DNA of 64,000 nucleotides from Aphrocallistes beatrix (Eukaryota; Porifera; Hexactinellida; Sceptrulophora; Aphrocallistidae). The notes under the pieces were generated by a model. The model did not search any database and was not told the DNA's origin. It saw only the letters and a program-made list of their open reading frames with translations. Made by a program: the position numbers and the translations under genes. The DNA lies in assembly GCA_963281255.1 (NCBI GenBank), contig OY725492.1:3835104-3899103 (forward strand), read 5' to 3'. Positions 1-64,000 of this stretch are shown one piece after another. Position 1 is the stretch's first letter; every line of letters starts with the position of its first letter.

Positions 1-3000
1 CTCTCCAACAAGGTATACACTCGCATCGGAGATATCCTCATTGCACTCAACCCCTTCCAGGAGATTGGAATATACTCTGAAGAGTTCATTAACAAATACG
101 CCACACAACACGACACTTTCTCACTTCCTCCTCACATCTTCTCCATATCCCAGGCTTCTTTCAATAATCTGAGAACCAAGGGACATAATCAGTGTTGTGT
201 TATTAGCGGCGAGAGCGGATCTGGGAAAACGGAGACAGCGAAGCTGTTGATGCGGTTCTTGAGCCAATCCTGCGACACTCTGGTCCCAGACCTGCCCAAC
301 CAGTGCCACCAGATGAACCCACTTATTGAGGCGTTTGGAAACGCGAAAACGGTGATGAATGGTAACTCCAGCCGTTTCGGAAAGTATGTTGAGTTACAGT
401 TCACTCCTAGTGGGGAGCTCGTGGGCGCGAAGATAACGGAATACCTCCTCGAGAAGAGCCGCGTCATATCTCACGCAGAAGGGGAGCAGAACTTCCACAT
501 CTTCTACTACATCTACGCAGGGCTGACTCCGGAGTACCTCAACAAACTTAAGCTGGAAATCTCCAGCACACACCGGTACCTAGCCTCCAACCAGGTGGAC
601 TCCGTCATCCTCAACGACGTCAGCAACCAGCGAGTGTGGAGAGACAAGTTCCAGGAGATGGTAGCTTGTTTCCAGACGCTAGGGTTCTCCAAGGAGCTGC
701 TGTTCCAGATGCTCTCTGTGCTCATCACCATCCTATACATCGGGGATATCGAGTTCTCAGCGGATGATGATGAGTACGCCAGCGTGGCCAATCCAGGCAT
801 GTTGCTAAAGGTCGCAGGAATCCTGGGTGTCCAGTCGAAGAAACTAGACTACGTGCTGACCAGCATCGTGAGCACGATACAGGGAGGAGAAGTCATCTTC
901 AAGCGGTGCAATCTCGAAAAAGCATCCGCCCTGAGGGACGCCACAGCTAAAGCAATCTACAGCCGCCTCTTCTCCTGGATCATAGCTCAGATAAACGCGT
1001 CTCTCGGGAAATCGCACTGGTCGGGTAAGATCATAAGTGTGCTGGACATATTCGGGTTCGAGAATTTCAAAGTTAACTATTTCGAGCAACTGTGCATAGA
1101 CACTGCCAATGAACAGCTCCAGTTCTACTTCAATCAGCACATATTCGCGTGGGAGGTGGAGGAGTATAGGCTAGAAGGGGTTCCATTGGAAAATATTGAA
1201 TTCGTAAATAATAAACAAACATGCGACCTCCTTTTAAAACGTCCAGGCGGAGTGTTGTCGCTGCTCGATGAAGAGAGCGTCTTTCCTAAAGCTACTGACC
1301 GAACTTTTTTAGACAAAATAAGGTCGAACTGTTACAAGAATAATGAAGAAATAATAAATTTCCCACGCACGAAACCTCTCACTTTTACTATTAACCATTT
1401 CGCGGGGAAAGTGGAGTACTCGTGTCAGGAAATCCTTGAGAAAAACCGCGATACTCTCAGTGATAATATAGTCCAGTTGCTGGAGAGCTGTGAGCACTAT
1501 CTCATTCGGGAACTTTTCAACAAGAGCTCAGTGACTCGGATAGGGAACCTACAGATCAAAAGCAAATACCTGAACTGTCCGAAACGCGCGCACAGCCTGA
1601 AGAAGACCTGGGGCCGGTCCACGAGCCGCGCTCACAGCAGCCGGCATCCCTCACAGAAGAAGAGAGAGACCATAAAGTCCCCTAGCGGCGGGGGCGCCCC
1701 TCCCACGGTGGGGCTAATGTTCAGGAACTCTCTCTGCGACCTGATGGAAAAAATGCTCTCCTGCGACCCGCACTTCGTCCGCTGCATCAAGCCCAACCAG
1801 AGGCACTTCCCGGGACAGGTGGAGGAGGACTTCATCGAGCGCCAGCTGAGGAGCACCGGGGTGCTGGAGACGGTGCGCATCCGACAGACCGGCTACTCGT
1901 ACCGGCCTCCATTCGCCACCTTCCTCCGCCTGTACGGCACTCTGGTGTTCCCTCACACCTCCAACCCGCAGGCCAGCGCGGAGAACTGCGCCCGGGTGCT
2001 GGGCGGACTGGGGCTGGAGGGGTGGGTGACAGGGGAGAGCAGGGTGTTCCTCAGGTACTACCACCCCTCGCAGCTGGACCTGATGCGGGAGCGGGAGCTG
2101 GAGAGGATTGTCACCGCGCAGAGGATCGCGAGGGGATTTCTAGGGAGGAGAGAGACGCTACGGATGAGGAGATCGGCTCAGGTTGGAGAAAGGGATCTAT
2201 CTGGTCTGTTCGGGGAAATAGAGAAAGGGTGTGATGCCATATTCTCACACCTCGAGAAGTTAAACTCTCGAGATGAAGAGGTGTTCATCTCACTTGCACT
2301 CGAATCTGAAAACAAAACATCAGACAGCGAAGACCTCCCAACCCCCACCCCCACACCCTCTCCTGAGCCAACCGCACTGCACTCCCCTCTCATCGAGTTC
2401 CCGCCCCCTCCCGGACTCCCACCCACTTACACAGAGGCGAGCATGGCGGAAGTATTCGCGGAAAGTAACAGTCTTCAGGAGGGAAGAACTGATGATAGAG
2501 AACAACAGACATCTAGGGTACAGTCTCTCCCGGATATAGACCCCGAGAATAGATTCTCACAGTATTTTGAACCGGAGAACTTACCCGCAAAGTTGCGTGC
2601 GTGTAGCTCACTCGAGCTTCCCTTCACACCTGTGATCAACAAGAAACGACTGAGCAAGCACTCACTCTCCTCAGCTGGAGGCTCGTCGTACAAGCTCAGT
2701 GGGGAGACAGAGGACAGCAGGACCATGGTCCAGGTCCAGGTCCAGGAGAGAAGTGGGAGAGAAAGGAGAGAAAAGAATTCGGGGGATATGGAAAGAACGG
2801 ATAGATCACGTCTGCTGCCCAAGCCTCACTCCTGCCTCACTCCAACTGGAGAGAGTTGCAACTGGCTGCATATCTTATGCCGCATTAAAGATATAAACAT
2901 CGGAGATTTCCTGATTTCCCAACCTTCTATTGTGGTTGACGGAAGTAAGAACATATTCGATTCTACCTGCATCTGTCTGGGCGCGCTAGCTGCTTCAGTC

Positions 3001-4440
3001 TCGCCCAAGAAGTCGTTGGTGCGAACTAGCTATATCGGCAAGGGAGTTGAGATATTTCGCGATCAGGTCGGAGACGTGTTCTGTAAAAGAATGAGCAAAA
3101 AACCGATCAAAATTGTTAATTTCGAAGACAGACCCTTTTATAGTCGCAAGTTGTCTGCTCTAAAATGTTGTCTACCTCTGAACGAACTCGTGAAGCTATT
3201 AGACTTTAAGAAATTCCGCGAATATGTGACAGGTCTCTCCTCCTCGGGTGCACTCGCCGCCACTCCCGTTGAGAGCATGCTAGAGCTTAGTTTGCAGTTT
3301 GAAGTGCATAAAGACCCCGCCAAGCTACCCAGAATTGAAATCAAATTTCTAGAGGCGATCGAACATTTTAAGCAAGCTTCTTCACAGCCTCCACTCAATG
3401 CATATGAATCTCCGAAATGCAGTGAGAGTGTCAGTGAGTACGAATCTAGCTACAGGGAAGAAGAAACGAACATAAACGAGAGTATCTGGGTGAACATCTA
3501 CCGGACGCATAATAAGAAGCATCAGAAGTCGCAGCGCAGGAAGAAAGTAGTCGCTAGCTCAGCGTTCATGTCAGACAATGATGATAGCCAAGAGGTCAGC
3601 TCCCAAATCCAGAACGAGGAGTGGTCTCAGCCAGTGGAGATGGGGGGACAGCCACTAGACATAGAATTCACGGGTCCAGTCGTGAGGAGAGCGAGGAGTT
3701 CTAAACGATCAGCTCTTAACACTAAAAGTGAAGACATTGAGCAGTTAATGCAGACAAGTCGTGCTGATGTTAAGGACAGACCGAAAAGTACAGAACTCGA
3801 GACTATTAAAATATCCTCTAAGAAAACACCATCAATTGCATCACTTCCAGAATCACGAAATATCACACCTCATCACGATAACTTACCTAGTAGCAAACCT
3901 CCGGAAATCTGCATTCAGAGTGTAAGCACCTCGCAATCACTTCAGAACTTAGAGGAGAGAACGGAGCAGGGGGCAACTCGTCCTAAGGACCTGCCCGGCC
4001 TCAAAAGTGGGAAGGTCACCATCACGAGTATTCGGAGGCGTAACCGTGAGGTGGAGAGAAAACGGGTGAACGAGCTCCTCACATCCCCAACGGCTCACAC
4101 CAGCTCTAGCAAGGATGAAGACAGACCTGTGTACTTGGCAGTACAGCCCACTCTGCAGCCTCGCTACTCCCAGTTCCACGGTCGAGGCGCCATCCCAGCT
4201 ATGAACGCTCAAGACGACGTTATTCAGATGCACAGGACATTCATACAGCAAGCTAACCAGCTGTCCAAGTTGAAAGGGCGCCTATTCTCTAATGACGTTT
4301 CCACACTCAAATCGGAGGCAAAGATCGAAGGATCTGCGATGTTGACACGGAAGAAATGGCATCGACCGATGACTAAAAGGATAGTGGAGAGTAGGCCCCT
4401 TCTGTCGAGGGCCACTTCAGAAGCTGTGAGAAAAAAATAG
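1..4440 (+). CDS. MYO3: Class III myosin heavy chain, 5' end outside the window
   Basis: The frame is open from base 1 and codes 1479 residues to the TAG at 4438. The motor domain shows the P-loop GESGSGKT (208-231), switch I NGNSSRFG (358-381), switch II DIFGFE (1044-1061) and the actin-interface motif VRCIKPN near 1777. One IQ-like calmodulin site follows near 2110-2155 (VTAQRIARGFLGRRE). The run FHIFYYIYAGL (near 496) and the block around LLSLLDEES are typical of class III myosins, actin motors of microvilli and stereocilia that usually carry an N-terminal kinase; any kinase would lie upstream of the window. The tail has a proline-rich stretch (2335-2430), a compact folded-looking block (about 2860-3240) that I do not recognise, and a basic disordered end. 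No intron interrupts 4.4 kb. An AATAAA lies at 4509. Class III is confident; the MYO3 subtype is not assignable. Confidence 0.9.
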   Translation, partial: LSNKVYTRIGDILIALNPFQEIGIYSEEFINKYATQHDTFSLPPHIFSISQASFNNLRTKGHNQCCVISGESGSGKTETAKLLMRFLSQSCDTLVPDLPNQCHQMNPLIEAFGNAKTVMNGNSSRFGKYVELQFTPSGELVGAKITEYLLEKSRVISHAEGEQNFHIFYYIYAGLTPEYLNKLKLEISSTHRYLASNQVDSVILNDVSNQRVWRDKFQEMVACFQTLGFSKELLFQMLSVLITILYIGDIEFSADDDEYASVANPGMLLKVAGILGVQSKKLDYVLTSIVSTIQGGEVIFKRCNLEKASALRDATAKAIYSRLFSWIIAQINASLGKSHWSGKIISVLDIFGFENFKVNYFEQLCIDTANEQLQFYFNQHIFAWEVEEYRLEGVPLENIEFVNNKQTCDLLLKRPGGVLSLLDEESVFPKATDRTFLDKIRSNCYKNNEEIINFPRTKPLTFTINHFAGKVEYSCQEILEKNRDTLSDNIVQLLESCEHYLIRELFNKSSVTRIGNLQIKSKYLNCPKRAHSLKKTWGRSTSRAHSSRHPSQKKRETIKSPSGGGAPPTVGLMFRNSLCDLMEKMLSCDPHFVRCIKPNQRHFPGQVEEDFIERQLRSTGVLETVRIRQTGYSYRPPFATFLRLYGTLVFPHTSNPQASAENCARVLGGLGLEGWVTGESRVFLRYYHPSQLDLMRERELERIVTAQRIARGFLGRRETLRMRRSAQVGERDLSGLFGEIEKGCDAIFSHLEKLNSRDEEVFISLALESENKTSDSEDLPTPTPTPSPEPTALHSPLIEFPPPPGLPPTYTEASMAEVFAESNSLQEGRTDDREQQTSRVQSLPDIDPENRFSQYFEPENLPAKLRACSSLELPFTPVINKKRLSKHSLSSAGGSSYKLSGETEDSRTMVQVQVQERSGRERREKNSGDMERTDRSRLLPKPHSCLTPTGESCNWLHILCRIKDINIGDFLISQPSIVVDGSKNIFDSTCICLGALAASVSPKKSLVRTSYIGKGVEIFRDQVGDVFCKRMSKKPIKIVNFEDRPFYSRKLSALKCCLPLNELVKLLDFKKFREYVTGLSSSGALAATPVESMLELSLQFEVHKDPAKLPRIEIKFLEAIEHFKQASSQPPLNAYESPKCSESVSEYESSYREEETNINESIWVNIYRTHNKKHQKSQRRKKVVASSAFMSDNDDSQEVSSQIQNEEWSQPVEMGGQPLDIEFTGPVVRRARSSKRSALNTKSEDIEQLMQTSRADVKDRPKSTELETIKISSKKTPSIASLPESRNITPHHDNLPSSKPPEICIQSVSTSQSLQNLEERTEQGATRPKDLPGLKSGKVTITSIRRRNREVERKRVNELLTSPTAHTSSSKDEDRPVYLAVQPTLQPRYSQFHGRGAIPAMNAQDDVIQMHRTFIQQANQLSKLKGRLFSNDVSTLKSEAKIEGSAMLTRKKWHRPMTKRIVESRPLLSRATSEAVRKK

Positions 4441-4570
4441 TTTTCAACGTACTAGGCAACACTTCTATTTATTTGCATATTTGCTATTAATTATATTTCT
4501 ATTTGTAAATAAAGGTGCTAATTAAATGTATTTCAGAAGTTGACTAATCTGATAAATCAATTTCAATGTG

Positions 4571-4696
4571 TTAAGGGAGTCAATGCATGAGCGCTTGTGA
4601 GTAAAAGGTTGAGACCTTGGTGTTAACCGCCAAATATGAATCGAGGTGTAAATCCCAAAATTCGTGGTGTAATTTTTACACCAAGATCTCCCTTAA
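4571..4696. mobile_element. Small piggyBac-like MITE flanked by TTAA
   Basis: The segment begins TTAAGGGAG and ends CTCCCTTAA, so TTAA borders an inverted GGGAG terminus. Inside, the right end reads (reverse complement) GAGATCTTGGTGTAA, and a related GAGACCTTGGTGTTAA occurs as an internal copy near 4610. TTAA target duplication is the hallmark of piggyBac-type insertion. The element is about 118 bp and has no coding capacity. It lies between the convergent ends of the myosin and COMMD1 genes. Confidence 0.5.
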
Positions 4697-4863
4697 AAAA
4701 CATGGCTACAATGACAGAATAGTAATAATCCCCGCCTAATAGTCAAGGAAATTCTCTTCCAACTAATTTCAATCTTCTAAATTCATCAAACAATTCAAAT
4801 GAAGACCTTCGTATCCGCGAAATAATATAATTAATCAACATATACAGTCAAAACCTAGTATTT

Positions 4864-5224
4864 CTATGAAACAAAGGAATAACCAAACAATGAATTATGA
4901 ATGTAACTTCGAACCTGTCTTTTGTTCCTTTGAGATGTGAGGTATGCATTGAGTTGGTTGAAGTCCATATCTGCACTGACCAGAGCTTGTAACACGCCAG
5001 TGAACCTCTTTCTGAACAGCTCAGAGTCTACAGGTGGGCTTAGTTAATAATCATGTGATGGTGGTAAGAAGTTAACTGATCACGCAATGGAGATGTCTCA
5101 TACCACTGTCAGCTCCTAGTTCGTGGGCAGTCTCCTCCATCTCAGGAGTAGCTTCTTCATCCTCGTACAGGACTCTGCTCAGTGCTAATAGGTAGTCCTG
5201 CAGGATGTCGGTTTTGGTTGCCAT
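4864..5224 (-). CDS. COMMD1: COMMD1-like protein, N-terminal part only
   Basis: Exon 1 (5224-5104) starts MATKTDILQDYL. A GTATGA donor and a CTGTAG acceptor join it, phase 1, to exon 2 (5027-4915), which encodes LVSADMDFNQLNAYLTSQ. This matches the human COMMD1 segment around SADMDFNQLEAFLTAQ. COMMD1 is a Commander-complex subunit acting in endosomal recycling, copper handling and NF-kB turnover. A possible donor (CAG|GTTCGA) ends exon 2 at 4915, but I find no COMM-domain exon before the myosin 3' end. Reading through gives 16 unrelated residues to a TAG at 4864, about 94 residues in all against about 190 in human. The gene is therefore either truncated or has a C-terminal exon I failed to see. 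Confidence 0.6.
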
Positions 5225-5263
5225 TCTCAGCTGTTCTATGTCAATGCTATACTCTAGATACAA

Positions 5264-5777
5264 TCTAGATTCTAGTGGTAACTTCTAACTTCTATTCATG
5301 TAATGACAGATCTTCCCAACCAATCCATGGAAATGTAACTAGTAAATATTATTAATTACGTACATCCGGTTTGATCAGGCTCCATAAAACTTTTGACAGT
5401 TGAAAATTGACGCAATATAGGATTGAACTCAGAAGCTGTGGACTCCAATCTAGTACATACTAAGTACTAATTGATTATCAGATAGCCTTGGCTGTTCGTA
5501 CAGTTAAAATTGCGGATACTTGAAACAAAATAAAATTAATGGAAGAGCTTTGATTAAAGTATTACCAAAAAGTAGAATCTCTCTTTACTAAGATACTACC
5601 CAAGAATCAAGTCTTCAATCGACAGGAGTTCTGGTATAACACAATCATCTGTATCGAACTCCTCACTCCTGATGCTAGGATATTTGAGGATGTACGACGT
5701 ATATGTATAATGTACAGAAATTAACCAAGCTAACTTTCTGATATAAATAGTAATAAGAATAAATAAAGTTTATTGCT
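5264..5777. other. Intergenic, COMMD1 upstream / CNIH4 downstream
   Basis: AT-rich spacer between two minus-strand genes. The only signal I can support is an AATAAA on the minus strand three bases beyond the CNIH4 stop codon (about 5769-5774), giving a very short 3' UTR. A 32-codon open stretch on the minus strand (5690-5595) has no partner exon. Confidence 0.5.
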
Positions 5778-6206
5778 TCATGATCCAGTAATGAGAGTAT
5801 ATAATAAGAAATACAAGTAGATGAAGAACATGACGAGGTGGTATCCCAGTTTGATGAACGTTTCTTTCGTCGCATGCTGAAGCTTGCCTCTATTCCGTAT
5901 CTCTGTTGGGTCGTACATACCCATGGAGTCAGGAGGCAGTCTGACGTATCTGTGAATGAGATAGACTGAAAACGGAGCTGCAAAACATATAAATAGGACG
6001 TAATGCCAGGAAAAAATTAAAGCGAGAGAAATGGAACAGTGAGAAATAATTTCAGGGAGTACGAATCTGTTCAGTTTCTGGCAGCAGGTTTTGCTGTTGA
6101 GATAATCACACTCGAGGTCTGATAGCATGATAACGAAGTAGACCGCGACGAATAACAGAGCCGCTGTCACTGCCAAGGATAATAGGAATACTAAAAGGTC
6201 TGTCAT
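5778..6206 (-). CDS. CNIH4: Cornichon family ER cargo receptor, CNIH4-like
   Basis: A single exon codes 142 residues, close to human CNIH4 (139). Cornichons are ER/early-Golgi membrane proteins that load transmembrane cargo into COPII vesicles; CNIH4 handles GPCRs. The diagnostic segment SDLECDYLNSKTCCQKLN follows the first hydrophobic helix and matches CNIH4 better than CNIH1-3. The central MGMYDPTEIRNRGKL and the final IKLGYHLVMFFIYLYFL helix are also family signatures. Three hydrophobic segments are visible (about residues 5-30, 55-82 and 115-140). The start is the first ATG of the frame, at 6206. Confidence 0.93.
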   Translation of the reverse strand: MTDLLVFLLSLAVTAALLFVAVYFVIMLSDLECDYLNSKTCCQKLNRFVLPEIISHCSISLALIFSWHYVLFICFAAPFSVYLIHRYVRLPPDSMGMYDPTEIRNRGKLQHATKETFIKLGYHLVMFFIYLYFLLYTLITGS

Positions 6207-6393
6207 CTCATGGTAGAGAAACTTGGCGAACTAAATGGCTAGAAACGAATGCCCAGCGAATAATTAAACTGAATTAATCATTTAAATAGAATATGGTCTG
6301 CAATAACTTGGAATTAGAATGTCCATAGAATACCTAACATATGTAATATGCAAGTATGTATTTAGGAGTGGCGGCTAAAAGGTTTAACGAAGT

Positions 6394-6425
6394 GCTATTG
6401 ACACCGACTGGTCGGTGTCAATAGC
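6394..6425. repeat. Near-continuous palindrome, 15-bp arms
   Basis: GCTATTGACACCGAC and GTCGGTGTCAATAGC are exact reverse complements separated by only TG. The hairpin lies upstream of CNIH4, about 190 bp from its start codon. GGTTTAA repeats flank both sides (6381 and 6435). It carries no reading frame. Confidence 0.8.
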
Positions 6426-6566
6426 CTCACGCAAGGTTTAATAATTATCCCTTAAATGGCGCTAGATTTTTGCTAACTCATTTCCGGTTAAGTCATTTTG
6501 GGCGGGGCAGTGTGGGGTCTTTGCTATAAATAGAAATGACCCCAGGTAATTTTAATTATACTTGTA

Positions 6567-6610
6567 ACAGGCGCGTTTCGCTTGCTCACTTCGTATCTGC
6601 ATAAGTCGCC
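6567..6610 (+). repeat. Degenerate end of the GC-rich TIR repeat family
   Basis: The sequence ACAGGCGCGTTTCGCTTGC followed by CACTTCGTATCTGC and AAGTCGCC matches, with one internal deletion, the left terminus of the composite element at 16828 (CGCGCTTCGCTTGC, then CACTTCGTATCCGC and AGTCGCC). No satellite core follows, so this looks like an isolated terminus. Confidence 0.6.
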
Positions 6611-7013
6611 TTATGCTAATTCAATCACAATAGCCGCCTATTTCAGATAATTACAAACAAAACGGATATGCAATATTGGGATAGCCTACATCATTTTATT
6701 AATAATTAATAAGAGTTATACAGTCATTCAAAGTTCAATTTGATATAAAGTGCCATTTTCTGGTGAAAATGCTTCAAAACCTAAAAATTGTCACTCAGCG
6801 CATAAAAATACCCCTCGACACCCAGACAACTTGTCCAAACCTTGCCAGTTTTCCAGACGTCTGGACTACAACAATTTATTTTAATTAATTATATAGATAT
6901 AAATATAAAATAATCAACAAAATTTGTTGAATAAGATAAATATAATTTCGAACAACGCAAATTTGCTATATCGTGAAGATACACATGACTACTAGACCTA
7001 CTTGTTATTAATT
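6611..7013. other. Intergenic, ELOVL 3' flank
   Basis: AT-rich spacer. A minus-strand AATAAA at about 6875-6880 is a candidate polyadenylation signal for the elongase gene, which ends at 7014. Nothing else is supported. Confidence 0.4.
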
Positions 7014-7919
7014 CTAGTTGAAACCTAGAAATAGTATATTGAAGTATCTAAGAAGTCGACTATGATAGCTTCGAACTCTTATTTTCCCCATCCCATTAGT
7101 CCCGTTAGCATGGACCTTCTCCTTGGAGGGGGACTCAAGTTCCTTTGGGGCAGCTGGCTTCTTTTTCACAGAAATGTAAGTGCCGTAGAAGAAATGCATG
7201 AAAAGCACGAAATAGCTGGAGTACATTAGTAGAGTGAATGCTGTCAACTGAGGAGTATTCCCGCATGAGCTCAAAATTTCCTGGTTCCAGTACATAACCA
7301 GCCCAATGTACATTCCGAATACCATTTGTACGATCTGTAGCGAGGTAATGCACATGTTTACAAACCTAGGAATGGTCACCTGCTTAGCTTTCAGGCCGTA
7401 ATAGGTGTACATGCAAGCGTGCACGAAATAGTTCACACAGGAAAATATGATCCCAATTACTGCCCGCTGTGAGTAAAAGTACCAGCAGTAGATGAATACG
7501 GTGATGTGGTGGTACCAGTGCAGGAAGATGAGGGGACCTTTGCGGAGAGTAATGAAATAGGTGTCAAAAAGTTCAGGAAATTTTGAGATTATGAAGAGGA
7601 ATAACCAGAGGCCCGTTTGTCCCCTGATGAACGTTTCGTCACAGCATCCTGATATCAGTCCATCGTTCCAGATCTTCGGAATGAAATAGTACAGTGTGTG
7701 GTAGGCCCCGATTGTGCTGTATGCACCCAAAGAGAAACTCCAGATAGCGAGCGGCGTCCTGAGAACAAGGCGATTGTGTGAACGCATGTAGACTTGTAGC
7801 ATATAGATGGAGAGGAGGTAGAATGCTGAGCAATAAATCGAGAATGTAAAGTTCTCTTTCAACCACACAAATGCTTCGTCCACATCGAATTCTTCCTCTA
7901 TCTTACGGAGGTACTCCAT
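7014..7919 (-). CDS. ELOVL6: Very-long-chain fatty acid elongase, ELOVL6 type
   Basis: A single exon codes 301 residues. ELOVL proteins are ER membrane condensing enzymes that add malonyl-CoA-derived carbons to acyl-CoA. All core family motifs are present: KFPELFDT (113-120), the histidine box HWYHH (134-138), NYFVHACMYTYY (163-174) and TSLQIVQM (192-199). The context IFLHWYHH and lack of an upstream H box fit the ELOVL3/6 branch, which elongates saturated C12-C16 chains. Six or seven hydrophobic segments are visible. The C-terminus carries a lysine run (VKKKP, typical ER retrieval context) but then extends about 45 residues beyond the usual end. The start ATG at 7919 precedes a conserved acidic N-terminus. 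Confidence 0.92.
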   Translation of the reverse strand: MEYLRKIEEEFDVDEAFVWLKENFTFSIYCSAFYLLSIYMLQVYMRSHNRLVLRTPLAIWSFSLGAYSTIGAYHTLYYFIPKIWNDGLISGCCDETFIRGQTGLWLFLFIISKFPELFDTYFITLRKGPLIFLHWYHHITVFIYCWYFYSQRAVIGIIFSCVNYFVHACMYTYYGLKAKQVTIPRFVNMCITSLQIVQMVFGMYIGLVMYWNQEILSSCGNTPQLTAFTLLMYSSYFVLFMHFFYGTYISVKKKPAAPKELESPSKEKVHANGTNGMGKIRVRSYHSRLLRYFNILFLGFN

Positions 7920-8746
7920 GCTTGCTAGAGAGATAGGAATTAGAGAGTTTTTTCAACTGACATTACAAATGTTCATATTTATGGGATTGAAGATATCAAG
8001 TTAGTAGTATAGTGTAACAATTATCTCATGTAGCACAGGAATGCAGGTTGTTATGTCCATCTTATTTTCTAAGAATAGAAAGTTTTATAATGAAATTGAT
8101 ACATTTAGAGATTAGAATAGTATCATCTTATGATAATCAGGAGATGGCTATGGGGTTGGGATAACATATTCAAGTAGGAGTATCACGTCACCACAAAGGT
8201 CTCTTAATTAAATTTTGAAACAGGGATGGGGTATTAATTAAACAAATGCACTTTATATTATTTTAGCAGAGATTAGAGTTTAAAGTATTCAATGTCTAGT
8301 CAATCAATTTTAAAATAACGATTGTAGGATAAAGCAGGGATCTCCCTGAGATATTTAGCGTATCGGCCGACACTCCTAATATTTCTGGAGAAGAACACTG
8401 TAAAGACATGATCCACCATGTGAATCCCTAATGTATTGATTTTCTCCATTTGTGCATACTTCCTTTCTTAGCGGCATGGACCGAGGTTGCATAAATCTAT
8501 TCGTACTGGAGCTGAAGGGGGAATTCTCAATCTCTATGTATAGACGACCCAATGATCTTGATTCTAATCCATACTAAAATGTAGGTATGTTACTCTGTAG
8601 GATTTGCTTAGTGGTAAGTATCGAGGTGTGCACAAGACAGGTAAAACAGGTAAAGCAACTATTATTTTGCGAGTATAATATCATAGTGTAAAAAATATCA
8701 ATACATACGTACACTGGGAGTATATTATAAATAGACATTACGTTTA
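7920..8746. other. Intergenic, upstream of ELOVL
   Basis: AT-rich spacer with no supported gene, RNA or repeat. It presumably holds the elongase promoter. Confidence 0.4.
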
Positions 8747-9020
8747 CAGTTGACTCCGCTTATTAACCCTCGCCTGGCTAGGTCTCAAAAGTATAAATAG
8801 AGAAAACCCCACTTTCATTTTCACTTTCAATGTACTTTCATTTTCACTTTCAACATTCCTAGCCAGCCGCGGGTTAATAAGGCCCTGCCATGAGTGACCC
8901 GATTAACCCGCGGTTGGCTAGGAATGTTGAAAGTGAACTGAAACTGAAAATGAAAGTGGGGTTTTCTCTATTTATACTTTTGAGACCTAGCCAGGCGAGG
9001 GTTAAAAGAGGAATGGACTG
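8747..9020. mobile_element. pogo/Tc1-mariner-type MITE forming a long hairpin
   Basis: The 274-bp element is flanked by TA on both sides (8745-8746 and 9021-9022) and has terminal inverted repeats starting CAGTTGACTCCGCTTATTAA on the left and CAGTCCATTCCTCTTTTAA on the right. The inverted repeat then continues at high identity (CCCTCGCCTGGCTAGGTCTC and onward, with the CCCCACTTTCATTTTCA block) for about 110 bp per arm. The middle holds a short duplication of ACTTTCATTTTCACTTTCAA. It has no coding capacity; TA duplication and the CAGT terminus point to pogo-like transposase mobilisation. Confidence 0.8.
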
Positions 9021-9766
9021 TATATCAAAGTAGGTAATAATTATCTCAAAATAATTGAGAATAAAAAGTTTGTAATTTCGATTTTCTCTTTTATTTACAA
9101 TGGAATAAGGGGATTAGCGCGAACGCAGATCCCCACTGTCAAAAATTTCGCCCCCGAGTTTCCCCATTTTGGGGAAATCGCAAGCATCAGCCATAAGCGG
9201 AGTGCAATGCTCAAGCCTCTTCTTGAGAGTAAAGCCTTCTTGATCACTTTATCTCCTGGGCCAGGTAAGTTAACCTACAATCCGAAGGTGGAGTATTTTA
9301 ATCAATTTGAAATTCTATCAATATGGGTTATTATTAAAACGAATAAGTCTACGACCTTAATGTACTAAGGATATTTCAATATACAATAGAACTCGGGGAT
9401 TATTAATCAGACGTACTTCGCTTAGTACGTACTCATTTCTCTGAACCGAAATTAATTTAATATATAGATTCCTATGTTTCCCTATACTATTATAATAGCA
9501 TGACTTCACATGGGATTTAATTAATCTTTTTCATCCACTGGGAGTGAAAAATGCCACTTGCTTTTAAACTACTTATTGATAGACTCTACTAGCTCGTGTG
9601 TCAGTGTACCCGGAGTAATTACTGATGTATTAAAATAGGTTCATACCTAACATCATATTCCAGATTGCAATATAAACAGATAGAACGTATAGTAGAGCAA
9701 TAACCATACTGAGTTAGAATATAATTAATTAAGTGAATCGGGTTGTGGTCCAACTAAGAAATGAGA
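9021..9766. other. Intergenic with one exon-like block
   Basis: Mostly AT-rich. The plus-strand block from about 9130 to 9272 is locally GC-richer, stays open in one frame and ends in a strong donor (GGCCAG|GTAAGT at 9272/9273). It contains TTTCCCCATTTTGGGGAAA, an 8-bp-stem hairpin. I find no partner exon. Confidence 0.3.
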
Positions 9767-12700
9767 TCACAATAGTTTTGAGGAGAGCATGGGAGGCAAA
9801 CTAGGCGGCATCTCATGTCCCCTCCAGAGATGTTGTAGCTTGTAGCCTCTCATTTCGCTCCTCTCCTGTTCTAGCCAGTACAACATCTGCACGATGTCTC
9901 GTGACATCTTCTGGTTGTAGTTGAAACCGCGGTAAGTGACAATGTCACCAAATTCCTTCCTCAGTCTCAACAGCACAGGTAGGATTCGATTGGAGACATT
10001 CTTTAATCGTTTATTCATTCTTTCGCGGCACCTGCTTTCATCAAGCTGTGCGGTAGCAGGACCTGTGAAAAACCGCAGAGGATCGGATGCACTTCGCTCA
10101 AACGATTCTAACTCTTTGAGGATACACTCTCGTTTGGAGATGTCCCTTGCAACCTGCAGCCAGAGGTCCAGAGCAGTGTGGGTTCTGGTGGGAGCTGTCT
10201 GTGTCCCATACTTGATGGCCATCTCAGACTGAGCGAGTCCCGGCGTCTCTAACACCTCCCAGATCTGGTACAGCTTCTCCTGAACCAGATGGTCGTTCTT
10301 CTCACTGCTTCGTGATGGAGACGCTAGATACATTATGAGGATGATGTGATGTCAGCCTCAAGCTACACATGAAGTAAGAACAGTGCCAACCATTAGACTG
10401 ACTAATCTCCAGCTCAGCTCCCTCCGTCACATTCCAGAACCCAGGCGTGAATTTGCTCCCCTCTTTCTTCCCCTCCTTCACAACGACAGCCTCTGCCTCC
10501 CTGGCCTCTACCTCATCTTCGCTATCCTCTGAATCGAACAGGTGGAAGATGGCGCCCAGGAAGTCCCCATCTCTCTGTGCGCTCCACATCAGATAATCCT
10601 CCGCCGTGAAGTGGGACTCCCACCATCTCCTCCACGAGTTGTACAGCCTCTGCCGGCTGGCCTTGCTGCTCTCTACCTCCCTCCTCTCCGCCACACCCCT
10701 CGCACCCTTCCTGCCCGCCCGCTGACCCTGATAGCTGTGCGAGTAAGTCCAGGCCTCTCTGCCTATAAATGACAAAACTATCACGCTACACGATCTTAGT
10801 ACGAATACTAACCACACCGTTACCTTCTTCCCCCCAGGGAGGAGAGCTCCCTCTCACAAGGGTTGAGTTGAGAATTCGATGCCTCTTCGGAAGGCGCAGA
10901 GTTGAGTTGGAGGTGTAGTTGTCAGGAAGTTTTAGCTGAGATAGACTGGGTGTGGGCAGGATCTCAGGGTAGGATTCGAAATCGGAGTGTTGTGCTGATA
11001 GCATTTGCTGTAATTCTGCATACACCTGTGTGGTTACAATATATTCTAGTATTACAAGTTCATATTTGTCCCATAGCTCCGTACAATGAATGACGTAGCA
11101 ACCAAATACCGTAATAATATTTGGATATTAATCGTGAATGTAAAACTGGGCTATCTTGCTAAATCCCTTTCAAACCCTTCATTCGTACAGCTAAACTTGA
11201 ACAATAGAGAATCAGTCAATTTGGTCATAACATGTGATACAACAAACAATAAATGCAAGCACTCAGACTATCACGCTGTGGTCTCTCCTCCTGTAAATCT
11301 TGTCATCAGCTGCTGACCGATGAACTTTCCAGCCATGCTCTTGATTTGCTGGCCTCCGTCTTTCCTGCAGTAGAAGTACCCTATCACATTCGCTCCGTTG
11401 AGACAGATGCCCACCATGCACAGGAGCATCCATTGGAGCTTGAGTGAGATTAGAGCTGAGAGGAGGAATATCAGCCAGACGAGGGGGCACATGATGAGTC
11501 CCACCCAGAACAGCTGACTCTCAAAAGGAATCGGCTGCCAATCCTTCTTAGACTCAAACATCCACTGACTGTTTCCTTCCTCGTCTACATAATTCCACCA
11601 ACGGAGACCGACTAAGAGACGACCTGTCACATTTTTGATCGTCCAGAAATCGAGCGAGAGAAATATCACCACCAAGAGAAATTTAATCACAAAACTACTG
11701 CTCAGCAGGTTACAAATGATGTAAATGATCAGAGCTGATAGGCGAAAGAAGAGATGGAAAAAGGAAGCGATCGGATGCTTCTTGTTAGGGACGATAAATC
11801 CAGAATCCATAGCAACTCAATTCTCAACTCAGTTATGCGAGTACTCAGTCAGTCTGAATATAGCTACTATATTAAAGCACTGATGGAATATATTATGGGT
11901 GAATTGCACAAGCAAATATAAAACTGAAAATACTAGATACATTGTAGTAGCAGAATTATGTCCCAAGTGATCAGTCAAATGCTGGTTCAGTCTAAACCAG
12001 CATGATCATAAAATGTAAACATTTATTTTTCCCAATATTTACTTTAATTGACTCGTTCAATCTAAAGCATAATTACTTTATACAATAAATTAAACACTTT
12101 CGACTACTATTTATGGCCTAATTTGAAAAAAACACTTTTACTTGACTAGTATATGTCTATTCATGACCAGCAATTGAGTCCAGGGGCGAATTGGGATACT
12201 TGAGTAGCCCTGGCAAATTTCCCGAGTAGCGGCCCACCGGGCATTTTCCAGGTGTTTCATAGCCCAATCCACCCCTGGTTGAGTCTTGTAAGGTTGGGGT
12301 CTGAGATATAGCACAATGACATTGAAACTAACATCGTTATGTGCAAGAAGGCATCTTTAAAGATTTGTCTAACATTAGTCTCAAATCAAAAGGAATCAGA
12401 TTTAAAGCTAGTCTCAGTTCTAAGTCTTTCTTATTCCTTTTTTAAGATATTGGAACTCATGGAAGTGACGAAGAAAAAATAGAGAGCGACCATTAATGTC
12501 AGTTTACCCATCTCAGGGATTAATATAAGATCTTAATTGGAGGGATGGGAAACTATATTACACGTACATTGGATAATACTGCAGGCAGGTGCACTCTCAA
12601 ATACTATCATTCATATTCCGAAACCTATCTCACCACTGAAAAGTGGGGGGGGGGGGGTTCCCCCTCCCCACTTTGCCTAAGTTTACGCCTATGCTTACAA

Positions 12701-15231
12701 TGATCTCACCTGTTTCAACTCTTCTCCTTCGTATAACTTGTTATCCATATCGTCAGCTAGAGAGGGCGCTATCTCCTCTGTCAGGGGGTTAAAGACAGGT
12801 TCGAAAGGTCGCAACAAGACGGTAGAGTGTGGGTTTCGGTCACAGATTCGTAGACCCGTCACTTCTAGGATCGGTTTGCCCTGCCTCTCGATGAGAATCG
12901 TATTCGGCTGTTCGAGTGGCCCATCTTTGTTGATGGGATCAGGTCCTAGTACTGGGTGCTCATTAGGTGCACGGGTGGACAGCTGGTTCTGAGTGAGGCC
13001 GTCCTCGTGAGAGGTGTAGGAGAGCTGAGAGAGAGGGGGGGTGTATGTGGAGGATCCTCTCTCATACTTTTTGGGAGGAAAAGAGTGCTGAGAGCCTAGC
13101 TTGTCTGTGTAGGGAGTGGAGGTGTCAGATGTCGCATTGGAGTTGATCATACCTTATCAACCGTACAATAGTAATCTGTGCTGAGGAATAGGTGACATTG
13201 TTATCCTACCTTACCTACAGTGCCGTTTCTAACTGAGGTAGAAATTTCGCGCTGTTTCACACCAGCCACAATTCCGTACAACAAGGGAGGTAGCTCCTCC
13301 TCTTCACTAGTTAGCGACTCATCACTCTCCTCCCCTACTACCTTCCTTTCCCTATTCAGTTTCTCCTGCAGGTGTTGAGCGCGTAGCTCAGTCTCAAACT
13401 GGAGTAATTTAGAATCGATTTTATCTGTCAGGGAGAATTCACTGACTGAGACTGCTCCATCATCATCATCAAAATCTGCCTCCCTAAGTTTGTACGAACA
13501 GTCAAGTACATCCCAAATGAAAATTCATATTACCAAATCTAATTGCCTTGAGTATTATGATTTTTTTAAAATTCTAAAATAATTCTAAAATAATCTTGCT
13601 CTTAAATAATCTCGCAGGATCTTACTTTTCGAAACCAGTGACAGGCATTGAGTGAGTTTTATCAAACTTTTTCCGATGAGGAGCTAGATTGTACTGTGAT
13701 TTGGGTTCAAATTTAGGAATTTCCACTTCAGAGAGAAGATGTCCGAATCGGACCCTTTGCTTAGTTCGGTGCTCTGTACTCTGTTTGGAGAAAGTGCTGG
13801 TAGGCAGTTTTTCAAGAGCACTAGTGCGAGAAGAGCAAACCTAAGAAGAAAACGCAATAATCTACAAAGCTATTCGAGGTTTCCTCACTTTCCACGAATG
13901 TCTAATTTTATGAATTCTGATAATGATATTTTACTCTAATAAAAAGATTTAATAGTAGATTATTCGCTCAAATATCCACAATGTTTGATGAATCCAACCT
14001 TACACTATTAAATTTTACCGGGAGCTTTATATTTAGGAAAATATAAAGCTCCTGGTAAAATTTAATAGTGTAAGTAGCTAGCGTCGAAATTACACAGTTA
14101 TGAGGGGAAAGCAGAATTTATCGAAAAATAGTAGGAAAAATGATCAAAATTGAAAAATAAAATAAGAGGAATTTGATCGAAAAGTTTTCCGATGTCGGAA
14201 AACTTTCGATTAAATTTCTATTTATTCATCCTCTAGTCGAATTTGGTATAAAGCATTTTCGATCATTTTCAACATCTGAACACTTTTTGATCAAATTCTT
14301 ACAAAACAAGTTTTCGATAAAATTCTGACTTAATTTTGGATCAAAATCAGGCTGCTCATTATGAGGTTACACACCGTACTAAATGACTGTTCAAGATGCT
14401 CTATTTTGGAAAATCTCCTTTCTTTTCTCTCGGACTCAGTCTTCACAGAGGTTACAGTGATATCATCGAGCTCCTTCAGATTATTTTCACTCCCAAATAA
14501 GAGACCTGTCTTAATGACTGGCTTTTGTTTCCTAGCAGCTTTCACTCTCTCTATGCACTCAAACCTGAGTCTATGTATGGATAACGCATCTGAGGTGTTC
14601 CAAGCTAGCTGAGCTCTAAGTCTGCTCATATTCGCAGCGATACTGAACAGCTCCTTATCCTGATTCGCAGTCTAGATAGAAATACCGTGTACACTAGAGT
14701 GGTAGCCTCCAACGAATAATCGCCCATCCAAGAGGGTGCTGAAATTTGTTGTTACCCTTGCTATTCTACAATCGCAATTCCCTCTTATCTTCAAATCACT
14801 CGGATGATTACAATTATTGGAAATTCTCATTTAATCTAAAATAATAGATAACATGGACATGAATGATAAAGCACCTTTTCTCTTTGATGCAGCGCCCTCG
14901 CTGCGTGTTTAATTGCGTCCATGAAGAGCTCTTGTGCACCCCACACCATCTCCACAGCCACTAGCCGCCTCACCTCCTGGTTCTCACGCGGGGACAGGAA
15001 AGGATCACTAACCTGCATCTGGAAGTCGCCCCATTTCGCAGTCATTTCCCCGAGAATGATGGATGCGAACTGCTTCTGATCTCCTACCCCTACCTCCAAC
15101 ACTTCCTTCAGCGGCTGCAGTCTAGCTAGCATCATGACCTGCAGCTCTTCAAGGGAGGTGGGAGGGACCAGGACGGCACGGTCTGGGGGGATGTCGCGGG
15201 GGTGAACGACCTTCTCTACTGAAGCTTGCAT
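9767..15231 (-). CDS. CCDC87: CCDC87-like protein, eight exons
   Basis: Exons: 15231-14875, 14671-14371, 13725-13626, 13483-13215, 13152-12710, 11025-10824, 10762-10391 and 10323-9767. All junctions are GT..AG with consistent phase, giving 866 residues; human CCDC87 is 849. Recognisable in order are an N-terminal helical part (VPPTSLEELQVMML), IPKF..K.., LPPLLYGIVAGVKQ, VTGLRICDRN, VYAELQQML, NSWRRWWESHFTAEDYL, the acidic FLGAIFHLFDSEDSEDE, and the C-terminal coiled region FERSASDPLRFF ... DIVQMLYWLEQER. CCDC87 is a sperm/flagellum-associated protein with no known enzyme activity. Intron 5 (12709-11026) contains the TVP23 gene on the same strand and a hAT MITE; intron 2 contains two hairpin repeats. 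Family assignment rests on collinear motifs recalled from the human protein. Confidence 0.8.
11271..11810 (-). CDS. TVP23: TVP23 (FAM18) Golgi membrane protein
   Basis: A single exon codes 179 residues (human TVP23B is 205, yeast Tvp23 199). The family sits in late Golgi/TGN membranes and takes part in retrograde sorting. Signatures are KHPIASFFHLFFRLSAL at the N-terminus, DFWTIKNVTGRLLVGLRWWN in the middle, SRLFW-like ESQLFWVGL, and NVIGYFYCRKD near the end. Four hydrophobic segments are visible. The ATG at 11810 begins MDSGFIVPNKKHP, directly before the conserved start. The gene lies wholly within CCDC87 intron 5 on the same strand, so it needs its own promoter and terminator inside that intron. 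Confidence 0.9.
   Translation of the reverse strand: MDSGFIVPNKKHPIASFFHLFFRLSALIIYIICNLLSSSFVIKFLLVVIFLSLDFWTIKNVTGRLLVGLRWWNYVDEEGNSQWMFESKKDWQPIPFESQLFWVGLIMCPLVWLIFLLSALISLKLQWMLLCMVGICLNGANVIGYFYCRKDGGQQIKSMAGKFIGQQLMTRFTGGETTA
12181..12277. mobile_element. hAT-type MITE with 8-bp target duplication
   Basis: The 97-bp element has terminal inverted repeats CAGGGGCGAATTGGGATA and, reverse-complemented, CAGGGGTGGATTGGGCTA. It is flanked by ATTGAGTC (12173-12180) and GTTGAGTC (12278-12285), seven of eight bases identical. CAGGGG termini and 8-bp duplications are typical of hAT transposons. It sits in CCDC87 intron 5 upstream of TVP23. Confidence 0.8.
12640..12674. repeat. Poly-G tract within an inverted repeat
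   Basis: AAAGTGGGG (12640-12648) and CCCCACTTT (12666-12674) are exact inverted repeats enclosing a run of 13 G (12645-12657). It lies in CCDC87 intron 5, about 35 bp from the exon 5 donor. Confidence 0.6.
14000..14073. repeat. 35-bp-arm perfect-length hairpin
   Basis: The arms 14000-14034 and 14039-14073 are reverse complements with one mismatch around a 4-base loop (AGGA). The arm starts TTACACTATTAAATTTTACC. It lies in CCDC87 intron 2. It resembles a foldback MITE; no target duplication is clear. Confidence 0.8.
14176..14210. repeat. Small hairpin in CCDC87 intron 2
   Basis: ATCGAAAAGTTTTCCGA and TCGGAAAACTTTCGAT are inverted repeats separated by TG, with one bulged A. Related GATCGAAAA/TTTTCGATCA words recur up to 14345, suggesting decayed copies of one repeat. 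Confidence 0.55.
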
Positions 15232-15640
15232 ACAGCTATATTCTCTGAATAGGTTTTGATTCACAAATAATTACAATAGCGGCCGCGCAGAGTAAATATC
15301 AGCTAAAAAATACCGGCCGGCAGACCAATAATGCAGCTTCAGTGACTCAAAGGAACGTCAAATGTGAAAGCTACAAATTGAAATAGCATACATTTCGTGC
15401 TTTTTCAGTAATATGAATGCAATACTAACTGAATAAAAATTATTGTCTGTATGCATCCTCGATACTCGTAGTGAAACACAAATAAATTGCAAATAAATAA
15501 AATATATAATTCTTACTAGGCTCAGCGACAAGTGGGAATACTTCAGAACACAAATTATTCCAACTTTGTTGCGTCTAGTGAGAATTCCTAAGAACGCAGA
15601 ACACAGATGAATAAATGTTTGCATTAATTACAATAAACAT
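15232..15640. other. Spacer upstream of CCDC87
   Basis: No gene is supported. A 60-70 bp segment near 15535-15595 (GGAATACTTCAGAACACA, then CCAACTTTGTTGCG) resembles one near 16655-16725 (GGAATATTTCAAAAACATA, then CCAACTTCGTTGTG), so both are probably decayed copies of one interspersed repeat. Confidence 0.35.
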
Positions 15641-16087
15641 CTAAAACAATTGTAAAGAATAAAAAGGATTATCAGACAATACAAACAAAATGCCAGAATT
15701 AGAAATGGCAATACCACATGGTCGAATGAATTCTCCTTTTTCGTTCCCTTTTCTTCCAATGGTGTGTATTAGCTCTTCGGAGTTTGATAGTATCTTGACG
15801 ATATGTGGTGGCCGTAATACATATTTCCTAAGAGAGTAATGCGGTGCTTCCAGTTGGACAACCTCCCCGAACTGCTCTATCTGGGACTGAAGGAGAGAGA
15901 GGGTGGGACAAGAGAAGGAGAGGTTGGGGAGTGGGGTGGGAATGCACAGCTGCTGCTTGGCCTGTTGGTACATGAGTACTGCTTGCTCGTGAGTGGGGAG
16001 GTTGATGTTACTCCTACTCAATTGTCTCAGTTTCAGCTGAGCTTGATCCAACTCTTCGATGGCTGCGATCCGAGCTGTGGAAGTCAT
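15641..16087 (-). CDS. Short coiled-coil/NHL-repeat protein or fragment
   Basis: A 148-residue single-exon frame. The N-terminal part is helical and Gln-rich (QAQLKLRQL, QQAKQQLC). Near the C-terminus comes one NHL-like blade unit: HTIGRKGNEKGEFIRPCG then GILFVLSDN. NHL proteins normally have five or six such blades forming a propeller; this frame stops after one. A GTATTG donor-like site lies just before the end, so a downstream exon is possible but not found. It may be a decayed paralogue of the larger NHL gene at 22.7-24.0 kb. Confidence 0.45.
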   Translation of the reverse strand: MTSTARIAAIEELDQAQLKLRQLSRSNINLPTHEQAVLMYQQAKQQLCIPTPLPNLSFSCPTLSLLQSQIEQFGEVVQLEAPHYSLRKYVLRPPHIVKILSNSEELIHTIGRKGNEKGEFIRPCGIAISNSGILFVLSDNPFYSLQLF

Positions 16088-16336
16088 CTCGAAGTTGTGT
16101 GACTTGTTGACAGAGTGTCCCTCCTCTCGATCAGCTGATTAATCGGCATTGAAAGTGAACTCGATTCGAGCGGTGATTCAATGGAAATGGGAAATTGTGT
16201 CGTAAGGTACGACATTTTGAATATTGGTTGCCATTGCTTATGATTTTAGAACAATTTTGTTGAATAGAAATATTATACTGTAACTAAGACACAATCTGCA
16301 TTATATGTAATATGAGAATAACAGATATAGTAGGTC

Positions 16337-16581
16337 GATGCAGGACTCTCAACTCTCACGATTTCGGGAAAATGTTACGATCTCACGGCGGACTCTCCAA
16401 ATTTGTCTCAAAATATCACGGCGCTTCTATCAAATCTCACAATTTTCGAACTCTCTCAGGTTGAGAGCCCTGATCTGATACGATTGTGTCTTACAAATAA
16501 TTATTTATATAATGTCTCACGACAGAATCGTGAGATTTATGAAATCTCACGATTTCAAGCCTCGCAGGTTGAGATCCTGTC
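16337..16581. mobile_element. Nested MITE-like repeats with CTCTCAAC termini
   Basis: GATGCAGGACTCTCAAC (16337) and GTTGAGAGCCCTGATC (16460-16475) are imperfect inverted termini of a roughly 140-bp unit. A third terminus of the same type (GCAGGTTGAGATCCTGTC) lies at 16564. The interior repeats TCTCACGATTTC and its complement. No coding capacity is seen. Confidence 0.5.
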
Positions 16582-16929
16582 AATGGTTGCAACAGGAACG
16601 GCCATAAAATTATGGAATTAAAAGTGGTTACATAAGATGGTGTCAGATTAGCGATGAATAAGTAGGAATATTTCAAAAACATACATTGCTCCAACTTCGT
16701 TGTGCCGATTAGGAAATATGTATCATTCCTTTTTACGAAAATCTTGGCGCCGAAAATATCCAAAACTAATTGGAGAATTGAAGGCGCTAGAATATTAATC
16801 AGAAAATCCATCTAGTTTTAATATTTAACAAGCGCGCTTCGCTTGCTTGCGCTACGCGACTTGCGGACACTTCGTATCCGCAGAGTCGCCCTGCGGGCGC
16901 CTGGGATTACTCAATCCAGCCTATTTTGT

Positions 16930-17770
16930 TAATTTATATAAATATTTTAAACAAAGGTTAACAAATAATTTATCATATCGATCAGAAAATACAATATCCG
17001 AATTCTACACCACTAAACCCCATGTCAATCGTTGAAAGCAAGTTTCCAACATATTTTTGAGATTTGTTTACTTTATATATCTAATGTAAACAAAAGTAAA
17101 CAAATAATTTATCATATAGACCTGAAAATATGATATTCGAAATCTACACCCCTGAAAACCCCATGTCAATCGTTGAAAGCAAGTTTCCAACATATTTTTG
17201 AGATTTGTTTACTTTATGTATCTAATGTAAACAAAAGTAAACAAATAGTTTATCATATAGACCTGAAAATATGATATTCGAAATCTATACCCCTGAAAAC
17301 CCCATTTCAATCGTTGAAATCAAGTTTCTAACATATTTTTGAGATTTGTTTACTTTATGCACCTATTGTAAACAAAAGTAAACAAATTAATTATCAGATT
17401 TACTCGAAAATATGATATTCGAAATCTACGCCCCTGAAAACCCCATTTCAATCGTTGAAAGCAAGTTTCTAACATATTTTTGAGATTTGTTTACTTTATG
17501 CACCTATTGTAAACAAAAGTAAACAAATTAATCATCAGATTTACTCGAAAATATTATATTCGAAATCTACGCCCCTGAAAACCCCATGTCAATCGTTGAG
17601 AGTAAGTTTCTAGCATAATTTTGAGATTTGTTTACTTTATATATCTAATGTAAACAAAAGTAAACAAATAATTTATCATATAGACATGAAAATATGATAT
17701 TCGAAATCTACACCCCTGAAAACCCCATGTCACCCGTTGGAAGCTAGTCTCTAGCATATTTTTCAAAATT
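16930..17770. repeat. 141-bp tandem satellite, about six units
   Basis: The word AACCCCATGTCAATCG or a variant recurs at about 17016, 17158, 17300, 17441, 17582 and 17722, a spacing of 140-142 bp. Each unit also contains TTTGTTTAC...GTAAACAAAAGTAAACAAA, which is itself a small inverted repeat. Units differ from each other at a few percent of sites. Confidence 0.85.
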
Positions 17771-17775
17771 CATCA

Positions 17776-18252
17776 AATGTTGATATAATAATTATATAAT
17801 AATTGTATAATAATTGTATAATAATTATATAATAATTATATAATTATTATACAATTATTATATAATAATTATATAATAATTATATAATTATTATATAATA
17901 ATTATACAATTATTATATAATAATTATATAATAATTATATAATAATTATATAATAATTATATAATAATTATATAATAATTATATAATAATTATATAATAA
18001 TTATATAATAATTATATAATAATTATACAATAATTATATAATAATTATATAATAATTATATAATAATTATACAATAATTATATAATAATTATATAATAAT
18101 TATATAATAATTATATAATAATTATATAATTATTATATAATAATTATATAATTATTATATAATTATTATATAATTATTATATAATTATTATACAATAATT
18201 ATATAATTATTATATAATAATTATACAATAATTATATAATTATTATATAATA
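17776..18252. repeat. AT-only microsatellite array
   Basis: Nearly 480 bp composed of an 11-bp unit (ATAATAATTAT) that switches between orientations several times, so the array can fold on itself. Occasional ATACAATT variants are the only bases other than A/T. Confidence 0.9.
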
Positions 18253-18350
18253 CGCATTGTTTCTCTAATATCCTCAAGCGCCCACTGGGTAAATCTGCAG
18301 ACACGCAGTGTCTGTAAGCCGCGCAGCGCAAGCAAGCGAAGCGCGCTTGT

Positions 18351-18919
18351 ATATAAATACTCTTCTAGAAATTATAATAGAATGAACAGATCAAATTTCC
18401 TTTTTGATCTGATCTCTCGAAATATATATATCATTATAATTAATTTGATTTTCTGCAGAATTCTCTTATTAGTGAGCAAATATGATAAGAACCAGCTAAC
18501 AAAACACAAAAAAGCCACAAAGCCCTTTTTCGTCTATTTTTGTTACACAAAGTAGTACAATATTATTGTTTTAATTATTTATGAGGTTTTCAACTGGAAT
18601 TAAAATTTATTTACAACACAATAATAACTGTATACTACTATCACACGAAAAATTAATAATATTCTCAAGCTTTTGACGATAATTCGTATTAACAATAGAC
18701 ATGAGATCACCAAGGGTATTACTTTCAGAAAGCTGAAGCAATCTGTAAGCATGATCAGATTCATACTCTGCATTAACAGTTCTTTTTCAGAGATAATTGT
18801 TTGCCCACTCTAATTGTGGTATCAATTAGACCTGAATATGCGTAAATTTTGATAGAATATAACAGTATTTAATTATGAAGTTGGAATGGAAGAGAGAAGT
18901 AATATTCTAAATCAGAATA
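18351..18919. other. Intergenic, upstream of the discoidin-like receptor
   Basis: AT-rich, with no supported feature. It presumably holds the promoter of the following gene. Confidence 0.4.
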
Positions 18920-20959
18920 ATGCTAAGTCTCTTGATGCATATCATTTGTGCTTGTATTGCTTATACTTTTGTTGTTGCCGGACTAAATTTGAACAGAGAT
19001 TGCAATGAACCTATCTTGCAAACGGTAAATGATAATACATTGACTTCCAAACTCATCAATCCAGATCAGAACTCCTTGCATCTAATTCTCCCAGACTCGA
19101 CTCTTTCATTGCCTTACCCAAACGCGAATACCTTTGCAACATTTTCTAATGAAAATAACCATCAAATGACAGTTAATTTTTCACAGTTTGAAAGACAAAC
19201 TCCACCACGAGAGAGGCTGGTGTTAACTGGAATAAAGATAATTAAACTAGTCGGACTCATCGGTCCTGATGAGAGGAATTGCGGAGACTTCTCTAACAAT
19301 CAGAATACTTCTGTGAAGATTTTCTACAAAATTGGACATACGATGAAAGAAATAGAATTTATATCTGTGGAGGGAGAGGAAGGAACATTTAGCACATATG
19401 AGAAGAGAAGGTTCGCGCCTCTAATTGCAGAAGACATCACAGTGAGTTCTTTATTGATTAATTTCAAGTTAAATTTCAGCTAGGTGTGTTTAAACAAATT
19501 GTACCTAGCAGAATATAAGCCTTTAAGTTTTAAGTTTTAATCCACTAACGCATTTTAGATCGCTATTGCAAGAAGAGATGGAATGCAGGTGTGTGCACAG
19601 TTCGAACTGTATGGTTGTGCCGTGAAAAAAGATTCAATGGAAGGAATCGGACTAAGCGAAGTGATTGAGAATATATTTCCATCTCCTGATAAGTTTGCAG
19701 CAGACAGTTATACTGGAGAATGCTTGCAAGGGAAATGCTATGGAGGTGTTGGTTTGCTTACTGATAAGAAAAAAGGTAATAAATTACTTTTAATTAACTT
19801 TTTTTACGGAATATTTATGTGGACTTGCTCGCTATTAGATACTTGCAGTGAATGGCCCAGGCAAGGAGCAAACATAAACTCAACTCTCAGTCTCTGGTTC
19901 AGCCTTAACAGCAATGAAGATGTCCATGAAGTTGTACTATACGGGGAAAATGAAGTCGTTTCCCATGCATCCAAGTTTACAGTTGGGATTGGTTTGGGAG
20001 GAAGGGGAATGGCATACAGGGTAAAAGAGGTTTCTGCAAACTCAGTTGGAACCTACAAGATAGCAATAACTACACTCGAGTATTTCTCAGTGCAAAGTAT
20101 AGCAAGTGCGTATGTACTGATAAATATCATAAGTCAGGAGCCAGGAATTTTTAAGTTATGCGAAACCGAAATTTACAACCAACTCGGTGTCAGAACACCA
20201 AATCATTGTACAATTGATGCGAGTGCTAACAAATTGACATGCTCCGATTCCACGAATGATATAACATATAAATCCAGTGTAAGAGTCAATGTGCTTCGGC
20301 GATCAGAACAATTGAGTGATGGAAGTCTAAACAACGGCAGAGACACGCTGGCGACTCCAGCCATACTTACAACCACCAATAATATCAATAACATAACGAC
20401 TGCAATAGCAGAAGCAACAAATACCACATCTATCAGTTCACCTATAACAACATCCCATACTACGCCAACCGTGCAAGTGACTAGCACAAGTTCTACACAG
20501 GGAGGAACAGGGCTGTTTATCTACATAGGGGTGGGAGCAGCTGGGGTCATTATAATGATATTAGTGACTATTTTCAGTGTAGTGATAGGTGTGCTGTTAG
20601 TTAGAAAATGTTCACGGACAGTTAAGGTCGGCAACGAGAGAACGACTGAATTCCCTTTGTCATCATGCGTGATCTATGGCAAGAACGGACAACAACGACC
20701 TAACGAACAATTTGTGGAAACAATCCTGGAAAATAAATTTGTGATCGTGGAGACAAGTGAAGGGATGAGGCAAGTTCCAAACATGCCAGTGAATACCGTC
20801 TATGAAGTATTGGGAGATCGTACAGTAGAGTTCAACTCGAATCTCTCTCCTGTAAACTGGGGAGGAGTCTCCTCTGGTGTTAGCATTTTACCCGCTGAGG
20901 TGACAGATGACAAGGAAATACATATTTATGAAGAAATAGTATGCGATCCAATGCTCTAG
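18920..20959 (+). CDS. Type I membrane protein with discoidin-like ectodomains
   Basis: Exons: 18920-19441, 19559-19775 and 19839-20959; the 63-bp second intron is in frame, so it may be retained. A signal peptide (LLMHIICACIAYTFVVAG) is followed by two regions that each end in a motif typical of F5/8C or fucolectin-type galactose-binding domains (VCAQFELYGC and FKLCETEIYN). A Thr/Ser/Asn-rich stalk (20340-20500) leads to one transmembrane helix (IYIGVGAAGVIIMILVTI, about 20518-20610) and a cytoplasmic tail of about 115 residues. The tail holds VYEVL and IYEEIV; YEEI (20927-20938) is the textbook Src-family SH2 docking sequence when phosphorylated. It is plausibly an adhesion or lectin receptor signalling through tyrosine phosphorylation. 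I cannot name an orthologue. Confidence 0.65.
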
Positions 20960-21167
20960 CCAGAAATGGAGACATTAAATAATCAGAAGTGATTTGTTTA
21001 TTTGTACCTCAGCATCATGTATGAAGCAGTATGTGGTTAACTTTCTTATTAATAAACCCTGTCCCTTGAAATGAGTTTTAAAATATAAAATAATTAAATA
21101 AAACGATAACTATAGATGCAGGCTAGTTTGTGTTCTAAGTAAATAAGTTAGAATTTTTCTTAATAGA

Positions 21168-22586
21168 TTAAGGTTCCGGATTATAGTGAGTTTGTGTGTC
21201 CAGCAAGAATTGGTCTTCTCTCTGAAGCGCGGGAGATAGGGCTCTCTGTCTCAAGTATTTCTGTTCCTCCCGAATCTCCAACACATGATTAGTGAAATAT
21301 CGCTGCTGCTGCTTGAACTCTTTTTCTTGTTCCATTCGTCTTCTGGAAATGGCTTCATTGGTACTACGCATTAAAGCGTACATTTTATTCCTTCTCGCCT
21401 GTGCCCGTTTGTTATAACGCTGCATGAAATCATAGTAAGTGACGCTGGTGGTGCTGGTAGGTAGCAAGATATTCGAGTGAGTGAGTAGCAAGGAATGAGA
21501 AGGAGGGAGCGACAGACTCTTTGAGGCGAGGTAATAGTCCATGAGTGGGCAGTGTCCGCTCGTTCGGAAAAGGGTGCGTTGGATGTTATAGGAAGGACCA
21601 ATCTGATGCGACTCAGGACTCTTTCTCAGAACAAATTTCTTTGGAGTATCCCTAATTTTGGAGAGTGGGCTCTCTTCTTTTTTACGTGTCGCGTCTAAAT
21701 CAAGGGAAAATTTATTTTCAGTCGAAGAGATGTTAAGATCGATTGAATTGTGCTGTAGGATGGATTCAGGGACCAGTTTGCTTAGAGGCCAGTTCTTCCA
21801 AGAATTCGGAAAGGGAGGCAATCCGGAAAACCAAAAGTGGATCAGGTTGCATAGACGGGATTTGAAAGCCTCATCAAACTGTTTCCATGATGTGGAGTAA
21901 GCATGGATAAATAGTGTGAAAATGGTCTGAGATAAAAGATCAGGAAGAATCTGTAGAAACCGATCTTTAAAGTTTTTCTCTCTTGGTAGCATAGAAAAAA
22001 AATCTCCAAAAGTAATTGCAATTCTGACGAAAAGACTTTGTTGTGTGAGTTCGTTGCGATCAAACGAATCCAGGAATATCCACCAGAATAAATCTGACAA
22101 GATATTCTGCATTCTCGAATCTTTAAAATTCGATCGACAATATTCGCTGAAACTCGGCTTCCCTTTCATTCTATTTTGTGAATTAATAACGACATTTATA
22201 ATTTCATTACTCCCAATGTCGAATGGTAGAGGAGTTGGAGAGTCTCTCTCGTGTCCAGGGTAGGACGCTAGCTCAATAAGACGGGGCTTATGTAATGATA
22301 CGCGAGTGTCGCTGGATCCTCCAATACTTGAGCTAGGCTTGAAACTTGATACTCGGACTCTGGACAGTTCTTGCCAATTATCAATCAACGGAGCGAAATT
22401 ATACGGGACAATATTAGGACAGGGTTTCGAGAGGATTTCGTGAACCTGTGAGAAGCCACTAACGTTTTTGTCATCCATAGTGACTGGAGGCTGTTTTTCT
22501 TTAGAGGCAGCTAATCGATCAATTGGGCTCTTCTCGCTTTCGATAAATATCGTTTTGTGATTGCCATTTACTACCAGATGGGACAT
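21168..22586 (-). CDS. FAM227: FAM227 family protein
   Basis: A single exon codes 472 residues (human FAM227B is 508). The domain core is LSDLFWWIFLDSF near residues 163-175, the Trp-rich signature of FAM227, followed by RIAITFGDFF and the helical QILPDLLSQTIFTLFIHAYS, CNLIHFWFSGLPP. A disordered region and a charged C-terminal coiled coil (SRRRMEQEKEFKQQQRYFTN) follow, with HCPLMDYYLASK between. FAM227 proteins are linked to cilia/flagella by expression; molecular function is unknown. The start ATG at 22586 is the first in frame. A or B subtype is not resolved. Confidence 0.8.
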   Translation of the reverse strand: MSHLVVNGNHKTIFIESEKSPIDRLAASKEKQPPVTMDDKNVSGFSQVHEILSKPCPNIVPYNFAPLIDNWQELSRVRVSSFKPSSSIGGSSDTRVSLHKPRLIELASYPGHERDSPTPLPFDIGSNEIINVVINSQNRMKGKPSFSEYCRSNFKDSRMQNILSDLFWWIFLDSFDRNELTQQSLFVRIAITFGDFFSMLPREKNFKDRFLQILPDLLSQTIFTLFIHAYSTSWKQFDEAFKSRLCNLIHFWFSGLPPFPNSWKNWPLSKLVPESILQHNSIDLNISSTENKFSLDLDATRKKEESPLSKIRDTPKKFVLRKSPESHQIGPSYNIQRTLFRTSGHCPLMDYYLASKSLSLPPSHSLLLTHSNILLPTSTTSVTYYDFMQRYNKRAQARRNKMYALMRSTNEAISRRRMEQEKEFKQQQRYFTNHVLEIREEQKYLRQRALSPALQREDQFLLDTQTHYNPEP

Positions 22587-22719
22587 ACCTCTTTTCGCTA
22601 TATTATATAAATTATACTGAGTTAGTATGTGGAATATAATAAATTTGCGTATAGAAAACCTACGTATGGGGAGGAAACAAAATCAATCTATCAGTAAGTA
22701 CGTACCACCTATTAATAAT

Positions 22720-23986
22720 CTAAAAAAAATGTAAACAATTTTCGTTCTTGTCAATAACAATGATTATTTTCTTGCTGTCAATTGCTAGTGCACATGGAGC
22801 ATCCAATGTATCAGAATCCTTCCCTCCGATCTGATGAAATAGCTTGCCATCGCTGGTCAAGAAATGAATAGTATTTGTATCTTTATCACATAATAGGATG
22901 TTATCCTGTGAATCTAAGCAAAAGCAAAAATAGCCAAGTTCTTTTGGAGTCATAGTAATTTTGTTAACAAATTCCTTTTCTCTGTTAAATGTAAAGAATG
23001 CGGCTTCATTCTGATAATCGGCGAGTACCAGAATATCTTGATTGGCAGTTATTTTAATATCTCTAGGGCGTTTGAGATCTTCATAAGTAAGATTAGATTT
23101 GAAGTTATAATCCTTACCGAAAACTACGATACGACTCATATCAGGCATATGATCACAAACAAATATCTCCCTATCTGAATTGATTTCCAAGGCAGATGGC
23201 AATTTCAGCTCACCATCTCCAGATCCAACTTTTCCAAACTTATCGACATATTCCCCATCTAGCTTGTATACAATAACACAGTTAAATTGTAGAACATAGA
23301 TTCTATCCTCTGATATAGCGCAATGAATTGGACTATGCATCTGTTCTTCAGCTTGATCACCAAATGTAAACAGAAAAGTTCCTTCTGTGTTGAAGACTTG
23401 AATACAATCATTTTGATAATTACATGCATAGATATTATCAGTCCTGGGATTTACCTGTGATCTTATTCCCCTTTCCTATTCCAATTTGTGTGTATCCTTC
23501 ATTACCTCCACTAAATACAGGAACAACTTTTTTACGATAATGTATTAAGGAAACTAGATCCATTTCAAAGGTATAAATTATAGTAGAATCGTTCAGAGCC
23601 TCGTAGATTTCTTGCTCAATGTAAAATTTAGCATTTTTTATATCGATTTTTCTTGTTAGATCTATTTCAAGTTCGTTTATCTTCTTGTCAATCTCTGTCA
23701 GCATGGATCCCTTCAGTTCCCTCAAAATTTCGTCGTCAAGGTCCTCCACACAATGTTCGCGATTCTTCTTCAACTTTGCTAAGATTTCATTTTGATTCTT
23801 GATTTCTTGTTCCATCTCTTTCTCAATCTCATCTAACTGATCCATCAATTGACTCTCCCTCTCCCTAATAGCCCCAACTATTTTCTGGAACTCTGCCTTA
23901 ATCTCCTGACGAACTAATTGGATTCGAGTTTTGAAATTATCTGTAGATTCTGTATTTGCTGTTATAACCGGACTAGCTGTAGCCAT
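22720..23986 (-). pseudogene. Coiled-coil/NHL-repeat protein with one apparent frameshift
   Basis: The N-terminal frame (23986-23438) has a long acidic coiled coil (RERESQLMDQLDEIEKEMEQ) ending in YRKKVVPVFSGGNEG, the usual lead-in to an NHL propeller. The propeller continues in another frame (to 22720): VNPRTDNIYACN, CIQVFNTEG, YVDKFGKVGSGDG, EINSDREIFVCDHM, TSDGKLFHQIGG and ALAIDSKKIIIVIDKN, giving about six blades. The frames switch between about 23484 and 23460, next to a C4T3 run (23468-23474). A single-base indel explains it; it may be a sequencing error rather than a dead gene. RING and B-box domains of TRIM proteins are absent. NHL propellers bind proteins or RNA; the target here is unknown. 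Confidence 0.65.
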
Positions 23987-24221
23987 TCTTTTTCAAAGGT
24001 GGTAGTTAGTTAATTACTGAACTACTGTAGATGAGTTGTTTATACAAATAATAGCGAGCAGAAAGTTAATAGGAACTATTCAGCATATACGAGATCACGT
24101 GGTTCGAAAATAGGAGGATTTACTGGGAAATAAGCTACTTGAAGATCACATACCATATTGATGATGTTATAACACGAATATTTCCATAACTTAGAGGATA
24201 GTAATTATAACACATGCGCCC

Positions 24222-24948
24222 ATGAGACGATCGATATTCAATTTCACTCGCGTCCTGAGAAAATGGCCTAAACTGCGCAGGAGAGTTATCATCGCGAGGA
24301 GATGCTATCATAAAGCATACTGGTATCTCTATGAGTTCAAGGAGGAGTTCATAAACGAGTATTATCGAGTTCCTCGAGAACTCGACAGACGTGCTAGAGA
24401 GCTAGAGGGGCCTCGGGATGAAAGCCCTCTTTACTACCAAGTTTACATAGCCATAACAGTGAGTAATGATATTATAGCTTTTAGCATCGTTTTCAAAACG
24501 TGTCATGTCTACTCTTAGAAAAGGATTGAATATATTTGAATTGAATTGAATTGAACTTAGCAGATACTGCACCATACAACATGTTTTCTCATTGAATTAT
24601 ACTCCCTCTTTCTCTTAGTGTATACCGGCCGCATTCAGATCTTATTTGAGCACTTTTAGAGAAGACTGGGAAGTATGGGTCGAGTTTCGAGATGATTGTT
24701 TTTCGCGGTACAAAAATATCTCATCGGAAATCAAGGACACTTATAAAGAGGACAAGCCTAAATTCAAAATGTTCATCCTCACGACACTCCGCATGTATAG
24801 GAACGCGTTTCAAGGTTTTCTCAAAGGTTATCAAGAATCGATGAGCGATAAACCGTTTCCTTCTGAAGAATTAATTCGCAACGAACAGAGCAAATCTGAT
24901 CAGTCCTCGAAATCAGGAAATGAGGGAGGTGATGAGGCACAGAAATGA
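24222..24948 (+). CDS. Unrecognised two-exon gene, 188 residues
   Basis: Exon 1 (24222-24458) and exon 2 (24619-24948) join in phase 0 (ACA|GTGAGT ... CTTAG|TGT). The N-terminus is strongly basic (MRRSIFNFTRVLRKWPKLRR) and lacks acidic residues for 32 positions, as in mitochondrial presequences, but this is only suggestive. The rest is rich in aromatic and charged residues (KAYWYLYEFKEEFINEYY, FREDWEVWVEFRDDCFSRY), probably helical, with a hydrophilic tail (SEELIRNEQSKSDQSSK). I recognise no family. It is divergently oriented to the NHL gene (235 bp apart). Confidence 0.55.
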
Positions 24949-25251
24949 AACAACCAATCTCTTATATTGTTACCTTAAAATTTTGAAATAATTTTTTTCT
25001 CCGAATGTATTTTAGAAAACGATTTTAGTGAGTTTCAATGTCATCGATCCATAGAGATGAAGAGGAGCGATGAATTCTAGTTTATATCGACTCGTTGCAA
25101 CTGAAGTATTACTTCTACTAAAATGGTAATATTAGTTAGCACAGATTCCCTTTAAATCTAAAACTTGTACTGTTTCGATTGAGATATGCTACGAATAAAT
25201 CGAATGGATTCATAATAATGTATCTAGAATCTATAGACTAGTCTACTTCCA
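24949..25251. other. Intergenic, upstream of ILK
   Basis: About 300 bp of AT-rich sequence between two plus-strand genes. No specific element is supported. Confidence 0.4.
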
Positions 25252-26610
25252 ATGTCAACTCGTCCTGATGACATCTTCTCAGCTATCAAACTTGGAGACG
25301 ATAGCTACGTCCTGGAGTGGCTCTCGCGCCCAGGGACCCTCGACCTGAACCAGGGGGACGGTCACGGATTCACACCTTTAATCTGGGCCTCTTACCATGG
25401 ACGCCTGAACATGGTGGACAAGTTCCTATCCAAAGGAGCCATCCCGGATGTACCGAACATGGGCGGCGACACTGCCCTCCACCAGGCCGCCTCTTGCAAC
25501 CACTACGAGATCGCTCTGCGCCTGCTGCAGAACGGAGCGAACCCGAATACTTCCAACGAGCACGGAAACTCTGCGCTGCACTACGCCTGCTTCTGGAACC
25601 ACGTGAGGATCTGCCAGCTGCTGGTCAAGCACGGCGCACTCGTGAACAAAACAAACAAGTCCGGAGACAGTCCGCTGAGCAGGGCGAGAGCTGACCTGGC
25701 TGCGAGTCTGAAACAGTTCGCTAAGGACTCCGGGCAGGATCTGAGTGCGATTCCGTACAACCCCAAGCTAGAGCAGAGGAACAAGGTGGATATTCAGCTG
25801 AAGAACAAGAACATGGAAGTGGATTTGGGTAGCGTCGCGAAATCTCTCAAACTAGGCAGCACTCCTTCGGGAGACACCTGGAAGGCGTCATGGAGCGGCC
25901 ACACCGTGATTGCGAAGAAACTGAACATCCTAGAAGAGAACAAGGACAAGTTTCGCTACTTCCTGCAAGAGGCCGGGAGACTGCGTGTGTTCGGACATCA
26001 GAACATTCTACCAGTGGTGGGGATAGTCAACGATATCAACAACCCATACGTGCTAGCTCCCTTCTGCACGCGAGGCTCCCTGTTCGAAGTCCTGCACCCT
26101 GACGGAGATAAAATAGACCCGGCAATACGCCTGAGCATAATCAAAGGCGTCGGACGAGGAATGCAGTACTTGCACAGCCTAGATCCACTCATCCCTAGAT
26201 TTGCACTGAACTCACACCATGTCATGATAGACGACGAGTTCAATGCTGTGATCAGTCTTGCAGATGCTAGGCTCTCCTTCCAGGACAACCAGCGCATCTA
26301 CTACCCGCATTGGGTCGCCCCGGAAGTTCTCAAACTAGGCTGGGACAACATTAACCACAGACTGGCAGACATGTACAGTTTCGCGATTGTGATGTGGGAG
26401 TGTGCCACTGCTGAGATTCCATTTCAGAACGAGCCATGTCAGGATCCTATGGTGATCGGACGGAACATCGTGATCAGGGTGAAGCGGCCTGACATCTCAT
26501 TTGTGACCAATCTGCATCTCGGCAAGCTCATCGATATATGTTGGAATCTCGAACCAGTCAAACGACCGCCTTTCGACAAAGTTTCTCCAATAATTGAGAA
26601 ATTGAGATAG
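25252..26610 (+). CDS. ILK: Integrin-linked kinase (pseudokinase)
   Basis: A single exon codes 452 residues, the same length as human ILK. ILK bridges beta-integrin tails to actin in the IPP complex with PINCH (ankyrin repeats) and parvin (pseudokinase). The ankyrin repeats cover about residues 1-165: DLNQGDGHGFTPLIWASYHG, GDTALHQAAS, NEHGNSALHYACFWNH. The kinase-like domain (about 195-452) retains VIAKKLNI at the ATP lysine position but replaces the HRD loop by ALNSHHVMID and DFG by DAR (LADARLSF), so it is catalytically degenerate like other ILKs. WVAPEVLK and ADMYSFAIVMWE are conserved. The start MSTRPDDIFSAIK aligns with the human MDDIF start. Confidence 0.97.
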   Translation: MSTRPDDIFSAIKLGDDSYVLEWLSRPGTLDLNQGDGHGFTPLIWASYHGRLNMVDKFLSKGAIPDVPNMGGDTALHQAASCNHYEIALRLLQNGANPNTSNEHGNSALHYACFWNHVRICQLLVKHGALVNKTNKSGDSPLSRARADLAASLKQFAKDSGQDLSAIPYNPKLEQRNKVDIQLKNKNMEVDLGSVAKSLKLGSTPSGDTWKASWSGHTVIAKKLNILEENKDKFRYFLQEAGRLRVFGHQNILPVVGIVNDINNPYVLAPFCTRGSLFEVLHPDGDKIDPAIRLSIIKGVGRGMQYLHSLDPLIPRFALNSHHVMIDDEFNAVISLADARLSFQDNQRIYYPHWVAPEVLKLGWDNINHRLADMYSFAIVMWECATAEIPFQNEPCQDPMVIGRNIVIRVKRPDISFVTNLHLGKLIDICWNLEPVKRPPFDKVSPIIEKLR

Positions 26611-27213
26611 GATTGAGACTATGAGATCACTATATAATCTTACATATACACTACTCTATACTTTTCATTTGTAAATTTAACTACGTTATCTTGTATATTC
26701 CTCTTTCTATATGAAATAATGAATATTTGGATTCACCTGAACCTTGCACTATTCCATTTCTTATAAATGTTTAATTAAAATGGTTAATTAAACATAATTG
26801 AATTCATATCCCACTTGGTTAATCACATTATTAAATTTAGAATTCGACACTGGACAATTAATGTCTGCAGTTTATTCATATTAATTATACACACCCACCC
26901 AACCAATCAATTAAAGTATGAGTTGAATCGTAGCTTAATCATAATTGATACGATACTCTACTTGCATAAGCACTCTGAATTCAATATGCTTAATTGAGGA
27001 GAACCTTTCTCACTGCTTGGTGGAGATCATGACCAAGTTTAAGTACTTAAGTTGATTGACATTCTGATGCACTTATCTTTGCTATTATCGCTAGTTAGAC
27101 AATTGCATCTGAAAGAGATCATAACCAGTCAAGACGCGATTATTCCGTTTAACGTGTTAATCTTGCTTGTAAGCAGTCACCCTGTAGTCTCCCGCACTCA
27201 GTTGAGGTGAGGT
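26611..27213. other. Intergenic between ILK and the RRM-Tudor gene
   Basis: AT-rich spacer of 600 bp; I see no gene or repeat in it. It should contain the ILK 3' UTR and the promoter of the RRM-Tudor gene. Confidence 0.4.
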
Positions 27214-30200
27214 ATGAGCCAGTCGCCAGATGAGTCCCCAGATCTTCCAAATCGCAACATTTCCCCTCCCCTCCCCCCGATCCTGAGTGATCATGAGTTC
27301 TCAGACATTCCAATGCTAACTGTTCCGAAGAAACCTATCAACTGGTCGCAGGCCCCTCACGAGCAGAATTCTACCGCGACGAATATCAGGCAGCAGCCTA
27401 CTCCAGACTCAGAGCCAGTCAACGAGAGTGAAGTCGTCATGTGAGTTCTTAAAATTTGTTTTATTGTTTTTGCAGAGGTATGAATATTTCGCTTAGGTAT
27501 TCGAACTCAATCGTAGATCCATCATTTGCCACCTACATTTCAAATTTTCATATCTCTACGATTCTTGATATTGGATATAGTGATATATTGGATATAGTGA
27601 TAAGTTGACCAATAATTCCGTGTCCCCGGCACTATCACTATATCCAATATCTACTGTATATACATGTTTTTAAAAAATTGGTTCATGTTGTTAATCCCTA
27701 ACTATACTAGGTCATCCTTGGTCCAAGTCCATTTGAGCGCGGCAGTGTCTTGTTAATTAAATGTCGGTTGTTATGATCATTCATATTATGTGCATTTCTT
27801 GTCTTAGATTAGATGATGCAAATAATAATGTCAATGATGAGGAATTGGATGCTGTAGCTCAGGTGTTGGAAGATTGGGATCCGATGGCAGACGAACATTT
27901 TAAAGAGAAGAGGTTACTTCTAATCAAGCTAGTGAAATGAATCCCATATTTCTTCAAAATGTCTCCGCAGACAAAAAATGAGGATATCGAAAAGTGATTG
28001 ACGCAGTCGCTCGTAAAATGAAAAATTGACATACGTGGTATCTAACTTAGTTAGTAACATCGCGTAGCTACGCATGCTAATACACAGTTTTGTTTTGACG
28101 ACCTTTACACTGCGGTGGTATTTATTTGAGGAAATACCGTATTTGTGTAATAAATTTTTATGTTATTTCTTTCAATAGAAAACTTCAGCAGATTACACCC
28201 GAGAAGAGCAATCTCCTCACTGTGCATTTCGAGAACATTCCTCTCTCTATCACGAAGGTAGAATTCATGCGATTAATGATTAATCACGCACATTGCTTCC
28301 AGACAATTGTACCCACCTTGTCATCCTTTGGGATCTTATTTATTTACTTATATGTTTAAACATTAAATTATATTATTTCTATTTCAATGAAATGGTACAA
28401 AACAAACGAAATTATTATAAATCAGTACATACAGATCTTATATATTCCAAGTATTGTAATAATGTTTCATTCTTGTGTCTAGGAATCATTCTGTAACATG
28501 CTCAAGCGAGCTGGAGACCCTAAGAACATCTTCATGGCGAAACACAAGAAAAAGGAGGCTAACTTTGCGTATGTTTCTTCGGGTATTATTGTTTTTTAAA
28601 ACTATAGATATTTCCCTCCATTTAATACAAAGACCTTGGAAAAGAAGATCTATCTTAAATACTTGTACATACGTACATGATACATAATGAATTGGCGATT
28701 AAAATGTTCTACTACCTAATGTGCATTAAAACAGCATTATCACAGAAATTCAATCCCTTCATACTTCTCGCTTCCCACTTTTACATCATTCATCAAAACA
28801 TCTCCTCTCAGGTTGAACACAGTGATGTAGGTCGCAATTTTGCCATCATCTTCTTCAGACTTCAGCGCTACAATTATCTGTTCATTCGTTTCAGGTAGAA
28901 ACTTGAAAGAAGAGAACCCCCTTGTTGGAATTATTGTCCCTATCCTCTTAATTTCGTAAGATCTCAGATCTTCAGAGCACAGCACCATCATGTTAGAACC
29001 ACGCTTCTCGTCCTCTATATCGTTATAAATCAGGTGTGAAACGCGCCGTGGGAGGAACACCCACCTCTCCAAAAGCCTGGACCACATCACCGCTTCATGG
29101 ATGACGTACCCAGGTGTGGATATGTTCAAGTGCTCGCGAAATTTCAAGTAATTCTCTTTCCAGGGTACGTGGTCTATACTGCCGTCAGGTGCGACTATCT
29201 TGATGAACATTGGATCGTCGTTGATGTATTCTCCTCGTATAGATGTCCACTCCTTCCCTAGCCCTCCCACGTACAGTTTGTTATCTTTGACTGTCATCCA
29301 CTCGGCTTTGAGCCCTTTCCTTTCATCCCCACCGCCGTCAGTTAGCACAATCCATGGTATGACATCCCATTTTAGGTTATTCTTTCTCCTCAGTTTGAAA
29401 ATGATTCCTGTCCTATCATCGACTGAGAGCAGATCTCCATTGAACATGACAAGTTCGGACAACTCCATTCCTCGGCCTCCTCGAGAATAGTCACTCTGGA
29501 TACTGATAGGATCTTCTAATCTGACTTGGAACGACTCTGCACCATCCCATACCAGCTCCCCTTCCATTAGGAAACTCTGCCAAACTTCTTTTCCCTCCTC
29601 CAGTCTGGACCTATCATCTAGATCTGCTACCAGCACGATGGGATAGGTTTTCGTATTACTGTGAGCTTGGGTGAAGATTTGAGGTCTGCGTGTTTTCATT
29701 TGTTGCGTTTTTGAGTTGGTGTCAGTCGCTGGACACTCTTCATTTTTGCATACATTATTTCCTAATGCAAAAACACCAGTCGAGATTATTAGTAGCGAGC
29801 ATACCACGACACCAACAACTTTAAATCTCCGCATTCGTCTCCTCGGGAGGGTACCGCCTATTTTTGTAAGGTAAAACGGAAGATTAGAGGTTTTGATATT
29901 CTCATCGATTGAGCATGAATCCATCTAATTATTCTGAATCAAAATACTATGGTCACTTACAAACTGTAGATACAATATTTCTACTGTGTTTTAATTTATA
30001 GTAAATTGGATTAAGGAAATGACTGTCTCTGAATGAAATAACATTAATTTCGATGCAGCATAGCTATTTGAGATAAGTAATGGTAAATATCTGGACAATG
30101 TCAATATCGCTGTACTAATGAACTAACCACATTCTTGTAACGCAAACTGTGTTCCATATGTATTTTAGTCACTGTGCCATCTTATCAATATAAACATTAT

Positions 30201-33200
30201 GGAACAGTTATAATGTATTTTTTACACTCAATATTCATTGCAACCATATACGTATGTATTCTTTTACCAGTTTTCTATATTTTGTTATGTCAGTGCCAAT
30301 TTATTGCGTAATTAGGATCAAACACCAAGTCTATACCGATAACTAATAGTCTTTCAAGCAGGATATTATTCTTACTCCCCCATGACTTGTCCAGTTAGTT
30401 TTTAGACTTCTTGGTTCGATTTTATAATAGCCTATTTGTTCCACTAGTAACGCTTCGTTTGCAACTCACCAAGAATACGACCGTGCTTTTCAAGAGTTCA
30501 ATAATTTTACTATCGAGGGCAATAAAATCAGACTTTCTCCTGGTAAACCATCTGGAATTGAGTTATTACGAATCCGTAACTCCTCTTCGGCTCTGCCTAA
30601 TAGCATGTCATTTCCTAATTCGACTCCAGAAGTTGACAGACCAGAAGATTTATTTTCGAAAATGGCTTCTAGTTCTAACATTCCGGAAGAACTGCCGTCA
30701 CTCCCATCTTCAAGTTCCCCTTCTCCTGATCCTAAGAGCGACGCTGATCCAAAACCGCCCGCTTCTGTTCCCATCCCAGGTCCTTTCTACCCTCCTACTT
30801 CCTTAGTTCCGATCAGAGCTCAGCTCCATCTCCTCGCTAACAGCGGTCAATCTCCTGCTCCTACTCTCCGAGTTCCACGCATGCCTATCAAGCCCCCTCT
30901 CGCCTACCCCCCCGCACCCCCCAAGGCTCAAACTCAGGCACTCCCACCACATGACATACCGCTCAAAGAGTCTGAAAGTGCTCAGAATTTGTATTGTGAC
31001 GGACCGATAAAAATCGCAGAGCACAGTGACGACGAAGGTTTTGAAGTGTCTGTGGATCCTATCGATCCTGCCCTGGTAGACTCGCTCACTTCCTCACTCC
31101 AAGCTACACCCGGGGCAGATAACAGTCTGAATCCCAATCTCGACGGTACTCCTACTATGCCCAATTCCCGCTCAACCACAGAATCGAAGTTCCCTCCTCC
31201 TCACGAAGAGAAACGCCAGAGCGGACAAACTGACCAAGGACAAGACTCCTCCACACAGGCCAACGAATTCCTTGTGCCAGCACGCGGCTACACAAACGGA
31301 TTTGACAGCCTCGAGCCGACTGCTTCTTCCTCTGAAGTCCGCCACTTGTTGTTCACTGACACCAGCGACCTGTACATGCTCGATAGAGAATTTCCATTCA
31401 TGGTTACGCACTCTTCCGACATAATGAGTGTGTACGGGATCCTGGGGTTCCATGATGACATTCAACAGTTCGGTGTATTGCAAGATGAACTGAAGAAGCT
31501 ATGCGATAAGCCGAATCAACCTCTCTCCGTCGATGTACTTACCTCGAACACGCTCTATATATACCTTGAAGCACAGGGTGACGCGTACCGCGCGCTCTAC
31601 AACGGAGGCAAGTGTGTGCTTCATCTCGTTGATATGGGCAAGCTATTGAATACAGGCGAAGATTCGTTGTTCCCTATCCCTCCTTGGCTAGCTGACCTGC
31701 CCTATCTAAACGTAAAATTCAAACTCAATGACGTCAGAACTCCGCTAACTCTCCCGAAGAATGAAATGTATGAGATCAGCAGGCAGTTCATAAAACATTT
31801 CCAAATCTATATAGCGAGAAAGAGTGGCAGAGATAAACAAGGAAACTTCTACATCGATCTAATTGATCAGGCTACGAATATGATTATAAATCACAAGATA
31901 TTGGATTGTCTTGAGTCCCAATATGGTGCTTCCGCTGTTAATCTGACCCCCAAACAACCTTCATCAAATCCCTCACAATTCCATTTCCCTCCCGCCAACC
32001 CTGCCCCTTCTCAAGAGGTGTCGTATTTCTGTCGGGATATCACGTACCATGAGCCCTCCCAGTACACCCCCTGCAAGATCACGACCCTCTACATCTCCTC
32101 CCCCTCCCTCATCTACGCCCTGGAGACCCATCCAGAAGCTGAGTCCAAGTTGAGCACCCTACAGACGGACCTCAACAACCAGGCGAGCTCCTTCCCCACT
32201 GTGCAACACCTCGAGCTTGGCTTGTTCGTAGCGGCTTTTAGGAACGACACTGCATTGTGGTGTCGCGCTGAAGTAGTGCAGATATTCACTGAGAACAAAT
32301 GCTCCATCTTCTATCTCGATTTTGGCTGTCATGAAGCAGTGTCTGTTGACAAACTGAAGATCCCTAGTAAAATATTCACAACTTTGCCTAGGCAAGCTTT
32401 GAGATTTTCTCTCAACAATGTCCACTGTCTGAACCCGACTGGAGAATGGGATCAATTGGCGACAGACGTGATAAAAGGTCATTGCAATAGCAAACAGCGC
32501 ATGATACGCATTGTCAGTAAGGTAGAAGAGGTGTTCCTGATCACTCTCTTTGAAGATGATTCTTGTCAAAAGTCGATCAATGAGAATTTGGTCGAGTTGG
32601 GTCTAGCTTCATCCATGCCACCTGCTTCCTCCATGAGGTCACATTCCGCAGAGCCTAGATCCTCTCTTGGACAGTTAGAGTTGAATCAGAATCCTCAGAG
32701 ATTTTCTAATTCCGATCCCATCTCACCAAAGTATGAACCTCCTTCTTCAGCTCCTAACACTTTCCAAGGAGAGGATAGGAGCAACAGATACAAGTCTTTC
32801 AATGAGCAGAATAGGAGGGAACATTCCTCTCGTCAGGGGTTCAACCCCAACCAAGACGCCCAAGGCCACAATAATCAGTCCAGAGATCGGCAATCTTACC
32901 AGGGACAAAGGAATAGCTATCGCACTAACAAATTTAATCAAAACCAAAACCAAGATCGACAAGGCTTCAATCGGAACAACGATAGGCAAGGGTTCAACGT
33001 GCAAGATAGTAACAGAGGAAATGCCAAGCTCTCCCCGAACCGATCTCAAAGTAGAGGATTCAACCGAACAGAAATCAAACAAACGCCCCAATACAAACCC
33101 ATGGTTGAGAGGCCTCAGAACCATACTAGCTCCAGCCCGAAGAAATCTAGGAACTGTTCAAGTGAAACGTTCGCTCCTCACAGCTCAATTCCCATCTTCC

Positions 33201-36200
33201 TAGCTTCCAACCTCGAAAAATTCTGTCCTGCGTTTGAAAATGCAAAGAAGGATCGAATTCCTGTTGAAATTACACACATTTCAAATCCCAACGATTTTTG
33301 GGTTACTCCAGTGCGGGAAAGAGAACGCTTCAAAGCTTTCATCAAAAAGCTTCGCACTGCATCCGAACCCTTGCGAACCACTGGCAACTTCTCCAACCCA
33401 CAGCTAGGCAGAATGTGTCTCTACTGGGACGAGAGTAACGATCTGAATCGAGCGGAGATCATCGCTGCCAATCAAGACGACAACGTGTCCATATTCTTGA
33501 TTGACGTGGGCTCCATGATCGAGACTAAGCTCTCCAACATCCAACCGGCCCCTTTCGCAATCCTGGACTACAACAGCCCGCTAGCCCTGAACTGCTCCCT
33601 TGCTAACATGCGTCCGAAAGCTGGTGGGTGGTCTAACAGCGAGACTGAAATATTCAGAACTATGGTCTCGAGTCGAGTTCTGAACATGTCATCTTCTAAT
33701 CTCAAGCAAGTCGACCTCTGGGATCCATCCAATCAAGATTCTCCACATGTCAACCTCCAGTTCGATGCTGTTCGCAATCGCACCCTCACCACCCCTGTTC
33801 CCTTTGACTCTCCCTCCATGATCCAATACTCCCCCAATCTCTTTCCGACCAATGGAGAGATCCAGGTAATTGTTACTGACCTCCTCACCACTAAAGTTAT
33901 CCGCGTTCAGATAAGCCAGGATGTTGTTGATCAGATGCACCTGATCGATTCCAAACTGAAATCTTCAGAATTTTCTTATGCGGACCAAATAAAACCGGAT
34001 ATGCCCTGTGTGGCTGAGTTTTCTGAGGACAATCATTGGTACCGCGCGAAAGTTCTCACCGTTCAGGAGTCGGGACTGATCGTAGAGTTTATTGATTTCG
34101 GAAATAAGGAAGAGAAGCATACTAACCAAATACGAGCTCTGCCCATCGAGCTCCTGCAGCCACCTCCACTCGCTCACAACTGTCTGATCTACCAAGTCTC
34201 TGAGCTCGGAGGGAATTGGTCGGTGGAGATCCGGCAGAAACTAGGCCGGCACATCAACGGCACTGCGACCGCTCTGTGGCGCGGAGAGAGCAATCGAATG
34301 CCGATCGTGGAACTGTTCAGGAGTGACGGAGGAGACCTGATTTCAATGACTGAGGATTTGAAGCGAATCGTCTCTTCCACACAACAAACTACAGCCAGCA
34401 ACATCCCCACTGTGCCATCTCCTACTCCCAAGAGATCGTTCTTCACTGATCTCCAGCCCCAGGCGCTTGAAATTGGGTGCCCATACCCCTCAATTATCTT
34501 CTCATGCGCCAACCCGCATGATATCTGGATTATCCGCGCTTCTGACGTGCAAGAACTCGGGAAGTTATCGGAGGACATGACTCTGTACTCCTCGCAGACT
34601 GCATACATACCTCAGTTTGTGCCCAACCGACAAGAGGTCTGTAGGTATCACAGTACGTCTGACAACAAAGTGTACCGCTGTATGGTCGAGGCAGTGGATG
34701 AGGGGCAACTGCATGCATACATCAATCTCTTTGATATGGTCGATACCAAATGGGTTGAGTTAGCCCATCTCCAACCTTTGGATCCTGCATTCCTCTCCCT
34801 TCCTCCTCTAGCTTTCCACTGTAAACTCGATAACACGGTTCCTATTGATGCTAACTGGCCCCCTAACATCCAGGATGAGTTGCTCGGTCTGTTGAAAGAT
34901 AAAGACATTTCTGTGGAAGCCCGAGGGAAGAGTGAAGATCTCTTCATAGTGGATATTTCTTCTGACATGTTCATTTCACTGATTGAAGATCTGACCTTCC
35001 GTGGCCTGGCCAGAAATACTGAAGTTACCTACCTGAATGCTACCAACTTGACGATCCAAACGCTCCCGTTGGTTAGCGATTATTTCCAAGTGTTCATCCT
35101 AGAGGTCATCTCCCCGAGCCTTTTCTACGTGTCCGTGATTGACCGGACAGTACAGCAGAACCAGGCGACGATGATGGAGAGATTAGCCTCTGTCTGCACC
35201 AGCTCCAAAAGAATTCCTTTTAAGCCCTTCGTCGGTATGCTCTGCGCTTCTCAATACAAGGACAATGTTTGGTACCGAGTCAAGGTGACGGGCGTGCAGA
35301 AATCGGCCCTGACGATATGCTACATTGATTTCGGTAATTATGAACAAACTACGATTGACAAAGTCGTTCCACTAACTGACCCTTCCTTCCTTACATTCCC
35401 CGCACAGGCTATTCAGTGCTGTCTCGGGAATATACAACACCTCGAAAACTGGCCTCATCAGACCATGAACAGGTTTAGAGAGTTGATCTTCGATAAATTG
35501 ATCAATGCTAAAATCCTTGAGTTGAACGGAACTTTGTATTCTTTGGAGTTGGTTGATACTTCTTTGGCACAAGACGTGAACATATCGAACGAGCTGATTC
35601 AAGCCAAACTGGCGAGCAGTTTGTATCAGGTTCCTGCACAACCCCTTCAACCCCTTCAACCCCCACAACCGGTTAGTATGAGTGGTATTCAGGCCCCACT
35701 TGCAATGCCAAGTTTGCAGCAACAGCCTAGTCCAGCACTAGCTCCAATTCCTACTCAACCCGTCACTAGCATTCCACAATACAGCACACAGCCACACCTC
35801 CCATCACATACCCCAGTGCCAACTCCACAACAAATTCCCAACCCTATGAGTCAGCACTATCCAGTGCATTCTCTTCTTCCTCAATCTAACCCCGGAGTAC
35901 TTCAACCGACCGCACTATCAATGCCAACTCAAAATTCCCAAAACGTTCCGTCACCCACTCAGCATCAGATGGTCCAACCTCCACCACTCGCCTACCCTCC
36001 ACCCCCTTCGAATCCAATCCCTCCTCCAGTCAAGCGACTACCTCCACCCAATCCTCCCTCTACAAAACTTTTCAAATGCATAATTTGCTCTCTATCAAGC
36101 CCCGTTGAGTTGACAGTCCAGTGCGTAGACGAGGCTATCTTTCAAGGGATGAGGAAGGTGAATGACGTCATCGTTACACAGCTCCAATACTCCCCCTCGT

Positions 36201-37153
36201 TCACTTCCTGTGAAGTGGGTAGCTATTGTCTCGCCTGCTTCAAAGAGGATAAAACGTGGTACCGCGCCTGCATAACTAAAGTGAATGGGACTGTGATTGA
36301 AGTAAATTTCGTTGACTATGGGAATGTCGAGGAACAGGTTTTAGCTGAACTACGCCAAATGCCACAGGAATTATTAGATATCCCTCCTCTCTGCTACAGC
36401 GTGAAACTAGCCGGCGTCACTCCATCTTCTCACGAATCTGCTAGTAAATGCATCCAGTACCTGAAAGGATTTTCTGCTGCCTGCACTAACCTAACTGCAG
36501 AGATAATAGACAAAGCAACAGATAGCATAGAACTGTATCTAGACGATGTGAACATTGTTGATAACCTCATCCTTAGCGGCTCTTTTATCCTTTCCGCTCC
36601 CCCTTTCAAGCTTGAACACCTCCCAACTGACAACTACGTGAAAGCCGCGGTGATAGATCCTAAGAGTCCAGATGACTTCTATCTGAACTGCGGTGAGCGA
36701 GAACAAGAACTGGGTGTACTTTTTGAAGAAATGAGAGACTACTGCTTACAGACTCATTCATCTTCTCCTTCTCTAGTACGTGGAACATTATGCCTTGCTT
36801 TATTTTCCACAGATAACAACTGGTATCGAGCTAAGATAGTCGGCATACCTAACCCAGAGCATGTGGTTGTACAGTTCATCGATTACGGAAACAAAGAAAC
36901 AGTTCCTCGTGCAAATATCCGTGTTCCCCTGTCTAAATTCCTTTCACTCCCCGCTCAATCGATGCGTTGCACCCTCTTCCAAGGAGGTCCTCCACCTAAT
37001 ATACACGAAATTAAAGACAAGTTCTTACTCGCGGTTTCCAACAGAACGCTCTTCGCAAGATCTCTTGGCGTTGGTATTGAAAACCGCACATATATAGAAC
37101 TCTTGAACGAACAATTCCAGAAAATTTTGGAATTAATTTCCCAATCCCATTAG
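27214..37153 (+). CDS. RRM plus eight-Tudor-domain germ-granule-type protein
   Basis: Exons: 27214-27440, 27808-27912, 28179-28257, 28483-28568 and 30448-37153; phases agree and give 2400 residues. An RRM (about residues 122-200) is split by intron 4: LLTVHFENIPLSI before it, then FATHQEYDRAFQEF and KIRLSPG after it. Eight extended-Tudor cores follow, marked by YRAL...LVDMG (31578), WCRAEVV...YLDFG (32258), NRAEII...LIDVG (33438), WYRAKVL...FIDFGN (34037), YRCMVE (34671), WYRVKV...YIDFGN (35270), WYRACI...FVDYGN (36258) and WYRAKI...FIDYGN (36823). Four keep the complete aromatic WYR/DFGN or DYGN cage that reads symmetric dimethylarginine, mainly on PIWI proteins. An Asn/Gln/Arg-rich stretch with DRQGFN repeats (32740-33110) and a Pro/Gln-rich one (35630-36060) are disordered. 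Likely a piRNA-pathway scaffold akin to Drosophila Tudor or TDRD6. Confidence 0.88.
27568..27650. repeat. Direct plus inverted 18-bp repeat in an intron
   Basis: ATATTGGATATAGTGATA occurs twice in tandem (27568-27585 and 27585-27602) and once inverted (27633-27650). It lies in intron 1 of the RRM-Tudor gene and could form alternative hairpins. Confidence 0.75.
28740..29924 (-). CDS. CANT1: Calcium-activated nucleotidase, apyrase family
   Basis: A single exon codes 394 residues (human CANT1 is 401). CANT1 is a type II membrane or secreted Golgi enzyme that hydrolyses UDP/GDP to support glycosylation and proteoglycan synthesis. A basic N-terminus precedes one membrane anchor (VVGVVVCSLLIISTGVFAL, about residues 36-54). 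The five-bladed apyrase signatures are present: GRGMELSELVMFNGDLLSVD, DRTGIIF, KAEWMTVKDNKLYVGGLGKE, WVFLPRR, RGFSSFKFLP and the terminal EKYEGIEFL. The gene lies antisense within intron 4 of the RRM-Tudor gene. Confidence 0.93.
   Translation of the reverse strand: MDSCSIDENIKTSNLPFYLTKIGGTLPRRRMRRFKVVGVVVCSLLIISTGVFALGNNVCKNEECPATDTNSKTQQMKTRRPQIFTQAHSNTKTYPIVLVADLDDRSRLEEGKEVWQSFLMEGELVWDGAESFQVRLEDPISIQSDYSRGGRGMELSELVMFNGDLLSVDDRTGIIFKLRRKNNLKWDVIPWIVLTDGGGDERKGLKAEWMTVKDNKLYVGGLGKEWTSIRGEYINDDPMFIKIVAPDGSIDHVPWKENYLKFREHLNISTPGYVIHEAVMWSRLLERWVFLPRRVSHLIYNDIEDEKRGSNMMVLCSEDLRSYEIKRIGTIIPTRGFSSFKFLPETNEQIIVALKSEEDDGKIATYITVFNLRGDVLMNDVKVGSEKYEGIEFL
29925..30447. other. Intronic spacer upstream of CANT1
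   Basis: AT-rich; it must hold the CANT1 promoter (minus strand) and the last part of intron 4 of the Tudor gene (plus strand), ending with the acceptor CCACTAG at 30447. No other feature is supported. Confidence 0.4.
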
Positions 37154-37545
37154 AGATTCCCAGTATAATTCTTTGCGCCTTTATTTGATTCAGACGAGAG
37201 CACCAAGTTCTCTATCAAAGTGAGATTCTCTCTTCAGCAAGCATAGTCCAATTATATTTCTACCGGTTATTTGTTCACACCTAGTATTTTGTTAAGGAAT
37301 ATTTGCAGTTATCTATTAGTTGCGCTGGTTGATTCATCTGTAACTAAGATTATTAGACGTGGACACCATAGTTTGAAAGTTTATCATTAAAACTCGATCT
37401 GTACTATAGTGATAGTATGCATGTACTATCAAATACAGTTAACTTGATAAGGCATTTCAAGTCCAATATATCGATTTTATGTCTGAAATGATTCCGTTCC
37501 TGAATTCTGTCAATAGAGTGGGGGTTTACTATACAATATGTAGAT

Positions 37546-37719
37546 CAGCGTTTCCCAACCTTTTCCATTACAATGACCCCTAGGCAGTTTTAAATTTTTG
37601 GAATGCCCCCCTATACATTTTGTTCATACTCACTGCAAAAAATGTTTTAGGGCGAAAAGGGGGATACTGTCTTCCGCTCCTTCCCCTTCGCGCCCCCCCT
37701 TGGGGCGTTAGGACCACTG
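37546..37719. mobile_element. hAT-like MITE
   Basis: The left end CAGCGTTTCCCAACCTTTTCC and the right end (reverse complement) CAGTGGTCCTAACGCCCC follow the CAGTGGTTCCCAACC type of hAT terminus. The interior is C-rich (ATGACCCC, CGCCCCCCCTTGGGG). The flanking 8-mers (ATGTAGAT and ATATCATA) do not match well, so it is old or the borders are slightly off. Confidence 0.5.
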
Positions 37720-38029
37720 ATATCATATAGATGAATCGATCATACATTCAACTTCAAAACTATCTACGATTTGAAGCAAAATACTAACCGGGTTACTTGA
37801 TCCAATACTGCTATAAAGTGGAGCGGACTAGAAGATTAGCATTACGATGATTTAGTTTCAATGTAGCTTTTTGATTATTTCGATTAGTAGAAAAGTTTTG
37901 ACCCCTGAGTTGCAGTATATAATAAATATTTTAATTAGATGTTACCGACATGCGCATTTATATAGGTATAATGCCTAACAATCATTATAGTTTGGTTAGA
38001 GACTAGTCGCACAAACCAAACTCTTCAGC
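37720..38029. other. Intergenic, upstream of the Golgi-type coiled-coil gene
   Basis: AT-rich spacer, about 310 bp, with no supported feature beyond presumed promoter function. Confidence 0.35.
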
Positions 38030-41000
38030 ATGATTAAAAACACCCCAGGCTCCTCTTCACGCATCGTGCTTGCTGTCCTCTGCTCCCTGATCGTGATCCT
38101 GCTGGTCCTCTACATACGACAGACGAACCAGTACAGCACCTTACTGCGTCTGCACCACAGAGCTCAGACCACCCTGCAAGAGAAGAGTGCCGAGACGATT
38201 CGGATGTCGAATGAGCTCAAATTGAAGGACTCGCAATGCACTACAGAAGTGGAGGCTCTGGACAAAGAGGTCTTGGATTGTGAAACGAATTCAAAAACGA
38301 TTTCAAAAGAGCTTCTTGACTTGAAAAAAACGAAGGTATTTATGCTAAAGATTTTGACAATTTATAGATTGTTTTATTATCCTATGTTTCCTACAGGATG
38401 AATTGGAATCAAAAACCAATGAACATGAAGGTACTAGAGAGTGTCTGCTTTTTTTAATGCGATTATTTACAGCTTCAAAAAATTTTTATTTTTTAGCAAG
38501 TTTAACTGGTGAGAAAGAGAAATATTCTGAAATGGAGAGTAGGTTGAAGTTCGAGGCAGAACAGTGTGCTGCGGAGGAGTGAGTTATTCACCTAACTTTA
38601 CAATCTTTAATATTAGAGCATCTCGTGATTAATTTGATCATGTGTGACACGTAGGGTCAATCTAAGAAAAGAACTCAAAGAATGTGAAATGTCAAAAAAG
38701 GAAGTAGGAAAAGGAAAAGAAAAGGCGAAAGAAAAGGCGAAAGGAGAGGATAAGGGATTTGGAATAGAGAAATTGGTGAGTCTTTTATTTCATTAGAGCA
38801 TATTTTATACAATCACTGATAGACTGAAAAGAATGCAAGTACGTATACGTTTATATTATACCAAACTCGTTTGGCTCGCTTACGAACACTTTCGGCATAC
38901 GTACGAGGGGTGCCCGATAAGTTTTTAGCCTTGATTCGAAAACAGCATTATAATAGAATGCATTATTATAATTGTTCAAAATACTCTCCTCCAGCTTTAA
39001 TACACTTGTCCATTCTGCAAAACCAACTATCAAAAGCTTCGGCGAACTCATTTTCTCGGATGTCCTCCAAAGCCTCTGATAATGCTGACCGCACTTCATC
39101 ATTGCTGCTAAAACCCTTCCCTTCAACTTCTTCTTAATACGAGGAAAGAGCCAGAAGTCACATGGAGCTAAATCTGGGCTGTAGGGTGGGTGAGATAACT
39201 CCTCGAAGCCAGTTTCTTCAATAAATTTCCTTGTTTTCAGGGCCTTATGTGAACTTGCATTATCATGATGCAGCAGTAAACCCCTTGTCCCATCTTCTGG
39301 TCGCATTTTATGAACATTTTGAATGAGTTCTGGGAGGCAACTAGTGGTGTACCATTCTGAAGAGACTGTTTTTCCACTCTCTAGTGCAACTACTGCACGA
39401 ATACCTTTAGGATCAAAGAATATTGCATACATTTGCTTCTTAGAATACTGACTTTTCCTAACTTTTTGAGGGGGAGGTTCACCTATTGGAGTCCACTGAC
39501 GGCTCTGCTCTTTGGATTCTGGGTCATAATGATAAATCCATGTTTCATCACCCGTAATCACTTTGGAAACCAGAGGAGAAGTGCCTTTTTTGAATTTTGA
39601 CTTCATTTTCTTGCACCAATCAATTCGGGCTACTTTCTGCTCAGGTTTGAGCAAATGGAATCCACCTTGGAATCCACCTTGCACAGACTTTTGTTAAGTG
39701 TAGAATTTCGTGTAGGATGAATTGGATCACATCATTACTGATACCCAACTCGTACTGAATCTGTCTATAGGTTATGTGCTTATCATTAAGTACCAACTTC
39801 TCAATTGCGCTGATGTTCTCTGGGGTCGAAGTAGTCAACGGCGACCCTGGTCTAGGTTTGTCAGTAAGGTCAAAATTTCCTCTTCTAAACTCTCTGTACC
39901 AGTTTTTTACAGTAGCAAGAGATGTAACATCGTTACCGAAAGCTTGTATTAACTGTTGGCAACAATCATCAATTGTTTTATCCATTTTAAATTGAAAAAG
40001 AATAATTGCCCGAATTTGCTCTTTTGTGAGGATAATATTTTCAGTAATATTTGCCTGAGCCATCATACAAAATGTAGCAAACTTCAGAAAAATATATAGT
40101 AGAGAGCTAGGGATTTACAGAGCCAGTTAGTAAAGTATCGAGTTATAAGAAAAATGTATGGTTCGTTAATAATGACTTAATATATGTTCAAGGCTAAAAA
40201 CTTATCGGGCACCCCTCGTATTAGACACTTTATTGATTAATGATACGTCGTGATGACGTAATAATTAATGATAACTCATCATTATTGGTTTAGGTTGGAT
40301 CATTAGGTGAGAAATGTTATTGTACTACATATGCGATTCAAATTTAACCTTCTATTAGCTATTACCCCATATTGGCCAAGTTACAACCGAAAAGATTGAT
40401 ATCTAATTATAAAAGGGTGATATGATGAGAAACGCGTCAATTCGACAACTTTTACAGTTGATCAACCTTTTGGATATTTAGATGCGAGTTTGAGGCGTCC
40501 GCTGAGGCATTCTCATCTCATGTCTCCTGTGACTCTAACATTTAGGCAGAAATATCGAATACAAACTCCAGACTTCTGTTGTGTGGTCGGAATTGAAGGA
40601 AATAAATACTACGAATTCAAGGGTTTAAAACTGGATTTATAAGGAATTCTGGGTGTGAAGAATGCATTTAATGCCGAGATACGGATCGGGTGCCCACTGG
40701 GGCATCTCAAATAAATAATTTATCATATACCTTCGAAAATATGATATTCGAAATCTACACCCCTCAAAACCACATGTTAACCGCTGGAAGCTAGACTCTA
40801 GCCTATTTTTGATTTGTTTACCTTATGTATCTATTGTAAACAAAAGTGAACAAACGAGATGTCGCGTTTACGACATGTCGAGATAGTAAAATTGGATGAC
40901 AGTACGTATAGGCACTAACACATGACAAATGTATATTATGTGGAGGCGTAGCTGGCGTGTGTAGATTAGGGATGGTACAGATGCGAGATCTCCACAAATA

Positions 41001-41137
41001 TTTTATTAAATATTTTTGTCTAGAAAATTAATTTTGGGTCCAATCAGAATCTCACAGACGATCTTAATTCTGATGACATATCGAAAAATGAAAAACTGGA
41101 CAAACTAGATGTGGAGAAGGATTTAGGAACCTTCTGA
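38030..41137 (+). CDS. Type II membrane coiled-coil protein, GOLM1/CASC4-like
   Basis: Exons: 38030-38335, 38397-38430, 38497-38578, 38655-38775 and 41024-41137, all phase-consistent, giving 218 residues. A short basic N-terminus is followed by one signal anchor (IVLAVLCSLIVILLVLYI, about residues 12-29), then a coiled coil with three similar Cys-spaced segments (LKDSQC, KFEAEQC-like, LKECEM), a Lys/Glu-rich stretch and an Asp/Asn-rich acidic end (DDLNSDD, LDVEKDLGTF). This layout resembles GOLM1/CASC4 cis-Golgi proteins, but sequence identity is weak, so the name is tentative. The last intron (38776-41023, 2.2 kb) is enlarged by a mariner insertion and a satellite fragment. Confidence 0.65.
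38904..40218. mobile_element. mariner transposon with perfect 31-bp TIRs
   Basis: TA dinucleotides flank both ends (38902-38903 and 40219-40220). The terminal inverted repeats start CGAGGGGTGCCCGATAAGTT and are identical over 31 bp, implying recent insertion. The element is 1315 bp, the usual mariner length, and encodes a transposase on the minus strand. It sits in the last intron of the coiled-coil membrane protein gene. Confidence 0.97.
38966..40066 (-). pseudogene. mariner transposase, two frameshifts
   Basis: The N-terminal part (40066-39684) has the paired-type DNA-binding helix-turn-helix region (VKNWYREFRRGNFDLTDKPR, ITYRQIQYELGIS). The catalytic part has VITGDETWIYHYD, LLHHDNASSH and LAPCDFWLFP, with 34 residues between the second and third Asp (D,D34D, mariner). 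Frame is lost near 39680, where a 12-bp tandem duplication of AAGGTGGATTCC and a net loss of frame disrupt the KVCARWIP segment. It is lost again near 39120, just after KGR; the remaining C-terminus (GFSSNDEVRSALSEALED) continues in another frame to a stop at 38966. The copy is therefore non-autonomous although its ends are intact. Confidence 0.92.
40219..41023. other. Remainder of the last intron of the coiled-coil gene
   Basis: Contains one and a bit units of the 141-bp satellite (see the entry at 40690) and otherwise AT-rich sequence. It ends with the acceptor TTTTTGTCTAG at 41023. Confidence 0.6.
40690..40855 (+). repeat. Solo fragment of the 141-bp satellite family
   Basis: The segment contains ATAATTTATCATAT, GAAAATATGATATTCGAAAT, CTACACCCCTCAAAACC, GGAAGCTAGACTCTAGCC and CTATTGTAAACAAAAGTGAA, all shared with the satellite core at 16930-17770. 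It is preceded by GTGCCCACTGGGG, similar to GCGCCCACTGGG near the right end of the element at 18280. No terminal inverted repeat is present. Confidence 0.75.
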
Positions 41138-41372
41138 TCCCGCAAGCTCTTCACAATCCATCTTATTGTAACTATTCTAACATAATAGTTAATTCTTTCA
41201 TGCATTGATGTGTATAAGTAAAAATTTAGATTAAATGTATTCTAATTCAAGTTTATTTGTTCAATAACTAATTTATTACTTGGATGTTGTTTTAATAAAT
41301 GCATGCTCTTGAGTTTAGTCCGTTAAGAAATTGAGTGGGAGAACTAATCGTATTTAAATATCGTAGCTTGTC

Positions 41373-42182
41373 ATGGTTCGAGGACCGAAGAAACATTTGA
41401 AGCGCCTGCATGCCCCGAAACGATGGATGCTGGACAAACTGAGCGGCACATTCGCGCCCAAACCCTCGAGCGGTCCACACAAGACACGCGAGTGCCTACC
41501 CCTCCTAATCCTAATCCGAAACCGACTCAAGTACGCACTGACCTACAGCGAGGCTAAGAAGATACTGAAGAGCCGCAGCCTTAAAGTAGATGGCAAAGTC
41601 CGCACAGATATCAAGTACCCCACAGGGATGATGGACGTGATCAGCATTCCGAAAACAAAGCAGATATTCCGTCTCCTCTACGACGTGAAGGGGCGCTACG
41701 CTCTGCACCAGATAGGCGAGGAAGAGGGAAAGTACAAGCTGGGGCGTGTCAAGAGGGTGGGGACAGGTCCTAAGGGTATCCACTACATTGTGACACATGA
41801 CGGGCGTACATTCAGGTATCCTAACCCTGACATCCATGTGAGCGACACAGTCAAGATTGACCTTACTCACTACAAGGTCACGGATCATATAAAGTTTGAT
41901 ATCGGCGCTCTTGTGATGGTGACAGGGGGACGCAACTTGGGGCGAATCGGAGTGATTACACACAGAGAGAAGCACCAGGGATCATTCGACATCATCCACG
42001 TTAAAGACTCCACTCAGCAAACCTTCGCGACAAGAATGTCGAATGTTTTCGTTATCGGAAAGGAGAAGGCACCGTGGATATCCTTGCCCAAGGGTAAGGG
42101 TGTGCGTCTGACGATAATGGAGGAGCGGAATAGGCGCTTGGCGGAGAAAGCGAAGCTCACTACTGTTTCCGCGAGTAGCTAA
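41373..42182 (+). CDS. RPS4: 40S ribosomal protein S4 (eS4)
   Basis: A single exon codes 269 residues (human RPS4X is 263). The start [20 protein letters not shown] and RPS4 features [20 protein letters not shown], the S4 RNA-binding segment ([20 protein letters not shown]), the central [11 protein letters not shown]-like [16 protein letters not shown], and the KOW-type [20 protein letters not shown] are all present. It belongs to the small ribosomal subunit body. The upstream gene ends only 235 bp away, so the promoter is compact. Confidence 0.98.
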
Positions 42183-42464
42183 TTCTCCACTAGACTGATG
42201 TTAGGTAATAACTTAAGCTTAGGAATGACGTAGTTCTATCTAGGAGTAGTGTAGTTTTGATTATTCGTAGCCTTTACTGAATAATTCGTTGTGGCTATTT
42301 ATTGAACTGAGCCGGAAAAGGTTTTGAGGGATACTGTATTTATAGATAATGTGGCTGCATTCAGTAGGCATACCAATGCAAACTGAAGATTTTGAATTAC
42401 TTAGAAATATTTATAAAATTGTCTCCTTACCGAACTGAGAATAATTCATAACAACAAAGTTGGA

Positions 42465-43613
42465 ATGTTTCGTCGCCTGAGTAGACTTTTATTCACTGAA
42501 TTACACACACACCGTCCACTACGCAGCAAGCTCGCTATCCCCACAACTCTAATACTAGGGTTCGCGACCCTACTGTGGTACCAGTACACCCGATACAGTC
42601 CCAAGAGAAGCAGAATTGCCGGCGTAGCATACTGTGCTAGCAAAGGAGAAGACAGTCTCAGGACGAGAATGAATTTCCTCGCGGACGTGTGCGAAGAAGT
42701 TCTCCCCTCGGTGGTGTCCATCACCTCCTCTGGCACGAGGAGCTCCGTGCTTGGCGCTGTCGTCCGGTCCGGGGGGTCGGGGGTCATCGTACACGAGAGC
42801 GGGCTAGTGCTGACTAACGCGCACGTGACTGGGGGTGCTAGGTCCGTGAGTGTGCGTCTTCATAACAACCGAGTGCTGAAGGGGCATGTTGTGGTAGTAG
42901 ACCAGCTCAAAGATTTAGCGCTTATTCGTTTAATCGTTAAACAGAAACTTCCTGCCCTCAAGCTCGTCACTACCCAGGACCTAAGGGATGGAGAGATGGT
43001 GCTCGCTCTAGGCTCCCCCCTCACGCTAGCTAACACCATCACCTCTGGGATCGTGAGTCAGGCCAACCGACGGAGCGACGAGTTGGGACTGAAGGGGGAG
43101 ATGAGCTATATACAAACTGACGCCGCAATCACTGAAGGTAACTCCGGAGGTCCGTTGGTCAATCTAGACGGGGAGGTGATTGGGATCAATACGTTGACAG
43201 CTGGTCCAGGCGTTTCATTCGCGATACCTTCTGATTACGCAATTCAAATGATGCATAAATTTTCTTCTAATAAGGTAGCGATCAAACCAGAATACCACAT
43301 TGGGATCCAAATGATGTCATTAACGCCACAGCTAATCCAGTCCCTGGTACGGAGATCTGCTCACTCACATCTTAATGAGGTGACAGAGGGGGTCCTGATT
43401 GCCTCCGTAAATTCACACAGTCCTGCCTATCAGGCTGGCCTGCAGGGAGGCGATGTGATCACTCGGGTTAATGGGACGGTCGTCCGCACGGTTACTGAGG
43501 TCTTGGAGTGCATACTGAAAGGTAAATCTATGAAGCTAGGAATTATACGAAGAAATTCTGACTCGTATATATTTATCAATGTTAAACCAGAAATAGTAAA
43601 TTGGGTTGATTGA
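42465..43613 (+). CDS. HTRA2: HtrA2/Omi-type serine protease
   Basis: A single exon codes 382 residues (human HTRA2 is 458). HTRA2 is a trimeric protease of the mitochondrial intermembrane space for protein quality control. A basic N-terminus (MFRRLSRLLF) suggests mitochondrial import, and one membrane segment follows (LAIPTTLILGFATLLWY, residues 25-41). The chymotrypsin-fold triad is intact: His in LTNAHVTG, Asp in VVDQLKDLALIRL and Ser in EGNSGGPLVNLDGEVIGINT. A PDZ domain follows (EYHIGIQMMSLTPQLIQ ... GVLIASVNSHSPAYQAGLQG). IAP-binding AVPS is not evident after the membrane segment; the nearest is AGVAY. It is the second gene after RPS4 on the same strand. Confidence 0.95.
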   Translation: MFRRLSRLLFTELHTHRPLRSKLAIPTTLILGFATLLWYQYTRYSPKRSRIAGVAYCASKGEDSLRTRMNFLADVCEEVLPSVVSITSSGTRSSVLGAVVRSGGSGVIVHESGLVLTNAHVTGGARSVSVRLHNNRVLKGHVVVVDQLKDLALIRLIVKQKLPALKLVTTQDLRDGEMVLALGSPLTLANTITSGIVSQANRRSDELGLKGEMSYIQTDAAITEGNSGGPLVNLDGEVIGINTLTAGPGVSFAIPSDYAIQMMHKFSSNKVAIKPEYHIGIQMMSLTPQLIQSLVRRSAHSHLNEVTEGVLIASVNSHSPAYQAGLQGGDVITRVNGTVVRTVTEVLECILKGKSMKLGIIRRNSDSYIFINVKPEIVNWVD

Positions 43614-43691
43614 TTGTAGAATATAATTAATATCTACATTTTAACACCTTGATATATATTATATACAGGTCTAGTCACTTTTTAAAGGAAT

Positions 43692-44160
43692 ACAAGTACG
43701 CTTCGCTTCGTGCACTTGCGTAGCGCGACTAGCGAACACATTGCGTCCGCAGAGTCGCCCTACGGGCGCCTGGGGATGTTAAAAAATGCCTAAAATTGAC
43801 TAATTTCGCCAATCCATTTCGCAATTTTGTTTAAGATAACTATCTATTGTAAACAAAACTAAAAGTGGCCACAAAGTTGGGAAATATGCAATTGGAAATC
43901 TACACCCCTAATTAACCCAGGTCAACTGCTGAAAGCAAGTCTCTAGCAACTTTTAGAGTTTTAACTATTGTAAACGAGAACTAATAAAATATTTATCATA
44001 TTAGTTGGAAAATACGATATTCGAAATCTACACCTCTAAAAAACCCATGTTAACCGTTGGAAGCTAGTCTCTAGCCCATTACAATCTAAAACTAATCTCC
44101 AAATCGTAACTTATAAGCAAACAAGCAAGCTTGGCTTGCTTGCGCGACTTATGGACACTA
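43692..44160 (+). repeat. Second copy of the GC-rich terminus/satellite family
   Basis: The left terminus ACAAGTACGCTTCGCTTCGT (43692) with CGCGACTAGCGAACACATT and GTCCGCAGAGTCGCCC parallels the element at 16828. Two diverged satellite units follow (AAATCTACACCCC near 43898 and AAATCTACACCTC near 44026, about 128 bp apart). At 44121 a second terminus (ACAAGCAAGCTTGGCTTGCT, CGCGACTTATGGACAC) appears in the same orientation, not inverted, so it is probably the truncated start of another copy. Confidence 0.75.
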
Positions 44161-45725
44161 CATCGCTTTCACGTTCTCTACTGATTGCTGAATTGTCATT
44201 TGTCTACGGTTACATTCATGAAATCAGAACTGTAGCTGAAAATTTTGGTTAATGATACGTAACTAGAATTTACTTCATATTAAGCCAACTATTCCTGAAT
44301 GTAAGGCCAATTTGAATCCACAAAGTTCACATTGCCAGAGATTGTTAAGTTACAACACAACCAATTTAAGTCCAGAACTTCCAACAATTATAGTGTATTA
44401 TTTGTTATGGTCAATCAATTTGATCATAAAATAACTTTTAATAATCAAATAATAGACTCAAAATAGCTGTATTCAACCATTTCTAGAATCGTGTGAATCG
44501 CATTCTAAAAGCCTGATAGTTGATTGGTTCTCACATGAACCAATTAATTTCGATCACAAATTGTCCCTTTGATTGTATGCATTGTAAGTCACTACTGTGT
44601 TTAGAATTTGCATTATAAAATAATCGAATTTGATTAGTCAGCATAATTTGTCACCTATCTCGGCGACGCGTGAAGATTTCACTTTGATCTTTGGACTCCC
44701 TTGTAGACTGATTATTATTTACCTGTGTGCCAAATTTCACATTTCTAGCACCTCCCAGTTCTTCAATCAACTTGCACAAACAAAAAAGCAATTGAGTTTT
44801 AATATATAAGATTTCCATTAGATAATTAACTTCAAAATTACATATCAGCAAGCTAAAGTACAGAAGTACAGATAATTTGGAAATTGTATACATGACTTAT
44901 ATCCCAGCATGCATACGTACGGGATACCTAGGGGGGGCGGGGCATTTGACCCGAATTCCTGTGACCGCCCCTGGATATACCCAATCATATTGTAAGTATT
45001 GGATGAATAAATTTCCTTGTACACAAGTCAATAATCATGCTGAGCTAATTGAATAGTATTGTTATTATGCGACATGAGGTATGAAATTGCAGTATTGGGA
45101 TAGTATTTATTAACCAAGTTATGTGCATTTATAATAAATTGGGTAAGTTTCTCTAATTACTTGATTAATTAGAATATTGCATGATAATAGTTGTGTAATC
45201 GTAATTGCAAATGAAATTGCGTCGATAGATTTCCTTGTTTGAATTAATTTACTGAGAAAGATTTGTAGCATTCTCAGCGGAATAATGAACTCTTCTGTTC
45301 TCTAAGTCGTTGGCATTACTACAGACACCAGCTAGACTCTCTCAATAATTTAAATTTTTAAATCGTTATTATACAAACACAGTTCATTCTCGTATGTATA
45401 ATCACTAATAGATAGCAAATAGGCAGTATTGAATCAGCTTCTAATTTCAATGTTAACAAAATAAGAAAGCTGCTGAGGTGTATTTTGGTGTTTAGGACAT
45501 ATATATAATTCTATTTGTGCTGTATCGCACCAATTTGAAAACGCTAGTGCTTTATTACCTTCGTGAATACTACAATTTCTTCTATTGTGCAGTTTCTATG
45601 CACTTAATAAGCATTTAATAGCTGTTTTAATAATCCTTATCCCTTTATTGTATGCTCGAACTCTGTCTACGCGTATATATATTGATATCATCTCGATTTA
45701 TAGAGACTCACTTATTAGAAAAAAA
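44161..45725. other. Intergenic, upstream of the receptor phosphatase
   Basis: A long AT-rich spacer. A short hAT-like fragment may lie at 44928-44973 (AGGGGGGGCGGGGCATTTGAC and TGACCGCCCCTGG). An 80-codon open frame on the minus strand (44893-44651) has no recognisable features. Nothing else is supported. Confidence 0.4.
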
Positions 45726-48700
45726 ATGGAATTCCTATATGTAGCAAGAATTTTTGTGTTATTGATCTTGATGAAATCGCTTCCACTCTCACATGCTTCT
45801 CTTCAACTAACTTTCAACGTGACATCTCCCAACCAAGTTGACTCCTTTTCTTTTCGACACAATGCTACCTCGTTCACCAATTCACACACTCGCTATATAC
45901 TGGATGCGTCCACTTCTTTACGCGTAGAGTGTTCCTCCTCCGCTCAATCAAATGTATCTCTACTGTGTGGTGATTCTAACACAAACTGTTCTGGATCGGT
46001 GAAGCAACTGAACCTTACAGAAATTTTTATATCAAACTACACATGTATCGCAAATAATTCAAATTCAAGTTTAACACAGAATATCACAGTTTCAATCCTA
46101 TTGGGATATCCACCAGCAATACTTCCTAGAAGTGACCCTGAAGTTTATTTGTTAGAAAACAGACATTCAGTTCTGGAAGTAGAAGTTTCATCCCTGCCTG
46201 CTCCTGATGTGAAATGGAGCGTGAATTCCATGTTGATTCCGATAAACTTGACCAATATATCTACTTTGACGAATGTATCCACTTTATTTATCCCATTCCA
46301 AAACACATTTGGAACGTATACAGTGATAGCCACTAATATTTTGGGGAATGTTTCAGAAAGTTTTGAAGTCAGACTCGGTAAAGCTCCACTTATTATCTCA
46401 CGGAATCCACCAATCTCACCTCACTACGTTCTAGCTAGCACGAGTTTCAATCTGACCGTTGTTGTCACTGCTATCCCACCGCCTGCAATAACATGGGAAC
46501 GTAACTCTCGTCAATTGTTCGGATCTGACAATAATACAATTTCTTCTGGAGACAACGTTACCTATACACTCAGCATTCCGATGATAGATTGTACGGACAG
46601 TTATACAGTGAGTGTTCAGAATCAGTTTGAAAAAATTAATACTACGTTTACTGTCATGATTGGCTATCCCCCGGAAGCAGATGAAATGATGTTGACTTAC
46701 GTCTCCAATTCTTCAGTCACTCTTGATTGCAATGCTAGTGCGATGCCTCCTGTAAGCTCTCTCAACTGCTCTATGTGGTACTTTAACAATACACAGCTAT
46801 GCGGGAGTGGGTTTGAGTTTGAAGGCACGACTATGACCATCCACCAGGTCAACGTGTCACATGCCGGTGCATACACCTGTACACCGGGCAATCAGTTCGG
46901 TACCGCCAGCACCCTATTCAACCTTCAGATACACACTTTCCCCGCCTTCTTAGAGACGGGAGGGGACATTAATCTCACATTAAATTCCTCCCAGTCACTC
47001 ACTCTCACCTGCACTGCTGTTGGCATCCCGCTTCCCCGGATAGAGTGGAGACTGGATGGAAAGGTTTACTCACCCCAAACTCCATCCTACATCCACACAA
47101 ATGGTGGGAGGAGTGTTCTCTCATTCACTTCGCTCCAAAATGCCAATAACGGCACATACAGGTGCATCGCTAGAGCTACCATCACCAGATCCCCAGGTCT
47201 TACAGAACTAAGTAACGCGTCTTCTAACGGTACCCTCCTCACGATCATTCCGCTACCTCCAACCTCCCCACCCCGTGTTCCCCCTCTCCCACCCTTCCAC
47301 GACACGCTGATATTCACTGGGGTGTTCGTCGTGGTGATCGGAGTGCTTTGTATTTTCGTAGTTTCGTTCGGACTTGTCTGTCTTTTGAGGACGAGGATTC
47401 GGTCCGTCCGCATAATGGGGATGAACCAGCATGAGAGAGAGGTAGCACACATCTTAGAAATGTCCATGGTGCATTCTGAGAAGAGCTTTGTGATTGTACC
47501 CAAAGAGCACACGATGATAGACTCACTAAGCGAAACCGGTATCATTGTGGATATAAAGGTGAGAGATATCGCGAATTATATCGAAGAGCTCAAAGCCAAC
47601 GATCAACTAGGATTCTCAGAGCAGTATGACTTGATTCGGAAGAAATCCGCCGAACACCCTTATGAGGTCGGGGATTTGCTAGAGAACAAGAGCAAGAATC
47701 GCTATAACAATATCTTCTGTTATGACCGTTCGAGAGTCAAATTGACACCGATCGATGACGCACACAATGACTTCATCCACGCGAATTTTATCACTGGTTA
47801 CAACCGCGAGAGGGAGTACATCGCCACCCAGGGACCACTTGAAAACACGATTGAGGATTTCTGGCGGATGGTCTGGGAGTACCACTGTAGCACAATCGTA
47901 ATGCTAACCAGGTGTACGGAGAACTTGAAGAGGAAATGCGCTTTCTACTGGGTTGAGGAGGGAGAGGAGAGATTCTTTGAGATGGCAGTCTCTTACGTGT
48001 CCAGCCTGCACCTAGTAGACTACTCAATCATCAAGCTGAGAGTGAGACCTGTAGACTTCACAGGTGACGAGTTGATGGTGTCGCTATTCCAGTTTGTGTC
48101 CTGGCCCGACTTCGGGACACCAGACAGTCCGGCTGGACTCCTGCACTTCAGGAACAAGATCAGAGAGACGCACCCCTTCTCCTCCCCTTCCCCTGTGGTG
48201 GTGCACTGCAGCGCTGGGGTCGGGAGGTCCGGCACCTTCATTGCTCTGGATGTGGAGCTGCAGAAAGCGGCGGCTGAAGACCGGATCAACCCGTTTAACC
48301 GCGTGATCGAGCTGCGAGAAGAGAGGAACTTGTTGATACAGACAGAAGCTCAGTATGTGTTCCTACACTCCGCTATCCTGGAAGGGATCCTCTTCGGCTA
48401 CGAAGATACCCCGGTAGCGGACCTCCCCGTTCTAATCGATAACTTGTACAAAGTTGACGAGGAAGCGGGGAAAACCGGGTTTGAACTGGACTTTCAAGCT
48501 CTTATCCTAAGTAACATCGACTCACGGCAATTTTCAGATGGAAATTTACCTTGTAACAGTGATAAAAACCGAAGAAATCAGGTCTTACCTTACAATAAGA
48601 ACCGCATTAAGTTAACTATGATCCCAGGCGTGGAGGGATCAGACTACATCAATGCCAGTCTGATAGACAGCTATGCATTCAAGAATGTTTTTATTGCGAC

Positions 48701-49295
48701 GCAAGCACCGCCCGCTTCTACAATCTGCGACTTCTGGAGGATGATATTCGAGAGGAATGTGACAACGGTGATCATGCTTTGTAATTTAGCGGAACGTGGC
48801 ACTGAGGTTTCTACTCAATATTGGCCTGAACTTGGAGAAAGTTTGGATTTAGAAGCGGTGCTAGTCACGAATGAGGGGGAGGAATTGAATGAAGAGCTGA
48901 GGATAGTGGAGCGTGACCTAACAGTGGAGTACAGGAAACTGAAATCCTCTCTCACCATCAAGCACTATCAGTACACAGGATGGGTAGATAACCGCCTTCC
49001 TGAAGATTTCAGTGGGCTGATTGAACTATTGGATATCACACATGAAGCCGCGACAGAGAACAAGAGATCTCCTGTGGTTGTGCACTGCACATCTGGCATT
49101 GGAAGAACTGGCGTTTTCCTTGCCTTGTACAATTCTATTGAGCAGGTTACATTCGAGGAGTCCGTCAACTTGTTCTATGTTATCAAGAAGCTTCGCTTAC
49201 AGAGAGCACAGACCATCCAATCCATCCACCAGTACGAGTTTTGTTACCTAGCTCTCACTGAGTGCCTCAGAGCTATAGAGCAGAAGGATCAATGA
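45726..49295 (+). CDS. Receptor tyrosine phosphatase, Ig ectodomain, two PTP domains
   Basis: A single exon; the start is set at the ATG 45726 because a signal peptide follows it (VARIFVLLILMKSLPLSHA); the protein is 1189 residues. The ectodomain has about four or five Ig-like domains (cores such as YTCIANNS, YTVIATNILGN, GAYTCTPGNQFG, GTYRCIAR) and many N-glycosylation sites. One transmembrane helix (LIFTGVFVVVIGVLCIFVVS, about residues 526-545) leads to tandem PTP domains. D1 is catalytically complete: KNRYNNI, WPDFG, VHCSAGVGRSGT (48197-48232). D2 keeps VHCTSGIGRTG (about 49079-49111), but its WPD loop reads WVDNRLP, so it is probably weak or regulatory. The layout resembles LAR-class (R2A) phosphatases, without clear fibronectin domains. 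It would dephosphorylate adhesion-linked tyrosines. Confidence 0.93.
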   Translation: MEFLYVARIFVLLILMKSLPLSHASLQLTFNVTSPNQVDSFSFRHNATSFTNSHTRYILDASTSLRVECSSSAQSNVSLLCGDSNTNCSGSVKQLNLTEIFISNYTCIANNSNSSLTQNITVSILLGYPPAILPRSDPEVYLLENRHSVLEVEVSSLPAPDVKWSVNSMLIPINLTNISTLTNVSTLFIPFQNTFGTYTVIATNILGNVSESFEVRLGKAPLIISRNPPISPHYVLASTSFNLTVVVTAIPPPAITWERNSRQLFGSDNNTISSGDNVTYTLSIPMIDCTDSYTVSVQNQFEKINTTFTVMIGYPPEADEMMLTYVSNSSVTLDCNASAMPPVSSLNCSMWYFNNTQLCGSGFEFEGTTMTIHQVNVSHAGAYTCTPGNQFGTASTLFNLQIHTFPAFLETGGDINLTLNSSQSLTLTCTAVGIPLPRIEWRLDGKVYSPQTPSYIHTNGGRSVLSFTSLQNANNGTYRCIARATITRSPGLTELSNASSNGTLLTIIPLPPTSPPRVPPLPPFHDTLIFTGVFVVVIGVLCIFVVSFGLVCLLRTRIRSVRIMGMNQHEREVAHILEMSMVHSEKSFVIVPKEHTMIDSLSETGIIVDIKVRDIANYIEELKANDQLGFSEQYDLIRKKSAEHPYEVGDLLENKSKNRYNNIFCYDRSRVKLTPIDDAHNDFIHANFITGYNREREYIATQGPLENTIEDFWRMVWEYHCSTIVMLTRCTENLKRKCAFYWVEEGEERFFEMAVSYVSSLHLVDYSIIKLRVRPVDFTGDELMVSLFQFVSWPDFGTPDSPAGLLHFRNKIRETHPFSSPSPVVVHCSAGVGRSGTFIALDVELQKAAAEDRINPFNRVIELREERNLLIQTEAQYVFLHSAILEGILFGYEDTPVADLPVLIDNLYKVDEEAGKTGFELDFQALILSNIDSRQFSDGNLPCNSDKNRRNQVLPYNKNRIKLTMIPGVEGSDYINASLIDSYAFKNVFIATQAPPASTICDFWRMIFERNVTTVIMLCNLAERGTEVSTQYWPELGESLDLEAVLVTNEGEELNEELRIVERDLTVEYRKLKSSLTIKHYQYTGWVDNRLPEDFSGLIELLDITHEAATENKRSPVVVHCTSGIGRTGVFLALYNSIEQVTFEESVNLFYVIKKLRLQRAQTIQSIHQYEFCYLALTECLRAIEQKDQ

Positions 49296-49534
49296 CGTCA
49301 TGATGCGATCAGCTGAGCAATTGGGTTATTTTGCTTTTTGCAACGCATTTTTAGCTCATGCCGCAAATATATAAGCAGTTGTTGTTACCTCAGATATTCA
49401 TTATGTACCATCTAGCTATTTTATGTGATGTTAGCGCAATTTTAAATTATTTATTTTCCTTATTTTAACGAATCTCATTATTAGGTAATACTTCAATATC
49501 AAATTAAACATATTTTGTTTCCACTAGTTAGTGA

Positions 49535-52500
49535 ATGGTTGACTTCTCTCTTCAAATCTTCATTTTACTCTCCTTCATTTCCCTATGCACATCTCAGTGT
49601 ATTGAGAATGTCACGTCGAGTTTGATAGAAAATCGCATCAAAGCTATTGTTGGGATTAATCTCGAGTCTCCTACACCCCCTACCATCTCTATCCTTGAAG
49701 TGTACTACAACTGTCGAGCACACTCCCCCACTCCCAACATCTTCTCTTCTCTCTCCATCACTGTTGACTTTCAAGTTTCAGATCCCAACCCTTCCGCCAT
49801 ACAATACACACAGATAGATTTCGAGTGTATAAGCGACTCTTGGATGGCAATTGATCAACAATTTCCTTCGCTTTTTAACACCTCCCAACTTTCAGTTTTT
49901 CGATCACATTCCTACTACTTAGACAACTGTACAAGCTGTCATTTCTCAGCTAGCAACCCGTATCACTGTGTGGAATGTGACCAAGTGTGTGACATGAGTT
50001 ATTTTGGATATTGCACTTCTGCAGGCGCTTCTGAATGCTGCAACTTCCTATGGCAAGACACCTGCCAGACGGTCTGTCCTAGCGGGACTAGGCCGCATTC
50101 GAACCACTCTTGTGTCTGCTCTGAGTTTATCTCCGGAAGTAATTGCGATATTTGTAGCTATCCTTGTGATAACAACGGCACTGCAAACGCGGAATGTAAC
50201 GCCTGTATCTGCCCACATGGCTATTCTGACAGAAACTGCAGCACAGAGATAAATTTCTGTGACAGTAGTCCCTGTCCACAAAACGCGAATTGTAACAGCT
50301 CTCCAGCTGGTCCTACATGCACATGCATTCAGGGGTATACTGGTGGGAACTGCGAGAACAAGATCGACTTCTGTCTGAGTCAGCCTTGTAAGAATGAGTC
50401 TGTGTGTAGATCTGAGACCACTGGCTTCTCCTGTATATGCCATGCGGGCACTACTGGGCCTGATTGTGGTGTCACTGTTGACTCGTGCAAAACGCTAAAC
50501 CCTTGTAGGAACAATGGGACCTGTTTGAATGGGATAAGAGGGGCGGAGTGCCAATGTTCCTATGAATACATTGGTCAATTCTGCAACTCTGAGGTTGACT
50601 TTTGTCTCACAGATCCTTGTTTGAATAACGGCACCTGTACGCCAACTCTAGGCAACTACACTTGTGCCTGCGACTTCCCTTATTCCGGACACGATTGTGA
50701 GAATGCCATAGACTACTGTGAGCCTAACCTCTGCTCTAATAATTCAGTGGAATGTCTGAACACAGTTCAAGGATCTGTGTGCGTTTGTGAGGCAGGTTTC
50801 AATGGGGCATTTTGTGAGGATAACATCGATGATTGTTTGTCGGTTGACTGTAACGAAGGTAGGTGTGTGGATGAGGTGTTGAATTATACTTGTGGGTGTG
50901 ATGTCGGATTTACTGGACGGCACTGTGAACTGAATGATGTAGGTTTGTTGTGCAGCAAAGTGAGGTGTGAAAATAATGGCAGCTGTAGTGTCGAATATTT
51001 TGTGAATGCGAGTAGAGATGAAGTGGTATTAGTCGCGAATAGCGACGACATAATGTATAAGTCTGGCTATTGCAATTGTACGAATGAATGGGGTGGAGTG
51101 ATGTGTGAAAATTGCCTGTTATCCTGTAGAGAAAACGAAGTGGCAAATTCCGTATGTGGCCGATGTATATGTGAAGGTCTCTGGAGTGGGGTGGACTGTA
51201 TGGAATGTGAGTATCTTCGCGAGGCGAGTGCCTGTGTTGAGAACTGCACAATAGAGAGCTATCAGGTTTCATCTAATGGTACATGTTTTGCTTGTGGGTT
51301 AGTGCATTGTGTCCAATGCAACCAATCCCGTCCACAGGAATGTGAGAAATGTGAATCAAACTACACACTCAACACAGAGACTGGTGCCTGTGATGAAATT
51401 CCGATACATTCCACAACTCCCTTCATAACAACCACACCCCCACCACCCCCACCTCCCCCAGAAATACCCCCATTGGACATCCCAGGCCTCTCGATTGGAC
51501 TGCCACTCGGTCTGCTGCTTCTGCTCTTGCTAATAATCGCGATAGTAGTGATAGTAATCATTTTGTGGAAGTGCAAAGGCTGCGGCTTCTGTAGCTGTTG
51601 CTGTAAGTGTGGTGGGTGCATGGGAGGAGGCGGTGGAAGCGGGAGAAGTTGGTGGGGAGGGAGACCGAAGAAGCAGACTCTGAATATTCAGATAGTTTCC
51701 GGAGGGTTGGATGATGATGAGGAAGATATCGTTTTGCGTAGAGGAAAGAAGAAAAAAAAGAAAATTTCTAAAGACAAAGTCTTGGATAAATACAAACACC
51801 TTGAGGATAGCAGATCGAGTCTGTTCTCTGCCACTGCCAGCCAGATGCCCACTCAATCCCATGCAATAGAACTGAACGAGAATCCACAGTACAGCCCTGA
51901 GAGGCAGGTGTGTCCTTCTGGTGAGAGTGCAAACTACGAGTTTATCTATGAGCGCCAACTAGACTCTATGCATACCTTTCCTACCTCCACGCCTCTACAA
52001 CCTCCTCCTCCTCCTCAAACAATGCAACCGATAAATCATGATTATAAACTCCAACAAATTGCCCCAGTCACTTCTGTCCGCCCCCTCCTGCCTCCTCAAA
52101 ATATCGAACCGATACACGATTATAATCCCCAATCAGTTGTTCCAGGTCCTTTTGTCTCTCCACTCCAACAGCCTCAAACTATCGAACCAGTAAACTACAA
52201 TTATAAACTCCAACCAGTTGTCCCACTCCCTTTTGTCCGTCCCCTCTTGCCTCCTCAAAATATCGAACCGATACACGATTATAATCCCCAATCAGTTGTT
52301 CCAGGTCCTTTTGTCTCTCCACTCCAACAGCCTCAAACTATCGAACCAGTAAATCACAATTATAAACTCCAACCAGTTGTCCCACTCCCTTTTGTCCGTC
52401 CCCTCTTGCCTCCTCAAAATATCGAACCGATACACGATTATAATCCCCAATCAGCTGTTCAGCTTCCGTCTGCTGGCGTTGAAACGGCAGAAAACATATA

Positions 52501-52855
52501 TACTCACCCAACAATTCCCCAAATTACTTCTCTTCCTCAAATTGATGCAACCGCTTCCCCTTATGAACAGTTTGATGTGAGCGCAACTCAATATGAACAA
52601 AATGAAAATGTGTACTCTTATCCCGACTCGTTTACCTCTGAGTCTATATACGCACCTCCCTCCATTGCTCAGCATTACGAGAATGCAGAAGGAATCTCCA
52701 CTGACGACTACCACACTCCGGAGTATAACACCACGCAACAGCAGGCTGAGTATGTCAACGTGAATGAGTGGCAGACAGACGACAGTTATCAGGATTATAC
52801 TCAGGCTTCAGATTCAACAATCACTCAAAACGTATCCAGTCGTACTCCTCTTTAA
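49535..52855 (+). CDS. EGF-repeat single-pass membrane protein
   Basis: A single exon codes 1106 residues. A signal peptide (LQIFILLSFISLCTSQ) precedes a unique 130-residue N-terminal domain and a Cys-rich stretch (CTSCHFSASNPYHCVECDQVC). About eight or nine EGF-like repeats span 50250-50935 (for example CKNESVCRSETTGFSCICHAG, CRNNGTCLNGIRGAECQC), followed by furin-like Cys pairs (VHCVQCNQSRPQECEKC). A polyproline run and one transmembrane helix (LGLLLLLLLIIAIVVIVIIL, about 51505-51565) lead to a membrane-proximal Cys cluster (CKGCGFCSCCCKCGGC), a possible palmitoylation site. The long cytoplasmic tail has an acidic-basic patch (DDDEEDIVLRRGKKKKKK) and 53-residue repeats. It looks like a Notch-ligand/Crumbs-style adhesion receptor, but no DSL or laminin-G domain is recognisable. 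Confidence 0.82.
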   Translation: MVDFSLQIFILLSFISLCTSQCIENVTSSLIENRIKAIVGINLESPTPPTISILEVYYNCRAHSPTPNIFSSLSITVDFQVSDPNPSAIQYTQIDFECISDSWMAIDQQFPSLFNTSQLSVFRSHSYYLDNCTSCHFSASNPYHCVECDQVCDMSYFGYCTSAGASECCNFLWQDTCQTVCPSGTRPHSNHSCVCSEFISGSNCDICSYPCDNNGTANAECNACICPHGYSDRNCSTEINFCDSSPCPQNANCNSSPAGPTCTCIQGYTGGNCENKIDFCLSQPCKNESVCRSETTGFSCICHAGTTGPDCGVTVDSCKTLNPCRNNGTCLNGIRGAECQCSYEYIGQFCNSEVDFCLTDPCLNNGTCTPTLGNYTCACDFPYSGHDCENAIDYCEPNLCSNNSVECLNTVQGSVCVCEAGFNGAFCEDNIDDCLSVDCNEGRCVDEVLNYTCGCDVGFTGRHCELNDVGLLCSKVRCENNGSCSVEYFVNASRDEVVLVANSDDIMYKSGYCNCTNEWGGVMCENCLLSCRENEVANSVCGRCICEGLWSGVDCMECEYLREASACVENCTIESYQVSSNGTCFACGLVHCVQCNQSRPQECEKCESNYTLNTETGACDEIPIHSTTPFITTTPPPPPPPPEIPPLDIPGLSIGLPLGLLLLLLLIIAIVVIVIILWKCKGCGFCSCCCKCGGCMGGGGGSGRSWWGGRPKKQTLNIQIVSGGLDDDEEDIVLRRGKKKKKKISKDKVLDKYKHLEDSRSSLFSATASQMPTQSHAIELNENPQYSPERQVCPSGESANYEFIYERQLDSMHTFPTSTPLQPPPPPQTMQPINHDYKLQQIAPVTSVRPLLPPQNIEPIHDYNPQSVVPGPFVSPLQQPQTIEPVNYNYKLQPVVPLPFVRPLLPPQNIEPIHDYNPQSVVPGPFVSPLQQPQTIEPVNHNYKLQPVVPLPFVRPLLPPQNIEPIHDYNPQSAVQLPSAGVETAENIYTHPTIPQITSLPQIDATASPYEQFDVSATQYEQNENVYSYPDSFTSESIYAPPSIAQHYENAEGISTDDYHTPEYNTTQQQAEYVNVNEWQTDDSYQDYTQASDSTITQNVSSRTPL
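52076..52465 (+). repeat. 159-bp coding tandem repeat in the EGF-protein tail
   Basis: GTCCG(C/T)CCCCTC recurs at 52076, 52235 and 52394, a period of 159 bp (53 codons), with two full units and a partial third at over 95 percent identity. Each unit itself contains two half-repeats built on QNIEPIHDYNPQ and QTIEPVNYNYKLQ. A more diverged half-unit precedes (QTMQPINHDYKLQ). Confidence 0.9.
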
Positions 52856-53385
52856 CTATTTATTTTTGTTTTTTGTTTTTTTCATAGATTTCCATTCTTT
52901 CTTTTTAAAGTATTGATTAACTATAGGAACATTCTCTAACTAACAAATTTGGCAAGAATTTAAATGTTAGATCGAATAGACAGCCTCTTATAGGAGAGAT
53001 TGCTAGTCAGCCACGTAACAAATTTCTCAATTCCTATTAATGTCACCTAAACTGATGCGTTTTACGTGATTTGTACAACGTCATGGTACTACTTGATAAA
53101 CGGATTAGGATAGGTGATATATGTAACAAAGAGCTACAATGCACGGCGTTACTTGATAACTCATTGGATGTTATGATTAAGAATACCAAAATTGAGATTT
53201 TAACACTTTTAGGATTCTTTTAGGATTCATAATCGGATCGTGTTACTAGCTAATTAATACGCTTTGGTTGTGACCGTTTTTGTTTGTGGCCGTTTTGTTT
53301 GTGGCCGTTTTGACCAGCGCCCATAGGAGATACGCTAATTAAGCATGCGTTTGATGCTCTACAATGGACTATGTCATACCAATTG

Positions 53386-53433
53386 ACAGTGCGGATTGGC
53401 CCATCAGGACACCACCGGGCATTTACCGGGGGT
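53386..53433. repeat. Partial copy of the 12181-type hAT MITE
   Basis: CAGTGCGGATTGGCCCATCA followed by CCACCGGGCATTTACCGGGG matches the MITE at 12181-12277 (GCGGCCCACCGGGCATTTTCC). Only part of the unit is present. Confidence 0.5.
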
Positions 53434-54000
53434 TGATTAACCGATACGTTATTTAGCTGATAAGACCTTGCACCTAATTTTCAGACTTTGGTGACCGCTT
53501 TCGGAATTTTTGCCAGTGCCGTTTGCCCAATCTTCCCCCTGCCAACTGACCATTATATGTTTGGAGCAAAATGGGGAACTAATATAATCGTAGATGTTAC
53601 AAATATAGTACGCATACCAATTATAGAATACTTGACCCAACTTTTCTGGTTAACTACACGTTGGTTTTTTTTATAAAAAAAATACTTCATAAGGACTCCA
53701 GGCTAAAATATGCCCAACAATTAAGGGTTCTTTAAGAAAATGCCCAGGCTGAGATTCAGAAAAATATTCTACAAACACGGATCGTTCGCTAGTTTATGTT
53801 AATTGAAATTATTTAGAATACTGGAATCATATTTGAAAAACTGAGCAACAAATTGTTCCATGAAAAGAGAGAACTTCTCTTTATTCAGGAAAAATTAGCA
53901 TTATTAGATTTTCACTATTAATATATGTATCTGGATAAGTTTGTCATTGCACAGTTTATCTAGAAATTTTGAATCTATTATTGTAGGTAATATTATACAG

Positions 54001-54023
54001 CTCTCTCTCTCTCTCTCTCTCTC
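54001..54023. repeat. CT dinucleotide microsatellite
   Basis: Eleven uninterrupted CT units. Confidence 0.95.
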
Positions 54024-54307
54024 CAGAGATACGCTCCTAATCTCAAAACCCTAAATTTGCATACGCCTAAATCGTTAAATAACATTATAATAGAGAGTAA
54101 ATTATGTATTATTCTGGATTTTATGCTCCTAAACACTTTGAGGCTTAAAATAAGCCTAAAGGAGCGTCTCGCGCTCCTAGATAATCCCTTGATTGTAGTA
54201 TTACATCAATTTATGCATTTTGTCAATATATCTTATTATCCGGTGCATCCCTACTCCATACGAATTAACAAGTCCACTAACAAAGTGCACACTGTTCCCT
54301 ATAAATA

Positions 54308-55636
54308 ATGTTCTGTGTTATCTTTTTGAATCTAGTTTCGAGAATGAGAGAAATCCTGTTTTTCTTCGACATCGTGTGTCCTTTCGCGTACACTGCGAGC
54401 ACTCTACTCACCGAACTCTCCATCAAACTCAACGCCCGCTTCATCTGGAAACCTGTCCTCCTGGGAGGACTCTACAAGGCCACAGATGCTCCTCAGGGGG
54501 CAAAGGGGTCCGCCATGGACCCTCTGTCTAACTCAAAGCGAATGTACTCAGGACTAGACCTGCTCAGAACTCTAAGTCGCTATAAGGTAGCTTACAAGGA
54601 CGGAGTAGGACCCACGCAGCGGACACTGACTCCCATGCGCCTCCTCACAGCAGCTCCTAACCAGAACACGCTGATACCGCTAGCACATCGACTATTCCGC
54701 ATGTACTGGTTCGAGGGTAGGGACATGACACAGCTGTCCAACCTCCAGGAGGCAGTGGAAGATGTACAGTGGCCTGTGGATGCAGAGAACACGATCGAAT
54801 TGGAGGAGGTAAAGCAGCAGCTGAAACGGAGCACAGAGCAAGCAGCTGAGATGGGAGTGTTCGGTGTACCCACATTCCAGTTCGAAGATTCTCTCTTCTT
54901 CGGAGTGGACAGCATTTATCGACTAGCGCATAAGTTAAGTGCCACTTATGTTAAACCCCTAAGGGTGTATAATCACCCGATGGCGTCTAGGAAAGTTAAA
55001 CTCGCCTTCTACTATGATTACTCCAGTCCCTGGTCCTTTCTAGCTTTCTCTCGCCTTGAAGAGGTTCTGCGGAATGTAGCACCAGTGCAAGTGGAGGTTG
55101 AATTTATTCCAGTATTAGTAGGTGGGATATTTCGCATTTTAAACGCGCCAATGGTACCCCTAACCACAATGCCGCGAGTTAAAGCGGAGTACTACAGCAA
55201 CGATTTGAATGAAAATATCAAAATGCTGAAACTCCCATTCGTCTATTCTTCACATTTCCCGCTCAGAAGCGTGTTGGCGCTTAGAGCAGACATCGCTTCC
55301 GGACACCACCCCCTCCTCATGCAGAAACTATTCTCCGCCGCCTGGCAGGGAGACAAGAACATAGCTCAGGATGACGTCATCTCTGATCTGATAAGAGAGG
55401 CGGGGTTGGACAGTAAGTCCCTACTTCTGTCCGCACAGTCGGACGCCGTGAAAGCTCAGCTACGCGCTAACACTGAGCGAGCTGTAGCTAATGGGGCATT
55501 CGGGGTTCCCACGTTCCAGGTGGACGGAGGTAATATCGTGTGGGGACAGGATAGGCTCAATGTGGTTGAGGATTTGATCTGTGGGTGGCCAGACGTGAAC
55601 ACGATCGGAGCGCAGGGAGTAAAGAGTAAATTGTAG
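54308..55636 (+). CDS. Tandem DsbA-fold / HCCA isomerase-like protein
   Basis: A single exon codes 442 residues from the ATG at 54308; the in-frame ATG at 54344 (MREILFFFD) is an equally good start. Two homologous thioredoxin/DsbA-fold modules of the 2-hydroxychromene-2-carboxylate isomerase / GST-kappa type are fused. Module 1 has FFFDIVCPFAY and the cis-Pro loop GVFGVPTFQFED; module 2 has FYYDYSSPWSFLAF and GAFGVPTFQVDGG. The active-site position after the first strand is Cys in module 1 (DIVCPF) and Ser in module 2 (DYSSPW), so they may differ in chemistry. Family members bind glutathione. Enzyme substrate in animals is unknown. The family is common in bacteria and scattered in eukaryotes. 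Confidence 0.8.
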   Translation: MFCVIFLNLVSRMREILFFFDIVCPFAYTASTLLTELSIKLNARFIWKPVLLGGLYKATDAPQGAKGSAMDPLSNSKRMYSGLDLLRTLSRYKVAYKDGVGPTQRTLTPMRLLTAAPNQNTLIPLAHRLFRMYWFEGRDMTQLSNLQEAVEDVQWPVDAENTIELEEVKQQLKRSTEQAAEMGVFGVPTFQFEDSLFFGVDSIYRLAHKLSATYVKPLRVYNHPMASRKVKLAFYYDYSSPWSFLAFSRLEEVLRNVAPVQVEVEFIPVLVGGIFRILNAPMVPLTTMPRVKAEYYSNDLNENIKMLKLPFVYSSHFPLRSVLALRADIASGHHPLLMQKLFSAAWQGDKNIAQDDVISDLIREAGLDSKSLLLSAQSDAVKAQLRANTERAVANGAFGVPTFQVDGGNIVWGQDRLNVVEDLICGWPDVNTIGAQGVKSKL

Positions 55637-56289
55637 AGTTTCTCTTTCTTTATGCCTAATTATTTGTTTCATAGTCTGTGCATTTCTTCATTATTATTCC
55701 TTGCTTCGTTGGAATTAATTTTTGTTGACCTGACTTGTGTCCAATATTCATTTCCTGTTCATATTTTACATCTCTATTCAAACATTTTTTTAATTAATGC
55801 CAAATATTCAAAATAATTGTCTGGGTTGCATTTTCACTACTGCGCAGAAACATGTGCCTCCGTTATGTTATGTATGTACCTTGAAACAGCTTCTAGTAGC
55901 AGTGCATAGTGGAAACACAAATATGCAAAAGTACAATAATCAGCTATTGTCTCACTCATGGCTGTGAGTACATCTTCTGCTATATATAGTAAATAATAAC
56001 ATTCCTCAGACACTTGATACCTATATGAATATGGCATTATTGTATATTCCGTCAAATGATAAGATTAGAACGCTTTGTTTAACCTCAATATAAGACTTGA
56101 ATGGATCGTAAAATCTTACAATTCCCTTGAGTTCACTCGGTTATCTGTTCTAACTTCAAATCTATATAGAGTCTATCTCCACACGTATTTGTATTACTGA
56201 AGATAATTAGTAGATTATTAGCTTCTGATTAGATAGGTACTACTCTCCTCTCTAAGTTCTCTCTCTCTCTCTCCGTCTACAATTCTGCA
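55637..56289. other. Intergenic, upstream of PTEN
   Basis: AT-rich spacer with a short CT run at about 56258-56273 close to the PTEN start. A 72-codon open frame on the minus strand (56055-55837) has no supporting feature. Confidence 0.4.
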
Positions 56290-59266
<2,977 letters not shown>

Positions 59267-60085
59267 CCCTTGTCTCCCCCATCCCTACCTCTACATGGCC
59301 TGTAGTAAATTTCTTGTTTTATATACCGTATTATGTAACAAGACAGCGCTTGTATCATATTGACTAGTTCACATGTCCTCTAACAGGTGTAGTATACGTA
59401 TGTTGGTTTTATTCTAATTTTACGGACTATGCTGTTGAGGTGGATAGGAACTCTCCGGCACAATGGCTTGAGTATTCACCTCTGATAAATGTGTATTGTG
59501 TATTTAATATTATCATTATTATTCATTGATGTTAGCTCCTGTGATAATTAGTATATATTTTATGCGTACATATTTACAAAAGATTAGGCTTAATTAAAAT
59601 ACCAACGGAATAATCAGTTGGAGGTTAGAAGTGAACCTAACTGGTATCTTATCTTTATATTGAAACAAAAGTTTTAAACCTGAGTAAACCTTTGTAAAGA
59701 TCATGTTTGCCCACTGTCTCGCTATCGATTTTGTCTGACCACATTTTAACCACCATATCGAACTCTTTTATTGAAAGATAGTCGTAGATACATACTATTG
59801 TATGTCTGCATGGTTGCCAGTACAGAACTGTATCGAAATAGTTCAATCGAGGATGTTCTCCACCATGGACACTAATTATTCATTCCACTAATTACACTGA
59901 CTCCGCTTAATTAATTGATAATTAACCTATTGATTTCTTAATTGAGCTTCGAACCCTTTTTAACTAGTCTATGCTAAAACTGCAGCTGCAATCGACTCTT
60001 ATTCGAAACAATCAATTGAGGTGACGTGATATCACCAATTGAATGTATGTAGTCTGTTCGTGTATATATATAGCGTATTGAGAAG
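59267..60085. other. Intergenic between PTEN and complexin
   Basis: AT-rich spacer of about 820 bp. A TATATATA run lies at about 60064-60072, 15-20 bp before the complexin ATG. No other feature is supported. Confidence 0.4.
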
Positions 60086-60671
60086 ATGGCTGGTGTAGCG
60101 ACTTATCTTGTCAAGTCGAAAGTAACGAGCGAGTTTAAGAGCGTTACCAAGGAGCTGGGACTTGATGACGATGATAAGAGCGGGGATGAGGAGAGGAGGC
60201 GGAGAGATGCGGATGAAGAGCTGAGGAAACAGCAGTCGAAGACGCAGGCGAAAATGCAACAGATTGATGCTGGTGTGTTTACTGTTTAGGCTTTAGACCT
60301 TGGTTGATGATGTAACTTAGTCTGGCGTCAGGATGATGTAATTGTTGAATAACAAATTAGCTCCTTCATGATTAATTAACTGTTTGTTCATCAAAGCTAT
60401 TTTTATTCTTATTCAACAGACCTATCCCCTCCGTTCGAACTAGCAAAGGCTGCCCAAATTAGAACTTAAAATAGTCTCAAATTATATTTTCCTTTTTTTC
60501 GTGATTCCATTTTTACTTTGATTATGTGTTAATGTAGAACACTCGAAAAAACGAGAGGAAAGAGAGAAAAAGCGCGACGAAATTCGGAACAAATATGGAA
60601 TCGGAGAAAGTTCCTCTTCTACCACTAAGCAAGGAGGGAAGAAGGATGGGACCGGATGTGTGATTTCTTAA
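60086..60671 (+). CDS. CPLX: Complexin with a C-terminal CAAX box
   Basis: Exons 60086-60272 and 60538-60671 join in phase 1, giving 106 residues (human complexins are 134-160). Complexin binds the SNARE four-helix bundle and both clamps and promotes vesicle fusion. The accessory/central helix region is visible (EELRKQQSKTQAKMQQIDAE then RDEIRNKYGIGE, matching the human KMEAERE...IRDKYGIKK core). The N-terminus MAGVATYLVKSKVTSEF is amphipathic. The last residues are CVIS, a farnesylation CAAX motif as in complexin-3/4 and several invertebrate complexins, so the protein is probably membrane-tethered. Confidence 0.85.
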
Positions 60672-60986
60672 CTCCCCAAATCTCAGCATGATGTGTTGTG
60701 TATTATCTGGTAACTGTGTCATGCTCTCATGATAATCCAAACTTTATCCAATTTTTATTCTTCACATTCGGAATGCACTAGCTTGTCTGCTCTTGACAAG
60801 TTGGTATTTGTAATCCTGGAAATATTACATTCACGCTTACATAGCATATATTTCAATTATTTCTGTGTATAGGACTATAAGGAATTGTATCCCTTCCTAT
60901 AAAGATCCAATCTCGCAAATATTTTACTTGAAACTAGACTTTTAAATTTGACTAGCTCATCTATTCTGATATTCACAGGCTGAGAA
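60672..60986. other. Intergenic between complexin and MOB1
   Basis: About 315 bp of AT-rich sequence; no feature is supported. Confidence 0.4.
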
Positions 60987-62038
60987 ATGGCCTCATTCTT
61001 GTTGTAAGTTTTCAGTATACTGTACTTTAATTGAAATCTTAGATACAAATCATCTCTCAATTAAATTATAATTCATGAGAACTCATCAAGTGATTGTTCC
61101 TGCATAACAGGCATCCTTTCTCTCTAGCCCTCACAGAGGCGCTCGCACTTTCAAGCCAAAGAAAGAAATGAAAGAGTCTTTCTCGAAGACAGATGACTTT
61201 ATAAAGAAAGCTTCTGCAACACTTGGATCCGGGAATCTGAAGCAGGCGGTCCGGCTCCCTGAAGGCCAGGACCTGTGTGAATGGGTTGCTGTGCATAGTA
61301 AGTTTAAATGAACAGAGGTGACAACGCCATACATTTAACAAGCTAGAAAACAGCAAATCGTGATAATCTCTTATTTGCCATACTTGTGTTTGTAGCAATC
61401 GACTTCTTTAACCAGATCGATATGCTCTACGGGACAGTAACGGAGTATTGCACGCCTGAGGCTTGTCCGGTCATGTCCGCAGGTCCGAAGTAAGATTCAC
61501 TCATTAATATTCATATTAACTATCACTGATGCATAACACATCTCTTCCTCCTTGTTTCAAACAGGTATGAATACCACTGGGCGGACGGGAAAGAAGTGAA
61601 AAAGCCGATCAAATGCTCCGCACCTAAGTACATCGACTACCTTATGACATGGGCCTCGGATATGATCGATGATGAGACCATTTTCCCCAACCAAGTAGGT
61701 AAGTTTCAACCTATAAATAGAAGCAGTTAACCCCACTCCGTGATCTTGAGTCTCTCCACACAGGTGTTCCCTTCCCTAAGACCTTCCTAAGCACTTCCAA
61801 GACAATCTACAAGCGATTTTTCCGCGTTTACGCCCACATCTACCACTCCCACTTCGACTCTATCGTCAGTTCGGGAGAGGAAGCTCACCTCAACTCCTCC
61901 TTTAAGCACTTCATGTACTTTGTAATGGAATTCGAGTTAATAGACAAGAAGGAGCTCGCCCCTTTACAGGAGTTAATAGACAAGTACTGTTACACGGGTT
62001 CCCCGAAGGATCACACCAAAGGAGCCTCTGCCTATTAG
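60987..62038 (+). CDS. MOB1: MOB1 kinase activator, five exons
   Basis: Exons: 60987-61003, 61128-61297, 61396-61489, 61565-61698 and 61764-62038; phases agree and give 229 residues (human MOB1A is 216). MOB1 is the co-activator of LATS/NDR kinases in the Hippo and mitotic-exit pathways. [11 protein letters not shown] holds the conserved Thr12 site and [15 protein letters not shown] the Thr35 site, both targets of MST/Hippo kinase. The zinc ligands are present: Cys pair in [14 protein letters not shown] and His pair in [10 protein letters not shown]. Long runs ([43 protein letters not shown]) are almost identical to human. The C-terminus is 13 residues longer ([13 protein letters not shown]). 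Confidence 0.97.
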
Positions 62039-63115
62039 CTAGCATTGCGTGTGTAGGGCCGCCCATCCATCCGTCCTCTCTTTCTCTCTAGTTAGTCTCA
62101 ACCTCGGCTCTGAATCCCATAAGATGTGTATTATTGTACTATCTAGCTTAGTTTTGTATGTCACTGTAATTTTAACAGAGTTATCTGATTGCTAAATATG
62201 TAGTGGTACATATCAGGATCCTGTGTTTTGAACTGTTTACTGTTACTATTTAAACCTATCTGTATACACACTTTATTCACCAGAGTTAATGATACTCACA
62301 AACATATTTAGACATTAGATGTAGAGCGAAGTACGAGTACGGTACATGCTACATTATTCAAATGGGTTCACGACCAAACATGATACACGATTAATCACCT
62401 AGATCGATACAATAGCAATAATAGAAGGGTCGTCTGGGAACCTGATGCCGTCTAGTCTCTACTTCTTTGCATTCGTGCTTACGTAACTGTACGAGCAGAC
62501 CTCAGTTGCGCATTGTTATGAAGGCGGATTTAATTTGGTAAATTTGATACTTGGTTTTGAAGGATCTTTGTTAGTTAACTTTGATATCTTTTATGGTGAC
62601 ATTTTTGATGAATTATATTCCATCGTTTTTCTACATTTTTTACATTCATCCAAAGCTTTGGAATCCTGTAACCAGCTGTAAGAATGCAATCCATTGTGTG
62701 AAGATTGCAGGAGCACAAAGCTAGATGTAACAGAGATGTCCAGATGCTCTGTAATGCTAGCTGTTTTGTTTGTACAAACAAGCCACACTTCACAATGAAA
62801 TTAGTCCGTCAAATATTCAAACATTGTCTTCTGACTATTGATAGCTCTCTTAATAAGCCTTAGCTCTTCACTCTAATCTAATTGTCGATAATAGAGAACA
62901 TGCTATATACTAACTTTAACGGCTACTAGACTGGGATTTATAGACGTATATTCTGAATATCGTATTTTTAAGCTATGATGAATTATTTGTTTGCTTACAG
63001 TAGGTACATAAAGTAAAAAATCTCAAAAATATCCCGTCGTAAAGGGCCCGGCCCGTCCCTTTTTCTATCAACTTATTTGATTAATAACATTGCATAACAC
63101 GTGGAATAGCATATC
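62039..63115. other. Intergenic downstream of MOB1
   Basis: A CT-rich run (62083-62093) follows the MOB1 stop. The rest is AT-rich. Open frames on the minus strand near 62575-62793 overlap each other in two frames and show no protein features. Just before the next ORF is a GC-rich inverted stretch (GGGCCCGGCCC, about 63043-63053). Confidence 0.4.
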
Positions 63116-63307
63116 TTGTACAGAGCAATGCTCCTAACTCTGAGGGAGATCCGAATGATTCAATGGAAGGGGAAGTACATCGCCAAGATTGCCTACCTCG
63201 GGAAGATGTATGATGCTGTCCTAGCTGCTAAGAGAAGGCCCATTCGGTTCAAGTATCCCAAGATCTCTTTTGACCGCACTTTGCTATACATTAAAGATCC
63301 TAAATAA
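63116..63307 (+). CDS. Small basic protein or terminal exon, unrecognised
   Basis: The frame ends KDPK then TAA at 63305. An acceptor-like CTTGTACAG ends at 63121, directly before an in-frame GCAATGCTC. The product is therefore either a 59-63-residue protein starting at 63116 or 63128, or the last exon of a gene whose earlier exons I cannot find. It is rich in Lys, Arg and Ile/Leu (IRMIQWKGKYIAKIAYLGK, RRPIRFKYPKISFDRTLLY), which would fit a small ribosomal or mitochondrial protein. I recognise no family. Confidence 0.35.
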   Translation: MYRAMLLTLREIRMIQWKGKYIAKIAYLGKMYDAVLAAKRRPIRFKYPKISFDRTLLYIKDPK

Positions 63308-64000
63308 TCCTCAAAACATTTCAGATCATCGCTATTCGGTTAAATAAATTAGAAAGTTATTAGATATTTTAAATTCATAGTACTCACCCATATGGTGACA
63401 TCTTTCATATATTCCCATTTTATTTTAAACCCGAAATTCGATATAGATTTTGATTCCTCCTAATTCACAATCGAGATAAAATTCATGTGTTCAGGGGAAT
63501 CTTACTCTTAGAGATCTTTGGAGAGTAATAGAGGCACTCAAAATCATTGATAGTACGTATATATTTTCCTGTGTTTTTTATATGAAGAAAGACTGCAATT
63601 TACAAGGAGAGAAATACCAAGTTAATTTGTGCTAAGATCCAACTCATACGTATTATTACGTGTAGCTATTCATTCTATCACATTCTTGCACTACGTATTT
63701 GTTATGCTACTTCTGCTCATTACGTATTCTCGCGATAATCGCATGCTTCGAAGCTAGCAACACATCTTAGTGCAGCCAATCAGTCTAGAATCCTGACGTC
63801 AAGAAAGTACCCTTATAATGCATTCTTATTCGAGATTTCTTTTGACGTTTTCGTTTCTAATGAATGATTTGCACCACAAATTGCATCATAACTCATGAAT
63901 TATTATCAGACAGTATTTGCACACTCCCGGTTTTAGCGGGCAAGCTTCTTCGATATTTTTCACGTAATATCCAAGAATTCTTTGATAGGCACTCTTTTAT
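63308..64000. other. AT-rich sequence to the window end
   Basis: No gene, RNA or repeat is supported here. Confidence 0.4.

Follow-up and report, generated by a model that had tools for sequence, protein, structure and literature searches.

A satellite-bearing locus of Aphrocallistes beatrix as the probable remains of two opposed Helitron-like insertions

Is the segment from 16828 to 18350 of the window (the whole 64,000-nucleotide stretch of A. beatrix DNA analyzed here) a single transposon with terminal inverted repeats (TIRs), whose ends move together with the satellite and the microsatellite enclosed by them, as the original prediction held? The parts that led to this view are all present. 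Perfect inverted ends of 26 bp lie at 16828-16853 and 18325-18350, and their 22-bp core has three matches in the window (≤3 mismatches) versus 0 in 100 shuffles. They enclose a satellite (16925-17763) of 6.0 units of 141 bp with 90% matches, and an AT array of 470 bp (17783-18252) composed of 11-bp units that switch orientation; the best single-strand fold of this array reached -141 kcal/mol against a shuffle mean of -72 (z -24, 0/100 shuffles). The hairpin-forming capacity attributed to the ends was clear on the left, where the fold beat 200 of 200 shuffles (z -3.5), and weaker on the right, where, with the last two bases omitted, 9 of 200 shuffles were as good (z -1.9). At gathering scores, Rfam detected nothing in the window but a U1 RNA. 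The comparisons described below indicate that the locus most likely consists of two broken Helitrons lying head to head, one of family B on the left and one of family C on the right, and not of one transposon. The features concerned are the following:

16829..17779, minus strand: B-family Helitron copy, 5'-truncated, delimited by alignment with 20 other B copies
16829..16853, minus strand: 3' terminus of this B copy, which is the left half of the supposed TIR
16862..16882, minus strand: main 3' subterminal hairpin; across 57 copies, 93% of its cells are paired
16925..17763, minus strand: satellite, six 141-bp units
17783..18252, no strand assigned: AT array of 11-bp units of switching orientation, located where the two elements join
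18252..18349, plus strand: final 98 bp of a Helitron copy of family C; over 99 bp it shares 96% identity with C copy L028
40710..40854, minus strand: stray satellite piece of about one unit, without a GC-rich end
43693..44075, minus strand: B-family copy, degraded, containing roughly two satellite units and adjoining the C copy below
44122..44811, minus strand: complete C-family copy of 690 bp, running from TC to CTTG between a flanking A and a flanking T

Four other pieces of the window had been assigned to the same family. That at 40690 turned out to be satellite only, that at 43692 a degraded B copy and that at 44121 a complete C copy; at 6567 a degraded end could be recognized by eye only. 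Additional fragments of B/C tail and satellite were observed at 27451-27561 and 62946-63032.

A search of the genome (100.5 Mb in 28 contigs) for the 22-bp end core gave 3,247 exact occurrences (1,644 + 1,603), and 3,957 + 3,855 when up to two mismatches were allowed, the reversed control giving 0. The first 100 listed exact cores, every one of which lies on contig C1, include 19 pairs of neighbors within 3 kb of each other; 4 of these pairs faced each other in a TIR-like manner (+-), 3 pointed apart (-+) and 12 had the same direction (7 ++ and 5 --), and this lack of an excess of facing pairs argues against a TIR element. By class, the first 30 loci with an exact end core, again all on C1 and chosen irrespective of the satellite, comprised 23 ends of family A, 2 of B, 2 of C and 3 of none. 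Satellite lay beside the end at just the two B ends (at L020 and L037 a satellite piece was found more than 1.1 kb from the end), so that 28 of 30 GC-rich ends had no satellite beside them and the proposed coupling of ends and core did not hold, which is the outcome that the original prediction had named as refuting it. In the aligned copies, the core is one end of asymmetric elements of 0.5-1 kb, the opposite end of which is different.

Family A elements measure about 500-550 bp and have a GC-rich hairpin end opposite an AT-rich one. The AT-rich end of family A reads ...TTAATAGTAAGGA followed by T (also given as ...ATTAATCGAGTTTTAATAGTAAGGA followed by T), apart from small differences, in 9 of the 15 copies that were aligned, and the remaining six continue into other sequence; that of family B reads ...TTTTAATATATAAGA followed by T, likewise with small differences, in 9 of 11, the exceptions being L074, which is diverged, and L082, which is interrupted. 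For family B we used the best 20 of 39 other places listed, retrieved with a query composed of end and satellite; both are therefore present in these 20 loci by choice, and beyond the satellite the loci have a common tail. The base outside the GC end was A in 63 of 64 copies. Read on the opposite strand, families A and B both begin with TC after a flanking A and finish with CTTG before a flanking T. This was quantified in 30 two-ended copies from the examined loci, identified by end patterns that tolerated 3-4 substitutions and some of them carrying nested inserts: the 5' flanking base was A in 27, two of the three remaining flanks being direct tandem joints of CTTG to TC, and the 3' flanking base was T in 29. 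The 5' end itself was TC in 27 of the 30 (AC, CC and TA in the rest), and the 3' end was CTTG in 50 and CTAG in one of 57 copies, which had been selected by a core containing this terminus. Direct tandem CTTG-TC joints between elements were seen at L025/L026 (A to A) and at L077 (A to B); they resemble head-to-tail joints or an insertion at the A-T site of a 5' end.

The original prediction suggested looking for target duplications, and one empty site with an ungapped alignment bears on them. At L005, a 606-bp A copy interrupts a satellite unit of family B. When joined, the flanks of this copy are 97.5% identical over 120 bp, with no gap, to an intact unit of L075, which is a paralogous site. 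No target duplication was found at this L005/L075 site, and the element had inserted between A and T. It was the one clean empty site outside simple repeats; at L079, by our reading, a trinucleotide repeat continues in register across the insertion. Inverted ends in each copy together with a target duplication, the mark of a TIR element, were thus not found, as the aligned ends differ, nor were the TT or T-rich sites of Helentrons and HINEs, since the counted copies lie between A and T. We consider the three families to be relatives of Helitrons that are non-autonomous and have a variant 3' end. The prediction had named no superfamily; the assignment is now to Helitrons, with one caveat: the terminus reads CTTG instead of CTRR, for which reason we file these families as a variant and not as canonical Helitrons. 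A SINE-like or retroposed element, raised as a candidate by the asymmetry and TA-rich tail of family A, was dropped on account of the A-T empty site and the coding relatives. Copies of family A beside TA-rich tails were observed at L010, L027, L030 and other loci. Several A copies, these three among them, adjoin what we take to be Tc1/mariner-like ends, and a frame at 38851-39684 of the window presumably encodes a mariner-like transposase.

An autonomous partner with matching ends had also been called for, and candidate coding relatives were encountered. The Helitron Rep domain (PF14214) gave 106 genome matches, pieces included, 101 of them above the cut-off and the best at 5e-61, and 0 matches in 14 control genomes; the longest open frame containing it has 1,970 aa. 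The 30 Rep loci that we fetched form two groups with about 69% DNA identity where compared. Stretches of one group-1 and one group-2 protein gave a strong PF14214 signal, whereas PIF1 and other Rep signals in them were below the cut-offs. The link to the short elements lies in the 5' ends. The Rep-coding locus L050 starts, after a flanking A, with TCTTATATATTAAAATGCTAGGATT, which is the B end, followed by the B tail, one 141-bp unit and then the frame, and is 85% identical to a B copy over 563 bp; the Rep-coding locus L040 opens with the C end, and 287 bp of it match a C copy at 93% identity. In these two loci, the ones whose 5' ends were read, the 5' end is TC and the frame is broken. Satellite was also found upstream of the frame at L052. 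The 3' end of an autonomous element was not reached: no match to the 3' end with up to seven errors was present in the 3.1 kb that follow the Rep part at L044 (L089 and L092), of which about 2.8 kb lie past the stop codon, and for this reason we infer the common 3' end. Families B and C appear to have arisen by deletion from Helitrons that this genome itself encodes.

Other features of the Rep loci deserve mention. Beyond the group-1 Rep part, L089 and L092 contain additional coding-like sequence as well as a repeat of about 38 bp in tandem. The last part of the L044 frame looks by eye like an OTU protease, although Pfam returned no match for its last 96 aa. The group-2 Helitron protein of L043:1-3549 has N-terminal STPR repeats (PF21107, E 3.5e-15), of 23 residues per 69-bp unit; repeats spaced by 69 bp occur in both Rep groups, and their number appears to vary among copies. 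A literature search joining Helitron and STPR found no paper.

The hairpins of the GC-rich end were analyzed in 57 copies. In the main stem 93% of the cells are standard pairs, and 2 of its 9 pairs have changes on both sides; 27 of the 57 copies have TA and 21 have GC as the outermost pair, which was assembled manually across a gap in the alignment. The next stem inward is 70% paired, with changes on both sides at 5 of 6 pairs, and the last stem, a predicted one that reaches the final base in the window B copy, hardly varies among copies. Both the covariation score and the number of cells changed on both sides were above all 500 shuffles; the number of pairs changed on both sides was unremarkable, with 62 of 500 shuffles reaching the observed value. 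In the window B copy the main hairpin has 21 nt and lies 33 nt from the 3' end. For canonical Helitrons, the portion of the literature cited here describes a palindrome of 16-20 nt about 11 nt from the 3' end and a CTRR terminus (PMC4067079).

With these families defined, the window locus can be read from both sides. On the left, the B copy has its 3' end, ...GCGCTTG, at 16829, with A as the adjoining base at 16828, and departs from the B tail after CATCAAATG (17771-17779). On the right, the C piece has the 3' end ...GCGCGCTTG, with T adjoining at 18350. A B copy on the minus strand and a C piece on the plus strand, joined at unique junctions, imply that the supposed TIRs are two 3' ends with common last bases, contributed by opposite Helitron-like copies from two families. 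Each of the two inner junctions has one genome match with up to three mismatches, the window itself, and we therefore see no sign that the composite moved as a unit. The AT array behaves alike: its strict pattern (three consecutive 11-mers) matched, among 93 loci, in the window locus L001 only, and in a by-eye comparison of the places listed for array, B and C (100, 40 and 40) the three were co-located in the window only, so that the array was rejected as part of a mobile unit. These results did not bear out the joint mobility of ends and core. As the Helraiser transposon, in what we cite of its description (PMC4778049), requires its 5' end, the window composite is probably immobile. The left flank (16771-16828), read backwards, bears a weak resemblance to a Helitron-like 5' end, and the window B copy may therefore sit at the A-T site before an older element.

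The prediction was right in that a mobile family carries the satellite, which belongs to family B. The B-end pattern was found at 581 + 639 places (about 1,220) and the satellite unit pattern at 399 + 394, both with up to three mismatches. Unit number varies, as had been proposed for checking: by profile search, 21 B copies, interrupted ones included, hold from about 1.4 to 5.8 units with a median of 2.9, the window copy having the most. At C15:950835-952147, a candidate expanded array, ten unit cores follow each other at a spacing of 141 bp (once 145); this array has at least 10 units and a B end in the preceding 350 bp (L093). Mean unit identity was 0.857 within and 0.852 between elements, which led us to reject homogenization of units within elements. 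Units 2-3 and units 4-5 of the window are 96% alike, suggesting a local duplication. Another tandem repeat of the window, of 159 bp (52004-52458), lies inside a 1,106-aa frame that by eye is like an EGF-repeat membrane protein.

The account that we favor, and to which we assign a probability of roughly 0.85, is that the locus represents the remains of two opposite, non-autonomous Helitron-like insertions, and that the satellite rides in family B. A B element begins with its TC end, which is followed, from 5' to 3', by a tail some 400-500 bp long, a small number of 141-bp units, the hairpins and the CTTG end. Families B and C may be mobilized in trans by the Rep/helicase protein of the coding Helitrons, through rolling-circle steps that would comprise a nick at the 5' TC, unwinding, a stop at the 3' hairpins, which would serve as terminator, and insertion of the strand between A and T. 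The satellite would be a passenger just inside the 5' tail; with this location, each transposition of B could leave a few units as seeds wherever it inserts, and some of the seeds would grow. Both window copies have lost their 5' ends and meet in the AT palindromic array, possibly through neighboring insertions followed by deletion and array growth. One genome holds much of the chain, from a Rep locus with a satellite unit, through about 1,220 B-type ends, to arrays. The Rep locus, the B ends, copies with 1-6 units and an array of at least 10 make the gain of units testable in individuals or close species.

Joints of this kind are not confined to the window. Besides it, head-to-head joints with palindromic arrays were found at 4 of the 20 B loci, three of them independent, as L075 and L081 are one locus duplicated together with its flanks. 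At L075/L081, L078 and L080, a 5'-truncated B copy is followed by a palindromic minisatellite, with a period of mostly 20-23 bp, and by an inverted piece of B or A; the break in L081 follows CAAATG, the same as in the window. One of the joints between tail and minisatellite was found (≤3 mismatches) at three places and no more, and the left flanks of these places differ. This finding, and the presence at four independent loci of a palindromic array where a truncated element meets an inverted relative, would fit an alternative in which head-to-head composites with two 3' ends are a recurrent product of rolling-circle transposition, made for example by strand switching at palindromic arrays, and sometimes move as units. 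Against it, the right partners differ across the four loci (B, B, A and C), and the arms, 83-87% identical over their longest alignments, are different copies, which also led us to reject the inverted duplication of a single copy. Furthermore, the right element of L078 is a complete B copy including its own 5' end, six composites were queried by their joined flanks without any match that spans the joint among the examined loci, and the 5' end, essential in Helraiser according to the cited part of that study (PMC4778049), is missing from the composites at the joint. On this evidence we regard the alternative as unlikely. Facing copies can also occur otherwise: at L070 two complete B copies face each other as separate elements, and the facing B copy at L082 is partial and has no palindromic array of this kind.

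The occurrence of like joints at 4 of 20 B loci implies that "accident" may be too simple an origin for them. Within the account of two opposite insertions, we read these joints as putative products of repeated fusion at unstable palindromic arrays, and such composites may possibly move as units. We think it unlikely that head-to-head composites with two 3' ends and an expanding, self-complementary minisatellite joint, some of which may have moved, are a repeated product of Helitron transposition here; if it does, rolling-circle elements would be the source of both dispersed satellite seeds and palindromic minisatellites.

A true TIR, MITE or foldback DNA transposon in which ends, satellite and AT array transpose together would account for the perfect 26-bp inverted ends and for the recurrence of head-to-head pairs with palindromic arrays (L075/L081, L078 and L080), but we reject it as very improbable, since facing pairs are not in excess among the first 100 ends listed, the left and right ends come from different families, both inner junctions of the window and likewise the right junction of L075 are unique in the genome, and the one empty site shows no duplicated target. 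The locus illustrates that facing Helitron 3' ends can mimic a TIR element.

The spread of satellites via rolling-circle transposons is an accepted idea. A close precedent is Cg_HINE of Crassostrea gigas, non-autonomous Helentrons carrying satellite-like arrays; in the part of that work cited here (PMC7492417), these elements have T-rich, generally TT, insertion sites and subterminal inverted repeats of 11-12 bp, and the authors linked none of them to an autonomous element. As described there, they resemble the elements of A. beatrix in being non-autonomous rolling-circle transposons with a central satellite-like array and a 3' palindrome, in the lack of a target duplication, in their wide dispersal and in their mostly short arrays. 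They differ in the TT or T-rich sites, the site here being A-T, and in the lack of an autonomous link, whereas here one Rep-coding locus begins with the 5' end of family B and contains a unit of the satellite. Some DINE-1-like copies of Drosophila contain tandem repeats or microsatellites, in the cited section of PMC4067079; this DINE-1/HINE group is likewise high-copy, non-autonomous and rolling-circle, but of Helentron type with a T-rich preference. Helraiser and Helibat1, as far as the cited descriptions go, have in common with the present elements the 5' TC, the A-T insertion, the 3' hairpin, a related Rep and head-to-tail joints; they end in CTRR/CTAG, whereas the elements here end in CTTG, have the main hairpin further from the end and, in the group-2 protein, STPR repeats that set them apart. 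A 2025 review, in its relevant part (PMC12628747), covers the origin of satellites from arrays located within Helitrons, and also oyster loci at which Helitrons are shuffled. In view of Cg_HINE, DINE-1 and the review, the present case varies a known kind and is not a new kind; less ordinary are the satellite in a Rep-coding locus and the recurrence, at three more independent loci, of head-to-head joints that contain palindromic minisatellites.
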